Source: Chloroflexota bacterium (GTDB taxonomy: Bacteria; Chloroflexota; UBA6077; FW602-bin22; JACPRP01). Taken from it: 64,000 nucleotides of DNA. Location of the stretch: positions 1 to 64,000 of the forward strand of contig JACPRP010000125.1 in NCBI GenBank assembly GCA_016189905.1. The letters are read 5' to 3'. Positions 1 through 64,000 of the stretch are shown here, in pieces. Position numbers and translations under genes: made by a program. Under the pieces are notes generated by a model. That model made no database searches and was not told where the DNA came from. It saw only the letters and a list, made by a program, of their open reading frames with translations. Within the stretch, counting starts at the first letter, position 1, and each line of letters begins with the position of its first letter.

Positions 1-147
1 AAGCAGAAACAGTTCACTTTTCAAGCATTAAGAGTTCACTTTTCAGTCGTTACTGACAAAAGTCAAGTTTGGCTGGACAAGTTCTAAGAAATGTTGTATA
101 TTTTGTTGTCGGACGAATGCAGGCTAAAAAGCTGGAGGTGAACTCGT

Positions 148-417
148 TTGGCCAATACCAAATCAGCTATAAAGATGATCCGCGTGGCGGAGCGAAGACG
201 GGCGCGCAACAAGCCGTTTCGCTCGGCAGTCAAGACTTACATTTCTAAAGCCGAGCGCTCGATCACACGGCGCGATCTCGATATCGCGGCGAGCGCTGTG
301 GCCGAAGCAATTAGCGAGCTCGACAAGGCCGCCGAAAAGGGGATCATTCACCCGAACAACGCGGCGCGCCGCAAGTCACGGCTCATGCGCAAATTCAACC
401 TTGTCAAGACGTCTTAG
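148..417 (+). CDS. rpsT: 30S ribosomal protein S20 (TTG start)
   Basis: MANTKSAIKMIRVAERRRARNKPFRSAVKTYISKAE... typical bS20 sequence; gaggtg-like RBS upstream. Confidence 0.95.
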   Translation: MANTKSAIKMIRVAERRRARNKPFRSAVKTYISKAERSITRRDLDIAASAVAEAISELDKAAEKGIIHPNNAARRKSRLMRKFNLVKTS

Positions 418-447
418 TGCCAGGTAGGCGTGACGCGTTCCTGGCAC
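417..447 (+). terminator. possible hairpin terminator after rpsT
   Basis: gtgccagg...cctggcac 8-bp arms overlapping the stop codon; no clear T-tract. Confidence 0.35.
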
Positions 448-653
448 CATCACCCCCTCGCACAAGATCAGCGCAGCACGGTGTTTCTTGTAGAAGCGTT
501 GCTGGGCCCTCTGCATTAAGCTCGGTAGAACGCTTTCGCGCTGTTTCGCGCGTTGCGGTTTAACCACCTTATTAGGTGGTGACGGCAACAAAATAGCGAA
601 GTTCGATCGAAGATTCGAGCTTCGCGCGCCGCTGCAGCGAGCGCGCTAATGCA

Positions 654-731
654 ATCCTTCAGCGGAAGGACCCGATCGAGCGGGCTAAGGCCATCCTTCA
701 GCGGAAGGACCCGATCGAGCGGGCTAAGGCC
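654..731. repeat. two perfect tandem copies of a 39-bp unit containing a CCTTCAGCGGAAGG palindrome
   Basis: atccttcagcggaaggacccgatcgagcgggctaaggcc at 654-692 and 693-731. Confidence 0.95.
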
Positions 732-1072
732 AGTCTTTCAGATATGATATCAGGTCGGTTTGCTACCTACCGAATATTCCACCGAGCGGGCCTTCGCCCC
801 CGATCAGTGACCGAATCTGTTCGGGGGAGCGTTGCTTGATGAACTCAATGGCTACATCAGCGGCAGTCTCGGCCTGCTGTCTATCGAGCCCGACGCGTTC
901 CTGCAAGAGCTTAATCAACTCTTCGCGCATTGGTTTACCTCCTCTCCAAAGCGGTTATGGTTAGGCTTTATTGGTCAGCCCCCTGGCAGGGTGACGAGCT
1001 CGTCGCCTCTGCGATAACGGCAGGGCGCCAAATAACTATCGCAAAACGCCGTGACATTGCTGATCGAGCTCC

Positions 1073-3988
1073 TCAGTGTTTGTTAAGCGGCAGGGTGAAA
1101 TGGAAGGTGCTGCCCTTGCCCAATTCGCTCTCGACCCAAGTGCGGCCACCGTGCGCCTCCACGATTCCCTTTGTGATGTAAAGACCGAGCCCCACGCCTG
1201 CCGCTCGCCTTTCACGGTAGAGGCGGGAATACGGCTGGAACAGAAGAGGGATGTCTTCATGGGCGATGCCGCTGCCCCGGTCACTCACGCTCACCGACGC
1301 CTCTCCATCTGTTCGGCACACCATCACCAGCACCTCACTGCCTTCGGGCGAGTACTTGGTGGCATTGCTCACAAGATTGGTGATGGCCTGGGCTACTCGT
1401 TGTCGATCCCATAGTCCCTCCACGGATCCGTCTGGCGCCTTCAGGATCAATCGGTGGCGAGTGGCGATAGCCTGCTGCTCCTGGATGACCTGCCGAGCTA
1501 CCGTCGTGAGGTCCGTGGCCTCCCGCTCAATGGCGAAGCGTCCCGCCAGAATGCGTGAGAAGTCCAGGAGATCGGCGATCAGGCGATTAAGCTTGCGCGC
1601 CTGTTGTTCGACTGTCTCCAACATCTTATCACGGGACTCGGGCTCCAGGGCCGTCCACCGACGCAGCACCTGTACATAGCCGATGAGCACGGTTATCGGC
1701 GAGCGCAACTCGTGGGCCACCACTGAGATGAATTGCTCTCGACGCATCCGCTCCTCCTCGAGCTCTTCGGCGCGTCGCCGGCCCTCCTGGAACAGGCGCG
1801 CGTTCTCGATGGCCATGCCGAACATATCCACCGCCCGGGTGACGGTGTTCAGATCTTCACGGGCAAAAATGCGAGGCGTACGCGTGGCAAACGCAATCAC
1901 GCCAACGGGTCTCCCTGCCGCACGCATCGGCACAGCCACCACGGAGCGATAACCCTCGGATTCGGCGACGGCCCGAGCGGAGGCGAATTCGGGACCAAGC
2001 TGGGATACGTCCTCAACCACCCGAATTTCGCCAGCGGTGAAGGCGGCCGCAGCCAAGAAGGGAGCATCGAAAGGTATCCGGCTGAAGATGCGCTGGGCCG
2101 CTGGCCCGATGAAGCGGTGCGCCACCAGCACTAACTCCCGTCGTTCCCAATCAGCCAGGAAGGCAATCACCGAGTCCGCGCCGAGCACGTCGAGTGTCTG
2201 CTCTATTATCGTTCCCAAGACGGTGTCCACATCCAGTTTCTGACTCAGCGCCTCTCCAATCTGCGACAGCACCTCTCGCTGCCGCGCCCAGCGTCGCTCC
2301 TGGGTCACGTCCCGCGCAACCACGACGACCAACTCGACCTGGCCTCTCTCGTCAAAGACCGGCACCGCGCTGTATTGCGCCAGGTGGTCTTCGCCATCCT
2401 GCAGACGCACTCGCGCCTCCATGAACAGCACTCGCTCCCCGTGCAGCGCCCGTGCAAGGGCGGATTCCTCCGGTGGGATCGGGCGCCCATCAAGATAGCG
2501 GGCATTGAAAAGCCGCCGGAACTCGGCAACAGGCTTGAGCGCCTCCTGTCGGTCTGTGAACCTACCAAGGCGCACCAGCGCTGAATTGACGGCCACCACA
2601 TCGCCCCGCCGATCCACGACCACGACTCCGTCGGGCACGGCCTCGATTATGGCCTCGAGCTGCCTGATCCTCGCCTCAGCCTGGACGCGAGCGGCCTGCT
2701 CCCGGGCAAGCTGCTCGCGCGCTTTCTCTGCCCGTTTGCGCTCGGTGATATCCTCGACCACGGCGATGAAGTAACTTGGCTCGCCCGCTGGTCCTCGCAC
2801 GAGCGACACCGTGAGATCTGCCCACACGAGCGAGCCATCCTTGCGGATATAGCGCTTCTCCATCGTGTACGTGCGAATCTCACCAGCAAGGAGGCGATGG
2901 ACATACACGAGATCGGCCTGGAGATCCTCGGGGTAGGTGATATCCTGAAAAGTCAGCCTGGCGAGCTCCTCGCGCGTGTAATCGAGGATATCGCATAGCC
3001 GCTGATTGACACGCAGGAATCGTCCTTCCAACCCTACATGCGCCATGCCCACGGCGGCCTGCTCGAACGTGGCGCGAAAGCGCTCCGCGCTATCCTGTAA
3101 CGCGTCCGCTGCCCGCTTTCGCCCCGTCACGTCCCGAAAGTACACTGACAGCCCATCTTCCGAAGGATAGACGTGCACTTCGTACCACGCGTCGAACGGG
3201 GGGTAATACTCCTCGAATACGATTGGCACTCGTTCGGAAATCGCTTTCTGATATTGGCGGTAAAACGCCGTTTCTCTCGCAGCCGGAAACTCTTCCCATA
3301 TGTTCTTGCCGACAAGGTATCTTCGGCTCTTCCGCAGCACCTGCTCCGCCCGCTTGTTCACATAGGTGAACCGCCACTGGCGGTCCAGCGCCAAGAAGCC
3401 GTCGGTGATGCTTTCGAGAATGTCGATAGTCTGCTGTCGCGCCGCCTCGGCCTGATCCGCCTGCTTTCGCAATCGCGCGAGCAGCCGCTGCTGCTCGCGC
3501 TCCATGCGGGCCTGAGCCGATACCTCGCGCCCCGCGATCAGCACGCCCACGCCATCATCTAACGGCACGGGAGAAAGGGTGCAATCCCACCAGGTCTCAC
3601 GTCCGGCGACGCGATGCGCATGTCGCGGTACGACAACCGTCTCACCACCCAGGGCTCGGGCCTGCGCTTCCAGCATCAGCTCACGTGAATCGGGCAGCAG
3701 ATCAAGTATATTCCTGCCAACCGCCTGCTCAGCTTGCAGTGACGTAGCTCTCAGCCACTCGACGTTGGCAGCGATGACGCGATTATCGGGGCCGAGCAGG
3801 CAAAGAGCAATTCCAGCTCGCTGGAATATGGTCGAAAGCAGCGCCCGGTCCTCTGCGCATCGCGCAAGCAACATCCGTGGCTCGTGCTCTGCCCCGCCCG
3901 CCGCACCAGGCGGCGTCGTCGATTCTGCACCTTCGTCGATCGGCCCCATTGGACCTCTGCTGCCTGCCTTCCCCTTGCTGGGCGCCAT
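1073..3988 (-). CDS. multi-PAS/PAC, GAF, HisKA-HATPase sensor histidine kinase (track start 4189; MAPSKGK start at 3988 looks more likely)
   Basis: several PAS blocks, GAF region, H-box FISVVAHELRSPITVLIGYV, N-box NLVSNATKYSPEG, G-boxes DRGSGIAHEDI and GVGLGLYI. Confidence 0.9.
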   Translation of the reverse strand: MAPSKGKAGSRGPMGPIDEGAESTTPPGAAGGAEHEPRMLLARCAEDRALLSTIFQRAGIALCLLGPDNRVIAANVEWLRATSLQAEQAVGRNILDLLPDSRELMLEAQARALGGETVVVPRHAHRVAGRETWWDCTLSPVPLDDGVGVLIAGREVSAQARMEREQQRLLARLRKQADQAEAARQQTIDILESITDGFLALDRQWRFTYVNKRAEQVLRKSRRYLVGKNIWEEFPAARETAFYRQYQKAISERVPIVFEEYYPPFDAWYEVHVYPSEDGLSVYFRDVTGRKRAADALQDSAERFRATFEQAAVGMAHVGLEGRFLRVNQRLCDILDYTREELARLTFQDITYPEDLQADLVYVHRLLAGEIRTYTMEKRYIRKDGSLVWADLTVSLVRGPAGEPSYFIAVVEDITERKRAEKAREQLAREQAARVQAEARIRQLEAIIEAVPDGVVVVDRRGDVVAVNSALVRLGRFTDRQEALKPVAEFRRLFNARYLDGRPIPPEESALARALHGERVLFMEARVRLQDGEDHLAQYSAVPVFDERGQVELVVVVARDVTQERRWARQREVLSQIGEALSQKLDVDTVLGTIIEQTLDVLGADSVIAFLADWERRELVLVAHRFIGPAAQRIFSRIPFDAPFLAAAAFTAGEIRVVEDVSQLGPEFASARAVAESEGYRSVVAVPMRAAGRPVGVIAFATRTPRIFAREDLNTVTRAVDMFGMAIENARLFQEGRRRAEELEEERMRREQFISVVAHELRSPITVLIGYVQVLRRWTALEPESRDKMLETVEQQARKLNRLIADLLDFSRILAGRFAIEREATDLTTVARQVIQEQQAIATRHRLILKAPDGSVEGLWDRQRVAQAITNLVSNATKYSPEGSEVLVMVCRTDGEASVSVSDRGSGIAHEDIPLLFQPYSRLYRERRAAGVGLGLYITKGIVEAHGGRTWVESELGKGSTFHFTLPLNKH

Positions 3989-4239
3989 TCGCTCCTCGGC
4001 ACTGCCACCTGGTTCGATGCGGATTCGAAAGTATCGTTTCAGTGCTGTGTCAACCACATCATCGCAATTTCGATGCCGCGTTGTTCCACCTGTCGGGGTC
4101 GCGGGCCTGATGAAGCTCAATAGGATAACCGGATTTCGGAGGTGGCGGTGCATTTGGCCTTGCAAAATGCTGAAAATCATCTTGACCAAATGCCGCCAGA
4201 CGAGTATGATATGTTCAAAAAGTGGGGAGGTTTTTTCGG

Positions 4240-4416
4240 ATGGGGATCATCATCAACGCCGATGTTTGTCAGGGAGTTGCCGATTGCGTCGAGGTGTGTC
4301 CGGTCGAGGTTATCGCGAGCCAGGGTGGCAAATGCGTTGTCGTACAAAACGACGAATGCATCGAGTGCGAGGCTTGTATCTCTGCCTGTCCACATGGCGC
4401 CATCGCGATGGAGTAA
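4240..4416 (+). CDS. 4Fe-4S ferredoxin-like protein
   Basis: two Cys clusters CQGVADCVEVCP and CIECEACISACP. Confidence 0.85.
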   Translation: MGIIINADVCQGVADCVEVCPVEVIASQGGKCVVVQNDECIECEACISACPHGAIAME

Positions 4417-4469
4417 GGCGCTTCCTTTTTTCAAGGTATCGAAGCGCGAAACGCCATTATCCCGGCTAC

Positions 4470-4496
4470 GGCGAGGTCTCTTTCGGGGACCTCGCC
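4470..4496 (+). terminator. hairpin downstream of the ferredoxin gene
   Basis: ggcgaggtc...gacctcgcc 9-bp perfect arms followed by tt. Confidence 0.45.
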
Positions 4497-4594
4497 TTGG
4501 CTTGTCTCGCCAAGGCAGGTTTGTCATTTGTCAAACGCGGCGCGGTGGGCGAAGGTCTGGGGGCGCAAAGGATGGTTTACAGGATGGATGAGCG

Positions 4595-4900
4595 ATGATA
4601 TTAATCTACATAGTTTGCGCAAATACCGAAGAAGCAAGAAGGATATCCAGCCATCTGGTGGAGCAGCGGCTTGCTGCCTGCACGAATATGCACCCGATCA
4701 CGTCCACTTACTGGTGGGAGGGGAAGGTGGTCGAAGAGAACGAGATCGCGCTGATAGCCAAGACCGTGCCGGCCAATTTCGAACGGGTCAAGGAGGCCGT
4801 CCTCAAGCTACACAGCTACCAGGTGCCTTGCATTATCTCGATTCCCGTCGACCACGTCGAGTCCAGGTATCTAGAATGGCTGCAGGGTGAGATTCGATAA
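4595..4900 (+). CDS. cutA: CutA-like divalent-cation tolerance protein
   Basis: EEARRISSHLVEQRLAACTNMHPITSTYWWEGKVVEENEIALIAKT is the CutA1 pattern. Confidence 0.92.
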   Translation: MILIYIVCANTEEARRISSHLVEQRLAACTNMHPITSTYWWEGKVVEENEIALIAKTVPANFERVKEAVLKLHSYQVPCIISIPVDHVESRYLEWLQGEIR

Positions 4901-5110
4901 GGAATCTCGCCGCCCACACATCATTTTTCCACAATCATGTATTCACTGCCCAAGCCCCAGGGTAGCTTGACCCACCTATGCACGAGTGCTATACTGCGCC
5001 CGACCAATAAACAGCAGCAAGTACAAATCGGTTCAGTAGCTTCCGGCAGAGGGAATACGGGAGCAATTCAGGGCGAAATCGATTTGAAGAAGGTTATCGA
5101 TTAACAGTTT

Positions 5111-7243
5111 ATGGACTACGCTATCAAGAGTGCTGGGGAAGTATCAATAGTGGAAATGAATCAATCGGCATGGGTAATTGGGATTGATACCGGCGGGACG
5201 TTCACGGACCTGGCGGCGGTGAACGTGGCCACGGGAACGAAACATGTCACCAAGGTGCCATCCACCCCTGGGAATCCGGCCGAGGGAATTCTTGGTGCGC
5301 TGCGGACCTTCTCGCTGGAATGTGGGGCTCACCTTGGGCAGATCACCTTTCTGGCGCACGGGACTACGGTGGCAACCAACGCCGTCCTCGAAGGCAGAGG
5401 CGCCAGAGCCGGGTTGCTCATCAACCGTGGGTTCCACGCGATCTACGAGATGCGGGCCGGGACGCGACCCGGCCAGGTGGACCTTGTGGACCCGCGCTAC
5501 CAGAAGCCGCGCTCGCTGATTCCACTATCACTGACGCGTGGGGTATCGGGGCGGGTGGCCTACGATGGGGCGATCATCGAACCCCTCGACGAGGACGACG
5601 TTCGCCAGGCCGTAGAATCCCTTCGGGAAGAGGGTGTCGAGTCCATCGCCGTCGTCTGCCTCTTCTCGTTCATGAACCCGTCCCAGGAGGAGCGCATCGG
5701 GGCGATCATCCGGGAAGCCTACCCAGGCTGCAGGGTATCCCTGTCGAGCCAGGTCTTGCCCGTCATTCGCGAGTATCCCAGGCTCTCGACGACGGCTCTA
5801 GACGCCTATGTCGGACCTGTGGTCGAGCGATACTTCCAGGACCTGCAGCTTCGCGCGCGGCGCGAGGGGCTGAACACACAGCAGTTCTACGTGATGCAGT
5901 CCAACGGTGGGTTGATGCGCATCGTTCTGGCCGTGCACTATCCCAACGAGACCCTCCTGTCCGGGCCCGCCGCGGGGGTCGTCTTCGGTACCCGACTCGG
6001 GGAGCAGACAGGAGACGAGAACCTGGTAACCCTGGATATGGGAGGCACGAGCACAGACATGAGCGTGATCCGGCGCGGCGGGTTCTCGCTGACGCGGGAG
6101 GGCAAGATCGCCGGCCAGGAGATAGGCACGCCGATGATCGAGATCGAGACGCTGGGCGCAGGCGGCGGGGCCATAGCCTGGATCGCCAAGGACGGGCTGA
6201 TGAAAGTGGGGCCACAGAGCGCCGGCGCGGCGCCCGGACCGGCCTGCTATGGCAAGGGAGGGCAAGAACCCACGGTGACAGACGCGAACGTGGCTCTCGG
6301 ATACCTGGATGCCGGCCGGTTTCTCGGAGGCAGAATGCAGGGCAGCGCCGAACTGGCGCGAGAGGCTCTCGCCCGGGTCGGACGGGGTCTGGGGCTTGAC
6401 GCTATCGAGACGGCCATCGGCGTGAACCGGATCGTCAACACACACATCGCCGGAGGGCTGCGCCTGACGTTGACCGACAAGGGGTGCGATCCGAGTCGCT
6501 TCACGCTGGTGGCCTTTGGCGGGTCGGGACCGGTTCATGCCTGGCGGGTGGCCGAGGACGTGGGCATACCCCGCATAATCATCCCACCTCATCCCGGCAT
6601 CGGCTGCGCCATCGGCCTGCTTCAGACCGACGTTATCCACGTCTATATGCAATCCTACCTGGTGGATCTGGGCACGGCGCTCCTCGGCGAGATCAACGAG
6701 CGGTTCGTTTCGCTCGAGAAGCGGGCTTATGAAGATGCTTCCGTAGAAGGATTCCCCAGGGAGGATGTCCGCCTCGTCCGACAGCTTGACCTGCGCTACC
6801 CACACCAGAGCTACGAGCTATCCGTCGATTGTCCGCTGCATGAGCTCACAGAGGAAGACCGCGCTCTCATTCGCGCCGCGTTCGACGCGCAGCATGAGCA
6901 GGTCTATGGAATCTCAGGTCCGGATGAAAAGGTGGAAGTCGTCAACGTGCGTGTGCGCTCGGTGGTGCCTCAGCGTCATACGACGGCGATGCAAACCGAG
7001 AAGCAGCCCGATGCGGGGGAAGGCGGTCCGCGGGGAAGACGAATGGCCTATTTCGAGGCGCTCGGCGGGTTTGCGGAGGCGATGGTTTACGATCGCGCGC
7101 TGTTGAGCCCCGGCAATAGAGTGCCTGGCCCGGCGATCGTCGAGCAACTCGACTCCACCACCGTTATCGGGCCAGCCTGGCTGGGACGGGTGGACACTTT
7201 CGGCAACATAATCATCGAGAAGAAAAGCGGGGAGGGCGCGTGA
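5111..7243 (+). CDS. hyuA: hydantoinase/oxoprolinase family subunit A (ATP-binding); start may be 5156
   Basis: GIDTGGTFTDLAAV, LGAGGGAIAWI, YPHQSYELSV. Confidence 0.92.
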   Translation: MDYAIKSAGEVSIVEMNQSAWVIGIDTGGTFTDLAAVNVATGTKHVTKVPSTPGNPAEGILGALRTFSLECGAHLGQITFLAHGTTVATNAVLEGRGARAGLLINRGFHAIYEMRAGTRPGQVDLVDPRYQKPRSLIPLSLTRGVSGRVAYDGAIIEPLDEDDVRQAVESLREEGVESIAVVCLFSFMNPSQEERIGAIIREAYPGCRVSLSSQVLPVIREYPRLSTTALDAYVGPVVERYFQDLQLRARREGLNTQQFYVMQSNGGLMRIVLAVHYPNETLLSGPAAGVVFGTRLGEQTGDENLVTLDMGGTSTDMSVIRRGGFSLTREGKIAGQEIGTPMIEIETLGAGGGAIAWIAKDGLMKVGPQSAGAAPGPACYGKGGQEPTVTDANVALGYLDAGRFLGGRMQGSAELAREALARVGRGLGLDAIETAIGVNRIVNTHIAGGLRLTLTDKGCDPSRFTLVAFGGSGPVHAWRVAEDVGIPRIIIPPHPGIGCAIGLLQTDVIHVYMQSYLVDLGTALLGEINERFVSLEKRAYEDASVEGFPREDVRLVRQLDLRYPHQSYELSVDCPLHELTEEDRALIRAAFDAQHEQVYGISGPDEKVEVVNVRVRSVVPQRHTTAMQTEKQPDAGEGGPRGRRMAYFEALGGFAEAMVYDRALLSPGNRVPGPAIVEQLDSTTVIGPAWLGRVDTFGNIIIEKKSGEGA

Positions 7244-8979
7244 TGACGGTGGACCCTATCACTCTGGAGGTCGTACGCAACCGTCTGGGGGAGATCGTCG
7301 GGACGATGGAGAGGCTGTTGTTCCACAGCGGTTACTCGCCCATCCTGCGGGAATCCTTCGACGGCAGCGCCTGCATCCTGGACGGCAACGGCCAGGCGGT
7401 CGTCGGCTCCGGCATGCCCATCCATCTCTTCCCTTACTACTACACTGTTCAGGCCATCATTCAAAGGCACGGGGAGCGGATGCGCCCCGGCGATGCCTTC
7501 ATTCTGAACGATCCCTACGTCGGGGGCAGTCTGCACGTCCCCGACGTGGCCATCGTCACTCCTGTTTTCTACCAGGGACAGCGCGTCGCCTTCTGCGCCA
7601 GCATCGCGCATAAGCCAGACATCGGCGGGCTCGTCGCCGGCTCGTCGGGAGCTGGAGCCCGTGAGATCTTTCACGAGGGTCTCTTGATCCCGGGTGTGCG
7701 CTACTGGACCAGCGACGGGGTCAACCCCGACGTGGAGGCCATGCTGCGCCACAACAGCCGCACGCCCGACGAGGTACTCGGGGACCTGCGAGCGCAGGTG
7801 GGCTGCACACGGGTCGGCAGGCGACGCCTGATGGAATTATGCGACGAGTACGGGGTCGAGACGGTGACCGAGAGCTTCGAGTTGCTCATCCAGCGAGCCG
7901 AGCGACTGCTGAGAATGGAGCTGCTCAGCCTGCCCGATGGCGAGCAAGAGGCCGAGGGATTTCTCGACGACGACGGCGTGGACCTGGGCCATCCGGTGCG
8001 CTTCCACGTGCGAATCCGCAAGCAGGGCGAGGAGATCGAGTTCGACTACAGCGGCAGCAATCCGCAGGTCAAGGGGCCGGTCAATCTGCGGCCGCAGAGC
8101 AGTGAGACGGCGGCGGCCCTCGCGTTGATCGGCTATCTGGACCCGTCGATCCCCATCAACGACGGGCCGCGACGCCTGCTCCGCTTCGTCAATCCGCCGG
8201 GGCTGGTGACCAACGTGCAGCACCCCGCACCCATCAACACCTACTACGCGACGATGCTGCTGCTATTCAGTTGCGTGCAACTGGCGCTGTCGAAGTTCGA
8301 TCCCGCGCGAGCGATCGCGCCTCCCGGTTTCAGCGCGGGAGGCATCACGTTTGGCTACGCGCAGTCGCGCACGGGCCAGCCGGCGGTGCAATACGAGCTG
8401 ATCGGCTCGTCGTTGGGGGGGACGCCCGCCGGGGATGGGGCCTTCGGCACCAGCCCTCTCTACCACATCACGACCAGCCAGCCGGTGGAAATATTGGAAA
8501 CTGAGTACCCGCTGCAGGTCACACGCTTCGAGCTACTGCCAGATTCGGCCGGCGACGGCAAACACCGGGGCGGGCCGGCATACCTTCGCGAGTACCGGCT
8601 CCTCACTGAGGCCAAGTTCTCCTTGCGCAGAGGCGGCGCTCGGGACGGCGGCTGGGGAGTTGTAGGAGGGCATGGTCCGAGGCCCTCGACCTGCATCGTG
8701 AACCCGGGCACCGACTGCGAAGAAAGGCTGCCCGCTCTGGCAACGCGAGACCTGAAGCCAGGGGATATCGTCCGGCTCACCTCGCCCGGCGGAGGCGGCT
8801 ACGGCAGCCCGTTGGAGCGTGATCCCCTCGCGGTGCTGGAGGACGTGCGCAACGGCCTCGTGTCGCGGGAGGTGGCGCGAGAGGTGTATGGGGTGGTAGT
8901 TCGGCCGGGGCTGGATGGCGTCGACGAGATGGCTACCGCCGAAGTTCGGGGGGGAAGGCGAGAGCGTTCGGCGGGTTGA
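7240..8979 (+). CDS. hyuB: hydantoinase B/oxoprolinase family subunit B
   Basis: DPITLEVVRNRLGEIVGTMERLLFHSGYSPILRE...; 4-bp ATGA overlap with hyuA. Confidence 0.92.
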   Translation: MMTVDPITLEVVRNRLGEIVGTMERLLFHSGYSPILRESFDGSACILDGNGQAVVGSGMPIHLFPYYYTVQAIIQRHGERMRPGDAFILNDPYVGGSLHVPDVAIVTPVFYQGQRVAFCASIAHKPDIGGLVAGSSGAGAREIFHEGLLIPGVRYWTSDGVNPDVEAMLRHNSRTPDEVLGDLRAQVGCTRVGRRRLMELCDEYGVETVTESFELLIQRAERLLRMELLSLPDGEQEAEGFLDDDGVDLGHPVRFHVRIRKQGEEIEFDYSGSNPQVKGPVNLRPQSSETAAALALIGYLDPSIPINDGPRRLLRFVNPPGLVTNVQHPAPINTYYATMLLLFSCVQLALSKFDPARAIAPPGFSAGGITFGYAQSRTGQPAVQYELIGSSLGGTPAGDGAFGTSPLYHITTSQPVEILETEYPLQVTRFELLPDSAGDGKHRGGPAYLREYRLLTEAKFSLRRGGARDGGWGVVGGHGPRPSTCIVNPGTDCEERLPALATRDLKPGDIVRLTSPGGGGYGSPLERDPLAVLEDVRNGLVSREVAREVYGVVVRPGLDGVDEMATAEVRGGRRERSAG

Positions 8980-10141
8980 GCTGGCGCCTGGGTTGGCCCA
9001 GGCGGCGTCTCAACTTCGCGATCAGCGCCTTGCCCATGTCCTGTCGATACGCTTCGCCGACCTCCTGGATCAGCGCCTGCAGTTGGTCCTGGCCGTAACC
9101 CAGTGGTCCAGCCATCTCAGCCAGGGCGCGGAAATCGCTTTCCGTATCACGGTGGCCAATGGCACTGTCGATGAGGAAGCACAGAGCGACCAGCCGCATG
9201 CCATCGGCGGGTCATCCCAGTCGCGCAGCCAGGTAGCCCAACTGGTGCAAGGCAGCCGCTTCGCCCGCACGGTCGCTGCCCCCGCGACTGACCCTCAACG
9301 CCTCCTGCACTTTGCCCCTGGCCTCCCCGTACCGGGCAACCCTGATGTCGATGTTGGCTGCTTGCCTCATCACACTCGCTGCGCCGCGCTCGTCGCCCAG
9401 GGCACTGAAGAGCTCAAGGGCAGCCGCCGCGGCCTCGCTCGCCGCCTGATACTCGGCCAGTTGCTCGTGCATCTGACTGAGCTGTAACGCGATCCGCGCA
9501 TGGGCCAACCGCTCGGCTGGGGTTTTCCCGGAGTATTCGTCCCCCAGGCCTTTCAGGAGCGCCATGCGCTCTCTCGTCTTCCCCTCTTCAGCACTGCGGA
9601 AACCTGGAAGCTGGTTCAGCGTCTCCGTCAACATCGAAAGGCGCGCCACCTCTGGAACCTTGAACTCGTAGACCCCGCTGTTCCAATCGAAGAAGTCCGG
9701 GGCGTTCCGCGCGAGCAACGGCACCGCAAACTCCGGCAGCCAGAATACCAGTGGACGGTCCAGGCGACGATAAGCCGCACGACGCCAGTTGAGCTGGCTC
9801 AGTACCTCTCGAGCGCCCTTCTCGTCAACAGACGTGAGGAGCGCCTCAAGCCCGTAGATGAAGAGTATCACATCCTCAGGGGCTTCATTCCTCGCACTGG
9901 CGACGGCTTCGTGTGGGTCGCACTCGCGACGAAGGGTGATCTCGACTATCGGTCGCCCCACCATCGTCTTCAACTGGCGCACCATGTCCGCTCTGAAAAG
10001 CGGCACGTTGCAGAGGGCGATGTACAGGCTGAAGCCTCGGGACCGGCGCAGGGCACGAACGAGGCGCTCGAAATCCGCCAAAGGGGTCCACGGGCCAATG
10101 GTTCGCGTCCGGGGGGGGCGCTGGGTCATCTTTCTAGCCAT
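8933..10141 (-). pseudogene. TPR-like regulatory protein interrupted by an in-frame TGA at 9212-9214
   Basis: ORFs 9212..10141 and 8933..9199 are in the same frame (GYLAARLG*PADGMRLVALCFLID), separated only by TGA and four codons. Confidence 0.7.
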
Positions 10142-10791
10142 TCACGCACTCTCGGTATCGCCAGAACAGCGGGGTGCAGGTCCGCCCATCGCTGGTGGTT
10201 TTGATATTCCAGTACCAGGCGCAGGTGCAGGAGTCGGCCGGGAATGTCATCGCCCGCGACGCGCCGCAGTCTGTGGACCTGCCGAAGTCGTTCGATGTCT
10301 TCGTCGCGCACGAGCTGGTCGTAGTCCCTGATCAGCCGTCGAATTGGCGCCTCACAGTGATCCAGAGCGATGCGGTCGTCGGTCTCATCGCAGGCGAAGC
10401 GCACGAGGCGCAGAAGGTCTCGAATCGATCCTCCACTCATCTCGACCAGGCGCTCGACGATCTCCGGTTTCTCAAACACCCGCTCCACGTTCACGCGCCT
10501 GGCCACCACTTCGAAAAGCGCCCGGCGTCCTTCGGCGCTAGGGGTTTGCCCGTCAGATTCAAATACCTTGACCATCGGGATGAGATCCGTCTCCGCGAAG
10601 GCGTCGCCCAGGTTCACATTGAACACCAACCAGACAGGGACCGTGTAGATAATGTGGCATTGCGGCGCTTTCAGTTGCTCGGCGTGATGCACGAAAAGCG
10701 CAGAATCGCTGGTCTGGCCATCCGCCAGAGTCTGGTAGAACATCTTCTCTGGCGACAGGCGAAGGCGCCTATGGTTGGGGTCACGCCTCAC
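10126..10791 (-). pseudogene. C-terminal part of an AAA/STAND-type ATPase lacking the P-loop region
   Basis: ALFVHHAEQL..CHIIYTVPVWLVFN..SGGSIRDLLRLVRFA..; no Walker A; in-frame stop just upstream; 16-bp overlap with the downstream TPR gene. Confidence 0.55.
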
Positions 10792-11008
10792 GACGCGGCG
10801 GCGCTGCTAAGGGAGCCACCTGTTGTCGCTAAGAATTATAGCTCACCGGCGAGGGTATGTACAGGCCGCTTTCGAACACCGGCGGGCAAGGTGCGAGTAC
10901 CCAGCAGTCTTAGACCACAGCCTTAGGCCATGTTTCGAGCGCTAGTTGCTCAGTTGCGAACACACCTCGCTTCCCAGTTAGCGGGCGGGTGGCACGAGAC
11001 GGCCCTCG

Positions 11009-11080
11009 TGCGCATCAAGCTAAGACGCAATTCAGCAACGAAAGAGCCCGTGCGGCCGACCAAGCCACTCCTCTCCCTCA
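11009..11080. repeat. dispersed repeat copy, related to 26190-26262
   Basis: tgcgcatcaagctaagacgcaattcagcaacgaaagagcccgtgcggccgaccaagccactcctctccctca. Confidence 0.8.
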
Positions 11081-11151
11081 CGCTTGAGGGAGAGGCTGGG
11101 TGAGGGTGCCCTGATCTCAGTGCTTGAAAGGTGCATCAATCCCCGATCGAT

Positions 11152-12750
11152 CTACACCTTGATTCTGTTCTTGGCCAACTTTTCGCCGGTGATGTAGTGA
11201 TCGCCTCTGAGGGCTAGCTCGGCCTCTTCGGCGATCTCGTCGGGCCAGTAGCCGAGGGAGGAGCCGTACCAGGGCATCTTGGGCGATAGCGTTGGCAGGC
11301 CTTCCTCCTCCCAGATCTGGCGGGCTCGCTCCATGAACTGCTTCGCAGGCAGGGAGGTTGGCGGGTAGCCCCATTTCCTCGTGGCGTCGACCAGCAGGGT
11401 AGACGTCTGCGGGCGCGTCGTCAGATGGAGCTTCTCACTCGGCGGAACGGCCGATGGGTCCAGGCCGGCGGTTCTGCCCTGGGCGACGCTGAGATCGCGA
11501 TGCGGCTGCATGCGATAGCACAGCGCCCAGGCGACGGAATCCATATCTCGCGGGTCGATGTCGTCGTCGACGGCGATGATGATCTTCGAGTAGCTGGCGG
11601 TGGCGGCGGCAACGCCGTATAGCGCCTGCCACACCTGCGGCGTGGTGCTGTTCTTCAACACAATGACGCCCAGCATTCGCCCGCCGCTATCCTCGTGGTA
11701 GCCCATCTCGATGACGCTATCGATGCCCAGGTCGTGCTTCAGGAGCTTAAAATGAGCGGCCTCCATGCCCATCTGGGTCATCAAGCTGCTCTCACTGGGC
11801 GGGAACTGGCTGAGATAGGCATTCCAGATCGGCTGTTTGCGATGGGTGATGCACTTGACGTTTAAGAACAGGTTGGGCCCGGCCATCCCCATATAGCCAG
11901 TGAATTCGCCGAACGGTCCCTCGCGCTCGAGGGCGTCGGTCGGAATCTCACCCTCAATGACGATCTCGGCGGTGGCCGGAACCTCGACGTCGACCGTCTT
12001 GCACTTGACCAGTTGGATCGGCTCGCCGGCGATGCCGCCCGCGACGCCTAGCTCGTCGAAGCCATAGGGGACCTGGGTTACCGCCACCAGACCGACGTTG
12101 GGCGTTGGGCCGATCACGACGGCCGCCGGCATTGGCACGCCTTGCGCCTTGTACTTCTGCCACTGCTGTCGGAGGTCCTTGGGCATCGTGGCGCAGATTC
12201 CCACCCTGGTCGGGCTCTTCAGCATCGTCCGGTAGTTGCCCACGTTCCTGCTGCCGGTTTCCGGGTCCTTGGATATCCAGTTGCCCGCGGAAAAATAGGG
12301 GGCGTTGTCGAAGCCAGGGGTCGAGTTGGGGATGGCGAACTCTTCCAACGCCCCGTGCTCCATCAGGCTATCGCCCAGGTGCACCTCTTCCTGGCACGAT
12401 CCGGACGCGACCATAACAGGCGCAATGGGATGGAGCTGAGCCTCGTCCCATTTCTTCATGATGTGGTCTCTACTTGGCTCGGTCGCCATGGCCATAGCAT
12501 AGATCGCCCTGGAAGCTGCGTGCGAGCCTACCAGCACCTGGCCAAAATACTTCTTGCCCTTGGCATCCGTGATGTTCTCGAACAGGAACGTCTTCCTTTC
12601 CTTCTCCGGCAGGCCGCGGAACTCCCATCTGACCAAGGGCATGAGCTCCGTGTCCTTGTTGATCTCACGCTTGATTCTTATTAGCTTGTCGTTTTCCTCA
12701 AGAACGCGGATATACTCTCTAAGGTCCCTGTAATAGCCCATTCTAAGCAC
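11152..12750 (-). CDS. UbiD family decarboxylase
   Basis: MGYYRDLREYIRVLEENDKLIRIKREINKDTELMPLVRWEFRGL..., EGPFGEFTGYMG, DDDIDPRDMDSVAWAL. Confidence 0.92.
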   Translation of the reverse strand: MLRMGYYRDLREYIRVLEENDKLIRIKREINKDTELMPLVRWEFRGLPEKERKTFLFENITDAKGKKYFGQVLVGSHAASRAIYAMAMATEPSRDHIMKKWDEAQLHPIAPVMVASGSCQEEVHLGDSLMEHGALEEFAIPNSTPGFDNAPYFSAGNWISKDPETGSRNVGNYRTMLKSPTRVGICATMPKDLRQQWQKYKAQGVPMPAAVVIGPTPNVGLVAVTQVPYGFDELGVAGGIAGEPIQLVKCKTVDVEVPATAEIVIEGEIPTDALEREGPFGEFTGYMGMAGPNLFLNVKCITHRKQPIWNAYLSQFPPSESSLMTQMGMEAAHFKLLKHDLGIDSVIEMGYHEDSGGRMLGVIVLKNSTTPQVWQALYGVAAATASYSKIIIAVDDDIDPRDMDSVAWALCYRMQPHRDLSVAQGRTAGLDPSAVPPSEKLHLTTRPQTSTLLVDATRKWGYPPTSLPAKQFMERARQIWEEEGLPTLSPKMPWYGSSLGYWPDEIAEEAELALRGDHYITGEKLAKNRIKV

Positions 12751-12896
12751 CCTCTTCTTTCTGTTGTTCCCTGGAATGGTTCGCTGGCAAGAAAACGCCA
12801 GATCTACTGGGGATTTATGTCTTCAAAGCGCCCGGAGCGGGTTCGCCAGGCGCGAACAATATAGCACGGCGAAAGTGGCGTGTCAATGTAAGCACA

Positions 12897-13028
12897 TCGC
12901 GATAGGTGTGGCAGGCGCATTCACCGTCCTTCTGCGGAAGGATGTATCCTTCTGCGGAAGGACAAAGGGCGCAACGAAATACTGGGAGGCACTGTCCCTC
13001 TGCAGAAGGGCAGTGAACCCTATCGCGA
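12897..13028. repeat. MITE-like palindromic element, about 132 bp
   Basis: 10-bp perfect inverted ends tcgcgatagg/cctatcgcga; internal palindromes tccttctgcggaagga at 12927-12942 and 12947-12962 and cactgtccctctgcagaagggcagtg at 12990-13015. Confidence 0.75.
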
Positions 13029-13103
13029 CATAGTCAGGATGAACCTTGACGTAGGTCGCGCGGGTGAATTATCATCTGGGTGCACGAAGTGACTATAGCA
13101 ATT

Positions 13104-13148
13104 TAGGAGCACATCCAGTAGGAGCACATCCAATAGGAGCACATCCAA
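13104..13148 (+). repeat. three tandem 15-bp units (taggagcacatccaa/g) each carrying a Shine-Dalgarno-like AGGAG
   Basis: 13104-13118, 13119-13133, 13134-13148, followed by a partial fourth taggagg. Confidence 0.95.
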
Positions 13149-13165
13149 TAGGAGGGATCGCCGAG

Positions 13166-14275
13166 TTGAACGAGACGCCACCAGCCCCACGCGAAGAATC
13201 CACCTACGCCACGTCAGGCGTCGACACGGAGCAGGCCGCGTCTTCGCTGAAAGGCATGCTCGCGTGGATCGGCAAGACGCTTTCTTTCCGCCAGACCATC
13301 GGCGCAGCCAGGCTGCCCATCGGCTATTTTGCCAACGTCGTGGACATCGGGAACGGTATGGGGCTGGCCATCTCCACGGACGGTGTCGGAACTAAGGTGC
13401 TGGTCGCGCAGATGATGGGTAAGTACGACACCGTGGGGATCGATTGCGTCGCGATGAACGTCAACGATATCATCTGCGTAGGCGCCGAGCCGATCTCGCT
13501 GGTCGATTGCATCAGCGTTCAAGAGGCGTGGCCCGATCTTCTGGAGGGAATCGCCAAAGGCCTCTGCAGAGGCGCGGAGCTTGCCAGGGTGACCATCACC
13601 GGTGGCGAGATCGCCCAGATTCGCGACATCATCAAAGGCGAGCGCGAAGGCTACGGCTTCGACCTCGTCGCCACGGCCATCGGCCTGATCAGGCTGGACA
13701 GCATGATTGTCGGCGCCGACATCCAGGAAGGAGACGCTATCGTCGGCCTGCGCAGCAGCGGCATCCACAGCAACGGTATGACGCTGACCAGAGAGGTCTT
13801 TTTCCGCCGCGCGGGCATCGCCCCCAATAAGCACTTCGACGAGCTAGGACGGACGCTGGGGGAGGAGATTCTGGAGCCCACCAGGATTTATGTACCGGAG
13901 ATTATGGATGTCCTTAAGGCCAATATCGCGGTGAAGGCGCTCGCCCACATCACCGGCGATGGCTTCCTCAACCTCAGCCGTGTCAGCTCGGACACCGGCT
14001 TCGTCATCGAGTATCTTCCGCCGCCGCACCCCATCTTCGATTTGATTCAGCGGGTTGGGGGCATCGCCGACGAAGAGATGTTCCAGGTCTACAACATGGG
14101 CATCGGATTTTGCGTGGTCGTGCCGCCGGCTGATGCCGACGACGTCATCGCGATTGCGCGGCACCACGGGGTCGAAGCGTTCAGAATCGGACGAACGGTG
14201 CGCGACGCCGAGAAGCGAGTCACCATCGAGCCTCGCAGGCTGGTGAGCAAAGGGAACACGTTCATCAGATACTAG
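13166..14275 (+). CDS. purM: phosphoribosylformylglycinamidine cyclo-ligase (AIR synthase); TTG start inferred
   Basis: YATSGVDTEQAASSLKGM, MGLAISTDGVGTKVLVAQ, CVAMNVNDIICVGAEPISLVDCI; AGGAGG about 9 nt before TTG 13166; track start 13064 only adds repeat-encoded GAHPIGAHPIG. Confidence 0.9.
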   Translation: MNETPPAPREESTYATSGVDTEQAASSLKGMLAWIGKTLSFRQTIGAARLPIGYFANVVDIGNGMGLAISTDGVGTKVLVAQMMGKYDTVGIDCVAMNVNDIICVGAEPISLVDCISVQEAWPDLLEGIAKGLCRGAELARVTITGGEIAQIRDIIKGEREGYGFDLVATAIGLIRLDSMIVGADIQEGDAIVGLRSSGIHSNGMTLTREVFFRRAGIAPNKHFDELGRTLGEEILEPTRIYVPEIMDVLKANIAVKALAHITGDGFLNLSRVSSDTGFVIEYLPPPHPIFDLIQRVGGIADEEMFQVYNMGIGFCVVVPPADADDVIAIARHHGVEAFRIGRTVRDAEKRVTIEPRRLVSKGNTFIRY

Positions 14276-14414
14276 CACGAGTTTATGTCAACCGCAAAGA
14301 GCGAAAAGCCCAATACATCGAAGCAACTGTTATTATCGGGGCAAAGGGCGCAAAGGTCTTTTGTGTTTTCCTTGCGCTCTTTGTGATCTTTGCGGTGAAA
14401 CGACGTGCTACAGT

Positions 14415-14511
14415 TATAGCAGTTTGCAAAGGGTTTTGGCTAGCGGAGCAGCCACCGATATACCGAGCGTATGCAATGTAGCGCGGGGGCTTGTCCCCGC
14501 GCTACATTGCA
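14415..14511. repeat. copy of the tatagcagtttgca / gtagcgcgggggct dispersed repeat ending in a strong hairpin
   Basis: near-identical to 39713-39790; hairpin arms tgcaatgtagcgcgggg 14472-14488 / ccccgcgctacattgca 14495-14511. Confidence 0.85.
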
Positions 14512-14540
14512 GTGTATTAAGCGGTTTTCCTGGGGTGCGT

Positions 14541-15569
14541 TCAATCGTTCAACTGCCAGTTGTCGAAGATGACTTTTATCGCGGCGGCGGCGGGAATGGC
14601 GAGCGCCATTCCGAGAACGCCGGCAAGCAGGCCGCCGGCTAACACGGCGAAGATGGCCACTACTGGGTGCAGAGCCACGGCGCGGCCGAGGACATAGGGC
14701 GCCACGAACTGATCTTCGGCCTGCCTGACCACGTAGTAGAAGATCCCGATCCAGACCGCCGTCGAGATGCCGGCGTATTCCAGGCCCACGATCACGGCAA
14801 TCGCCCCGGCCGCGATCGGTCCGATCAGCGGGATCACCTCCAGGAACCCCGTGGCGAGCGCGATCGGCAGGGCATAGGGCAGTTGGAACAGGAACGTCAG
14901 ACCTAGCCAGGTAACGGTGGACATCAGCAAGACCAGAAACATAAGGCCTCGGAGATACTGGCTCAGCGCCACGTGAATTTTCGCCATCGTCTTCCGTACG
15001 TCGTCCCTCACGTGTCCGGGAAGGAGCAAGAGCAGGGCCTCGCCGAAGCGCTCGCGATCCAACAGAAAATAGAACAGAAGGACCAGCGAGAGAACCGTGT
15101 ACAAGATCGTTCGCAGAATCACGCCCGCGATGTAGATGGCTTCCGCAGGCTGCCCAAGGAAAACCAACAGCGAGCTCACGATTTGAGCCGAGATATCGCG
15201 AACAGCCATTTCCTGGCCAAACAGCACCACAACATCCGAGCCGAACAACTGAACCAGAATAGAAGTTATGATATCGGGGGCTCCACCTACCAGCGCAACC
15301 GTCTCTTCGAGAAGCCTCGGAGCAACAGCGACCAGGATCACCGCTAGCGGCAAGAAGAGCACGACAAAGAACAGCGCCACAGCCGCCACGCGCGGCAGAG
15401 GGAGTCGCTTTTCTATGCGGTCGATAACACCACTGAAAATGAAGGCGAACACCGCAGCAATAACGAACGGCACCAGGATGCCACGAACGACGAAAAGAAA
15501 GACCAGGACAGCCGTAAGGATCAGATACCGCGGCAAGTGCGCCCTTAACTCGTCGTGTCGGATCTCCAT
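14541..15569 (-). CDS. AI-2E family transporter / permease
   Basis: multi-TM; IGPIAAGAIAVIVGLEYAGISTAVWIGIFYYVVRQAEDQFVAPYVLGRAVALHPVV. Confidence 0.88.
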   Translation of the reverse strand: MEIRHDELRAHLPRYLILTAVLVFLFVVRGILVPFVIAAVFAFIFSGVIDRIEKRLPLPRVAAVALFFVVLFLPLAVILVAVAPRLLEETVALVGGAPDIITSILVQLFGSDVVVLFGQEMAVRDISAQIVSSLLVFLGQPAEAIYIAGVILRTILYTVLSLVLLFYFLLDRERFGEALLLLLPGHVRDDVRKTMAKIHVALSQYLRGLMFLVLLMSTVTWLGLTFLFQLPYALPIALATGFLEVIPLIGPIAAGAIAVIVGLEYAGISTAVWIGIFYYVVRQAEDQFVAPYVLGRAVALHPVVAIFAVLAGGLLAGVLGMALAIPAAAAIKVIFDNWQLND

Positions 15570-15659
15570 AAGGCGAAGTTAGCTCACCTCCCATCCTAAT
15601 TTTACCGCGTTTCGATCGCTAACACTATGGTGGTTACCGATAGGTCGAGCGTAGCAAAC

Positions 15660-15725
15660 GTAGCGCGGGGGCTCGTCTCCGCTCACCCCCCGGCCGGGCT
15701 GAGCGGAGACGAGCCCCCGCGCTAC
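15660..15725. repeat. 26-bp-arm perfect hairpin of the gtagcgcgggggctcg family
   Basis: gtagcgcgggggctcgtctccgctca (15660-15685) and its exact reverse complement (15700-15725). Confidence 0.9.
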
Positions 15726-16094
15726 AAGCACCACACCTTCTCGAAGAAGGGGCACGTTTCTTGCAGTAGAAGGCGACTAGAGCGTTTTGCGTTAGGATAT
15801 GATACTCTGCCCAAGGCAACCACCGAGGGATTGTCCCTACGCCGCCCGGGCGAACGCTAAACCTATCGCAAATCCCTTTAATGGAAACCAGCCGAGCGTC
15901 GCTCAAGAGATGATCGACGACGATTGTGGCGCAGAAGGCCACACATTTGACCTGATGGAGCACAGACACTGACCACGATATTCCCGCCCGATCCACGCCG
16001 GCGACGGCGTTCTGCAAGAATATTTGAAAGCGCATGGGGCACAAGGGCCATCGCGAAGCCGCTTCTTGTCGGCCTCGGCGCTCTGGCCATCATT

Positions 16095-16655
16095 ATGTCG
16101 ATTGCCTGCGCTCCGGCCGCAGGGCCATCGCCCACTCCGTCGCCGACGACATCCGTGACCCAACGATCGCCAACACCAGAGGTGTCGATGGAAACGCCAA
16201 CGCCGCCCAAGCCAACCGAGACGCCGACACCGGTCGCTCCAACACAAACCCCGGCGTCGCCAGCCCCGCCGGAGACACCAACTCCTGTCCCGCCAACGCC
16301 AACCCCAACGGTGCCAACTCCGACGGAGACGCCAACCCAAATGACGCCTAATCCGACGGCGACACCAAAGCAGGCTTCATGTGAAAAAGTCGAAAGCCGA
16401 CTCTACGGGCTCACGGTCGCCGGGGACCCGTCCGCTTACGCCGCCAACAACCGCCTGCACTACGTCAACGGGTCTGTCCGCGCCATCATCGAGCTGGGGA
16501 GCCAGACCGATAGCTTGCCGGCCGGCTACGCGGTCACGGTTGAGGCGAAGCAGGGGGCGATGGTCCAGGCGCTGGTACCTGTCAGCGACCTTTGTAATCT
16601 TTCTAACGAGCCTGAGGTCCGCTTCGTTCGCGCCCCAATTGAGGCCGTGAGGTAG
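16095..16655 (+). CDS. Pro/Thr-rich putative lipoprotein; true start probably upstream
   Basis: in-frame upstream KPLLVGLGALAIIMSIAC resembles a lipoprotein signal; PT repeats; small C-terminal domain. Confidence 0.65.
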   Translation: MSIACAPAAGPSPTPSPTTSVTQRSPTPEVSMETPTPPKPTETPTPVAPTQTPASPAPPETPTPVPPTPTPTVPTPTETPTQMTPNPTATPKQASCEKVESRLYGLTVAGDPSAYAANNRLHYVNGSVRAIIELGSQTDSLPAGYAVTVEAKQGAMVQALVPVSDLCNLSNEPEVRFVRAPIEAVR

Positions 16656-16657
16656 GG

Positions 16658-19342
16658 ATGCTAGTGAAGATGGTGTCTCTTCAGATCAGACTCGCCCGCA
16701 TCGTGGCCATCGCGTTCCTGGTCTCGGGCAGCATCCTACCCGTCGGCGCGGGCAGCGAATCATCTGGGCAGACGTCGCCTGAATCGGAGGCGCATTGGCG
16801 CTATCTGCCATCGTCTTTCAGAGCATTTGAGGGGCAGGCAAAGTATATTCGCGGGTCTTTGTATGGACGTGCCCGGGGCGAGCCGCCAACGCGGCAGGCC
16901 GCGGAGGCGAAGAAAGGGCATCCTAAGCTTGAACACGCGCTCGACGAGCTGGTTTCATATTATAGGGATGGAGGGCTCGCTCACGCGGTGGCGCTCGCCG
17001 AAGAGCGCGGCATCGCGCAAACACAGGGCGAAATCCGCGTGGTGATCGAGACCACCCAGGGTAGAATCGACGAGATTGCGACAATTGCCCGTTCGCTCGG
17101 CGCGAAGGAAGAAACGCGTCACGAGAATCTCCTCCAGATGCGCGCCCCGATCAGCGTGCTGACCGAGCTAGCGGACCTACCAGGCGTCAATTTCATCAGG
17201 CAGCCGTTCAGGGCCCGCTTCCCATCGACGGGACCAACTGGCAACACGGCCTCTTCCGATTGGGATAACAGGCAACTGTCTGTGGTGATCAGCGAGGGGG
17301 TGCAGGCCATCGGCGCCGACGTCTGGCAAAACGCTGGGTTTCGCGGACAGGGAGTCAGGATCGCCATCGTGGACGTCGGGTTCTCGGGCTATCAGTCTTT
17401 GCTCGGAGCCGAGCTGCCGGCCTCGGTGGCCACAAGGTCGTTTCGCGCTGACGGCGACATCACAGGCGGTGGTGAGCGCCACGGAACGGCAGTGGCCGAA
17501 ATCGTGCACTCGGTCGCTCCCGACGCCGAACTGCTCCTGATCAATTTCGACACAGACGTGGAGTGGGGCAACGCCCTGGATTTCGTCATCTCACAAGGCG
17601 TAGACGTCGCGTCGTCTTCGGTTGGTTTTCTCTTCGGGCCATTGGATGGAACTGGATTCTTTGCTCAGAAGGTCAACGCCGTCAGAGATGCCGGCATTTT
17701 CTGGGCGCAGTCGGCGGGAAACTACGCGACAGAGCACTGGCAGGGGAGCTTCAGCGATCTAGATGGCAACGCCAAGCTTGAATTTGCGCCCGGCGCGGAG
17801 CTGAACGCCTTCAGCGTACCACCCGATAGTGCGATAGCTATCTTTCTGAGTTGGGATGATTGGCCAGCTTCGAGCCAGGATTACGATCTTTTGCTGTTCG
17901 CGCAGAACAATGGCCAATGGGTGCTGGTGGATCAATCGACGACCGTCCAATCCGGCACGCAACCACCTTTTGAGGCGATCGTTGGGAGAACCGGTTCTGG
18001 GGGCACGTTCGGCGTCGCGATCGAGGAATCCTCCGCCACTCGCAACGTTCAATTTCAATTATACGCGCCCGGCTTCGACCTGCAGTTCCAGGTAGCCGCG
18101 ACCAGCCTGGTGCCGCCAGCCGATTCACCGGGCGCCGTGACCGCTGGCGCCGTTCGCGTCGGCACCAATGAGTTGGAGACATTCAGCTCTCAAGGACCCA
18201 CCACCGACGGCAGGGCAAAGCCCGATCTGGTGTCACCCAACGGGGTTTCCACCGCCACTTACGGCTTGCAGCGTTTCTTCGGCACATCGGCCTCAGCGCC
18301 TCATCTGGCCGGAGCGGCCGCGCTCGTTAAGTCCGCGAATCCAGCGCTGGGGACGGTGGACATTCAAGCATTCCTCGAGCAGCGAGCGGTAGAACTGGGG
18401 CCGCCCGGTAAAGACGACAGCTTTGGCGCCGGACGGCTCGATCTGGGACCCCCAGTCGGCGCACAACCCGGTCCGGCGCCGGGTCCGGACCCGGGTCCGG
18501 CTCCCGAGTTGAACGCTGTGGACGCCAAGATCGAAATAGTCTTCCCGCACGACGCAGCCGGGAACCCGACCAGTGTTAGCGGTGGCACCCTCGCCAACGT
18601 CGGCGCGTTCCTATTCTTTCCCAACTCGCTGGAGCCGGTGCCGTGTAGCTTCAACAACCCACTACGTCTCTTCCGATCGCTCAACAACGAGGTAGCGGAG
18701 GAGGTGGGAGCGGCAACCCCTCAAAGCGTCACGATAGCTGGCAGGCAAACTTTGCTCTGGCAGTTCGACGACGTGGATGTCGCGCAGGCGATCGACCCGT
18801 CGAACAAGTATTACTTCTTCATGAGCGTCGACGGGGTCCCCTCGAACACGAACGTCTGGTCGCACGGCGAAGACGCGCGCACCAGCTTCCCGCAGCAGGA
18901 CGCCATCGCCGGGCTCGGGCCGTTGGGGTCCGAAGTCGACGCCAGAATCGAGGTCGTTTTTCCCCATGACGCGCAGGGCAATCCGAGACCCGTCGCCGAG
19001 GCGGACTTCGTGAATCTTGGCGTCGACGTGTTCACAGCCGGCACGCTTGTATCGGCGCCCGCCGACGCAGAGCTAACGGTGCGGCTGTATCGGTCGCTGA
19101 ATAACGATATCGAGGAGTTCGTCGGAGTAGCAAAGAAGCAGATCGTCTCGGACGGTGGGGTGAGCCACCCTCGCTGGCTACTCGACGACATCGACGTCTC
19201 GGCAGCCAAGAATCCGCTCAACAAGTATTACTTCCGTGTGGCCGTGGACGGGTTCGCCACACGCTCGAACACCTGGAGCCACGGCTCGGACGCGCGAACG
19301 ATCTTTCCGGAGCAAGATATCCCGACGTCGAGTTGCCGGTGA
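16658..19342 (+). CDS. S8 subtilisin-like serine protease with duplicated C-terminal domain
   Basis: catalytic Asp IAIVDVGFSGY, His GERHGTAVAEIV, Ser FGTSASAPHLAGAAALV; signal peptide; two ~120-aa IE(I/V)VFPHDA..GNP repeats. Confidence 0.92.
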   Translation: MLVKMVSLQIRLARIVAIAFLVSGSILPVGAGSESSGQTSPESEAHWRYLPSSFRAFEGQAKYIRGSLYGRARGEPPTRQAAEAKKGHPKLEHALDELVSYYRDGGLAHAVALAEERGIAQTQGEIRVVIETTQGRIDEIATIARSLGAKEETRHENLLQMRAPISVLTELADLPGVNFIRQPFRARFPSTGPTGNTASSDWDNRQLSVVISEGVQAIGADVWQNAGFRGQGVRIAIVDVGFSGYQSLLGAELPASVATRSFRADGDITGGGERHGTAVAEIVHSVAPDAELLLINFDTDVEWGNALDFVISQGVDVASSSVGFLFGPLDGTGFFAQKVNAVRDAGIFWAQSAGNYATEHWQGSFSDLDGNAKLEFAPGAELNAFSVPPDSAIAIFLSWDDWPASSQDYDLLLFAQNNGQWVLVDQSTTVQSGTQPPFEAIVGRTGSGGTFGVAIEESSATRNVQFQLYAPGFDLQFQVAATSLVPPADSPGAVTAGAVRVGTNELETFSSQGPTTDGRAKPDLVSPNGVSTATYGLQRFFGTSASAPHLAGAAALVKSANPALGTVDIQAFLEQRAVELGPPGKDDSFGAGRLDLGPPVGAQPGPAPGPDPGPAPELNAVDAKIEIVFPHDAAGNPTSVSGGTLANVGAFLFFPNSLEPVPCSFNNPLRLFRSLNNEVAEEVGAATPQSVTIAGRQTLLWQFDDVDVAQAIDPSNKYYFFMSVDGVPSNTNVWSHGEDARTSFPQQDAIAGLGPLGSEVDARIEVVFPHDAQGNPRPVAEADFVNLGVDVFTAGTLVSAPADAELTVRLYRSLNNDIEEFVGVAKKQIVSDGGVSHPRWLLDDIDVSAAKNPLNKYYFRVAVDGFATRSNTWSHGSDARTIFPEQDIPTSSCR

Positions 19343-19468
19343 GACTCTTCGCTCCAAGTAGTCTGATTAGGCGTGGTCCGCACGCGGGAACAGACCTCAG
19401 AATAGAGGCCAACCCATCCTCTTACGATATCAGGTAAGCGTTCAACAACCTCGTAGCCGAACAGAATC

Positions 19469-19812
19469 TCATCTGTCATCTTTCTGTTTGTTCATTGGCA
19501 AGGGTGCCGATGGTTGAAGTTCAGACTTCAGGCTGTAGAAGACATTCCTCGCCCGCTCAGCGTCCATCAGCCGTGGCTCCACAAAGGTATTGAGCACGCG
19601 AGCTCGATACTCGAAGTAATCCCTCAGGTTGACACCAAGCTCTGTTGGCCATCCACGCACGTCATCATAAAGGCGGACATTGCTCAATCCGATTGCCCGC
19701 ATAGCTGCCATATTTTCTTTATCGAATGAGTTTTTATCTGCTTCGTGCTACGGTCGGTATAGCCACGCTGCTCACTAATGGTCCGTACGTAGGCCCAGAA
19801 CTCCAATGGCAT
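19469..19812 (-). pseudogene. frameshifted small gene downstream of the XRE regulator
   Basis: MPLEFWAYVRTISEQRGYTDRSTKQIK (start 19812) then DKENMAAMRAIGLSNVRLYDDVRGW...DYFEYRARVLNTFVEPRLMDAERARNVF in another frame. Confidence 0.45.
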
Positions 19813-19868
19813 CTTTGAGAAACGGCTATCCGGAAGCATCACTCTCCTTCAGGCAGGCGCTCTTCGAG

Positions 19869-20105
19869 TTATCGCAGGAATTCCGCCAATGGGACACCCA
19901 GCGCGGCACAAATCTGACGAAGCTCCAGCACATCGAGTCGGCGCTCCCCAGATTCGTACTTGCTCACGAAAGATTGCGGCTCACTGATTCTAGAAGCAAG
20001 GTCCTGCTGGCGCAAGTCCGCTCTCTGCCGCACCTCGCGCAGCAACTCTTGAAAAGTGATTTGTTGTCGCCTAAAACGCTTTTTTCCATCGTCCTTCCCA
20101 CGCAC
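19869..20105 (-). CDS. XRE-family HTH transcriptional regulator
   Basis: LREVRQRADLRQQDLASRISEPQSFVSKYESGERRLDVLELRQICAALGVPLAEFL. Confidence 0.85.
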   Translation of the reverse strand: MRGKDDGKKRFRRQQITFQELLREVRQRADLRQQDLASRISEPQSFVSKYESGERRLDVLELRQICAALGVPLAEFLR

Positions 20106-20114
20106 CGTGTATTC

Positions 20115-21458
20115 CAGGGCGCATGCGTTCTAAATAGGGGGTAACAAAAAAGGCTCTTCTTTGGTAAGATGTTTATGCCCAAATAAACGACCCCACCAAG
20201 GAGAGCCCAAATGCAGTATAAGACTCCATCCGCTTCCTTGGCAAGGCCTTCTGGAACATCCGTCGCAACACCGTCTCCAATTCGCGCATTGCCTGTCGAT
20301 TTATTCGCCGCCATCGCCTCCGTGCCCGATCCCCGCCGCCGCCAGGGCGTTCGGTTTCCCCTGCCCGCCGTCCTCGCTTTAGCCGCCGCAGCTATTCTTT
20401 GCAATCACCTCTCGGTCCTAGCGATCGCTGAGTGGGGGACATCTCAGTCGGCTGATCTGCTGCGGACGCTTGGTTTCCGAAAAGGGGTTAGCCCTCACCA
20501 AACGACGCTTCAACGCCTCTTTGCCAAGATCAACCCGGATCATCTCTCGATAGCGCTAAGCGGCTACTTTGGTAAAACCACTTCCTCGCCCCAAGGGCGT
20601 CCTCACGGCAGCCAAGGCGTAGCTATCGACGGCAAGGCCCAGCGCGGCCGTCTCGCCTTCGATTCCTCCGGTTGCCCGGTCCACGCCTTGAGCGCTCTCT
20701 TGCACGACCTTGGCATCGTGCTCGCTCACGAACCCATCGAAAACCACGGCCCGAACGACAAGGCCGAGGCAGAACTCACTGTTGCCCCTGCTCTCATCGG
20801 GCGCATCGATTGGCAAGGGCGCGTGATGACCGCGGACGCGCTTTTATGTCAGCGCAATCTCTGTCAACAAGTGCTTCAAGCTAAAGGCGACTACCTACTG
20901 ACCGTAAAAGAAAACCAGCACACTCTCTACGAGGATATTCGCCTGCTCTTCGATCCGCCTCTTGATACGTTGCCTTTGGATGACCGACGCGAAGCACAGA
21001 CCATGGACAACGGCCACGGGCGGCACAATGATACTCGCCGGCTCATCGCCTCGACCGACGCCGTCGGCTACATTAATTGGCCAGGGCTGGCCCAGGTATT
21101 CCGTCTGGAGAGGTCTTGGGAAGAGCACGGTGAGACAAAGCGAGAGGTGCAATACGGCATCACCAGCTTGCCGCCAAAGGTCGCCGACCCCGCCAGATTG
21201 CTGGAACTCAAGCGGGGACACTGGCAGATAGAGAACAGGCTGCACTACATCAAAGACGTCACCTTGGGTGAAGACCGCAGCCTCATCCATCGTGGCAATG
21301 GTGCGTCAGTTATGGCGCTACTACGTGATCTTGCCATTAGCCTCTTGCGCCATAATGGGCACCGAGCCATTGCACCACGCTTACGTTCCAATAGTCGTCA
21401 TCCAAGCCAAGCTGTGGCTCTAATCATAGGGGTTGCGGCATAGAACGCATACGCCCTG
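20115..21458 (+). mobile_element. ISAs1-family insertion sequence
   Basis: imperfect 18-bp terminal inverted repeats cagggcgcatgcgttcta / tagaacgcatacgccctg (17/18) enclosing a transposase; no clear target duplication. Confidence 0.85.
20211..21443 (+). CDS. ISAs1 family DDE transposase
   Basis: LFAAIASVPDPRRRQGVRFPLPAVLALAAAAIL.., VAIDGKAQRG, VKENQHTLYEDI, HWQIENRLHYIKDVTLGEDRS. Confidence 0.95.
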   Translation: MQYKTPSASLARPSGTSVATPSPIRALPVDLFAAIASVPDPRRRQGVRFPLPAVLALAAAAILCNHLSVLAIAEWGTSQSADLLRTLGFRKGVSPHQTTLQRLFAKINPDHLSIALSGYFGKTTSSPQGRPHGSQGVAIDGKAQRGRLAFDSSGCPVHALSALLHDLGIVLAHEPIENHGPNDKAEAELTVAPALIGRIDWQGRVMTADALLCQRNLCQQVLQAKGDYLLTVKENQHTLYEDIRLLFDPPLDTLPLDDRREAQTMDNGHGRHNDTRRLIASTDAVGYINWPGLAQVFRLERSWEEHGETKREVQYGITSLPPKVADPARLLELKRGHWQIENRLHYIKDVTLGEDRSLIHRGNGASVMALLRDLAISLLRHNGHRAIAPRLRSNSRHPSQAVALIIGVAA

Positions 21459-21546
21459 CTGCGTGATATGCACTTACTTCCAACCCACATCCCCAATGAT
21501 ATATAATAGTTAAGCCGCCTGTTACAGGCTCAGGAGGATTTGCAGG

Positions 21547-22221
21547 ATGGGAAGCACGCAGATCAAGATATCTCCCTCGATTCTATCGGCTGATTTCGGT
21601 CGGTTGGGCGAACAGATCGCCGAAGTCGAGCGACTGGGAACGGTCGACCGCATCCACGTGGACGTCATGGACGGGCATTTCGTGCCGAATATAACCATCG
21701 GCCCCATCGTCGTCCAGGCCATTCGACCACGAACGAAGCTCAAGCTGGAAGTTCATTTGATGATAGAGTCCCCGGGGGCCTTCGTGGAATCTTTCATCGA
21801 TGCCGGCGCCGATATTCTGGTCGTCCATTTTGAAGCCTGCCCCCATCTGCATCGTGAAATCGAAGTCATCAAGCAGCGTGGTACCAAGGCCGGCGTTGCC
21901 ATCAACCCCGCGACACCTCTCGCGAGCATCGGCGAGATAGCTGACTACGTCGATCAGGTCCTCCTGATGACCGTGAATCCCGGTTTTGGCGGGCAACGCT
22001 TCATCGAAGGCGTTTTACCCAAGATCCGGCAGATGCGGGACCTGGCCCGCGAGAGGAATCTCGCCGCCGAGATAGCCGTCGACGGCGGCATCAACGCGGC
22101 GAACGCCCCGAAGGCGGTGGCCGCTGGCGCGCAGGTCCTCGTCACCGGCTCGGCGGTTTTCTTTCATCCTCAAGGAATCGAGCTCGCGATTCAAGAAATC
22201 CTCGGGAGCGTGGCGCAGTAG
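21547..22221 (+). CDS. rpe: ribulose-phosphate 3-epimerase
   Basis: KISPSILSADFGRLGEQI, HVDVMDGHFVPNITIGP, MTVNPGFGGQRFIEGVLPKI, DGGINAANA. Confidence 0.95.
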   Translation: MGSTQIKISPSILSADFGRLGEQIAEVERLGTVDRIHVDVMDGHFVPNITIGPIVVQAIRPRTKLKLEVHLMIESPGAFVESFIDAGADILVVHFEACPHLHREIEVIKQRGTKAGVAINPATPLASIGEIADYVDQVLLMTVNPGFGGQRFIEGVLPKIRQMRDLARERNLAAEIAVDGGINAANAPKAVAAGAQVLVTGSAVFFHPQGIELAIQEILGSVAQ

Positions 22222-22427
22222 CATCGAGAGCCTGCGCGCCAGCTCATTAATCGTGCCAGCCCAAGAAAGCAAAACTTGTTACCCTATCTCCCTTCTCTCT
22301 CCCTATCTCCCTTCTCTTATGAACCATCCTATGCCTGCCGTGACCTGGCACAGATTATGCAGACTAGTCTCTGCGGCCCTCCGGTCGTCGAGGACTCGAT
22401 GGCCGCTGAGGGGGGAGGTGTGAGGGA

Positions 22428-23552
22428 ATGCAAAGCTCGTTTCGTCTGGGCAACATCTTTGGCATTGACATTGGCATACATTATACGTGGCTGTTCGTCT
22501 TCGCTCTGGTCACGTGGTCGCTCGCCGCGCTGGTCTTCCCGCAAACATTCCAGGGCTGGTCGACTGCCGCATACTGGACGGTTGGCGCGATAGCTGCGCT
22601 GCTCCTTTTCGTGTCGGTTCTCGTACACGAGTTGGCACATTCACTGGTGGCGAAGAGGGAGGGGCTTCCTGTCGCGAGTATCACTCTATTCATTTTCGGT
22701 GGGGTCTCCAACATTCAAAAAGAGGCTACCCGACCCCGCGACGAGTTCCTGATGGCCTTCGTCGGCCCCCTTTCCAGCCTGGTGATCGGCGTGGTTATGA
22801 CCATTCTGGCCCTGCTGCTCAGCAACGCCAACCAGCAGGTGTTCGCTATAGTCTCGTACCTGGCAGGAATCAACATACTACTGGCAGCCTTCAATCTGGT
22901 CCCAGCTTTCCCTCTCGACGGGGGGCGCGTGTTGCGTGCCATCCTATGGTGGTGGACGGGTAGCATGATGCGCGCCACCCGAATCGCATCCATCGCCGGG
23001 CAGGTCTTCGCCTACCTGATAATTTTCATAGGCTTGCTTTTCGTGTTCCGTGGCGACATCATCGGTGGTCTGTGGCTGGTATTCATCGGCTGGTTCCTTA
23101 ACAACGCCGCTGAGAGCAGCTATAAGCAGCTTGCCACGCAGCAGCTCCTCCGAGGCATCCCAGTAAGGAACATAATGACCAAGGACCTGCAGACTACCAG
23201 CCCTGACATTACAGTGCGAGAACTGATCGAGAGATACATTCTGCCCGGCAGCATCCGTGCACTGCCCGTCGTGCGAGATTCTCGCATGGTCGGCCTCGTG
23301 ACGCTGAGCGACGTGCAGCACGTCCCACAAGAGGAATGGGATAACGTCCGCGTCGAGGAGATCATGACCCCCAGGGAGAAACTCCACGTACTGACGCCCC
23401 GGGATGATATCAACATGGCTCTCGAATCGTTGGGGGAACAAGACCTGAACCAACTGCCCGTCGTGGACGACGGAAGGGTCATCGGTATGGTGACGCGGGG
23501 ACACATCATCAGGTTCATGCAGGTCAGGGAAGAGCTAGGGGTTAGAAAGTAA
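22428..23552 (+). CDS. site-2 protease (M50) family metalloprotease with CBS domains
   Basis: VLVHELAHSLVAKREG (HExxH), NLVPAFPLDGGRVLRA, two C-terminal CBS-like repeats. Confidence 0.93.
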   Translation: MQSSFRLGNIFGIDIGIHYTWLFVFALVTWSLAALVFPQTFQGWSTAAYWTVGAIAALLLFVSVLVHELAHSLVAKREGLPVASITLFIFGGVSNIQKEATRPRDEFLMAFVGPLSSLVIGVVMTILALLLSNANQQVFAIVSYLAGINILLAAFNLVPAFPLDGGRVLRAILWWWTGSMMRATRIASIAGQVFAYLIIFIGLLFVFRGDIIGGLWLVFIGWFLNNAAESSYKQLATQQLLRGIPVRNIMTKDLQTTSPDITVRELIERYILPGSIRALPVVRDSRMVGLVTLSDVQHVPQEEWDNVRVEEIMTPREKLHVLTPRDDINMALESLGEQDLNQLPVVDDGRVIGMVTRGHIIRFMQVREELGVRK

Positions 23553-24773
23553 GCGATCTGGCCTCGTGTAGACGACGCGGCCCTGGACCATCGTCAGACA
23601 AACGCAGAAAGCATCGTCCAGGACGACGATATCCGCATCCCTCCCGACCTCTAGCGTGCCGCTATTGAGCGAAAGCACCCGCGCCGGCGTGCGGGAGGCG
23701 GTGTTCAAAGCGACCTCAAGCGGCAACCCGGTCATTTCGACCAGCCTTCGCAGCGCTGAATCCAGCGGCGTTATGCTTCCCGCCAGGGCGCCACTCTCAA
23801 GGGCCGCCGTCCTGCCGTCGCCGACTACACTCTGACCAAGCCACGTGTGGGCGCCTGGCGGCAAATCCGCCAGAGGCATGACATCGCTCACCAGGCAGGT
23901 ACGCTCAACCCCCTTTAACCGGAGAATGAGACCAACGACGGCTGGATGAAGATGATAGCCATCGGCGATCAGCTCCACCGTTATCTCGTCACGATAGAGC
24001 GCCGCGCCGGCTGCCCCTGGCTGACGGTGATGGAACTGCCGCATCGCGTTAAACGTATGCGTGGCATGACGCAGGCCATTTCGGGCCGCCTCTGTGACCT
24101 GCTCGAACGACGCGGCGGAGTGCCCGACCGAAGGTATGACGCCCTGCGACGACAACCATGATATAAGCTCCAGCGCACCGTCTAGCTCCGGAGCGATCGT
24201 CACCATGCGAACCTTGCCGCGTCCAGCCAGCAGCAGCTCGCCTGCCTCACCTCGGTTCGGCAGACGAAAGAACCGTGGGTCCAGCGCTCCCGCGTAGTGT
24301 GACGAGATGTAAGGCCCTTCAAGATGGATCCCGACGATCCTCGCGCCCCACTCGCCGCGTCGTCTCTTGAGGACGGAAATACGTCGCGAGGAGGGCGTTA
24401 CTTCGGCCACGGATTTCTGTGTCGATAGGTCGGCCGCGGTGGCGACTCTCTCGATCGCCGTCAGCAAGCTAGAGTGAGGGGCGGCGATCAGAGTGGCGAC
24501 GAAAGCAGTGACGCCGTGCTCCGCGAGCGCCCGGGAAATCGAGGCGAGATCGCCATCGGCGACATCCTGCCCCCTGATGCCGTGAACGTGCAGGTCGATC
24601 AGGCCGGGGACAACGCTCATTCCGGTAACGTCGATCACCTCAGCATCGGATGGTAGGGTGAGCGCCGGCCGGGCGCCGAGCGCTTCTATCCGGCCTTCAC
24701 GCACCACGACACAGCCATCGTCAACCAAACAATCGGAAGCGAAAACCTTTCCGCCAGTCAGGCAGATACGCAT
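23535..24773 (-). CDS. nagA: N-acetylglucosamine-6-phosphate deacetylase
   Basis: GLIDLHVHGIRGQDVADGD, GIHLEGPYIS, GHSAASFEQ, ATHTFNAMR, ELIADGYHLHP; start MRICLTGG at 24773. Confidence 0.92.
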   Translation of the reverse strand: MRICLTGGKVFASDCLVDDGCVVVREGRIEALGARPALTLPSDAEVIDVTGMSVVPGLIDLHVHGIRGQDVADGDLASISRALAEHGVTAFVATLIAAPHSSLLTAIERVATAADLSTQKSVAEVTPSSRRISVLKRRRGEWGARIVGIHLEGPYISSHYAGALDPRFFRLPNRGEAGELLLAGRGKVRMVTIAPELDGALELISWLSSQGVIPSVGHSAASFEQVTEAARNGLRHATHTFNAMRQFHHRQPGAAGAALYRDEITVELIADGYHLHPAVVGLILRLKGVERTCLVSDVMPLADLPPGAHTWLGQSVVGDGRTAALESGALAGSITPLDSALRRLVEMTGLPLEVALNTASRTPARVLSLNSGTLEVGRDADIVVLDDAFCVCLTMVQGRVVYTRPDRLLSNP

Positions 24774-24774
24774 G

Positions 24775-26121
24775 CTACCATCCTGCGCCGTCCTTGAACA
24801 CAGGCGGCTCTTTATCCTCCACTGAGTGGTGTGCGTAAATGTACATCGCGGCCGACCAGGATTGATTGGCGAAGCCCATCGGGAGGCCGGTCTGGCCGTG
24901 AAACCACTCGTTGAACTCCCATTCGCCCTCACGGCCCTGTCGATTCAGGTCTGCCAGCTTAGCCAGGTGCCTGGCCGCCCGCGCGTGCATGCCGGCTTTC
25001 ACCAGCGCGGCCACGTAGAACCCGCCGACGAACGCCCAGATTCCGCCGTTATGATATTGATAAGGCAGGTTCAGGTTGCGAATCCGATAGTATTCCCGCC
25101 AATCCTTATCGCCAGGATTGACGACAGGGTGCAGGACGCGAACCGGGTATGGCTCGTCGAGCCCAATACCTTGGATATATTCGAGAATCTTTCGGGCCTG
25201 CTGATTATCGGCCACGCCAAACAAGATAGCCAGGAGATTGCCCAGCACGTCGCAGCGATCGCAATAGTCGCGAAAGGCCATGTATGGCAGATAATACGGC
25301 CGCTCCACGAGAGTGAGGTCGGTCAATTTGACGGGATAGAGCCACTCCTTGCGATTTCTCTCGATCCATTTCAGGTCCCGGCTGTGCTCAGGTCCAACCC
25401 ACAACAAGGTGTTGATTTTCTCGCGCACGTCCGCCGCCATAACAGTGTTGCGAACGCCTGGTAGACCGAACATCTCACTCAGCTCTCCCACCGCCCGAAG
25501 GCAGGCGTAGTAAAGCACGTTGTCATATAGAACATTATATCTGTTAGCAAACAGGTCGGCCCAATCGGCGGCTTCGTGGACTTCCAGCAGGCCGCAGCCG
25601 TTGCTATCCTGATATCTCAGCCACAACAGCGCCTTCTCGACGCTCGGCCAGCCTTCGCGCAAGAACTCGACGTCCCCGGTGAGGCGAAAATGGTAATACT
25701 GCGCCAGAATGTACCACAGACTGCTATCGACACAGCCGGCGTGCGCCGTGTCGGCCTCTGGCGATAGCTGCTCCTCATCTTCCTCTCCCCTGTATTGGTT
25801 CAGGGCGATGAGCGCTGGATCGGAACGAGATGGATATCCAACACAATGAGGGATACTGCCCAGCTCCGACTGGAACCGGCGCAGCGTCTGGAGCGAGCGG
25901 CGAAGCAACTCGGCCGCCTCAGGGCGGCGTGAAAGCATCAGGCCCAGGCCGTTGATCGCCGCATCCCGCGCCCAGACCTGCTGGTACGCCTTCCTCGCGC
26001 CCAGCACGCCAAGCTCACCCCTGTTGCATTCCAGTACATCCTCGGCCTTCTCCAGCGCAAGATCCGTCGTCGTCAAGGTCGCAGTGTCCACAGTTCCCCC
26101 CAGTTTCCGGTATGAATTCAA
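24775..26121 (-). CDS. glucosidase/trehalase-like (six-hairpin) glycoside hydrolase, amylo-alpha-1,6-glucosidase-like
   Basis: YQQVWARDAAINGLGLML, DSSLWYILAQYYHFRLTGD, YQYHNGGIWAFVGGFYVAALVKAG. Confidence 0.75.
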   Translation of the reverse strand: MNSYRKLGGTVDTATLTTTDLALEKAEDVLECNRGELGVLGARKAYQQVWARDAAINGLGLMLSRRPEAAELLRRSLQTLRRFQSELGSIPHCVGYPSRSDPALIALNQYRGEEDEEQLSPEADTAHAGCVDSSLWYILAQYYHFRLTGDVEFLREGWPSVEKALLWLRYQDSNGCGLLEVHEAADWADLFANRYNVLYDNVLYYACLRAVGELSEMFGLPGVRNTVMAADVREKINTLLWVGPEHSRDLKWIERNRKEWLYPVKLTDLTLVERPYYLPYMAFRDYCDRCDVLGNLLAILFGVADNQQARKILEYIQGIGLDEPYPVRVLHPVVNPGDKDWREYYRIRNLNLPYQYHNGGIWAFVGGFYVAALVKAGMHARAARHLAKLADLNRQGREGEWEFNEWFHGQTGLPMGFANQSWSAAMYIYAHHSVEDKEPPVFKDGAGW

Positions 26122-26189
26122 AGTCTACAGCGGTGCTCGTCAGCGTTTGTTGGTCGGCACCCTGACAGGGCGACGAGCCCGTCGCCCTA

Positions 26190-26262
26190 TGCGCATCAAG
26201 AATAAGACACAATTCAGCGACGAAAGAAGCCGTGTGGTCAACCAAGCCGCTCCTCTCCCTCA
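26190..26262. repeat. dispersed repeat copy, related to 11009-11080
   Basis: tgcgcatcaag.ataagacacaattcagcgacgaaag..ccgtgtggtcaaccaagccgctcctctccctca. Confidence 0.8.
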
Positions 26263-26295
26263 GGGGATCTTGCGCTCCTCCCACTATGTTCATAA

Positions 26296-27174
26296 TCAGC
26301 GCGATGTTAACGTAAGCTGTCGCAGACTAGCCACGGCGGGCTCATCCGCGACGACGGTCAGTCCCGAGTGGCGCTGGAGCGCCGACGCCGGAACGTCGGA
26401 CGTGATATCTCCTTCCAGAGCCCTCGCAAGGATTCGCGCCTTTTTCCCGTCGGACGCGAGCAGCAGGATTCGACGCGCCTCCATTATCGTACCGATGCCC
26501 ATGGTCAAAGCAAAACGGGGAACCGCCGTGGCATCGGCAAAGTAGATGCTGTTATCCGCCAGCGTCCGTTCTGTCAGCTTCACCAGTCGCGTTCTTGCAT
26601 CGAAGGGCGAGCCCGGCTCGTTGAAGGCGATGTGGCCGTTGTGCCCGATGCCCAGGATGGCCAGATCGATGCCGCCGGCCCGACGAATCTTACGCTCGTA
26701 GCCATGGCATTCCTCGTCAGCGTCTGGCGCTGCACGACCAGGGCACCTTTTTTGATTTTGCGCCCCACCAGCCCGCTTCGGAAAGGGGAATTCTTGGGGG
26801 TGTCCCCCAAGCCCCCGCACTGACGGGGCAGACGCCAGGGAATCGAGCAGGTTGATATTCTCGGGATGAAGGTTCACTCGATCGAAGAGCTCCCGGCGCA
26901 TGTAGGCGGCGAAGCTTCCGGGATGCTCCGCGGGAATGCCATAGAACTCGTCAAGATTGAACGTCGTGACGCCGGCGAAATCGACCTCACCTTCCTCGTA
27001 CAGATGCCTCAGTTGGCGGTACATGCCGAGAGGGGTGCGCCCTGTCGGCAGGGCAAGGACCGCTCGTGGATTATCGCGAAGCTCCTTGGCGACGATCAGC
27101 GCCGCCACCTTCCCCAGGTCATCGGCATCGCCGACGACGATCAAGCGAAACCCGTATTTCATGCCGCGATGCAC
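26296..27174 (-). CDS. nagB: glucosamine-6-phosphate deaminase with an in-frame ~35-aa insertion
   Basis: LALPTGRTPLGMYRQL, TTFNLDEFYGI, PENINLLD, ILGIGHNGHIAFNEPGSPF; insertion between LLD and APDADEEC. Confidence 0.9.
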   Translation of the reverse strand: MHRGMKYGFRLIVVGDADDLGKVAALIVAKELRDNPRAVLALPTGRTPLGMYRQLRHLYEEGEVDFAGVTTFNLDEFYGIPAEHPGSFAAYMRRELFDRVNLHPENINLLDSLASAPSVRGLGGHPQEFPFPKRAGGAQNQKRCPGRAAPDADEECHGYERKIRRAGGIDLAILGIGHNGHIAFNEPGSPFDARTRLVKLTERTLADNSIYFADATAVPRFALTMGIGTIMEARRILLLASDGKKARILARALEGDITSDVPASALQRHSGLTVVADEPAVASLRQLTLTSR

Positions 27175-27176
27175 GG

Positions 27177-28928
27177 TTAGAAACCTTCTAGTCCATGGCC
27201 AAACGGAAACAGGCCAGGCAAAGAAATCGGTAGCTTCCCACTCGGCTCGTACTCGCCGAACAACAAGTCTACCGCCGCCTCCAGCGCCACCGGCGAGTCG
27301 CCATAAGAAGCCACATAGCAGGTGGCCGAGGGAAACGAAATGAGATCGTAGGGATTTCTCACAGCCAGCACGACCGTGGGCTTGCCAAGCTCCAGGGTCT
27401 TTCGAACTAACGCCGCCTGCTCATAGATGATATGCGCATCCCTGGTCACGACCACCATCACATCACATTCCTCGGCGAATTTTGCAAGCGCCGGTTTGCC
27501 GTCTTGCGGCGCGACGTCAATCGCCAGGTAGCTCACGGCAGAATGACGTTTGCTCAAGAGCTTCACCATCGATCCGTCGTCACACGCGTCGTCCTCGACC
27601 GGGGAGAGACACGCGCGGGTGAACTCGACGAGCCCGAGCCGCTCACCGTTGCGCAGGCATAGAGGCAGCAAACCGCCACCGTTCTTCACCAGCGTTATCG
27701 ACCTTCGCGCCACGTCCCGCGCCAACCTCCGGTGCTCCTCAAGAGACCAACTGGCAAAATCCATACCGTGGGCCTGGATTCCCGTCCTTTCAGGAAGAAC
27801 GGGAATGACGGGTGGGGGGGCTTCAAGGGGCCAACTGGCAGCGTTCGTACCGTTGGGGGCCTCGCTCAAGGCGAAGCTGGTGAGACGGGCTTTTGCGGCG
27901 AGGATCCTCGCGACGGAGGCATCGACGGCATCCACCGGGATTTGCCCCGCCTTTACCGCTCGCAAAAGCCCCTCAAAGACTTCGACGTTTTCATCCAGCC
28001 TGCCCAGCGTCAGGACGATGTCACTTCCCGATTGGATGGCGGCTATCGCCGCCTCGGCCAGCGAGTAGCGCTCGGCTATCGCCCGCATCACTATGGCGTC
28101 GGTGATCACGATGCCAGCGAACCCCATCTCGCGACGGAGAACGCCAGTAATGATCTCAGGGCTGACGGTCGCAGGCAAATGGTCGCTCGCGAGGGCCGGG
28201 AACACCGCGTGCGCGGTCATCACCATATCGACCCCATTCGCAATCGCCTCACGAAAAGGGTGCAAATCGACTTCGTTAAGCAGATCTCGACTGCGAAGAA
28301 TGACTGGCAGCCCGAGATGGGAATCGACATTGGCGCCGCCGTGGCCAGGGAAGTGCTTCGCCGTCGTGACGATGCCGCCGCTGCCCAGAGCCCTGATGAC
28401 GGCAACACCCATCTCCGCGACGAGAGAAGGCGAATCGCCGAACGATCTGATCCCAATGACCGGGTTAGATGGCTCAGAGTTCACGTCGAGGACTGGCGCG
28501 AAGTTCGTGTTGATCCCGACCGTGCGCATATCCCGCGCGGTGGCCAGAGCACAGGCTACCGCGTGTCGAGCGTCGCGGGTCGCGGCGAGCGCCATCGCGC
28601 TGGGCATAACGGTCGCGCTGGCCCTCAGACGATTCACGGTTCCGCCTTCCTGATCCACCGCGACGAACATAGGGAGCCCCGTTTCCGAGACGGAAAGCTG
28701 TTGGAGACCAGCGGTCAAAATGGCAACCTGCCCCGGATTCGCGATATTCCCCTGTGACAGCATCACGCCTCCCAGGTGGCACTGGCCGACCATAGCCGCC
28801 ACTTCTGGCGCCAGGATTGGGCCAGGAAACCCGGCGACCAGCATCTGGCCGATCTTCTGCTCGAGGAATAGCTCGCTCAGCTTATTCCGAATCCGCGCTT
28901 CTCTCAAAGAAGCATCGACATCGATCAT
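27177..28928 (-). CDS. GH3 beta-N-acetylhexosaminidase (NagZ-like) with C-terminal domain
   Basis: KHFPGHGGANVDSHLGLPV, FVAVDQEGGTVNRLR, FAGIVITDAIVMRAI. Confidence 0.9.
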   Translation of the reverse strand: MIDVDASLREARIRNKLSELFLEQKIGQMLVAGFPGPILAPEVAAMVGQCHLGGVMLSQGNIANPGQVAILTAGLQQLSVSETGLPMFVAVDQEGGTVNRLRASATVMPSAMALAATRDARHAVACALATARDMRTVGINTNFAPVLDVNSEPSNPVIGIRSFGDSPSLVAEMGVAVIRALGSGGIVTTAKHFPGHGGANVDSHLGLPVILRSRDLLNEVDLHPFREAIANGVDMVMTAHAVFPALASDHLPATVSPEIITGVLRREMGFAGIVITDAIVMRAIAERYSLAEAAIAAIQSGSDIVLTLGRLDENVEVFEGLLRAVKAGQIPVDAVDASVARILAAKARLTSFALSEAPNGTNAASWPLEAPPPVIPVLPERTGIQAHGMDFASWSLEEHRRLARDVARRSITLVKNGGGLLPLCLRNGERLGLVEFTRACLSPVEDDACDDGSMVKLLSKRHSAVSYLAIDVAPQDGKPALAKFAEECDVMVVVTRDAHIIYEQAALVRKTLELGKPTVVLAVRNPYDLISFPSATCYVASYGDSPVALEAAVDLLFGEYEPSGKLPISLPGLFPFGHGLEGF

Positions 28929-30904
28929 CAGTCCGCACCTTCCACGACCACCGCGCCATCCGATCCACTCCGCACTTTGCTCCGGTAATCGGCCCAGAGT
29001 TGAGCTATTTCTCGGGCGTGCGTCTCGGCGATCTCCTCGCCCGATTCGTCGATGTGTGTTACATAGTAGAGGGACGGAACACCTAGCTCAGGCTGCAGAC
29101 GTATGTATTCGAGCCACGATGCCAACGTCGGGCTCGGCCAGTTATCGGTATCGATTAGCCAGGCGGGGGAAGCCGCCCGCGCCACTTTTTGCCGATGGAT
29201 CATGCTTTCCGCGTATCTGTCGTCGGCCGACAGGATGGCGACGTCGTTCAGGCGAAGCATATCGACGACATCCGCAAAATAAGGATTGGCGGTGTGGGCG
29301 ATAATCAGGGCGTCGGGCTTCGTCTGTTTGGCTTCGTCGTAGATTATCCAAAGCAGGCGTCGCAGTAGCTCGACACCCCACAGTCCAGGAGCATCCGCTC
29401 GCATCCTGGCCAAAGGCATGCTGGCGGTGAAATCGATCTTGAAGCCATCGGCGCCGAATTCCCCGACGAGCGTTCTAATGCAGCGCCGCAACCTCTTTTC
29501 ATATCCTGCGCTCGCGGGATCGACGCCGACGGCGGAGCCATAACGATCGACAAGACATTCCTCTGGCGGCACGCCTTCAGGGTCCCAGGCTTTTAGCCAT
29601 AACAGCACACGCCGCCCCGCCGCGCGCTGTCGGGCGATGAAACCCGCCAGGTCGGGCCACTTCTCGAGATCCGGCAAGGGCTCGCCATAGTCTTTCTGCC
29701 ATTTGTCGTCGACGACGACGGTGCCTGGCGTCAGGCCGATATGCTCGAGCCTGGCGACAAAGCGCTCGTAATCATCCTGCGTCGCGTAGCTCTGCGCGTT
29801 TCTCACCGAACCCTCCGCATAGCTCAGGTAGACCTGTTCACCCCAGCCGCAGAAGATGGGCTCGCGCCACCAATCATAAGCAGGCTTGCCGCCGGCAAAG
29901 ACGTAGCCCGCCTCGCGCAAATGGTCACAGTAGCGTCCGATGGCGGAATACTCGTCGTCGGCCCGAAACAAAACGACGTGAGGGCTTTCCCAGGCTCGAT
30001 CGACGCATAGCTTACCCTCGTACCTGAGACTCAGCCCGAAGCCGTTGCCCCCGTTAAACTCGTACTCCGTGAATCCGTTCTCTCCCGGCCGCGCCATCAG
30101 GCCGATGGCCAGCCATTTCCCAGCACGGGTCTGGACAGCGTAGCAAAACGGCGCGGGGGTGAAGAACCAGTTGCCGCGACAGTAGGACTTGTCGCTGCGC
30201 ACGCCGATGGTCGAGGATTCCGTGGGGGAGAAGTGTTGCTTGCGCAGCCCGTTGGGCTCAGGATTGAAGAAGCCAGGGAAGCGCGCCTTAGATCTCACTC
30301 GCCCGTGGAGGCCGCCCTCGTAGCCGGCCTCGATCCACGGCCTGTCAGGACCTACGACAGGCGCGCGGCCGACGAAGCCCTGAAAGAACTCACAATCATC
30401 GACGTGGCCACTGCCCTGAACCAGATAGTAATACTCGATTCTGTCGCTAGTGCAGCGCAGAAAGTACTTCTTGCGCTGCCAGATGCTGCTGGCCGATACG
30501 ATCTCAACCACCGCTGCATCGTTCTCCTGGTGGATAACCGGAGGGCTCGCATCGTAGCTGTAATCGGGCCGGCCATCGGCGTTGCAGGCAGAGAGAAGGA
30601 AGAGGTCGGCGATGGCAGGGCGGAGGTCTGGGGTTACAACACGGAGACATCCTTCCGCGGAAGGACCGGCAGGAGACACGGTGGGACCGAGATCACCGGG
30701 GATACAGAGGAACGACGTGTCAGACGACATCGTAGGGGCAACCGGACGGTCGCCCCTAGCGGATGGGCTCACACCGGCTATGAAAGGCTCCGGTAGATCA
30801 CACGCCACCAGAGTAGCCATCAGGCCGTCAGCTTTGTCGAGCAAGATATGAAAGCTGTCGGTGCGAAGAACAGTGACTTTTTCGCCACGCTCGAGCTGAA
30901 GCAT
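28928..30904 (-). CDS. TIM-barrel glycoside hydrolase, alpha-galactosidase/GH36-like
   Basis: VVVDDKWQKDYGEPLPDLEKWPDLAGFIARQRAAGRRVLLWLKAWDPEG, DGFKIDFTASMP; 1-bp overlap with the GH3 gene. Confidence 0.75.
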   Translation of the reverse strand: MLQLERGEKVTVLRTDSFHILLDKADGLMATLVACDLPEPFIAGVSPSARGDRPVAPTMSSDTSFLCIPGDLGPTVSPAGPSAEGCLRVVTPDLRPAIADLFLLSACNADGRPDYSYDASPPVIHQENDAAVVEIVSASSIWQRKKYFLRCTSDRIEYYYLVQGSGHVDDCEFFQGFVGRAPVVGPDRPWIEAGYEGGLHGRVRSKARFPGFFNPEPNGLRKQHFSPTESSTIGVRSDKSYCRGNWFFTPAPFCYAVQTRAGKWLAIGLMARPGENGFTEYEFNGGNGFGLSLRYEGKLCVDRAWESPHVVLFRADDEYSAIGRYCDHLREAGYVFAGGKPAYDWWREPIFCGWGEQVYLSYAEGSVRNAQSYATQDDYERFVARLEHIGLTPGTVVVDDKWQKDYGEPLPDLEKWPDLAGFIARQRAAGRRVLLWLKAWDPEGVPPEECLVDRYGSAVGVDPASAGYEKRLRRCIRTLVGEFGADGFKIDFTASMPLARMRADAPGLWGVELLRRLLWIIYDEAKQTKPDALIIAHTANPYFADVVDMLRLNDVAILSADDRYAESMIHRQKVARAASPAWLIDTDNWPSPTLASWLEYIRLQPELGVPSLYYVTHIDESGEEIAETHAREIAQLWADYRSKVRSGSDGAVVVEGAD

Positions 30905-30925
30905 CTAGCGAAATTCCTTTGCCAA

Positions 30926-31942
30926 TCATCCTTTGCCTTCGAGGTGTTGCAGCGCCACGGCTATGGCGCCGACGACCCCGACATCGGTGCCCAGTTTGGG
31001 AGAAACTATCTTCACACGGTCGAGCGGCACAAGGAATACCCGCTTACCGACCGCCTGCCTCAAAGGTGCATACAGCAGATCGCCAGCCTCCGTCACGCCG
31101 CCGCCGATCACGACCATATCCGGGGCAAGGGTCGTGATCACGTTTGCCACCCCGATTGAAAGGTATTCGATTGTCTCGTTCCAGATCTCGAGTGCGACCG
31201 AATCCCCTTCCCTGACTGCTTGCACGACGGTCTCCGTCGTAACTTTCTGAAGGTCGCCGCCGGCGATGGCCATCATTCGCCCGTTAGGCCGACTCGCCAG
31301 CGCCTCTCGCGCCCGGCGTGCGATCGCTGTTCCAGAGGCCAGGGCCTCAAGACAACCCCGATTGCCGCACTTGCAGCGCACGCCATCCCGCAGGATAGTC
31401 TGATGGCCGATCTCACCCGCGCTGGCACGGATTCCCTGCAAGAGCCTGCCGTTGACGATTATGCCGCCGCCGATGCCGGTGCTCACGGTGATGTAGACCA
31501 GGTTACTGGCCTCGACGCCCGCGCCGAATCGGTACTCTCCTAACGCGGCAGCATTGGCATCATTGTCTATGTACACGTAAGTGCGAAACTCGTCCTCGAG
31601 TATCTGTCGCAACGGGATGGCGTCCCAGCCGGGCAGGTTGGGTGGGGAGAGGATCACGCCTTCGTCAGGATCTAGAGGACCACCGCAGCCGACACCCACC
31701 GCGATCGGTCGCGCCGCGCCACTGTCATCGAGCACCTGGCGCACCAGTGCGATTATCTTCTGGATGGTGTATTGAGGGCCTTTCTCGACCTCGGTCGGCA
31801 TTTTTCTCTTGGCAACGATTCTCCCACCGATCTCGGCCGTGGCAACCGCCACCTTGGTGCCACCGATATCGATCCCCACGAGGAGTTTGGCGGCGCCATC
31901 CTGTGCGCCACGGCTTACTGTTTCACCAGCTTTATCGAACAA
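30926..31942 (-). CDS. ROK family sugar kinase (glucokinase/GlcNAc kinase-like)
   Basis: LVGIDIGGTKVAVATAE, STGIGGGIIVNGRLL, GEIGHQTILRDGVRCKCGNRGCLEAL. Confidence 0.93.
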   Translation of the reverse strand: MFDKAGETVSRGAQDGAAKLLVGIDIGGTKVAVATAEIGGRIVAKRKMPTEVEKGPQYTIQKIIALVRQVLDDSGAARPIAVGVGCGGPLDPDEGVILSPPNLPGWDAIPLRQILEDEFRTYVYIDNDANAAALGEYRFGAGVEASNLVYITVSTGIGGGIIVNGRLLQGIRASAGEIGHQTILRDGVRCKCGNRGCLEALASGTAIARRAREALASRPNGRMMAIAGGDLQKVTTETVVQAVREGDSVALEIWNETIEYLSIGVANVITTLAPDMVVIGGGVTEAGDLLYAPLRQAVGKRVFLVPLDRVKIVSPKLGTDVGVVGAIAVALQHLEGKG

Positions 31943-34629
31943 ATCTCATACCCTCTCATATGGAAATTGATGGTGTTGTGACGATCCACGCACAAAGGCG
32001 CAAGCCCGAGGTCGCGTTCTGCCAGATTCACGAACCTGGCCTCTTTAAGTATGGCGCTCAAGCGTACGCTGGCATGAACCGGATTGGCTGTCGGATTGTA
32101 AAGCCGCAGAATAAGCGCGCCTTCACCCTCAGCTTTCTTGAGAGCGCTCATCGTCAGGTCGTCGGGCTCCACCGTGACGAAGCCTTGCGCCAGCGGCATA
32201 CGTCCGCCTTCGCCCCGCACTACCGTGCACAGTGGCGGCGCGACATACCGTTCGGCCTCCTGGTGTACGTTCGCGGTAAACCAGGTCCCGGCGTGGGGCA
32301 GTATCGCGTATTCGAAGACGTGCCTGCCGAGACACTGAGCATCAGGCGTTGGCAGGCCAGGTCCGGCGTTCCCGAAGCGCGTCTGCAGGTCGGGGCGAGA
32401 AAGCCAGCCCACTGAGCGCAGCAGGGTCAGGGCAACCGTCACTCCTTCGGCGCCAGGTATGACCTCGTATTCCGTCAGGCCACGGCTCAAGATAGCCAAT
32501 CCTCTGGCACCGTCGTTCACGTCGACGAAGGCGTGATGGGGATAGGTATTGACCGCGGTCTCCTCGTCCGGGCCCGGAGCGCGCTCCAGTTCCTCCTGGG
32601 GCAGACGAACCGGACGGCTCACCACCTCGAACTGCCCCAGCGCATTCGAGCGGTCGGTCTGGATCGGCGTAGGGAAGATAACACGCAAGACGTTATCCTC
32701 CGCCAGGTTCACCAGCTCGACACGAACCTCGACCCGTGGGTTTCCGGCGGTGAGGCTGACACGGGTGACCAGAGGACAGCCAACACGGTCCTCGGTGCGG
32801 CACAGTCTGTCCTCGTTGAGCCGCTTCGGCAGCAACACCGTGGCTTCAATCTCAAAAGTGGCGCGAACCGGCCCGTCTTCGACGAGCCTTATGTGCGGCT
32901 CGAATTCAGCCGTCGAGGTGACAATATCCTGTTCCGGCGGACAGTGCGTGTATTCGTCGCCACAGTCCCCCTTATCCTCCAACAAGTTCAACTGGGAATA
33001 GATCGTGTTATTCCGCTTGTCGACGATGTCGATGCTGCCGTTTCGATTGACGGCGACCTTCACAAGATCGTTTTCCAGGTAATCTGCGCCTGTCTTCAGG
33101 TCCGTCGTCGGCGCCTCCCCGTTTTGCAGATGAATGCTATAGGTGGTATAGCCGCACGCGGGCAGATCTCCGGGAAGAACCAGCAGCTCCAGCTCTTCGC
33201 CACGCCATTGGTGCGAGACATCGTCCGCGAGGATCTGCCGTACCTCAGATTGTGGCGCGGCCAGCATAGCCGGCTTCTGTCGGCCTTCGAGCTCAACCCG
33301 TCCCCGCACAGGATCGTAAAACAGCGACACGCGCTTGCGGGAGATCACCTGATGAGGCACAACCTCGCCAAGGTGATTTCTGACGTGAAACTCCTGGCCT
33401 AGCTCGAGGAAATCGACGTAGTGCTGGCAGACATCGCGACGCGGCTGGCCCAGCGGGTTGAAGGCCACGAAGGCCGCGTCGTCGCCGAGCGCACTCGCAT
33501 CCACCGCCGACGCCAGTCGGTCGATGCCGCGATAGATGACCTCCTCGGCGATTTCCTGCACCCAGCGGAAGCGCGACAACATGTCACGATGCACCGCGTC
33601 GACGCTGCAGCCGCAAATCGAATCGTGAGGATGATTCTGCAGCAGGTACTTCCAGGCCTGCCAGAGGAACGCGTGCGGATACGGCTCTCCGAGCAGCCAC
33701 GCCAGCGCCGAGATCGGCTCGGCGTATTTCTCCAGCGCGGTGAACGAGCGGAAGTTCTCGATCTTGAGATACATACGCGTCGAGATAACGCCCGGCGTCA
33801 CGCGCCCTGGGCACGGCTTGCGGAACTCGCCCCGGATCGTCTCCAGCTTCGGATTGGCGGCCTTCACTCGCTCGACGTATTCCGGCAGCGTCCCCTGCTT
33901 CAATCTGACGCCATTATCGAGGCGCTGGTTTGCCTGGGTGATGATCCGCTCGATCTCGTGCCTCGGCGCCAGATGGTCGCACCCGTTCATCAAGAGGATA
34001 TGATCCGTCGTCGCCATCGCTTTGATCTTCGCGACGAGGTGCTCGACGTTCTCGATGAAACGCTGGGGGGCGGAGGTAAGCTGCATGGCGTTGCAATAGC
34101 CACCCGGTAAGAATACGGCCAGGACAGCCGTGCCATCCGGCGCTTCCCAGAGAAACTCAGAGCTAACGGTCTGCACTCCGCGATAGATAATGGCGTTATC
34201 CAGGCCGAATCCCTGGAATATCTGGGGTATCTGAGATGGGTGGCCAAAAGTATCGGGAAGGTAGCCAACCGGCATCACACCACCGTATTGCTCGGCGATC
34301 AGGCGGCCGAGCAAAAGATTGCGCACCAACGATTCTCCGCTGACGAGGAACTCGTCGGGCAGCACGTACCATGGACCGATGAGGATGCGGCCGTTGCGGA
34401 TGTGCGCCGCCAGGCGCTGGCGATTCTCGGGACGGATCTCGAGGTAATCCTCCAGAACGATAGTCTGTCCATCCAGCGTGAAATACTTAAAACTCGGCTC
34501 GCCGTCCAGGGTATCCAGCAGTCCATCGATCATCTCGACCAGCCTCATGCGAAACCGCTGAAACGGCAGATACCATTCTCGGTCCCAGTGCGTATGGGAA
34601 ACGACCAACGCCGTCGTCTTCTCAGCCAC
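31915..34629 (-). CDS. alpha-mannosidase, GH38
   Basis: SHTHWDREWYLPFQRFRMRLVEMID, YLPDTFGHPSQIPQIFQGFG, HDSICGCSVDAVHRDM. Confidence 0.95.
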   Translation of the reverse strand: MAEKTTALVVSHTHWDREWYLPFQRFRMRLVEMIDGLLDTLDGEPSFKYFTLDGQTIVLEDYLEIRPENRQRLAAHIRNGRILIGPWYVLPDEFLVSGESLVRNLLLGRLIAEQYGGVMPVGYLPDTFGHPSQIPQIFQGFGLDNAIIYRGVQTVSSEFLWEAPDGTAVLAVFLPGGYCNAMQLTSAPQRFIENVEHLVAKIKAMATTDHILLMNGCDHLAPRHEIERIITQANQRLDNGVRLKQGTLPEYVERVKAANPKLETIRGEFRKPCPGRVTPGVISTRMYLKIENFRSFTALEKYAEPISALAWLLGEPYPHAFLWQAWKYLLQNHPHDSICGCSVDAVHRDMLSRFRWVQEIAEEVIYRGIDRLASAVDASALGDDAAFVAFNPLGQPRRDVCQHYVDFLELGQEFHVRNHLGEVVPHQVISRKRVSLFYDPVRGRVELEGRQKPAMLAAPQSEVRQILADDVSHQWRGEELELLVLPGDLPACGYTTYSIHLQNGEAPTTDLKTGADYLENDLVKVAVNRNGSIDIVDKRNNTIYSQLNLLEDKGDCGDEYTHCPPEQDIVTSTAEFEPHIRLVEDGPVRATFEIEATVLLPKRLNEDRLCRTEDRVGCPLVTRVSLTAGNPRVEVRVELVNLAEDNVLRVIFPTPIQTDRSNALGQFEVVSRPVRLPQEELERAPGPDEETAVNTYPHHAFVDVNDGARGLAILSRGLTEYEVIPGAEGVTVALTLLRSVGWLSRPDLQTRFGNAGPGLPTPDAQCLGRHVFEYAILPHAGTWFTANVHQEAERYVAPPLCTVVRGEGGRMPLAQGFVTVEPDDLTMSALKKAEGEGALILRLYNPTANPVHASVRLSAILKEARFVNLAERDLGLAPLCVDRHNTINFHMRGYEICSIKLVKQ

Positions 34630-34673
34630 CGAAATCCACCCCCAAACGAAGAACGATGATCCGAGGAAACACA

Positions 34674-34701
34674 GAGTCTACCTGCCGGGACAGGTAGACT
34701 C
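34674..34701 (-). promoter_or_regulatory. 11-bp perfect stem-loop in the leader of the alpha-mannosidase operon
   Basis: gagtctacctg-ccggga-caggtagactc, 45 nt upstream of the minus-strand start at 34629. Confidence 0.4.
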
Positions 34702-34865
34702 ATCTAAGTCAAATAATTCAATTGCTACAGCAGTCTTATTGACGCCACATAATGCACAACAACGATAGTCCACTTCAACCGCCCCACCTGCAGCATCTTG
34801 CGACGAGGCCAGGCCGCCATCTGCTTACCTATGAGCGGCTCGTCCTGACGCAAACTGCCGTACCC

Positions 34866-34984
34866 TACAGCGGTTTGCGCTAATATCGACCACTCGGTTC
34901 TCTGCTGAGGGCGACTGGCAGTCGCCCCTACAGTCGCCCCTACACAGTCTGGACAACAGCTCAATCTTTTCGCAAAACGCTATA
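34866..34984. repeat. MITE-like element with imperfect terminal inverted repeats
   Basis: tacagcggtttgcg / cgcaaaacgctata (12/14), internal gggcgactggcagtcgccc palindrome. Confidence 0.6.
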
Positions 34985-35077
34985 AGTCTATTAGCGCCGC
35001 CATTATATCACTTATGTCTAGTCCAGACAACGGGAAACGAGAGGCAGAGAAGGCATTTGGTACTTTATTCCTATGGT

Positions 35078-36004
35078 TTACCTCACGCTGACACTGGCGA
35101 CACCGCTATCGACGTCCAGATCGATTCGGTCGATCGCGGAGTCCCAGTCGCTCGACACGAAGTACTCGCCCCTTCTGGGGAAACGTTCCTCGTCGACATT
35201 CGTCGAGCTCAGGCCTGCCCTGGCCCGCACCCTGGCCGCCATGGTCGGCAGTATCTCGATCCTGACCGAGGCGGCCCCGGCCTTCACGGTCGCCTTCGTC
35301 GATCCCGCCTGCGGCATCCTCAGGTCCAACGTGCTCGCGCCGACGTCGACCCACAGATCAGCAACATTCAGGTCGGTGAGATCCAGCAAGCTGCGGCTGG
35401 CGCCGGTCTTCACGCGCAGAGAAAGTGGGATATTCCGAGTTAGCTTGACGTCCCAGGAATCGCCCACGTTCGGTCCCACAAACGCCCAGGAGCGCGCCTG
35501 GCTCCTGAGCGTCAAGACGCCTTGCCCGTTAGATGCGTTGAAGTTCTTCTCCACCTGGCGTCCGCCGGTCCCCGGCACGATGTCGGCCTCGACCAGGTTC
35601 GAGGACTCCTTGGGAAGGCTGTCGATTGTTATGTCGCCCGCACCGAACTCGAGCTGCACGTTCGCGCTCGTAAGGTTCCCCGTCTCCTCGACGATTCGCT
35701 CGACCTTGGCCGATCCTGCTGCAATTGGACGTGATATCTCCCCTGCTGTAAGCGCGGCGAAGACTGTGACACCCGCCAGTACGACCACCGCGGTGATCGC
35801 TCCCACCCACGGCCAGGATCTGCCGAAAAGGACTTCGACGCCGAACAAAATCAGGATCACGGGCCAGAATCGCAACAGACTCTGCCAGAACCCCCAGCTC
35901 AGGTAGCCCAGGTTGCCGAGCAGAAACAGCACCCCGATCGTTATGAGTATCAGTGGACCGACGAACGAGCCTCGACGTACTTTATGCGTCACTTCGCTGC
36001 GCAT
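35078..36004 (-). CDS. LiaF/DUF5668-like membrane protein with C-terminal beta-rich domain
   Basis: TM segments ITIGVLFLLGNLGYLSWGFWQSLLRFWPVILILFGVEVLFG plus repetitive ADIWVDVGAS-type C-terminus. Confidence 0.7.
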   Translation of the reverse strand: MRSEVTHKVRRGSFVGPLILITIGVLFLLGNLGYLSWGFWQSLLRFWPVILILFGVEVLFGRSWPWVGAITAVVVLAGVTVFAALTAGEISRPIAAGSAKVERIVEETGNLTSANVQLEFGAGDITIDSLPKESSNLVEADIVPGTGGRQVEKNFNASNGQGVLTLRSQARSWAFVGPNVGDSWDVKLTRNIPLSLRVKTGASRSLLDLTDLNVADLWVDVGASTLDLRMPQAGSTKATVKAGAASVRIEILPTMAARVRARAGLSSTNVDEERFPRRGEYFVSSDWDSAIDRIDLDVDSGVASVSVR

Positions 36005-36477
36005 AGGTACCTCCTTATTCGACCAAAAATCAGCAGTAGTCCGATCGCCACAAGGACCAGTGGCCAAACCAGGTTGAAGTTCACCCATCTGAAAAAGCCC
36101 AGGTTGCCCAAGAGGAACACCATTCCGAGCCCGATCAAGATAAGCGCAAGGACATCACGTCCACGGTCTTGTCGCTCGACGCGCTCCTGGTCGGTGAGGA
36201 AAGCCTCAGGGCCTGACTCCGATTCGCTCCCCAGTTTGCCCGTCTCACGGAGGTCCTGCTCCGCCAGCGCCGTGGGCCTTCTTGTCTGCACCGTTTCCTC
36301 CGGCATAACGAGCGCCAGAACGATATAGGCCAGAATACCGATACCGTTCAGAAAGGCCAGGGCCACGAAAGCCAGCCGCACGATCACCGGATCGACGTCG
36401 AAGTAGTTCGCCAGCCCGCCGCAGACGCCGAAGATCATCTTATCTGTTCGACCTCGTTGCAGTTTTCTCGTCATACT
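35989..36477 (-). CDS. PspC domain protein
   Basis: KLQRGRTDKMIFGVCGGLANYFDVDPVIVRLAFVALAFLNGIGILAYIVLALVMPEE. Confidence 0.92.
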   Translation of the reverse strand, partial: SMTRKLQRGRTDKMIFGVCGGLANYFDVDPVIVRLAFVALAFLNGIGILAYIVLALVMPEETVQTRRPTALAEQDLRETGKLGSESESGPEAFLTDQERVERQDRGRDVLALILIGLGMVFLLGNLGFFRWVNFNLVWPLVLVAIGLLLIFGRIRRYLCAAK

Positions 36478-36910
36478 ATCTCCTCCAGCTAAACCTCCGC
36501 TCGTCATTCTATCTGCTCTCACACATCCCTCCTATCTGGGCGTCCAGCTTTCCACTTGCCTCTGCATGATATTCGTACCGTCGCATCAGAAGTTACCTTC
36601 ATCCATCACCACTGTACCATCTGACCCTCCAGCGTGCGCCCTCCAACTGGCGGGATTTGCATCTGGAGGCCTGGCCAGCGTTCCTCCTGGCCATCTGACC
36701 AGGGACGTGGGGAGCGCCCCGGTGTTGCCAAACACCTTGACACTACCTGTCCGATTGTGTTACTTTCAAGGCGGGATGAGCGCTGGCGTCAGGGTGATCC
36801 AGACGCGCGGGAGCGTCTCTGACAGGCCCGATCATTCCCCGTCGCCGAGCGCTGCCGACCGAATCCCGCCAGTTTCGACGGAGAATTGATGGTGCAAGGA
36901 GAACAGCAGG

Positions 36911-37726
36911 ATGGACTGGAAAACCGATACAGACATTCGTAAGGTGAGCGAGTCCGTTTCCGTTTTCTTCCCGGCCTACAACGATGGTGGGACGATAGCG
37001 AGCATGGTGATTTCCGCTGACACGGTCTTGCGCACCTATACCACCGATTACGAGATCATCGTGGTCAACGACGGCAGCTCGGACTATACGCAGGAGATGC
37101 TCGACGAGCTCGAGACGAAGTACGACCGTTTAAGGATCGTGAAACACGTCAAGAACCGAGGCTACGGCGGCGCTATTCGTTCCGGACTCTCTAGCGCGAC
37201 CAAGGATCTCGTCTTCTACACAGATGGAGACGCACAATACGACCCGCACGAAATAGTCCTTCTTTTCGGTGCGCTTCGCGATGGGGTCGACGTAGTCAAT
37301 GGCTACAAGATCTCGCGCAACGACCCGCTGCACCGCATAATTATCGGCCGCCTCTATCACTGGACGGTCAGGACAGCTTTCGGGCTGAACCTCAAGGATG
37401 TGGATTGCGATTTTCGCCTGATTCGACGGTCCGTCCTTGACCGGGTGCAACTGATATCCAATAGCGGCGTGATCTGCGTCGAGATGATGAAGAAGATACA
37501 GGATGCCGGGTTTGTCATCGAGCAGGTGCCAGTCCACCATTTCCATCGAGCCTACGGCATCTCCCAGTTCTTCAATTTCCGCAGGGTTTTCAAGACGCTG
37601 GTCGATCTGACCAGGCTCTGGTTCGAGTTGGTACTCTTCAAGAAGCAGCCATCGGCCGAGCCATCCCCCTGCGAGACTGCCCCTCAGGCTGGGATTGAAG
37701 GGGTTGGGAGAATTTCGGGCAGGTGA
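36911..37726 (+). CDS. GT2 family glycosyltransferase
   Basis: SVFFPAYNDGGTIASMV, YEIIVVNDGSSDYTQEML, KNRGYGGAIRSGL, FYTDGDAQYDP. Confidence 0.92.
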   Translation: MDWKTDTDIRKVSESVSVFFPAYNDGGTIASMVISADTVLRTYTTDYEIIVVNDGSSDYTQEMLDELETKYDRLRIVKHVKNRGYGGAIRSGLSSATKDLVFYTDGDAQYDPHEIVLLFGALRDGVDVVNGYKISRNDPLHRIIIGRLYHWTVRTAFGLNLKDVDCDFRLIRRSVLDRVQLISNSGVICVEMMKKIQDAGFVIEQVPVHHFHRAYGISQFFNFRRVFKTLVDLTRLWFELVLFKKQPSAEPSPCETAPQAGIEGVGRISGR

Positions 37727-38463
37727 ACAAAGAAGAGTACGAAAACATGTATCACCTGGAGGATACTCACTGGTGGTACATGGGAATGCGCCACATCGTG
37801 TTCGATTTCCTCGCAAAGTACGCCACCAAGTCCCGTGATGGCTCTCTGTCGATTCTCGACGCTGGGTGTGGGACCGGAGGCATGCTCAAGCATCTGCAGA
37901 AACTCGGACAGGCGACCGGCATCGACGCCTGTGAAGAGGCGCTCGAGTTCTGTCGGCAGCGCGGGCTGCAGCGGCTGGCGCTCGCCTCAGTCACCGACAT
38001 ACCATTCGCCGATACCTCCTTCGATCTGATAGTTTCCTTCGACGTTCTCTACCACAAAAACGTGCGGGACGACGTCGCCGCGATGAGGGAGTTTCACCGC
38101 CTTTTGAAGCCAGGCGGCCATCTGTTGATTCGGCTGCCAGCCTACAACTGGCTGCGCGGCAGCCACGACGAAGCAGTGCACACGCGGCAGCGATACGATT
38201 CGACCGAGCTCAGGCAGAAGATGTCACGGGCAGGTTTTCAGGTAACGAAGGTTACCTACGCCAACTCGATACTCTTTCCACTGGCTGCGACGAAGCGCCT
38301 GACAGAGATGGCCTTTGGCTTGCGCAGCAAGTCCGATGTCAAGGAGGTCTCTCCACTGCTAAACCGCACCCTCGCGATGGTGCTCGGAATCGAGGCGAGA
38401 CTTCTAAACCTGACGAGCTTGCCCTGGGGACTGTCGGTGTTCGCGCTGGGAAAAGCATTATGA
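37723..38463 (+). CDS. SAM-dependent class I methyltransferase
   Basis: LSILDAGCGTGGMLKHLQ, YHKNVRDDVAAMREFHRLLKPGGHLLIRLPAY; 4-bp overlap with GT2. Confidence 0.9.
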   Translation: MNKEEYENMYHLEDTHWWYMGMRHIVFDFLAKYATKSRDGSLSILDAGCGTGGMLKHLQKLGQATGIDACEEALEFCRQRGLQRLALASVTDIPFADTSFDLIVSFDVLYHKNVRDDVAAMREFHRLLKPGGHLLIRLPAYNWLRGSHDEAVHTRQRYDSTELRQKMSRAGFQVTKVTYANSILFPLAATKRLTEMAFGLRSKSDVKEVSPLLNRTLAMVLGIEARLLNLTSLPWGLSVFALGKAL

Positions 38464-38486
38464 TCCTTCGTCAGCGAACGTTTTGA

Positions 38487-39677
38487 GTGCCTGTCACCTT
38501 GGACGCGAGAGATGATTCGACGCAGAAAACATCGCCTCGGGAGAGAATCTTCACACCAGGCTTCGCTCTAAACTGCGCGGCCTCCTTCGGATCGTTCATC
38601 AGCTTCTACGTGATGCTGGCCTCACTCCCCCTCCTCGTCGTCAAGGAACTGGAGGGTCAAGAATCCGATGTCGGCCTGGTCATGGGCGTCTTTGCGGTCA
38701 GCGCAGTGACGGTGCGTCCGTTTGTCGGCAGGGCAGCGGACCGATGGGGGAGAAAGGGATTGATGGCTGGGGGCGCCGCGCTAATGGTGATGACAGCCAT
38801 CGCCTTCATCCTGGTACCGAGCATCACCTTCCTCCTACCGCTTCGCTTCGTGCAGGGCATGGGATGGGGCGCGTTCAGCACGGCCGCGGCGGCACTGATC
38901 GCCGATGTCGCTCCGGCGAGCAGGCGTGGAGAGGCGCTAGGCTACTATGGAATGTTTGCGGGCATCGCGATGGCAGTTGGTCCCGCCGTTGGCGTCTTCC
39001 TCGCCGATAGCTACGGCTTCCCTGCGATGTTTGCGCTATCCGCCGCCGCAGCGGCGGCCGGCATGGTATGTTCGCTAGCCATCGTGGAGCCACGGCCCGC
39101 TCTCCAGAGAAGTGCGGCGCCGCTGAGCCTTACGAACACCTTGCATCGCAAGTCGTTTTTCCCATCGAGCGTCATATTCTGCAGCTCGGTGCCCTACTCC
39201 GCGGTGATGACCTTCATCCCCGTTTTCGCCGCGGCGCAGGGAATCGGCAACCCGGGCCTGTTCTTCACCGTCTACGCTATTTCCCTCGTGGTATTTCGCG
39301 CGCCAATCGGTAAGCTGTCAGACATCCTTGGCCGCAAGCCGGTCATAGGGCCAGGGCTGGTGGTGGGCGCTCTTTCGCTCGCTATTCTGTCGCAGGCTGG
39401 GTCGATGCCTATGTTCGTCCTGGTCGCCTTCCTCTATGGCCTTCACTTCGCGGCGGTGCAGCCGCTGCTGATGGCGATGACCGTCGACCGCGTTTCCCCT
39501 GGCGAACGTGGCGCGGCGATGGGCACATTCACCCTGGCCATGGACCTTGGCATCGGCATCGGCGCGTTCCTCTGGGGATACGTCGCCGAGGCGGTCGGCT
39601 TCAACTCGACCTATGTCATCGCGGCCGCGCTCACGTCAGTGGGCCTCGGCGTTCTCTTGCTTGGGCGAAGGCGATAA
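38487..39677 (+). CDS. MFS transporter
   Basis: 12-TM pattern; GRAADRWGRKGLM, GKLSDILGRKPVIGPG. Confidence 0.92.
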   Translation: MPVTLDARDDSTQKTSPRERIFTPGFALNCAASFGSFISFYVMLASLPLLVVKELEGQESDVGLVMGVFAVSAVTVRPFVGRAADRWGRKGLMAGGAALMVMTAIAFILVPSITFLLPLRFVQGMGWGAFSTAAAALIADVAPASRRGEALGYYGMFAGIAMAVGPAVGVFLADSYGFPAMFALSAAAAAAGMVCSLAIVEPRPALQRSAAPLSLTNTLHRKSFFPSSVIFCSSVPYSAVMTFIPVFAAAQGIGNPGLFFTVYAISLVVFRAPIGKLSDILGRKPVIGPGLVVGALSLAILSQAGSMPMFVLVAFLYGLHFAAVQPLLMAMTVDRVSPGERGAAMGTFTLAMDLGIGIGAFLWGYVAEAVGFNSTYVIAAALTSVGLGVLLLGRRR

Positions 39678-39712
39678 CTCCAGCATCTCCTCAACCAGAA
39701 TGCTCCGATGCC

Positions 39713-39863
39713 TATAGCAGTTTGCAAAGGATTTTGGCTGGCGGAGCAGCCACCGATATACCGAGCGTATGCAATGTAGCGCGGGGGCTCGTCCCCCGCC
39801 CCGCCCAGCGGGGGGAGGAGCCCCCGCGCTACGGGTAGCCATATCAAAATGCAAACTGCTATA
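39713..39863. repeat. 151-bp MITE-like element with perfect 14-bp terminal inverted repeats
   Basis: tatagcagtttgca (39713-39726) / tgcaaactgctata (39850-39863); internal gtagcgcgggggctc...gagcccccgcgctac hairpin 39776-39832. Confidence 0.85.
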
Positions 39864-40084
39864 TGAGCACTCTTCGCGGGAGCGTTTTGTCGCACCCTTT
39901 GTGAAAGGGAGGGGATATCTTGACCGCGTTCATCGTTCGGTCGCGTTTGCGCCTACTGCATAGAGGGAGGCGTGAGGTGGAGACGCGCTTCAAGTGGAAG
40001 GACGTCTCCACGCCTGCGCGCTATGTGCCACTATCGATGGAGACCGACGCGGATTTTGAAAACCGCGTCGGTCTATTTGCAGTG

Positions 40085-40486
40085 CTACATTCGGAGCGGC
40101 GACTGTCCCTTGCTGAAGAAGGTTATCTCTCCGTCGTGCCACTCGGGCTCGCCCTCCATAAAGCTCAACATTTTTTTGTAACGAGCATCTTGCTCAGGAC
40201 TCTTGGCGTTGGCCCAATACTTATCTTTGTTTTCGAACACGACGGCCATGAAGCAATCGTTGGGGTCCGAATCCATGCGGTAGATATACGTACCGACGAT
40301 GCCAGGTATCTGCTTCATGTTTTCTTGAAGTTCTTTCGACAGCATATCGAACGAGGCACCTGACTTCAGGCGGAAGTGAGCTACTGTTCCGTACACTTTG
40401 GTCTCCTTGTGAATTTGCTCTCGAATCGGCTTGGCCATTCGGCTCTTTTGAGCCAGAGCATTAACTAATTGCAAGAAATGTGCCAT
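40085..40486 (-). CDS. antibiotic biosynthesis monooxygenase (ABM)-fold-like small protein
   Basis: YGTVAHFRLKSGASFDMLSKELQENMKQIPGIVGTYIYRMDSDPNDCFMAVVFENKDKYWANAKSPEQDARY. Confidence 0.65.
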   Translation of the reverse strand: MAHFLQLVNALAQKSRMAKPIREQIHKETKVYGTVAHFRLKSGASFDMLSKELQENMKQIPGIVGTYIYRMDSDPNDCFMAVVFENKDKYWANAKSPEQDARYKKMLSFMEGEPEWHDGEITFFSKGQSPLRM

Positions 40487-40627
40487 TCAATGGTCTTCCT
40501 TCGGCGGACGAGAGGTGAAGATGGCTCAGCCGCCTCTTTCGTTGTTCGAATCGCCGCAGGGGTTGTAATAATGGGCGTTAGATAATATAATTCTGCGCGG
40601 CGCGAGTAAGTCGGCGAGGGGGGTAGA

Positions 40628-40993
40628 TTGAATAGTCTCGTATTATTGATCATCGCTATATGCATGTCGGCAACTGGAGAGCTTCTGCTCAAGTACGGCA
40701 TGAATCAGGTTGGCGTTCTATCGTTGCACCCGGACAACATTGTCGCGGGCCTGTGGCGGAGCTTCACATCCCCGTTCATACTGTTGGGATTCGTCGCGGT
40801 CTTCGGCGGGTCTATCTTCTGGCTTTCCGTCATATCCCGCGTGCAACTCAGCTACGCGTATCCGATGCTTAGCCTCGGATATGTGCTGGTGGTGGTCGCC
40901 TCCTGGATGTTTCTCAACGAGCAGTTCAATCCGATGCGGCTCGTCGGAGTTCTCGTGATTTGCGCGGGCGTGGTGGTCGTATCTCGGACCTGA
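40628..40993 (+). CDS. SMR/EamA-like four-TM transporter
   Basis: four hydrophobic segments; LSYAYPMLSLGYVLVVVASWMFLNEQFNPMRLVGVLVICAGVVVVS. Confidence 0.85.
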   Translation: MNSLVLLIIAICMSATGELLLKYGMNQVGVLSLHPDNIVAGLWRSFTSPFILLGFVAVFGGSIFWLSVISRVQLSYAYPMLSLGYVLVVVASWMFLNEQFNPMRLVGVLVICAGVVVVSRT

Positions 40994-41022
40994 CGGGTCT
41001 TCGAATGTTCCCGCGAAGCACT

Positions 41023-41661
41023 TCAGCGGCGCGGCAAGCGCTCCAGTTGTGTCTTCGTGCAGTTGAGAAGCACGCGATCATTCCTGGCCTCGGCGATCCA
41101 GTTGGCTGGCACGACGAAATCGTTCGTCCGAATCATACCGGCCCGCACGACGATGGCCGTCACCTCCTGGGACACGGGAGCGAAGATGACCTCCTGAATG
41201 GTCCCAACCCGGCCATCCCTGCAATCGACTTCAGTGCCCTCACTCAACTCAACGCCACCGCTGGGAACCCTCTCTCCCCGCTGCGCCTCCTGGGCCTTCG
41301 TTTGTAGCTCCTCACGCGAGCCGCTGATATCGACATAGCCCGGCACCGGCACCAGCACATGGGCAGGCACGTAGATAGACGGCGGCGTCCAGTGAGTCGG
41401 CGGAACCGTATAGTTCTCGGGGATAAACTCCGGCATCTTCTCCAGCTCTCTGGCCGTTACCTTCAGGGAGACAGTTTTCCTGTCGGCGGCGGCAATGAGA
41501 GCTGTAGGAACAACGACGTCGCGAGGAAGAAAGAAACCTTTGTGGACCACGATGCTAATCAACCTGTCTTGTTCCGGCAGAACGATCACACGGTCCACAT
41601 GGCCCGCTTTCTGGCCATCAGAGGTGATCACCTCCGCTCCGATATTGACTTCCATCGCCAC
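41023..41661 (-). CDS. PRC-barrel domain protein
   Basis: GAEVITSDGQKAGHVDRVIVLPEQDRLISIVVHKGFFLPRDVVVP and second copy VDCRDGRVGTIQEVIFAPVSQEVTAIVVRAG. Confidence 0.85.
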   Translation of the reverse strand: MAMEVNIGAEVITSDGQKAGHVDRVIVLPEQDRLISIVVHKGFFLPRDVVVPTALIAAADRKTVSLKVTARELEKMPEFIPENYTVPPTHWTPPSIYVPAHVLVPVPGYVDISGSREELQTKAQEAQRGERVPSGGVELSEGTEVDCRDGRVGTIQEVIFAPVSQEVTAIVVRAGMIRTNDFVVPANWIAEARNDRVLLNCTKTQLERLPRR

Positions 41662-41826
41662 CCCTCCCGGACACAGGCCTCAGGGTTCAGGGTAGAGGGT
41701 TTAGGTTTGAGGGTCCCGATATCATCCTCCATCACCACCCCTCCTGCACGCGGCGGCACCGTGTCATAGCTCCCGCGAACACCGTGGGTAACGGTGTTTC
41801 GCGAAACAGGCGCAAGATGTGTGCCA

Positions 41827-43008
41827 TCACGCTTTTCTTCTCTGCGCTTCGACCCACTTCGCCTTCTGGGAGAGGCGGACGCCTTGATCGGTGGGGGTAT
41901 AGCTCGCCAAGAACTCTTCGCGCAACCGGTCGAAGCTGCCACTCAAGATGGAAGCCCTCACCTCTTCCATCAGCCTAATCATAAAGCGGAGGTTATGGAT
42001 GCTGGCCAGCCTGTAGGCCAGAAGCTCCTCGGAGCGGAACAGATGATGAACGTAGGCGGCGCTGAACGTGCGGCAGGTGTAGCAGTCGCAGGATTCGTCG
42101 ATGGGTTGGTCGAGCGCCTTGAACGAAGCATTGCCAATATTGCGACGGCCGTGGCGCGTGAAGAGCGCACCGTTTCGAGCCACCCGCGTAGGCAACACGC
42201 AGTCGAACATGTCGATGCCGCGCGCCACGAACTCAACCAGGTCCTCGGGGGAGCCGACCCCCATCAGGTAGCGCGGCTTGCCCTCTGGGAGCAGGGGGAC
42301 GGTTTCCTCGAGGATTTTCGCCGAAAGCTCTTTCGGCTCGCCCACGCTAAGGCCGCCGATGGCGTAGCCCGGAAAGTCGAGCGAGGTCAGGAAGCGCGCG
42401 CTCTCGCGACGTAGCTCCGGGAACATCCCGCCTTGCACGATGCCGAAAAGCGCCTGATCCCGCCTGGTTTGAGCGGCGAGGCAACGCTGGGCCCAATTGT
42501 GGGTTCTTTTCAGCGCTTTGCGGTTGTACTCCAGGTCGCTGGGATAGGGCGTACACTCGTCAAAGGCCATAATCACGTCCGCGCCAAGCTCTTCCTGGAT
42601 GGCGATCACCCGTTCAGGCGTGAAAAGATGCTCCGAGCCATCGATGTGCGAGCGAAAGGACACACCGTCGTCTCTGACGCGACCCAGATGCCCCAGGCTG
42701 AAGACCTGGAAGCCTCCGCTGTCGGTGAGAATCGGCCGTGGCCACGCCATAAATCGGTGCAAGCCGCCAAAGGAAGCGATCAGCGACGATCCCGGGCGCA
42801 GGAAAAGATGGTATGTGTTGGAGAGGATGATCCTGGCGCCGATCTCCAGCAGCTCGAGCGGCGAGAGGGTTTTCACGGTGGCCTGAGTGCCAACAGGCAT
42901 AAATACAGGCGTCGGCACGTCGCCATGGGGCGTGTGCAATACCCCGGCCCTCGCCGCGGAATGCTTTTCAGTTTTGACTAGCTCAAAGAAAGCCGCCATC
43001 TTACTCAC
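41827..43008 (-). CDS. tgt: tRNA-guanine transglycosylase
   Basis: PVFMPVGTQATVKTLSP, ILTDSGGFQVFSL, VLPTRVARNGALFT, CDCYTCRTFSAAYVHHLFRSEE. Confidence 0.97.
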   Translation of the reverse strand: MSKMAAFFELVKTEKHSAARAGVLHTPHGDVPTPVFMPVGTQATVKTLSPLELLEIGARIILSNTYHLFLRPGSSLIASFGGLHRFMAWPRPILTDSGGFQVFSLGHLGRVRDDGVSFRSHIDGSEHLFTPERVIAIQEELGADVIMAFDECTPYPSDLEYNRKALKRTHNWAQRCLAAQTRRDQALFGIVQGGMFPELRRESARFLTSLDFPGYAIGGLSVGEPKELSAKILEETVPLLPEGKPRYLMGVGSPEDLVEFVARGIDMFDCVLPTRVARNGALFTRHGRRNIGNASFKALDQPIDESCDCYTCRTFSAAYVHHLFRSEELLAYRLASIHNLRFMIRLMEEVRASILSGSFDRLREEFLASYTPTDQGVRLSQKAKWVEAQRRKA

Positions 43009-43427
43009 CTACACAATGCTCAAGGCTCAAGGCTCGATGACAAATTATACCAGAAGCCGTCCCGGGTCTCCCACTCCTGTCGCCCCCAATCGGGGATCAC
43101 GCTTCCCTGCCTCCCGCCCCACAGTCTTACTGATGTCTGCATAGCATGCTAAACCTCGCTGGGGCGACAACGCAGGCTGGTTTCAAACCCGCCCCTACAA
43201 GTGCTCAGGCATCTACGCAGGAATCGGTAAGGTTGTGTTGAGCTTCCCGCGTGATACTCGGTAAATCAACACAGCCTCTCGTGCACACGGAGTGAGGTTT
43301 GGTTATCGCTACGGAAGGGCAACTAGAGAGCACACGCGCAGATTGCCTGGTGGAAACCCTGTTGGCGCATCTTGTATAATAGCTGTTGTCGGCTGAACAT
43401 AAGAGCAGGTGGTGGGAGTAGAGACGG

Positions 43428-44471
43428 ATGATGGAACGAGTTGTGTCGCCGAAGATGAAGGAAGAAGACCTGGCCATTGATGCCAGCCTGAGGCCAAAGC
43501 GTCTTGACGATTACATCGGCCAGAACAAGGTAAAAGAGAACCTCAAGATTCTTATCGGGGCAGCGAAGGCTCGTGGAGAGGCGCTAGACCACGTGCTGCT
43601 TTATGGTCCGCCGGGACTGGGCAAGACGACGCTGGCGAACATCATCGCCAACGAGATGGAGGTAAAGATCAAGGTAAGCTCGGGTCCCGCCATCGTCATT
43701 CCCGGCGACCTGGCCTCCATTTTGACGACGCTGCAAAAGGGCGACATGCTGTTCGTCGACGAGATACACCGCCTCAGTCGGGTGGTGGAAGAGGCTCTTT
43801 ATCCCGCGATGGAGGATTTTGCCTGGGACATGATCCTTGGCAAAGGGATGGCCGCCAAGAGCATCAGGCTAAAGCTGCCACATTTCACGATCATCGGCGC
43901 TACCACCCGCTACGCTCTCTTGAGCTCGCCCCTGCGGGATCGCTTCGGCGCCACCTACCGTCTCGACTTCTACGACGTAGAGGCCATGGAGAAGATCGTC
44001 CACCGCTCGGCCAGAATCCTGAACGTGAAGATCGAGGACGCGGGCACATACGAGATAGCCCGTCGGTCGCGGGGCACGCCGCGCGTCGCCAACCGCTTGC
44101 TCAAGCGGGTGCGGGACTTCGCCGAGGTTAGGGCTGGTGGCATCGTCACCGAGGCGGTGGCGGCCGAGGCGCTGGAGCTGCTGGAGGTCGATCATCTCGG
44201 ACTGGACGACGTCGATCGCAGGGTGCTCGAAACGATCATCAAGAAGTTCGAGGGCGGACCCGTCGGCATCGAGACGATCGCGGCGGCGACCAGCGAGGAG
44301 GCCGACACGATTATGGACGTCTACGAGCCATACCTTCTGCAGCTCGGCTTTATCGCGAGGACGCCACGCGGCCGCGTGGCCACCAGGGCAGCCTACGAAC
44401 ACCTTGGCTTGCCCTATAAGGAGAAGGCGCCGGAGCCGGATGACAGGCCGCAGCAACAGGCGTTGTGGTAG
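43428..44471 (+). CDS. ruvB: Holliday junction branch migration DNA helicase RuvB
   Basis: [59 protein letters not shown]. Confidence 0.97.
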
Positions 44472-44479
44472 ATGGTAGG

Positions 44480-44713
44480 ATGACAGAGTTCGAGAATCTG
44501 GGACGAATCCTGCTCTTGATCGGGCTGCTGGCTGTCGTGCTGGGAGGAATTCTGCTCCTGGCCGGGAAGGTCCCTTTTGTGGGACGGCTGCCAGGGGATA
44601 TTCTGATAAAGTCCGACAATGTGACCTGCTGGATTCCGATCATGACCTCGATTTTGCTCAGCATCTTGCTGTCTATTATTCTGATGCTCGTGAACTTGTT
44701 TCTCCGCCGCTAA
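44480..44713 (+). CDS. DUF2905 family small membrane protein
   Basis: LGRILLLIGLLAVVLGGILLLAGKVPFVGRLPGDILIKSDNVTCWIPIMTSILLSILLSIIL. Confidence 0.85.
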   Translation: MTEFENLGRILLLIGLLAVVLGGILLLAGKVPFVGRLPGDILIKSDNVTCWIPIMTSILLSILLSIILMLVNLFLRR

Positions 44714-44723
44714 GTAAGCACAA

Positions 44724-45530
44724 ATGGAGGTGGTCGCCGTGGCATTCGACTTTCGGCAAAAGATAGTTGAAGATGGAGAGATCATCGACGAAGAAGCTGC
44801 GCGCAGCTATGTCGAGGAGCTCATCGAGCTGTTCGCGGAATCGCCAGAGGGTAAGGCGCTGGCCAGCCGTGGGGTAGAACCTGGGCATTACCTCGACATG
44901 TTCCTGGACTACGAACTGAGGTACGTCGGCGCCAGCCCGGCCGAGATGGACCCGCACGATATTCGCGAGACCCTCGACGTGATGGCCGAGAAGATCACGG
45001 CCAGGCCAGAAGATCTGGACAAGGCAATCCCGGAGCTGGAGGCATTCTGCGACTTCGTCGGTCGCGCCTTCGCGTTCGAGAAAGCCGCCGCTTGGAAGCG
45101 CGCGATTCAGGATGCCGCGTCGGGCTTCCACCGCTCTGTTCGGGACCCCCGACACTGGGGCATGGCGAAGTCGATGATGATGGGAGGTATGTCACGGGGC
45201 TTCGACCTTGGCACCAAGGAAGGCGTAAATCGATGGCTTAGCGTGAAGCAGGCCGAGCAGGTCGCAAGGCTGGAAGCCGAAACGGGTCTGGCGCCCAAAA
45301 GGAAGATGTCGCTTGGGGATCGACTGCTCCGCGCCATCGGCATCAGAAGGGAAGCGAGCATACCTGCCCCCAGCGCGCAAGAAGCCGGGGAACTTTACAT
45401 CGGCGACCTCGCCGGTGATGAGCCCGATCTTCTCACGCCCGGCCCCCCGACGACGTCACCCAGCAGTCGAAAGAAGAACAAGGCCCGCCGCAAGCAGGCC
45501 AAGGCCAACCGACGGAAGAACCGGCGTTAG
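44724..45530 (+). CDS. hypothetical protein with Lys/Arg-rich C-terminus
   Basis: long ORF, RBS ggaggt, tail SRKKNKARRKQAKANRRKNRR. Confidence 0.7.
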   Translation: MEVVAVAFDFRQKIVEDGEIIDEEAARSYVEELIELFAESPEGKALASRGVEPGHYLDMFLDYELRYVGASPAEMDPHDIRETLDVMAEKITARPEDLDKAIPELEAFCDFVGRAFAFEKAAAWKRAIQDAASGFHRSVRDPRHWGMAKSMMMGGMSRGFDLGTKEGVNRWLSVKQAEQVARLEAETGLAPKRKMSLGDRLLRAIGIRREASIPAPSAQEAGELYIGDLAGDEPDLLTPGPPTTSPSSRKKNKARRKQAKANRRKNRR

Positions 45531-45586
45531 ATTGATGGCTGTGTAGTAGTCACATCGGCACTGCGTGCTAGAGTCGCCGGTCTGGC

Positions 45587-46002
45587 TCACGATATCTCAT
45601 GCTCCTCTCGCTTCAGGAACGCCTCCGTTTGGGCAAGAAACTCGGCTGCCTTGCGCTGGAGATCGACTACATCGGCTTCCGTTGCCGTTTCCAGGAATTG
45701 ATACTCACTCACCTGTCGGCGATCGAAGGCGTTGTGTAGCCAGGCGTGCAATTCGGATGGCAAGACCTTGGTCTTCGGTCTTCGGTCTTCGCGAAGTGAC
45801 GTCCAAACGCGGCAATGACGGCTTGGCGCTTAGTGTAGGTCATACCTTGCGCCCGAAGCAGGGCTTGCGCACAGTAGAACATCGCATAATAGAGCCGGGA
45901 GACGGCTGAATCGTAATCACCATACCGGCGCAGCACTTCAGCGGTATCAAGGTAGCGACGCGCCTTGGCAAGCATGAGCGCGATGGGGTCTGGCTGGCTC
46001 AC
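45587..46002 (-). pseudogene. HEPN domain protein frameshifted at a heptanucleotide repeat
   Basis: AKARRYLDTAEVLRRYGDYDSAVSRLYYAMFYCAQALL; after the 7-bp repeat the other frame continues KVLPSELHAWLHNAFDRRQVSEYQFLETATEADVVDLQRKAAEFLAQTEAFLKREEHEIS*. Confidence 0.8.
45770..45790. repeat. three perfect copies of heptamer ggtcttc (gaagacc on minus strand)
   Basis: 45770-45776, 45777-45783, 45784-45790. Confidence 0.97.
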
Positions 46003-46391
46003 ACGGCAACTCCTTCACGCAACACGCTCTCAAACAGTGGCTCGACTTGCTTGTGAAACCACTCCTCAGCAACTGGCACCGTGCTGATCAGGAGATCGTG
46101 GCGCAGGCAGATGTCAGCGACAATCTGGCTGTAGCGGTTGATCTCCTCGCCAGGCCTGACCGTGCCGGACAGCACGATGAGCACATCCACATCGGAATCA
46201 TCACGATAGTCACCTCTGGCATAGGATCCGAAGAGATAGATCCCCCGCATCCTCTCGCCGTAAAGATTCGCAAGCGCCATCTTCAACTCCGCCAGAGCAG
46301 CCTCGACATTCGGCGGTGGCTTAGACTTACGCCGTCGGCCCAACGGGCACCCCCTTCCAGTCCCTGGCAATGTAACGCACCGTTCTTTCAA
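45999..46391 (-). CDS. MNT-type nucleotidyltransferase (HEPN partner)
   Basis: YLFGSYARGDYRDDSDVDVLIVLSG (GSx9-10DxD motif); 4-bp overlap with HEPN gene. Confidence 0.88.
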   Translation of the reverse strand: MKERCVTLPGTGRGCPLGRRRKSKPPPNVEAALAELKMALANLYGERMRGIYLFGSYARGDYRDDSDVDVLIVLSGTVRPGEEINRYSQIVADICLRHDLLISTVPVAEEWFHKQVEPLFESVLREGVAV

Positions 46392-46700
46392 GCGGAATCG
46401 TAATCGCCATCGTTGCGGAGCACTTCGGCCGAACGGAGATACCGCTTTGCATTCTCGATCAGGGCTCAGTTCGCCCTATGTCGAATGGCTCCACTGTTAT
46501 GGTCTCCATAATCTGATTGACTCGCGCCACAGTCGCTTCGCTCACACATTTGAATTGTGCGCCACTGGAGATGTTGGACGTGCAGGAACGTCGCGCAAAT
46601 GAACAACCCCTCTGCTTGGTATTATAGCAGGATTCAGGTGCCATTGGTAACTGAGGTCTACTCGACGTTCGCCGGCGGGCAGGGGTAATGCGTTTTCGGA

Positions 46701-46802
46701 GGCGTCGATGATAGCAAGGCCTCGGCCATCGAAGAGGGCAAGGCATTCGCGCCTTATTATCGGAGTATTCTATAAGGCGAGGGCGGGAATGCTTTGCCGC
46801 TA
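46701..46802. repeat. dispersed imperfect-palindrome element (ggcaaggcattcgcgcc...ggcgggaatgctttgcc), related to 59637-59689
   Basis: shared ggcgtcgaYRatagcaagg..aGGGCAAaGC.TTCGCGCC. Confidence 0.65.
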
Positions 46803-46957
46803 CCAGCCTAGCGGTCATATGGTGGCTCGGCCCCGGTCTGCCTAACCACGCATCCCCCAAGGACGGGCCGCTACGTCTTTGGGGAATGCCCATTGGGGAA
46901 TGCCCATTCGCCAGCTCGATTTGCAGCCATCGGCTCAAATCGGCTAGAATCGAATTG

Positions 46958-48049
46958 ATGAGGAATGTTATTGTTTCACCCAGGACAGAAGATTATCATT
47001 ACGAGCTGCCGGCGGGGCGCATTGCTCAGGCGCCGGTGGAGCCGCGCGATGCCTCTAAGCTGATGCTTGTCTACCGGCGGGACGGGAGCATCGACCACAG
47101 GCGCTTTCGCGACATCGTGGATTACCTGCGGCCTGGCGATTTGCTCGTGTGCAACGAGAGCCGCGTGATTCCGGCCCGCCTCAACGGCCGCAAGGTCGGG
47201 ACGGGTGGACAGGTGGAGGCGCTGCTGGTCTCCAGGCAAGGGCCCTGCGTCTGGGAGGCGCTGGTCAGGCCGGGGCGTCGGCTTCGAGAGGGATCGATCG
47301 TCGAGTTCGTAAAGCCTGGCAGCGACGGAGCAGACAAGCAGGCGCAGGTCACGGGCACGATTTATGGTCGAACGCCGTCGGGTGGACGGCTTGTCGAGTT
47401 CACCTGCGAGGGCGATGTCGACAAGCGACTGGAAGAGTTGGGCGTCGTGCCGTTGCCGCCTTATGTCCACCTGCCCCTGGACGATCCGGAGCGCTATCAA
47501 ACGGTGTACGCCCGGGTGAAGGGATCGGTGGCCGCGCCGACGGCGGGACTGCACTTCACGCCGGACCTGCTGGAAAGAATCCGAAGCCGGGGCGTAGACT
47601 TCGCCTTCGTCACGCTGCATATCGGACTGGATACGTTTCGTCCGGTTCAGGTAGAGAACGTCGCCGAGCACAAGATGCACTCGGAGTACTGTGAGCTGAC
47701 CGATGTTGTGAGCGCTCAGCTCAACGCGGCGAGGCGGGAGGGCAGGCGGATCATCGCCATCGGCACCACCAGCGTCAGGGCGCTGGAATCGGCGGCTCAA
47801 GCCGCCGCCCGGGCAGGTGCGACGGAAGTATTCACTCCCTTCCGTGGGTGGACGGATATCTTCATTTACCCTGGATACCGGTTCCGCGCCGTCGACGCCC
47901 TCGTGACCAACTTTCACCTACCGAGATCGACGCTTCTGATGCTCGTCTCCGCGTTCGCCGGCAAGGACTTGATCGACAGGGCATACGCCACCGCAGTTGC
48001 GGAAGACTACAGGTTCTTCAGTTTTGGGGACGCGATGCTTCTGATCTAG
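46958..48049 (+). CDS. queA: S-adenosylmethionine:tRNA ribosyltransferase-isomerase (start 46958 likely)
   Basis: YHYELPAGRIAQAPVEPRDASKLMLVYRRDG, VCNESRVIPARLNGRK, APTAGLHFTPDLLERI, TNFHLPRSTLLMLVSAFAG. Confidence 0.96.
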   Translation: MRNVIVSPRTEDYHYELPAGRIAQAPVEPRDASKLMLVYRRDGSIDHRRFRDIVDYLRPGDLLVCNESRVIPARLNGRKVGTGGQVEALLVSRQGPCVWEALVRPGRRLREGSIVEFVKPGSDGADKQAQVTGTIYGRTPSGGRLVEFTCEGDVDKRLEELGVVPLPPYVHLPLDDPERYQTVYARVKGSVAAPTAGLHFTPDLLERIRSRGVDFAFVTLHIGLDTFRPVQVENVAEHKMHSEYCELTDVVSAQLNAARREGRRIIAIGTTSVRALESAAQAAARAGATEVFTPFRGWTDIFIYPGYRFRAVDALVTNFHLPRSTLLMLVSAFAGKDLIDRAYATAVAEDYRFFSFGDAMLLI

Positions 48050-48209
48050 CGCTCCCCTAGCCGGGCAAAAATACCCTTCAGGTCCTGCTCAAAGTCTTCC
48101 AGATCGTATTGCATCAGCACTTTCTTTTGTCTAATTTGACAAAGCGGTGGCGATGGCTTATGCTTGCGGCTATGCGATGCGGTAGCTTCTTTCTGATACT
48201 TCCGCAGGC

Positions 48210-48986
48210 TTGCGTATACTTCTGCCAAATCGTAGCGCGAGGTGGAGATTGCTTGTCGCGTGGGCAATAGCTGGATTGGCAGTCGGGGCAGTACTCAATA
48301 TACTTGTAGCGCGTCTGCCGCGAAGGAGGTTCTCCTTCGGCTGGCCCGTTCGCTGCCGTTATTGTCGCGCGCCGCTCGCGCTTAGCGAGGTGCCGGCGCT
48401 GGCCAGTTACCTGTTCCATGGGGGCAAGTGCACGGCTTGCGGCCACCGCATCGGGCCGCGCTATCTGCTGGTCGAGATCGCCACGGGCGCGTTGTTCGCC
48501 GGACTCTACCTGCGCTTTGGTATGTCGTGGCCATTGCTAGTCTATAGCCTGTACGCGAGCATATTCGTGATAATCACGATGATTGACCTGGAGCATCGGC
48601 TCATCCTTAACGTTGTGACGTATCCGAGCATACTCCTCGGCGCGGCGTTGAGCTTTGTTACTCCAGGGCTGGAGGGCGGACAGGGATTGCTGGGCGGGCT
48701 ATTCTACGGTGGACTGTTCTTGCTCTTTTATTTAGGCGCTGTTTTGTTTTATCGGAATGCCGTGGCCCTTGGGTTGGGCGACGTCAAGCTGGCGCTGTTT
48801 ATCGGATTGGTTACCGGGCTCCGGGGGGCGTTTATTGCCACACTGCTGGGAACGCTGATCGGCGCCGCGATAGGTATCTGGCTTATGTTGTTTCGGGGCA
48901 AATCATCCCAAGCGACGATGCCTTATGGACCATCTTTGACCCTGGGGGCAGCCGTGACGATTCTGTGGAGCCCGTGGGTTGGTTGA
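48210..48986 (+). CDS. prepilin peptidase (A24 family)
   Basis: CRYCRAPLALSEVPALASYLFHGGKCTACGHRIGPRYLLVEIATG, MIDLEHRLILNVVTYPSI, GLGDVKLALFIGLVTG. Confidence 0.93.
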   Translation: MRILLPNRSARWRLLVAWAIAGLAVGAVLNILVARLPRRRFSFGWPVRCRYCRAPLALSEVPALASYLFHGGKCTACGHRIGPRYLLVEIATGALFAGLYLRFGMSWPLLVYSLYASIFVIITMIDLEHRLILNVVTYPSILLGAALSFVTPGLEGGQGLLGGLFYGGLFLLFYLGAVLFYRNAVALGLGDVKLALFIGLVTGLRGAFIATLLGTLIGAAIGIWLMLFRGKSSQATMPYGPSLTLGAAVTILWSPWVG

Positions 48987-48989
48987 GAG

Positions 48990-49766
48990 ATGATAAGATC
49001 ATCTGACGAGGAGCTGTTTCTGTCGGTAGCAATAACCGCTTACAACGAAGAAGCGCGGATAGGCCCGAGCCTGGCGAAGATCGCCGCCTTTCTCGATAGT
49101 AATGGCTATCTGGCTGAGATCGTAGTCAACGACGATGGCTCTGAAGACAGAACTCAGGAGATAGTGCGCTCTTTCGAATGGCCGAGGCTGAAGCTCATTT
49201 GCTCGCCGAAGAACCAGGGGAAAGGCGCGGGCATCCGCAACTCCGTCCTAGCATCGCGCGGCCAGTACATCCTCTTCACCGACGCCGACCTGTCCACGAA
49301 CATCGAAGAGGTCGAGAAACTCCTGAAAGGGATCAAAGATGGCTGCGATATCGCCATCGGCTGTCGCATCCAGCCTGACGGCTACGACATGCGTGAGAGC
49401 CAGCCTTTTTACCGCCGCCTGTTCGGCAAAGTTTTCCACACGCTGACGTGGCTGTTCGTGATTCGGGGCATCGCCGATACGCAATCCGGGTTCAAATGCT
49501 TCCGAAAGGAGGCGGCGCACGACCTTTTCTCTTCGACAACTCTTGCCAGCATTATTTTTGACGTCGAAGTCCTCTATCTCGCGAGGAAACGTGGCTACCG
49601 CATCGTAGAAGTTCCCGTGGCGTGGACAAATGCCGGGGGGTCGAGAATGCGCGTCACGGCGGGGCACGCGCTCAGGGTGATCTGGGACCTGTTGAGCATC
49701 CCGCTGATTCATCGTGGGGGGCGCGGAAGGTCGGCGATTCGAGATCTGGAAAGCAAGATGGGCTGA
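48990..49766 (+). CDS. GT2 glycosyltransferase (dolichyl-phosphate glucosyltransferase-like)
   Basis: LSVAITAYNEEARIGPSLAKI, GKGAGIRNSVLASRGQYILFTDADLSTNIEEV. Confidence 0.92.
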   Translation: MIRSSDEELFLSVAITAYNEEARIGPSLAKIAAFLDSNGYLAEIVVNDDGSEDRTQEIVRSFEWPRLKLICSPKNQGKGAGIRNSVLASRGQYILFTDADLSTNIEEVEKLLKGIKDGCDIAIGCRIQPDGYDMRESQPFYRRLFGKVFHTLTWLFVIRGIADTQSGFKCFRKEAAHDLFSSTTLASIIFDVEVLYLARKRGYRIVEVPVAWTNAGGSRMRVTAGHALRVIWDLLSIPLIHRGGRGRSAIRDLESKMG

Positions 49767-49788
49767 TGTCAAGAGTTAGTGGTCAAAA

Positions 49789-50544
49789 ATGAACCTGCTA
49801 ATCGAAGGTAGCCACCTCCTGGGCATCCCTCTGAGCGAGCACCAGCTAAGGCTCTTCCGACTGTATGCCGAAGAACTGGCGCTCTGGAACCGCCAGTTCA
49901 ATCTCACCGCCGTCACCGACTACGAAGGGATTCAGACCAGGCACTTTCTGGATTCCATCACCTGTCTACTGGCCTTCCCTGCAGTGGAAGTACGAGACCC
50001 GCCGTGTCAGATCGCTGGCCTGCCGTCGATGACAGGACTAAGAGTTATCGACATCGGGGCTGGAGGCGGCTTCCCCGGCCTTCCCCTCAAGATCGTTTGC
50101 CCCGAGATCACCCTGACACTGCTCGATTCAGTAGCCAAAAAGACGAAGTTTCTCGATCATTTGGTGAACAAGCTGGGCCTGGCGGGCGTACACGTGGTGA
50201 CCGGTCGAGCAGAGGAGGTTGCTCGCGACCCGCAACACCGCGAACGTTACGACGTCGTCGTGTCTCGCGCCGTCGCGGAGCTTGCCGTGCTGGCGGAGTT
50301 ATGCCTACCGTTTGCAAGGGTAGGCGGACGCATGATCGCGCCAAAAAAAGGGGCCCTGGAACGAGAGATCGAGATGGGAGAGGGCGCGGTAGAGCGCTTA
50401 GGTGGGCGAATGGGCAAGGCCATCGCCGTCGAGCTACCAGGGTTTCTCGACATACGCCATCTGATCGTCGTCGACAAAGTAAGCCCCACGCCTGCCGTCT
50501 ATCCACGCCGGCCCGGCATACCCTCCAAGAGACCGCTGAGGTGA
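49789..50544 (+). CDS. rsmG: 16S rRNA (guanine527-N7)-methyltransferase
   Basis: ALWNRQFNLTAVTDYEGIQTRHFLDSI, VIDIGAGGGFPGLPLKIVCPEITLTLLDSVAKKTKFL. Confidence 0.95.
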   Translation: MNLLIEGSHLLGIPLSEHQLRLFRLYAEELALWNRQFNLTAVTDYEGIQTRHFLDSITCLLAFPAVEVRDPPCQIAGLPSMTGLRVIDIGAGGGFPGLPLKIVCPEITLTLLDSVAKKTKFLDHLVNKLGLAGVHVVTGRAEEVARDPQHRERYDVVVSRAVAELAVLAELCLPFARVGGRMIAPKKGALEREIEMGEGAVERLGGRMGKAIAVELPGFLDIRHLIVVDKVSPTPAVYPRRPGIPSKRPLR

Positions 50545-50802
50545 CGTTAGGTCCAAATGATAGTGTAGCAACTACAACGCAAACAGGTGTGGCACGGGCT
50601 TTCACCGCAAAGAGCGCCAAGAAATCCTTGGGAACCATTGCGCTCTTTGGGGAGAAACTTGTTGCGAATACCTAATACGACAACGACGGTTCCACTTGGC
50701 TGCATACGGGCGACTGGCATTCGCTGACTAGCAGAGCCAATATCTTGAGCACTCAAGTAAGCTGGAGCGTAGTCGATTTATGCACGAACCGTCGTTGCAG
50801 TA

Positions 50803-51795
50803 CTAACCTATTAACCGGAACGCCAGGCGAAAGAGAAAGGCAAAAAGAGCGGCGAGCGGCAGCGTGAGGAACCATGCCAGCACGATATTGCCCGCGACGC
50901 CCCAGCGCACGGCCGAGAACCTGCGCGATGCCCCAACGCCCATAATCGACGACGAGATGACGTGGGTTGTGCTGACCGGAGCGCCGAAATGGGTAGCCAA
51001 TTGAATCACCAGCGCGGAAGACGTCTCGGCGGCGAAACCATTGACGGGCATCAGGCTGACCAGCCTCACGCCGAGCGTCTTGATTATCTTCCAGCCGCCC
51101 GCCGCCGTTCCCAAACCCATGGCAAGGGCCGCGACGGACATAACCCAAAGTGGCACCTCAAACGTCGGCAGGGCGCCGTAGGACACGAGCGCCATAGTTA
51201 TTATCCCCATGGTCTTCTGCGCGTCGTTCGAGCCGTGGCTGAAGGCCACGAAAGCCGCCGATAGAACCTGCAAGTGGCGAAAATAGCCGTTGACCTGTGA
51301 CTGCGACGAGCGCCTGAACAACCACATCAACAGGACCATGATCAGAAAGCCGAAGATTAGCCCGGCGATGGGGGATAAGAACAGAGAGCCGAAAATCGTG
51401 CTGAGCCCCTCGGGATTGAACACGCCAAGCCCGCTGCCGGCAATCGACGATCCGATGATCGCGGCAATCAGCGCGTGAGAAGAGCTGGTGGGAACACCAA
51501 AATACCAGGTGATGAGATTCCACACGATCGCGCCGAGTAAAGCCGCGGCAACAGTCTGCTGCGTGACCGCCTCTGGGGCAACTATGCCTGTGCCAATGGT
51601 CTTGGCCACCGCCGTCCCGACAAATGCGCCGACAAAGTTCAAAGAAGAGGCCATAACGATAGCTACCGCCGGTGGGAGCACCCGCGTGGAGACCGACGTA
51701 GCGATGGCATTTGCCGTGTCGTGGAAGCCATTGATGAAATCGAACGCCAGTGCCAGAATAACCACGAGCACAAGCAATGCCAAGGGATCAAGCAT
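50803..51795 (-). CDS. inorganic phosphate transporter, Pit family
   Basis: FDFINGFHDTANAIATSVSTRVLPP, FSHGSNDAQKTMGII, PVSTTHVISSSIMGVG. Confidence 0.95.
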   Translation of the reverse strand: MLDPLALLVLVVILALAFDFINGFHDTANAIATSVSTRVLPPAVAIVMASSLNFVGAFVGTAVAKTIGTGIVAPEAVTQQTVAAALLGAIVWNLITWYFGVPTSSSHALIAAIIGSSIAGSGLGVFNPEGLSTIFGSLFLSPIAGLIFGFLIMVLLMWLFRRSSQSQVNGYFRHLQVLSAAFVAFSHGSNDAQKTMGIITMALVSYGALPTFEVPLWVMSVAALAMGLGTAAGGWKIIKTLGVRLVSLMPVNGFAAETSSALVIQLATHFGAPVSTTHVISSSIMGVGASRRFSAVRWGVAGNIVLAWFLTLPLAALFAFLFRLAFRLIG

Positions 51796-52444
51796 GCTTC
51801 ATTACCATTCCCTGTAGCACGTCCGCCACGTCTTCACAGCGGTCGGTCGCCTCTTCCAGTTGCCCGTAAATCTCTCGCCATCTTATCACGTCGATCGTAT
51901 TGGTAGGATTCTCAAAAAGGGCAACCAGAGCGGCGCGTTGAAGTTGATCCGCCTCGTTTTCGAGGCGGTTGATTTCGATGCAGCGATTCAGTATCTCTTT
52001 CATACGATCTCTTTTTCTCAATAGCGGCACGGCGCTGTTGATCTCCTCGGCCGACCTCACGAGAATGCTCGCAAACTTCTGAAGCTCCGGTGTCGGCCTC
52101 TCAATGCGGTAGATAAGCATCACATCCGCCGCCGCCTCGATGCGATCGACGACGTCGTCGATCGCGCTGGTCAGGTGGTGAATGTCTTCACGGTCAAACG
52201 GCGTCACGAAGGTGCTGTTGAGCTTGGCGATGATATCGTGCGTTATGGCATCGCCCTGGTGCTCGCGCTCGGTTATCTCACTCACCTTCTTTTCCACATC
52301 TTCGTAGTGGCTGAGCATTTCCTGGAGCAGTTTCGCTGCCTCCAGCATGTTTCGAGAAGCCTTCTCGAACATATCGAAGAACTTCTCCTCACGCGGAATC
52401 AGTCTGAGCCGGACCACGATAATACCTCCAAGCCTTGCAATCAC
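51788..52444 (-). CDS. DUF47/PhoU-like phosphate transport accessory protein
   Basis: EEKFFDMFEKASRNMLEAAKLLQEML, TPFDREDIHHLTSAIDDVVDRIEAAADVM; overlaps pit by 8 bp. Confidence 0.93.
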   Translation of the reverse strand: MIARLGGIIVVRLRLIPREEKFFDMFEKASRNMLEAAKLLQEMLSHYEDVEKKVSEITEREHQGDAITHDIIAKLNSTFVTPFDREDIHHLTSAIDDVVDRIEAAADVMLIYRIERPTPELQKFASILVRSAEEINSAVPLLRKRDRMKEILNRCIEINRLENEADQLQRAALVALFENPTNTIDVIRWREIYGQLEEATDRCEDVADVLQGMVMKHA

Positions 52445-52469
52445 TAGCTTCAGCGGCAGTCAGTCTATT

Positions 52470-54743
52470 TTACACAAAAAACGGCATCTTTTGCATGCAC
52501 GTCGGCGCGAGATTGATGGATTCGCTGGATGAGGTTATCACCGAGTCGTCAACGATAACGTCCAGGTCACCACTCTGCCTGGCGGTCGTTATCCCTGCGC
52601 GGTTTACCAGGATGTCGATTTTAGCTTTTCCCACGCGAAGGTTGCGCACCACTACCTCGTTAAGCCAGCCCGGTAAGGTCGGTCGCAGATAAATCTTCCG
52701 CTCCGCAGCATCCGCCCGGATGCCAAGAATAGTATGCAGGAAGAAGACCGGCGCGCCGGTTGCCCAGGCCTGGGGGGAGCAGGAAACCGGATATTCGGCC
52801 GGCATCGACTGATAGCGGAGATCACGGTCGAAGCCGCAGAAGAGCTCTGGTAAGCGTCCATAGCGAAATCGCAAACCCGCCAGAAAGATACCTGTTATCG
52901 TCTGGATCGCATATTCGTCCAGCCCGTAGCTCTTGAGCCCGGCTGCAACGATCGAATTATCGTGAGGCCAGACTGATCCGTTGTGATAGCTCATCGGATT
53001 AAAGTTCGGCGAACGACTGCTGAGCGTTCTGATCCCCCAGCCACTAAAGAGGTCTGGCGCCAGCAAGCGATCGGCCACCACCGACGCCTGATCCGGCTTC
53101 AGGATGCCCGACCAGAGGCAGTGGCCGGCCTCTGAAGTGACGGAAGGGATCTGACGCTTATCGCGGTCGAGGCCTTGAGCGCAGTAGCGCTCCTCTTCCA
53201 TCCAGAAATCCACGGCGAAGCGCTCGCGGAGCCTCTCCGCGTCATCCCGCAGCCTGGTCGCGAGGTCCCCATCTCCCTTCCGCGCAAGCAACTTCGCCAG
53301 CCGCAGCTTAGCATCGTAAACATAGCCCTGGGCCTCGATACAGGCGATCGGTGGCTCCGCAGGCTCGCCGTTGGGAAAGGCGAACGAATCGCGCGAATCC
53401 TTCCAGCCCTGGTTCCTCAATCCGCGAGGCGACAGGCTCTGATACTCGATATACCCATCGCCGTCGACATCACCGAATTCATCTATCCATTCGAGCGCCG
53501 CCATGGCCGATGGCAACAGCTCAGCATACAGGTCATCGTCGTCAAGCCAGTCCATCGCTTCTGAGAAAAGAATGAGAAACAGCGGGGTGGAATCGACGCT
53601 GCCATAGTATGGCGTGTGGGGGACCGCTCCACGCCGCGACATCTCGCCAACACGGGTCTCGTGCATTATCTTGCCCGGCTGCTCGTCGCGCCACTCACTT
53701 ACTTCCTTCCCCTGATGCAGCGCCAGAAAGCGCAAAGTACCGACGGCGATGTCACTGTTCAGCATCATAGTCTGAAGAGACGTTATGAGCGCGTCGCGAC
53801 CGAACGGGGCGGCAAACCAGGGTATTCCGGCGGACGGGAAGAGGCCGGTAGGGCGGTAGGTGAGCAGAGCGCGCAGGTCACTCTGCCCTCGGCGCAGCAT
53901 CCGGTTAAAGAACTCATTGTCGGTCTCGATAGAGGTGCACTCGGCGAACCATCTCTCGTACGAATCGCGGAGCTCCTTCACTTCGATATCGAAGAACGAG
54001 CGACGCGGCTTCTCGTCGGCGACAGCAGGCCTCACGTACATCGTGATCGAGTAGGGTTTGTTTGGCTCAAGGATCAAGCGAAAAACGGACTTTACCCCGG
54101 GAGGCAGGCTCTCCTTCTGGGCCACCGCGGTCGCACACGAGGCAGATTGGATCACCGTCGTCGTTTCATGGCTTCCACCCGCGAGAAACTCTAGCGATGT
54201 CGGCGGGGTCTCGAACACGATATCTGTCCGTCGCCTGACGTCGTCCAGCCCCAGGTAGTTGAGCGAGATCGTGGAATCCTGATATTCAGGAGCAAGAATC
54301 TTGCCCTGGCTTGGAGCGAGAACCTTTCCGTTAGGCTCGCGCGTCAGTCCCCGCACCTGAAACATGTCCTTGAAGTCAGCCGCGAGCAAGAGGACCAACT
54401 CCACGTCGACCGGAAAAGGATTGTAATTGAATAAGCCGATGCGTTCCTCCAATCCGCAATCGACGAATCGATTGCGGCGTATGCTCACGGTGTGCGAGCG
54501 CACCACTTCCCCAGAGCAGTTCAGCCAGGCGGGGTTGGCCATCTGCAAGTGGCCCATGAAGTTTTGTTCTGCCGAGCCGCTGAGGAGGATCGGTTTAGAG
54601 TTGTTGATTGTGAGATCGAAAACACTCAAGAAGCGGGTGTCGAGATAATAGAGCCCGAGGCCGAGGTTGTTTCCAAATGGCACGTCGCCCAGTTCATCGC
54701 TGACCAAGAATACCTGGTCCTCGATTAGTACAAGCTTTTCCAT
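52470..54743 (-). CDS. amylo-alpha-1,6-glucosidase/glycogen debranching-type hydrolase
   Basis: GLYYLDTRFLSVFDLTIN, GIPWFAAPFGRDALITSLQ, YHNGSVWPHDNSIVAAGL. Confidence 0.9.
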   Translation of the reverse strand: MEKLVLIEDQVFLVSDELGDVPFGNNLGLGLYYLDTRFLSVFDLTINNSKPILLSGSAEQNFMGHLQMANPAWLNCSGEVVRSHTVSIRRNRFVDCGLEERIGLFNYNPFPVDVELVLLLAADFKDMFQVRGLTREPNGKVLAPSQGKILAPEYQDSTISLNYLGLDDVRRRTDIVFETPPTSLEFLAGGSHETTTVIQSASCATAVAQKESLPPGVKSVFRLILEPNKPYSITMYVRPAVADEKPRRSFFDIEVKELRDSYERWFAECTSIETDNEFFNRMLRRGQSDLRALLTYRPTGLFPSAGIPWFAAPFGRDALITSLQTMMLNSDIAVGTLRFLALHQGKEVSEWRDEQPGKIMHETRVGEMSRRGAVPHTPYYGSVDSTPLFLILFSEAMDWLDDDDLYAELLPSAMAALEWIDEFGDVDGDGYIEYQSLSPRGLRNQGWKDSRDSFAFPNGEPAEPPIACIEAQGYVYDAKLRLAKLLARKGDGDLATRLRDDAERLRERFAVDFWMEEERYCAQGLDRDKRQIPSVTSEAGHCLWSGILKPDQASVVADRLLAPDLFSGWGIRTLSSRSPNFNPMSYHNGSVWPHDNSIVAAGLKSYGLDEYAIQTITGIFLAGLRFRYGRLPELFCGFDRDLRYQSMPAEYPVSCSPQAWATGAPVFFLHTILGIRADAAERKIYLRPTLPGWLNEVVVRNLRVGKAKIDILVNRAGITTARQSGDLDVIVDDSVITSSSESINLAPTCMQKMPFFV

Positions 54744-54918
54744 GGTCGGTGGCAGCTCCGCGCGCGATTCCTACGTATTAATCTCCTGGGCGATAGGGTC
54801 GATATCCGACACAAACCTGACACGCCTATCGAAGGCCGGTATGCAAAGGCCGCTCGCCAACATTGTAGCAGAAAAGCTGCGAACGTCAACTGATTTCGCG
54901 ATCTAATGATTTCGCGAT

Positions 54919-55635
54919 CTAAGCTGTCTTCTTTCTCAGCCTGGCGCCGGGCACCTCTCCGCCAGATTCGACCAGGGCCTTGATCTCGGCGTCGGTCGGG
55001 ATACGCCACTTTCGGTAGAACGTGCCAATTCGCAGTCCCCATGTGTCGTAGGTGATGGGGCAGATGACGTCATCCACCAGCGGTCGAAGCCGCTGAACCT
55101 CGAAGAGCGGGCTCACCGGCACGGCGACGATGACATCTCGAGGATTTCCTCGCTTCACCCAGTTGCAGGCGCTAATGGTGGGAAATCCAAGCGCCATCCC
55201 ATCGTCGGCGATGATGACGGTTTTGTTGGCGAGCTCAGGGACCGGTCGTGCTCCTCTATACACGGACATCTCATCGCTCGCCTCATCCTGCGCATCCCGG
55301 GCGAGGTGGCGGATGGCGTCTCTTTTGATGCCCCACTGCGCGGCAAGGGCGTAGTTGAGGATAACCACGTCCTGCGTGACAGCCCCGAAAGCCGTCTCCG
55401 GCTGTTGTGGAACCCGCAAGAGCCGGGATATCACGATATCCATTGGGGCCTTGAGCCGTTGGGCCAGTGAGAAAGCAACCTCTACCCCCCCTTTAGAAAT
55501 CGCCAAGACGATGACATCCTTCTTGCCCTGGTACTTCACTAGCAGCTTTGCAAGCGATTGGCCTGCCTGAAGTCGATCCTCGTATTCCGGTGCTTTAGCC
55601 AGCATTACCAACACCCGATCATATGATACAGCCAA
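54919..55635 (-). CDS. phosphoribosyltransferase family protein
   Basis: EDRLQAGQSLAKLL, VLAISKGGVEVAFSLAQRLKAPMDIVISR, KTVIIADDGMALGFPTISA. Confidence 0.9.
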   Translation of the reverse strand: MAVSYDRVLVMLAKAPEYEDRLQAGQSLAKLLVKYQGKKDVIVLAISKGGVEVAFSLAQRLKAPMDIVISRLLRVPQQPETAFGAVTQDVVILNYALAAQWGIKRDAIRHLARDAQDEASDEMSVYRGARPVPELANKTVIIADDGMALGFPTISACNWVKRGNPRDVIVAVPVSPLFEVQRLRPLVDDVICPITYDTWGLRIGTFYRKWRIPTDAEIKALVESGGEVPGARLRKKTA

Positions 55636-55644
55636 GCTGACGTG

Positions 55645-55863
55645 TCAATGCAAGCGAGGTCGGAAGTAGGCCATGTAGAACACAAGAGCCAGGCCTGTTA
55701 TCGCCCCGAGCGCAATTGCCGTGGTAGCCAATGGATGGTGCTCGGCCTGAGCGCGAACGTTCATCGTCTCTCTAACGCGTCGCTCGAGCTCGTTCAGCAC
55801 ACGGTCAGTATCGGCTCGCAGATATTCTATCTCCCGCTCGATATCGGCTGTCTTTTTACCCAT
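55645..55863 (-). CDS. DUF3618-like small membrane protein
   Basis: MGKKTADIEREIEYLRADTDRVLNELERRVRETMNVRAQAEHHPLATTAIALGAITGLALVFYMAYF. Confidence 0.7.
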   Translation of the reverse strand: MGKKTADIEREIEYLRADTDRVLNELERRVRETMNVRAQAEHHPLATTAIALGAITGLALVFYMAYFRPRLH

Positions 55864-56228
55864 TCTACATCCTCCCTCAACGACTCCCTGGTCTTTGCCA
55901 AAGGCTTTACTTGCAAGCGGGCTTTGCCGATAAGTAACACAAGGACGCCGACGACCAAGAAGAAGATACCCACGATTAGCGCCGCGAGCCAATCTGGCAT
56001 CGCCCTGGAGATCAAAAAGATACCGGTCACGATGAACGAGACCCATGCCGACAGGAGCAAGACTGCCCCGACAATCGCCAGCATCGCACCTCGAAGGGCA
56101 TGCGAGAAATCCTCCCGTGCCTCTTCCTTCGCCAGATCGATCTGTTTGTCGACGATGAGTGCCACATTGTTGGCCAATCGGCGAATCAGATCAGCCCATC
56201 CGAGGCCTTCAATTCTCTCTGCACGCAT
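55827..56228 (-). CDS. phage holin superfamily III-like / DUF1469 membrane protein
   Basis: LANNVALIVDKQIDLAKEEAREDFSHALRGAMLAIVGAVLLLSAWVSFIVTGIFLI. Confidence 0.75.
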   Translation of the reverse strand: MRAERIEGLGWADLIRRLANNVALIVDKQIDLAKEEAREDFSHALRGAMLAIVGAVLLLSAWVSFIVTGIFLISRAMPDWLAALIVGIFFLVVGVLVLLIGKARLQVKPLAKTRESLREDVEWVKRQPISSGR

Positions 56229-56326
56229 GGCTCATACCTCCCCATTAACGCCGTCTCGCGATAATATTGCAAAACCTGTGCCAGGAGCCGGTATGAGTCT
56301 TGCAGGTACAAGAAGATTAGCTTACC

Positions 56327-56665
56327 GTGACCGCGCAAGGGCGAATGAGTGAGGAGGTGATTTGTGTGGAAGACTTGTTGAGGAAATGGGGGGATCAAGA
56401 GCCCAAGTTGCGGCGGGACTGGCATCGCAAGTTTGGCTACACTGGTCTGGAATGGGGGTCGATAAGAGACGCCTACCAGTTTGGGTGGATCGCCGCTCAA
56501 TTGCCTGAGTTCGAAGGATACTCCTGGAACCAGGTAGAGAAGGACCTATCAGAACACTGGTATAACCCGCAGCTAGCCACCGAGGAATCGGCATGGGATT
56601 ATGTTAAGGAAGCGGTAGAGACCGGATGGACCAGGGCGCGCGAAGGGCTGAAGCGCGCGGCGTAG
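56327..56665 (+). CDS. conserved hypothetical protein
   Basis: MSEEVICVEDLLRKWGDQEPKLRRDWHRKFGYTGLEWGSIRDAYQFGWIAAQ...; RBS-like aggaggtg near start codons. Confidence 0.6.
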   Translation: MTAQGRMSEEVICVEDLLRKWGDQEPKLRRDWHRKFGYTGLEWGSIRDAYQFGWIAAQLPEFEGYSWNQVEKDLSEHWYNPQLATEESAWDYVKEAVETGWTRAREGLKRAA

Positions 56666-56691
56666 CGCCGTTGCTATGAGCCCAGTTTCAA

Positions 56692-56818
56692 CACGGAGAC
56701 ATCTTCTGCGGAAGGACAGGTCCTTCACTCGTTTATTATGGGAACGAGTGAAGGACAGGCAGGAGGTACGGAGATGGAGAAGGTGGACAACCATTATTAG
56801 CTTCTCCGTGTCCCCGTG
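56692..56818. repeat. palindromic repeat related to the element inside the 28928..30904 gene
   Basis: acacggagacatcttctgcggaaggac...ggcaggag...ctccgtgtccccgtgt; nested tccttcactcgttt..aacgagtgaagga hairpin. Confidence 0.7.
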
Positions 56819-56870
56819 TGGCTCGTAACCTTCACGATTGTTTGGTCATCTCACGGTCAGATGAAGATAA

Positions 56871-56906
56871 GCAAGCCCTGAGCGTCCGAGCTCAGGGCTT
56901 GCTTTT
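56871..56906 (+). terminator. strong rho-independent (probably bidirectional) terminator
   Basis: gcaagccctgagc-gtccga-gctcagggcttgc-tttt, 13-bp perfect stem, between convergent genes. Confidence 0.9.
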
Positions 56907-56951
56907 GTGACAAGCGTCTCTATCGCGATCGCGTCCAGCGCCACCCTGCGG

Positions 56952-57542
56952 TTAGCGCCGCCGCGGCTTGGTGGTCTGCGATGTGGTAGCGGTCTCTGTC
57001 ATTCCTGCTCGTGGAGCGCTCTTAATCCGCCGCTGGCCGGAGACCGTCAGATTGTTGTGCAGGTCGGTTACACCCGGGACCCACCACGTGTCGTCACCAG
57101 CCGCGTGTTTCACCGTCTTATTCGGCACCGTGCCACTCAGCACCACTGTGCCAGCTTCCACCTCGACATTGATGTCGGCATCGTACGGAATCAGGGGATC
57201 GGCGTCGATCGAGTCGTAAACCATCTCGGTTATCTCTTCATCGGTGGGAAGACCCGTCGCGGCGTATTGAGGCGAATACGTACCACCCCAGCGCCGTAGA
57301 CCGCCCAGGCCCCAGCCTCCGTACGCCCCGTTGAAACCAGGGCCGAAGCCGCCAAATCCCCCGCCTGCCATCGCGGGTGATAGGCCGGGATGCCAGACAG
57401 GGCCACTATAACCGCAGACGGGGCAATGGAAGGCACCGAATGTGCCCATCATCGATCCCTGGTTCATGCCCCCGGCCATCGGGCCACCCATTTGCCCGAA
57501 TGTGCCGGGCTGCATTGGAAATCCATATTGCATGGTTGTCAA
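56952..57542 (-). CDS. BON domain protein with CxxC and Gly-rich N-terminus
   Basis: FHCPVCGYSG; INVEVEAGTVVLSGTVPNKTVKHAAGDDTWWVPGVTDLHNNLTV. Confidence 0.85.
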   Translation of the reverse strand: MTTMQYGFPMQPGTFGQMGGPMAGGMNQGSMMGTFGAFHCPVCGYSGPVWHPGLSPAMAGGGFGGFGPGFNGAYGGWGLGGLRRWGGTYSPQYAATGLPTDEEITEMVYDSIDADPLIPYDADINVEVEAGTVVLSGTVPNKTVKHAAGDDTWWVPGVTDLHNNLTVSGQRRIKSAPRAGMTETATTSQTTKPRRR

Positions 57543-57587
57543 ACCTCCTAATCTAGCTCGACGTGTTCACTAATTCGAGGCGGTGTG

Positions 57588-58247
57588 CTATGCAACCACC
57601 TTCACCTCATTGAGTACGCCCTTAACACCCTGGGTACGCCGAACGATTTCCTCTATCGCGCGGCGCGTTCCGATCGACCAGACGCTGCCTCTCACTCGGA
57701 CCATCCCATCTTTCACCGAGACGTCGATCTCCGAGCGCCCCAGGCGCAGCTCTCTTAGCAAGGCAAGACGTATGTCGCTTGCCATCTCTTCATCGTGGCG
57801 CGTTGGACCGGGGGCGATATCTATGCCATTGACGATCTTCTTGACCCCCCTGACGGTTCGAGCATCGTCTTCTGCCGAGGCTCGCTCGACGTAAGAGTCG
57901 ACCACCCCGTCTAGGAATATCACGCCACGTTCAACCCGCACGCTTATCCCGTGACCGTCGATCCAGGTGTCACGCAGCAAGGTCGCCGCGACGTCGGCCG
58001 CGATATCAATATCAGGCCTGATGGCCATCGGCGCCACGGCCAGATCGTTGATCACCTTTGTCACACCCTTTATCCGGCCCGCTGCGTGCTCCGCCAGATG
58101 ATGCTGGAACAGATTAGATACGGCGCCACGTAGAACGACTGTTCCGCGCTGCACCTCCACATTCAAATCGGTTATGTCGAGCCGCACATCGCCCAACAAG
58201 GCGTCAACAACATCTCGTTCGATTTCGTCGTCAAGCCTTACTGCCAC
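57588..58247 (-). CDS. protein with three BON domains
   Basis: LDITDLNVEVQRGTVVLRGAVSNLFQHHLAEHAAGRIKGVTKVINDL; ISVRVERGVIFLDGVVDSYVERASAEDDARTVRGVKKIVNGI; IDVSVKDGMVRVRGSVWSIGTRRAIEEIVRRTQGVKGVLNEVKV. Confidence 0.92.
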   Translation of the reverse strand: MAVRLDDEIERDVVDALLGDVRLDITDLNVEVQRGTVVLRGAVSNLFQHHLAEHAAGRIKGVTKVINDLAVAPMAIRPDIDIAADVAATLLRDTWIDGHGISVRVERGVIFLDGVVDSYVERASAEDDARTVRGVKKIVNGIDIAPGPTRHDEEMASDIRLALLRELRLGRSEIDVSVKDGMVRVRGSVWSIGTRRAIEEIVRRTQGVKGVLNEVKVVA

Positions 58248-58266
58248 GGTACAGGACCTATTTGCT

Positions 58267-58608
58267 TCACTTGATTCTCAACTCGTTCCTGACGTCGACC
58301 ACGCCAGGCACATCCCACGCATCGTCTTCGGCAACCTTCTTCTCGGCCGAACTGTGCGCGGTGCCTGTCAGTGTCACCACGCCATTCTCGACCTCGACCC
58401 TGACGTTGGTCGCATCGACCCACGAGTCCCAAAACAGTGAATCGCGTATGTCACGCTCTATCTCATCATCGGTTCTAGTGGCACCCGGATAGGTGCCACT
58501 GTACGGGCCGTAGTAGCCGTAATGACGATGGCCCGCGTGCCAATGTGAGTATTCGTGCCAGTGCCAGCAGGTCGGACAGAATGGCATTTCGCTCACCTCA
58601 ACAGTCAA
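58267..58608 (-). CDS. BON domain protein with Cys/His/Trp-rich N-terminus
   Basis: FCPTCWHWHEYSHWHAGHRHYGYYGPYSG; VRVEVENGVVTLTGTAHSSAEKKVAEDDAWDVPGVVDVRNELRI. Confidence 0.88.
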   Translation of the reverse strand: MTVEVSEMPFCPTCWHWHEYSHWHAGHRHYGYYGPYSGTYPGATRTDDEIERDIRDSLFWDSWVDATNVRVEVENGVVTLTGTAHSSAEKKVAEDDAWDVPGVVDVRNELRIK

Positions 58609-58686
58609 TAGCGCCTTTCACAGTCTTCCCAGGCCGGGGACCTGGCCAGCGGCACGCTTGCCGCTGGCCAGGCCACGACCAATGAA

Positions 58687-59364
58687 CTATTTCTTCTTCG
58701 CCTCTTTTGTTTCCCTTGTAGTCTCCCTCATCTTGGCGAGCTCGGTTAGAGCGGCCGTCTTCATAGTCCTTTCGCGCCGTCCGACGATCTCCAGATTGTT
58801 GTTGACGTCCCAGACGCCCGGCACCCACCAGACGTCATCGCCGATCGCGTGTTTGACCCTCTTGCTTGGCACCGTGCCGCTCAGCGTGACCACACCGCCC
58901 GTGACATCTATGCTGACGTCGGAATCGAACGGGACGATGGGATCGGCGTCGATGGCATCGAAGATGGCCTCGCGAATCTGCTCGTCACTCGGCCAGTTTT
59001 CGGCGAACGTCCATCCGCCGCCGGGGTACATCCCCTGGCCGGGGTACATTCCCTGACCGGGATACATTCCCTGACCGGGATACATCCCCTGGCCCGGGTA
59101 CATCCCCTGACCAGGGTATAACGCCTGGCCAGGGTACATTCCTGGGAAAGTGCCGCCCCAGGTCATGGGACCGCCGTAGAAGGGATTGAAGCCGGGCGTA
59201 AAGCCGTAGGGGAAGCCCCCACCGTACGGGTAGCCATAGGGGAAACCCATTCCCATTCCGCCACCCATACCTGCCGCGGCACCCATCGCACCAGGTGCAC
59301 ACCCGCAGGTTGGGCAGGCCATCGAGCCGCCGGACATCGGGTTATTCCCGAAACCGTTTGGCAT
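58687..59364 (-). CDS. BON domain protein with CxxC and MYPGQG tandem repeats
   Basis: ACPTCGCAPG; (M/L)YPGQG repeats; VSIDVTGGVVTLSGTVPSKRVKHAIGDDVWWVPGVWDVNNNLEIV. Confidence 0.88.
   Translation of the reverse strand: MPNGFGNNPMSGGSMACPTCGCAPGAMGAAAGMGGGMGMGFPYGYPYGGGFPYGFTPGFNPFYGGPMTWGGTFPGMYPGQALYPGQGMYPGQGMYPGQGMYPGQGMYPGQGMYPGGGWTFAENWPSDEQIREAIFDAIDADPIVPFDSDVSIDVTGGVVTLSGTVPSKRVKHAIGDDVWWVPGVWDVNNNLEIVGRRERTMKTAALTELAKMRETTRETKEAKKK
59023..59148. repeat. seven 18-bp tandem units encoding GQGMYP-type hexapeptides
   Basis: ggggtacatcccctggcc and variants every 18 bp. Confidence 0.95.
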
Positions 59365-59636
59365 TGCAGTTACCTCCTGCTCTTGTAATTGTTTTCATAA
59401 GTCTGCTGATTTCCGTTACCGCCATCGCGCGGTTCTGTTGCGAAGCCTTTTCAGAGGCTCCGTCGATCGTGCGGATCCCCAACCGTTTTTGGAGGAAGAC
59501 TGACAAATAGCGCCTTTTCACATCTGACGTCTTGTGCAAAGACCGTGCCAGGAACAAGTGCAAAAGGGGGATGTCTCAGGCGACGGGTAACCGTTCGGCG
59601 ATGGGGTTAGCCGGTTCATCCAGTTCTAGCACTGTG

Positions 59637-59689
59637 GGCGTCGACAATAGCAAGGGCTTGGCCCATGAGCAGGGCAAAGCGTTCGCGCC
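59637..59689. repeat. dispersed repeat copy related to 46701-46752
   Basis: ggcgtcgacaatagcaagggcttggcccatgagcagggcaaagcgttcgcgccc. Confidence 0.65.
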
Positions 59690-60077
59690 CTCCCCCTGCG
59701 CAAAGCCCTCAATTACCGCGCGATTGCTTTGCCCCGCGCACAAAAACAGCGTCGAGCCGGGTGCGCTCAGCTAGGTCATCATATCGTTCATTTCGAGCAC
59801 GCTCGCCTAGCACCTCGGCACGACAACGGAAAAACGAGCGCACTGGTGTAGGCAGTTTGACCTGCGCTGTTCCGAACGCGACTTCGTGTAGGTTGAAGGG
59901 ATTGATCTCAAGATAGAGTGAATTCACTCTATTTCCTCGCCTGCTATTCTTGATATTCTGGATGGGTGAATTCGCTACCAATTACCCTTTGCTGCACCCG
60001 CACCTCAATCGCGGATGATCGATGGGGTCTCGTCAGGATGAGGTTCACAGAGCATTCTTCCTGGGGTAGGAGGTCTT

Positions 60078-63000
60078 ATGAAGTTTTCTATGGTACCAAG
60101 GCTGCTACTGAAGGGCTCGCAGGCTCGTTACAGTCTACGGGCGCTGGGGGCATTGCTAATGGTCGCGGCAATCGCACTACCTCCGTTGGAGCCGCTTACG
60201 ACGCCATCGCCAGTACCTATCTCTAATGCGGCAGCGATCTCATCTTCTTCAGACGTGTGCACGAATGCCAGCCGCACCATCTTCTACGATGTCGTGGCGT
60301 TCCAAACGTTGATCCCCATCAATGGGTGGGGAGACCATATTCCTGATGGGCTGATGTACGCCCTGTCCAACGCCGACGCCATGGCCAACAAAGCAGCCAT
60401 CCTGGCCAATCCGCAACTGGCCAGCCCGCTGGTTCTCAGGGCGGCCGTCGGCGACTGCATCAAGGTGAACTTCCGCAACGAGATCAGCGGCAAGCGCATC
60501 GGTATGCACGCGGCCGGCCTTTCCAAGGACCCCAAGGAGTCCGACGGAGCCCGCATCGGGTATAACCCCGACACCACGGTAGCTTACGGGGGCGAGATCA
60601 CCTACACCTGGTATGCCGAGCACGAAGGCCAGTTCGTGATCAGCGACTACGGCAGCGGAACTAATTTCAAGCTGCCGATGAATGGTAGCGTGCAGCAGGA
60701 TACGACGAGCAAGGGACTGTACGGGGCCATCATCGTACTGCCACCAGGTTCCACATGGCACGATCCCAGGACCGGCAATAATCTGCTCAATGCACAGAAC
60801 AAGGGCGTTGGCACGCCCGTCTTTGCCGACGTGCGTGTGCCGGGGGCGGGCAACGATTTCCGGGACATCGCGCTGGTGATGATGGACGAGCCCCAGGGCG
60901 TCCGTGATCGCTTCGGCAAGACGCCGACCTTTCCGGCCACCGGCCTGGAGGACTCCACGTTCGGCTTCAACTATCGCTCGGAACCGCTGCGGAACCGCCT
61001 GCGCGCCGTTTTGGAGCACAGGGGAGATCGGCGGTTTGACCCGGTTAGCGGGCAGTACGTGACGGGCGCAACCGCCATCACGCTCCCCAACGGCACGGTG
61101 GTCCAGCCAACCGATAACTTCTGCGACGGCTACGTGCCTGACCTCTACGGCTCGGGGCAGGGGGGAATCGTCGCCGATCCGGGGGCCAAGTGCCTGGGGG
61201 AGGAAGCTCACCTCCAGTCCTGGCCCTTCGGCGACCACGGGAAGCTAACGCGCAAGCTTCAGGATGGGTCAATCGTGGTGGACACCGATAACCTTATTCC
61301 CAAGGCCTACGCTGGCGACCCCACGCGCGTGCGCGTCATTAACCCGGGCATCAAGGAGACACACCCGTTCCACCAGCACACGAATCGTTGGTTCCACGAG
61401 CCTGATGATCCTGGCTCGATCCGTCTGGACGTCCAATCCGTGGGGCCCGGCGAGAGCTATGTGCTCGTCTACGAGGGGGGCGCCGGCGAGGCCATCGAGG
61501 GTCCTGGGACCGGCAGCATCGGCGATCAGATCTTTCACTGCCACATCTACCCGCACTTTGCCCAGGGCTTCTGGGGCTCTCTCCGTGTGTTCGATAGATT
61601 GCGACGGGTAGAGTACAACCAGAAGTATCCCGATGGCACGCCCATCGAGCCGCTGATGGAACTCCCCGATCGCACGAGCCAGATTCCGGCTCCGGACGCG
61701 ACGCATCCCGGCTACCCGCTCTTCGTCAAAGGCGACTATCTGCAGAGAGCTTACCGTCCCCCGAACGCGGTGGTCAACGACTACTTCCAGAACGGCCCGC
61801 AGGGGAATGATCCCTATTTCCGCCGCCCCGGCGATACGGTTCGCGGCCCGAATACGTTAGAAGCGGCCAATATGGCCCGTAAGTCAGACGGGTCGGTCAC
61901 CACGACCCCGGGCGTCTTTACCATCGACCCCTGCCCAACGGGGGTGCCAGAGCGCACCTATTATCCTGCCGCGATAGACGCCCGGATCGTCTACAACAAG
62001 GCGGGATGGTACGATCCCGCGGGCAAACTTTACGTCGAGGCGCCGCCGGAGGCGGGGAAGACGGCGCTACAGAAGGCCGACGAGATCAGGCAGGCGATCA
62101 ACGCCGGGACCATCGAGCCCGAGCCCTACACGATCAGGTCACGCCTTGGGGAGTGCGTGAACCTGCGCACCACCAACGCCACGCACATAGACAACGATCC
62201 AAACGTGGCGCTGGATATCCACGGGGGGACTGAAGGAGATCGCTTCCACGGGCCCACCCCGATGAGCGAGCTCACCACCCACGTGCACCTGGTTCGCTTC
62301 GACGAACTGGGCAGCGATGGCACCTCCGTGGGGTGGAACTATATCCAGGGACCGATGATCGGGCAAACCTATGGCTACCGCTGGTTCGTCGACGTCGCGC
62401 TGCGCACGGTCTTCTTCCACGATCACCAGTACGCCAACACCCACCAGCAGCACGGCTTATGGGCGGCGATGAACGTGGAGCCGCAGGATGCCACCTGGCA
62501 CAATCCGAGGACGGGCCAGGAGACGAACGGGGTGGGAACGGTGATGGACATTCGCACGCCCAGCGGACCCGATTTCCGCGAATTTACCATCCATTACTCT
62601 GACCGCGTTCCCCAGTTCGACGCGGCCGGCCAGCCGCTCGAGCTGCCTTCTATCCCCGATGCCTACGGGGAGGACCAGGGGGTGATGGGCGTCAACTACC
62701 GGAACGAGCCTTTCCCCATCAGGATAAACTCCGCAAGCCGTGGGGACCAGGCCGAGCCGGCGTACGTGTTCAGCTCGGCCGTGCACGGCGACCCGTCCAC
62801 GCCGGTCTTTCAGGCCTACTCGGGCGATCCGGTGGTGATCCGACTGATGGACGGGGCACACGAAGAGATACACAATTTCAATCTGGCGGGGCACCGCTGG
62901 CTAGCCGAGCCCGACGACCCCAACTCGAACATCTACGATACACAGGCCATGGGGCTCGCGGAGTTCTTCAACTTTGAGATCGACGGCAATCAGGTGGTAA

Positions 63001-64000
63001 AGCGCGGCCGGGGTCGTGAGCGGGCACGGGAGAGCGCGATCACCCATCAGGGGCAAGTCCTGATCCTACCATCAGGCGCGGGCGCGCCGGGCGATTACCT
63101 CTACAGCTCGCAGCCTTTGAACGACCTCTGGCTGGGCATGTGGGGCATAATGCGTGTGCCGGGCAGGCAAATAGACGGCCTCCAGCCACTGCCCGATCGT
63201 CCCGCTCCCCCCACGGGCAATCCAGGTGACGAGTGGCCGGCCTTGAAGCCGGGCGATTCTGTCAAATCTCCCCAGGACAGTGACGTTGGCAATCCCTGTC
63301 CTCTCGGTACGCCCAACCGGGGCTATCAAATCAGCCTGGTCCAGCAGAAGCTGGTTTACAACTCTTTCGGGGACAACGACCCTAGCGGGATCATCTACGT
63401 TCTCGACCAGGACCTCGACCGGCAGGGCAGACCGAAGGACGGCACGGCCTCCAAGCCGCTGTTCATCCGCGCCAACGAGGGCGACTGCGTGAGCATCGAG
63501 CTGACTAACCGGCTGCCGCGCCAAGGCATCTCCGTGCACTCTGGAGATCCGATGAATCCATTGGAGAACGAGGGCGTGACTAACCTGGTCGATGGAACCC
63601 CGCGGACGGTTCAAGCCACCTGGCCGTCGAGTGATCGGGGGTCCATCCACATCGCCGGATTGGCCCGCTACGACGTGACCAAGAGCGACGGCTCGGCCGT
63701 GGGCTACAATTTTGACACCACGGTCGCGGCCGGGAGGAAGCGCCTGTACAAGTACTACCTCGACACTGAGGACATCGGCGTCGTCAATATGCAGAACCAG
63801 GCCAACGTTCGCGGCACCAGGCACCACGGTGCATGGGCCGGCCTGGTGGTCGAGCCCAGAGGCGCCGTCTTCCTGGATCCGAAGAATCTGCAGACTCTCG
63901 CCCGCGGCGAAGCGGCGGTGATCAAGTACGAGGAAAACGGCGTCGTCAAAGCCTTCCGCGAGTTCATCGTAGACGTACAGGACGGCCTCAACCTGTTCGA
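60078..64000 (+). CDS. very large secreted multi-cupredoxin / multicopper oxidase-like protein, 3' end beyond window (not in supplied ORF track)
   Basis: RBS taggagg then ATG 60078; hand translation gives an uninterrupted frame to 64000 (>=1307 codons); signal peptide; HPFHQH, HCHIYPHF, HVHL, HDHQYANTHQQHG motifs. Confidence 0.92.
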   Translation, partial: MKFSMVPRLLLKGSQARYSLRALGALLMVAAIALPPLEPLTTPSPVPISNAAAISSSSDVCTNASRTIFYDVVAFQTLIPINGWGDHIPDGLMYALSNADAMANKAAILANPQLASPLVLRAAVGDCIKVNFRNEISGKRIGMHAAGLSKDPKESDGARIGYNPDTTVAYGGEITYTWYAEHEGQFVISDYGSGTNFKLPMNGSVQQDTTSKGLYGAIIVLPPGSTWHDPRTGNNLLNAQNKGVGTPVFADVRVPGAGNDFRDIALVMMDEPQGVRDRFGKTPTFPATGLEDSTFGFNYRSEPLRNRLRAVLEHRGDRRFDPVSGQYVTGATAITLPNGTVVQPTDNFCDGYVPDLYGSGQGGIVADPGAKCLGEEAHLQSWPFGDHGKLTRKLQDGSIVVDTDNLIPKAYAGDPTRVRVINPGIKETHPFHQHTNRWFHEPDDPGSIRLDVQSVGPGESYVLVYEGGAGEAIEGPGTGSIGDQIFHCHIYPHFAQGFWGSLRVFDRLRRVEYNQKYPDGTPIEPLMELPDRTSQIPAPDATHPGYPLFVKGDYLQRAYRPPNAVVNDYFQNGPQGNDPYFRRPGDTVRGPNTLEAANMARKSDGSVTTTPGVFTIDPCPTGVPERTYYPAAIDARIVYNKAGWYDPAGKLYVEAPPEAGKTALQKADEIRQAINAGTIEPEPYTIRSRLGECVNLRTTNATHIDNDPNVALDIHGGTEGDRFHGPTPMSELTTHVHLVRFDELGSDGTSVGWNYIQGPMIGQTYGYRWFVDVALRTVFFHDHQYANTHQQHGLWAAMNVEPQDATWHNPRTGQETNGVGTVMDIRTPSGPDFREFTIHYSDRVPQFDAAGQPLELPSIPDAYGEDQGVMGVNYRNEPFPIRINSASRGDQAEPAYVFSSAVHGDPSTPVFQAYSGDPVVIRLMDGAHEEIHNFNLAGHRWLAEPDDPNSNIYDTQAMGLAEFFNFEIDGNQVVKRGRGRERARESAITHQGQVLILPSGAGAPGDYLYSSQPLNDLWLGMWGIMRVPGRQIDGLQPLPDRPAPPTGNPGDEWPALKPGDSVKSPQDSDVGNPCPLGTPNRGYQISLVQQKLVYNSFGDNDPSGIIYVLDQDLDRQGRPKDGTASKPLFIRANEGDCVSIELTNRLPRQGISVHSGDPMNPLENEGVTNLVDGTPRTVQATWPSSDRGSIHIAGLARYDVTKSDGSAVGYNFDTTVAAGRKRLYKYYLDTEDIGVVNMQNQANVRGTRHHGAWAGLVVEPRGAVFLDPKNLQTLARGEAAVIKYEENGVVKAFREFIVDVQDGLNLF

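Follow-up and report, generated by a model that had tools for sequence, protein, structure and literature searches.

In-frame repeat inserts in three consecutive genes

The window analyzed here is a stretch of 64,000 nucleotides from contig JACPRP010000125.1 of a Chloroflexota bacterium (GCA_016189905.1), whose 3.53-Mb draft genome comprises 125 contigs and is 86% complete with 4% contamination. On its minus strand, the window contains an operon in the order ROK kinase, GH36-like glycosidase, GH3 hexosaminidase, nagB, and a GH100-like gene. The nagB, GH3, and GH36-like genes are each a single uninterrupted open frame, with normal coding scores in the home-made codon-usage caller from which our gene calls derive.

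The nagB gene (26296..27174, minus strand; PF01182) encodes a glucosamine-6-phosphate deaminase with approximately 33 to 35 extra amino acids between the motifs ENINL and RAAPDAD. In the alignment, this segment is absent from 12 of 12 relatives, in which ENxxI is directly joined to PDGAAPD at the insert position, and the solved NagB chains of the PDB in both alignments shown all break into two matches at the insert point. The inserted DNA is a family A repeat element of ~99 nt (26732..26832, minus strand), recognized by blastn to intergenic copies and by pattern census, with the palindrome CTTGGGGGTGTCCCCCAAG at 26793-26811 and 75% identity to the family A element over 99 nt (E value, 2e-13; 26732-26830). 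Residues 115 to 147 (33 aa) are the translation of 26734-26832. An AlphaFold model based on 13 sequences has a mean pLDDT of 86, with most residues above 90, and falls below 50 at exactly residues 115 to 147, the termini also being less confident; the insert is therein predicted to be an unstructured loop in an otherwise confident fold. The catalytic motifs DE and GHNGHIAFNEPG are intact. According to the pattern census, the genome contains about 8 copies of family A (CTTGGGGGTGTCCCCCAAG with its ~99-nt surroundings). One family A copy provides the C-terminal extension and stop codon of a GDP-mannose dehydratase-like epimerase gene (L160:2376-3470; L numbers denote genome stretches around repeat matches), and in L103/L108 (G000:C86:9390-9505) the family is tandemly repeated with a period of 97 nt.

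The adjacent GH3 beta-N-acetylhexosaminidase gene (27177..28928, minus strand), identified through PF00933/PF01915 and a match to 6k5j, carries its insert (27748..27846, minus strand) in the linker that joins its N-terminal domain to the C-terminal one. These ~28 to 30 amino acids are absent from the aligned homologues, and the DNA encoding them is 92.5% identical over 40 nt to an intergenic repeat of the same genome. Within the insert, the palindrome GGATTCCCGTCC..GAACGGGAATGACGG at 27776-27811, whose tip is a degenerate version of the 16-nt core described below, lies between two diverged direct repeats (CCAACTGGCA...TACCGT) that are ~84 nt apart, and it has one further copy in the genome. 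The catalytic motifs KHFPGHG..DSH (in the 6k5j match) and ITD are intact.

The GH36/GH31-like glycosidase gene (28928..30904, minus strand), with relatives on contigs of other genomes (Anaerolineae, Chloroflexi, and others) and a weak match to a GH31 alpha-galactosidase, encodes ~57 residues near its N terminus that are absent from the aligned homologues. Alignment and repeat matches resolve this insert (30622..30796, minus strand) into a composite of two modules, namely, a CACGGAG-type repeat enclosing the 16-nt core palindrome TCCTTCCGCGGAAGGA (family C, 30650..30665), translated here as PSAEG, and the family B palindrome GTAGGGGCAACCGGACGGTCGCCCCTA (30732..30758), both recovered by pattern census and the latter also by repeat match. 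Compared with intergenic repeats of this genome, the insert DNA is 89% identical over 45 nt and 94% identical over 36 nt. Counting a variant, family B (GTAGGGGCGACCGGCCGGTCGCCCCTAC) is present in the genome about a dozen times. Repeat matching also revealed an intergenic composite in the window (56685..56786) that is of one type with the inserts of the GH36-like gene and of a GT2 gene discussed below.

These observations agree with the sequence-only reading that nagB, GH3, and GH36-like genes each contain an in-frame palindromic insert, since homologues lack the segments, whose DNA recurs as repeats between genes of this genome. Its assignment of the inserts to three different families needs correction: approximately four modules are involved, the GH36-like insert is composite, and the tip of the GH3 palindrome resembles the core of the GH36-like insert. 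A check for inactivity of the operon gave no sign of it: with open frames and with the NagB and GH3 catalytic motifs present, the three genes do not look like pseudogenes as far as can be judged from their sequences. Chance is excluded as the origin of the repeat matches because reversed-pattern controls for the three genome-wide families and the GH3 stem yielded 0 matches in the genome, versus 94, 24, 16, and 2 rows for the actual patterns. A known RNA family was rejected as the identity of the repeats, as Rfam gave no family match anywhere in the window.

Distribution of the 16-nt core over genes and spacers

The core TCCTTCNGCGGAAGGA is the commonest of these repeats, with 76 exact copies in the genome, which, like the copies of the other families, are not independent of each other owing to cohort effects. 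Only 8 of them are located in predicted genes, versus ~82% coding DNA in the census base (the stretches around all core copies, ~570 kb together). In the window, copies were found by pattern census on the plus strand as an intergenic pair 4 nt apart (12927..12962) and as a second pair (655..709) in a 39-nt tandem array of 2.6 copies (638-741). This array lies downstream of an rpsT-looking gene (148-417).

At least nine genes contain in-frame repeat-derived segments: the three window genes and at least six others. Besides the GH36-like gene, the core is present in an O-antigen ligase (L133), a GT2 glycosyltransferase (L154), twice in the C terminus of an SNF2 helicase (L156), in two adjacent DUF2298 membrane proteins (L163), and in a short gene whose call is doubtful (L164; the L132 call is likewise doubtful). 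It is read as PSAEG in the GH36-like protein, the O-antigen ligase, SNF2, and both DUF2298 genes and as ILLRKD in GT2, and a copy with one mismatch at the C terminus of a NUDIX gene (L112) is read as PSTEG. The PSAEG frame is free of stop codons for any N on either strand, and one other frame can give TGA. In SNF2, the C-terminal 14 amino acids are two 21-nt units (CTGCG-core-CTGCG-core-CTGCG) that are missing in nine relatives. The same gene (L156:695-3844) has a second repeat match at about nt 547 to 589, similar to a spacer of the window (41662-41826) with a AGGGTTCAGGGTAG tandem repeat. The GT2 gene (L154:9236-10300) contains an insert of ~100 amino acids made of several repeat modules; over 123 nt, its DNA shares 90% identity with a copy in an L062 spacer.

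We also considered core-bearing spacers as remnants of split genes. No out-of-frame split genes were found at nine same-strand core spacers, those with the shortest distance to a gene on either side; their flanking genes are unrelated or belong to separate families (one small flanking open reading frame is without family), and they are not halves of one family, so this candidate was rejected. Genes are thus avoided and the remaining in-gene copies are in frame, as expected from selection against disruptive insertions; the frame bias is best read as what selection would leave of rare, tolerated insertions.

The core as an exchangeable hairpin tip

The core forms the tip of several unrelated stems. 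In its most abundant stem family, H1 (GACCGACGCG..CGCGTCGGTC), the tip is either the core or a GTTTTCGAAAC-like sequence; a stem pattern search located an H1 stem in the window with a ATTTTGAAAAC-like tip replacing the core (40042..40073, plus strand). Similarly, the GGGGCG..CGCCCC stem bears either the core or ACCGGCCGGT, and TTTCACCG..CAAAGAGCGC is present both with and without the core. Within this genome, TTTCACCGCAAAGAGCGC occurs in a core-bearing and a core-free form, which makes an empty/filled pair; so does the SNF2 gene, with core units here and none in its nine relatives. The core is also nested in itself, with TGCG or CGCA on both sides (L146 and L161).

Identical flanks of 4 to 5 nt occur at the exact 16-nt boundary of 7 of the 77 non-H1 sites (those outside the H1 stem family), versus 0.6 expected when flanks are re-paired. 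None of 5,000 re-pairings reached 7, and shifting the boundary gave fewer direct repeats. Three of the seven sites lie in tandem units of two genes, leaving six independent loci. Core mobility is only plausible, because many sites (~44) are without any direct repeat. Transposition with target duplication covers only part of the core set; other copies are inverted stem extensions. For the copy in the porA-porB spacer (L147), an empty site was not found in the sampled DNA.

Several routes of spread were examined and rejected. The Y1/RAYT transposase (PF01797) gave no match in this 86%-complete genome, the same search being positive in 5 of 14 control genomes, which removes RAYT-driven REP spread. 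Wide distribution of the core in the class or phylum was likewise rejected: the core is absent from 59 of 60 relatives, with three copies in one genome of the same family. Finally, there is no sign of phage spread, as all viral contigs together yielded only one exact match to the extended core.

Taken at its fullest, the evidence would make TCCTTCNGCGGAAGGA a 16-nt mobile element that duplicates 4 to 5 bp of its target, prefers hairpin tips and other repeats including itself, has expanded recently within one lineage that lacks a Y1 transposase, and supplies proteins with the in-frame peptide PSAEG; we regard this complete description as a tentative one, rather less than probable. As a rather unlikely alternative, the core may be not mobile at all and instead a functional site, bound by protein or acting as an RNA hairpin tip, that recurs on stems by selection or through amplification of larger repeats. 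Its copy number does rest largely on a few larger families (the GACCGACGCG stem, the GGGGCG stem, and TTTCACCG..CAAAGAGCG). However, direct repeats at the exact boundary, self-nesting with TGCG/CGCA duplication, and the presence of the core in unrelated coding sequences fit insertion better. Nor do the numbers of core-bearing spacers that are convergent, divergent, or same-strand (22/23/35) suggest terminators, and a terminator function was set aside, as convergent spacers are not clearly enriched.

Origin of the inserts

The account that we consider probable is that several palindromic families mostly enter spacers and each other, and that the inserts in genes are separate, tolerated survivors. 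Short palindromic repeat families, with the 16-nt core as the commonest, would move or be copied mainly into intergenic DNA and into each other, and occasionally one copy or a nested composite would enter a gene. To be kept, such a copy would need a total length divisible by three, no stop codon, and a position in a surface loop, linker, or terminus that tolerates it; translation would then give an unstructured extra segment, and the inserts of nagB, GH3, and the GH36-like gene would be three separate survivors. This account builds on the observations that the inserts match repeats of the genome and are extra relative to homologues, that the reading frames are intact, that genes are depleted of copies, and that some 16-nt copies have 4- to 5-bp direct repeats at their flanks. 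To these it would add transposition as the copying route, survivorship behind the frame bias, and neutrality of the inserts.

Clustering counts against separate survivors: with three consecutive insert-bearing genes in the operon and another two side by side in L163, such genes lie closer together than random placement should produce, unless they are common. We observe three adjacent pairs of insert-bearing genes, versus approximately 0.02 to 0.5 expected by random placement. With 9 to 20 insert-bearing genes among ~3,300, at least three adjacent pairs arise in fewer than 1 in 2,000 random placements, and with 40 such genes in about 1 in 90, so that the clustering in one operon is suggestive and depends on an imprecise number of insert-bearing genes. 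The two DUF2298 genes (L163:652-5319 and L163:5323-7797) carry composite inserts in frame and form a second operon-like cluster. A single founder repeat could have been copied to neighbors within an operon by recombination or gene conversion, and the adjacent inserts in L163, of which each has the other as its best match (80% identity over 129 nt), point to local copying there. In the window, however, the three inserts are mutually unrelated (family A; the GGATTCCCG stem; CACGGAG repeat plus core plus family B) and indicate independent events at least there, making local spread an improbable general explanation.

A process that actively favors coding-compatible insertion, one of the two options in the sequence-only reading, is not supported. 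Each insertion would add a length divisible by three, such as the 16-nt core together with a duplication of 5 nt, and genes would be legitimate targets; the 5-nt duplications in SNF2 and NUDIX do give an in-frame 21-nt unit, and in-frame copies are found in several unrelated genes. However, other core copies have 4-nt duplications that add 20 nt and shift the frame, the 5-nt case in L147 is intergenic, and the total lengths of the composite inserts are unrelated. Because the core is strongly depleted from genes, with 8 of 76 exact copies in coding sequence, we do not see a coding-favoring process at work and consider it very unlikely; the genome-wide census did uncover further in-frame coding insertions, but no coding excess. 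An assembly or annotation artefact of the metagenome bin is scarcely credible, for all that the draft is fragmented, incomplete, and slightly contaminated as stated above, since frames are kept through unique gene sequence on both sides of all three inserts, the repeats recur in many contigs, and the three genes score normally as coding sequence.

Relation to known repeat systems

Rickettsia palindromic elements (RPEs) are palindromic repeats found in frame in unrelated genes at tolerated sites and also between genes (PMC10969869; PMC2229807). The proposal of RPE-like in-frame insertion holds up, because the repeats are real, lie in frame in apparently intact enzymes, and occur likewise in at least six other genes; as in RPEs, several unrelated genes are affected at tolerated sites. 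In contrast, RPEs are ~100 to 150 bp long, encode a conserved peptide, and lie within genes in nearly half of cases, whereas here we find a 16-nt core, unrelated composite inserts, and ~10% of core copies in genes. The behavior outside Rickettsia to which the sequence-only reading points is not new as a kind, as intragenic in-frame palindromes are already described in many bacteria (PMC3733652; PMC2229807). In particular, PMC3733652 describes REPs of Opitutus terrae, Rickettsia conorii, and others as mostly intergenic, with some wholly within open reading frames, often as dimers or groups and in frame. Unlike the GTAG/CGTC REPs, the core and family A are without a tag, the GTAG of family B is base-paired with CTAC rather than being an unpaired tag, and the genome has no PF01797 match. 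Because the gene share, the tag, and the Y1 transposase all differ, we do not file these repeats as members of the RPEs or the GTAG/CGTC REPs.

The core resembles the small dispersed repeats (SDRs) of filamentous cyanobacteria in being short and dispersed, with empty/filled site pairs. SDRs reportedly insert into other repeats and into genes, as Elhai is said to have described in 2008. According to PMC2884548, these ~20-nt dispersed repeats are thought to be mobile; the core differs from them in sequence and lineage and in being a single near-perfect 16-nt palindrome with 4- to 5-bp flanking duplications at some sites. MITEs (ERIC, Correia/NEMIS, and YPAL) are nonautonomous, TSD-flanked, and sometimes fused in frame to genes (PMC2229807). 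They measure ~100 to 200 bp with separate terminal inverted repeats, unlike the core, whose two 8-nt arms are the whole unit; family A (~99 nt) is nearer to MITEs, by size alone.

Less expected than in-frame inserts is a 16-nt core that serves as an interchangeable tip, nests in itself, and has direct repeats at its own ends. If a unit of this size with target-size duplications transposes, it would be about as small as possible, which raises the question of which machinery recognizes two 8-nt arms without a spacer. Interchangeable hairpin tips would offer a testable route to mosaic intergenic palindromes in bacteria. The genome is also a free-living, nonproteobacterial case in which the fate of a repeat can be traced from spacer to protein, with the same repeats inside and outside genes of one genome.

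The window contains further repeats. Three spacer copies (14378-14511, 15636-15726, and 39713-39863) represent another interspersed repeat, TATAGCAGTTTGCAAAGG..ACCGATATACCGAGCGTATGCAATGTAGCGCGGGGGCTCGTCCCC, that includes a large GTAGCGCGGGGGCTCGTC.. hairpin, and an 18-nt tandem repeat GCCGGGGTACATCCCCTG of 6.7 copies (59003-59146) lies inside a predicted gene (58687-59286).
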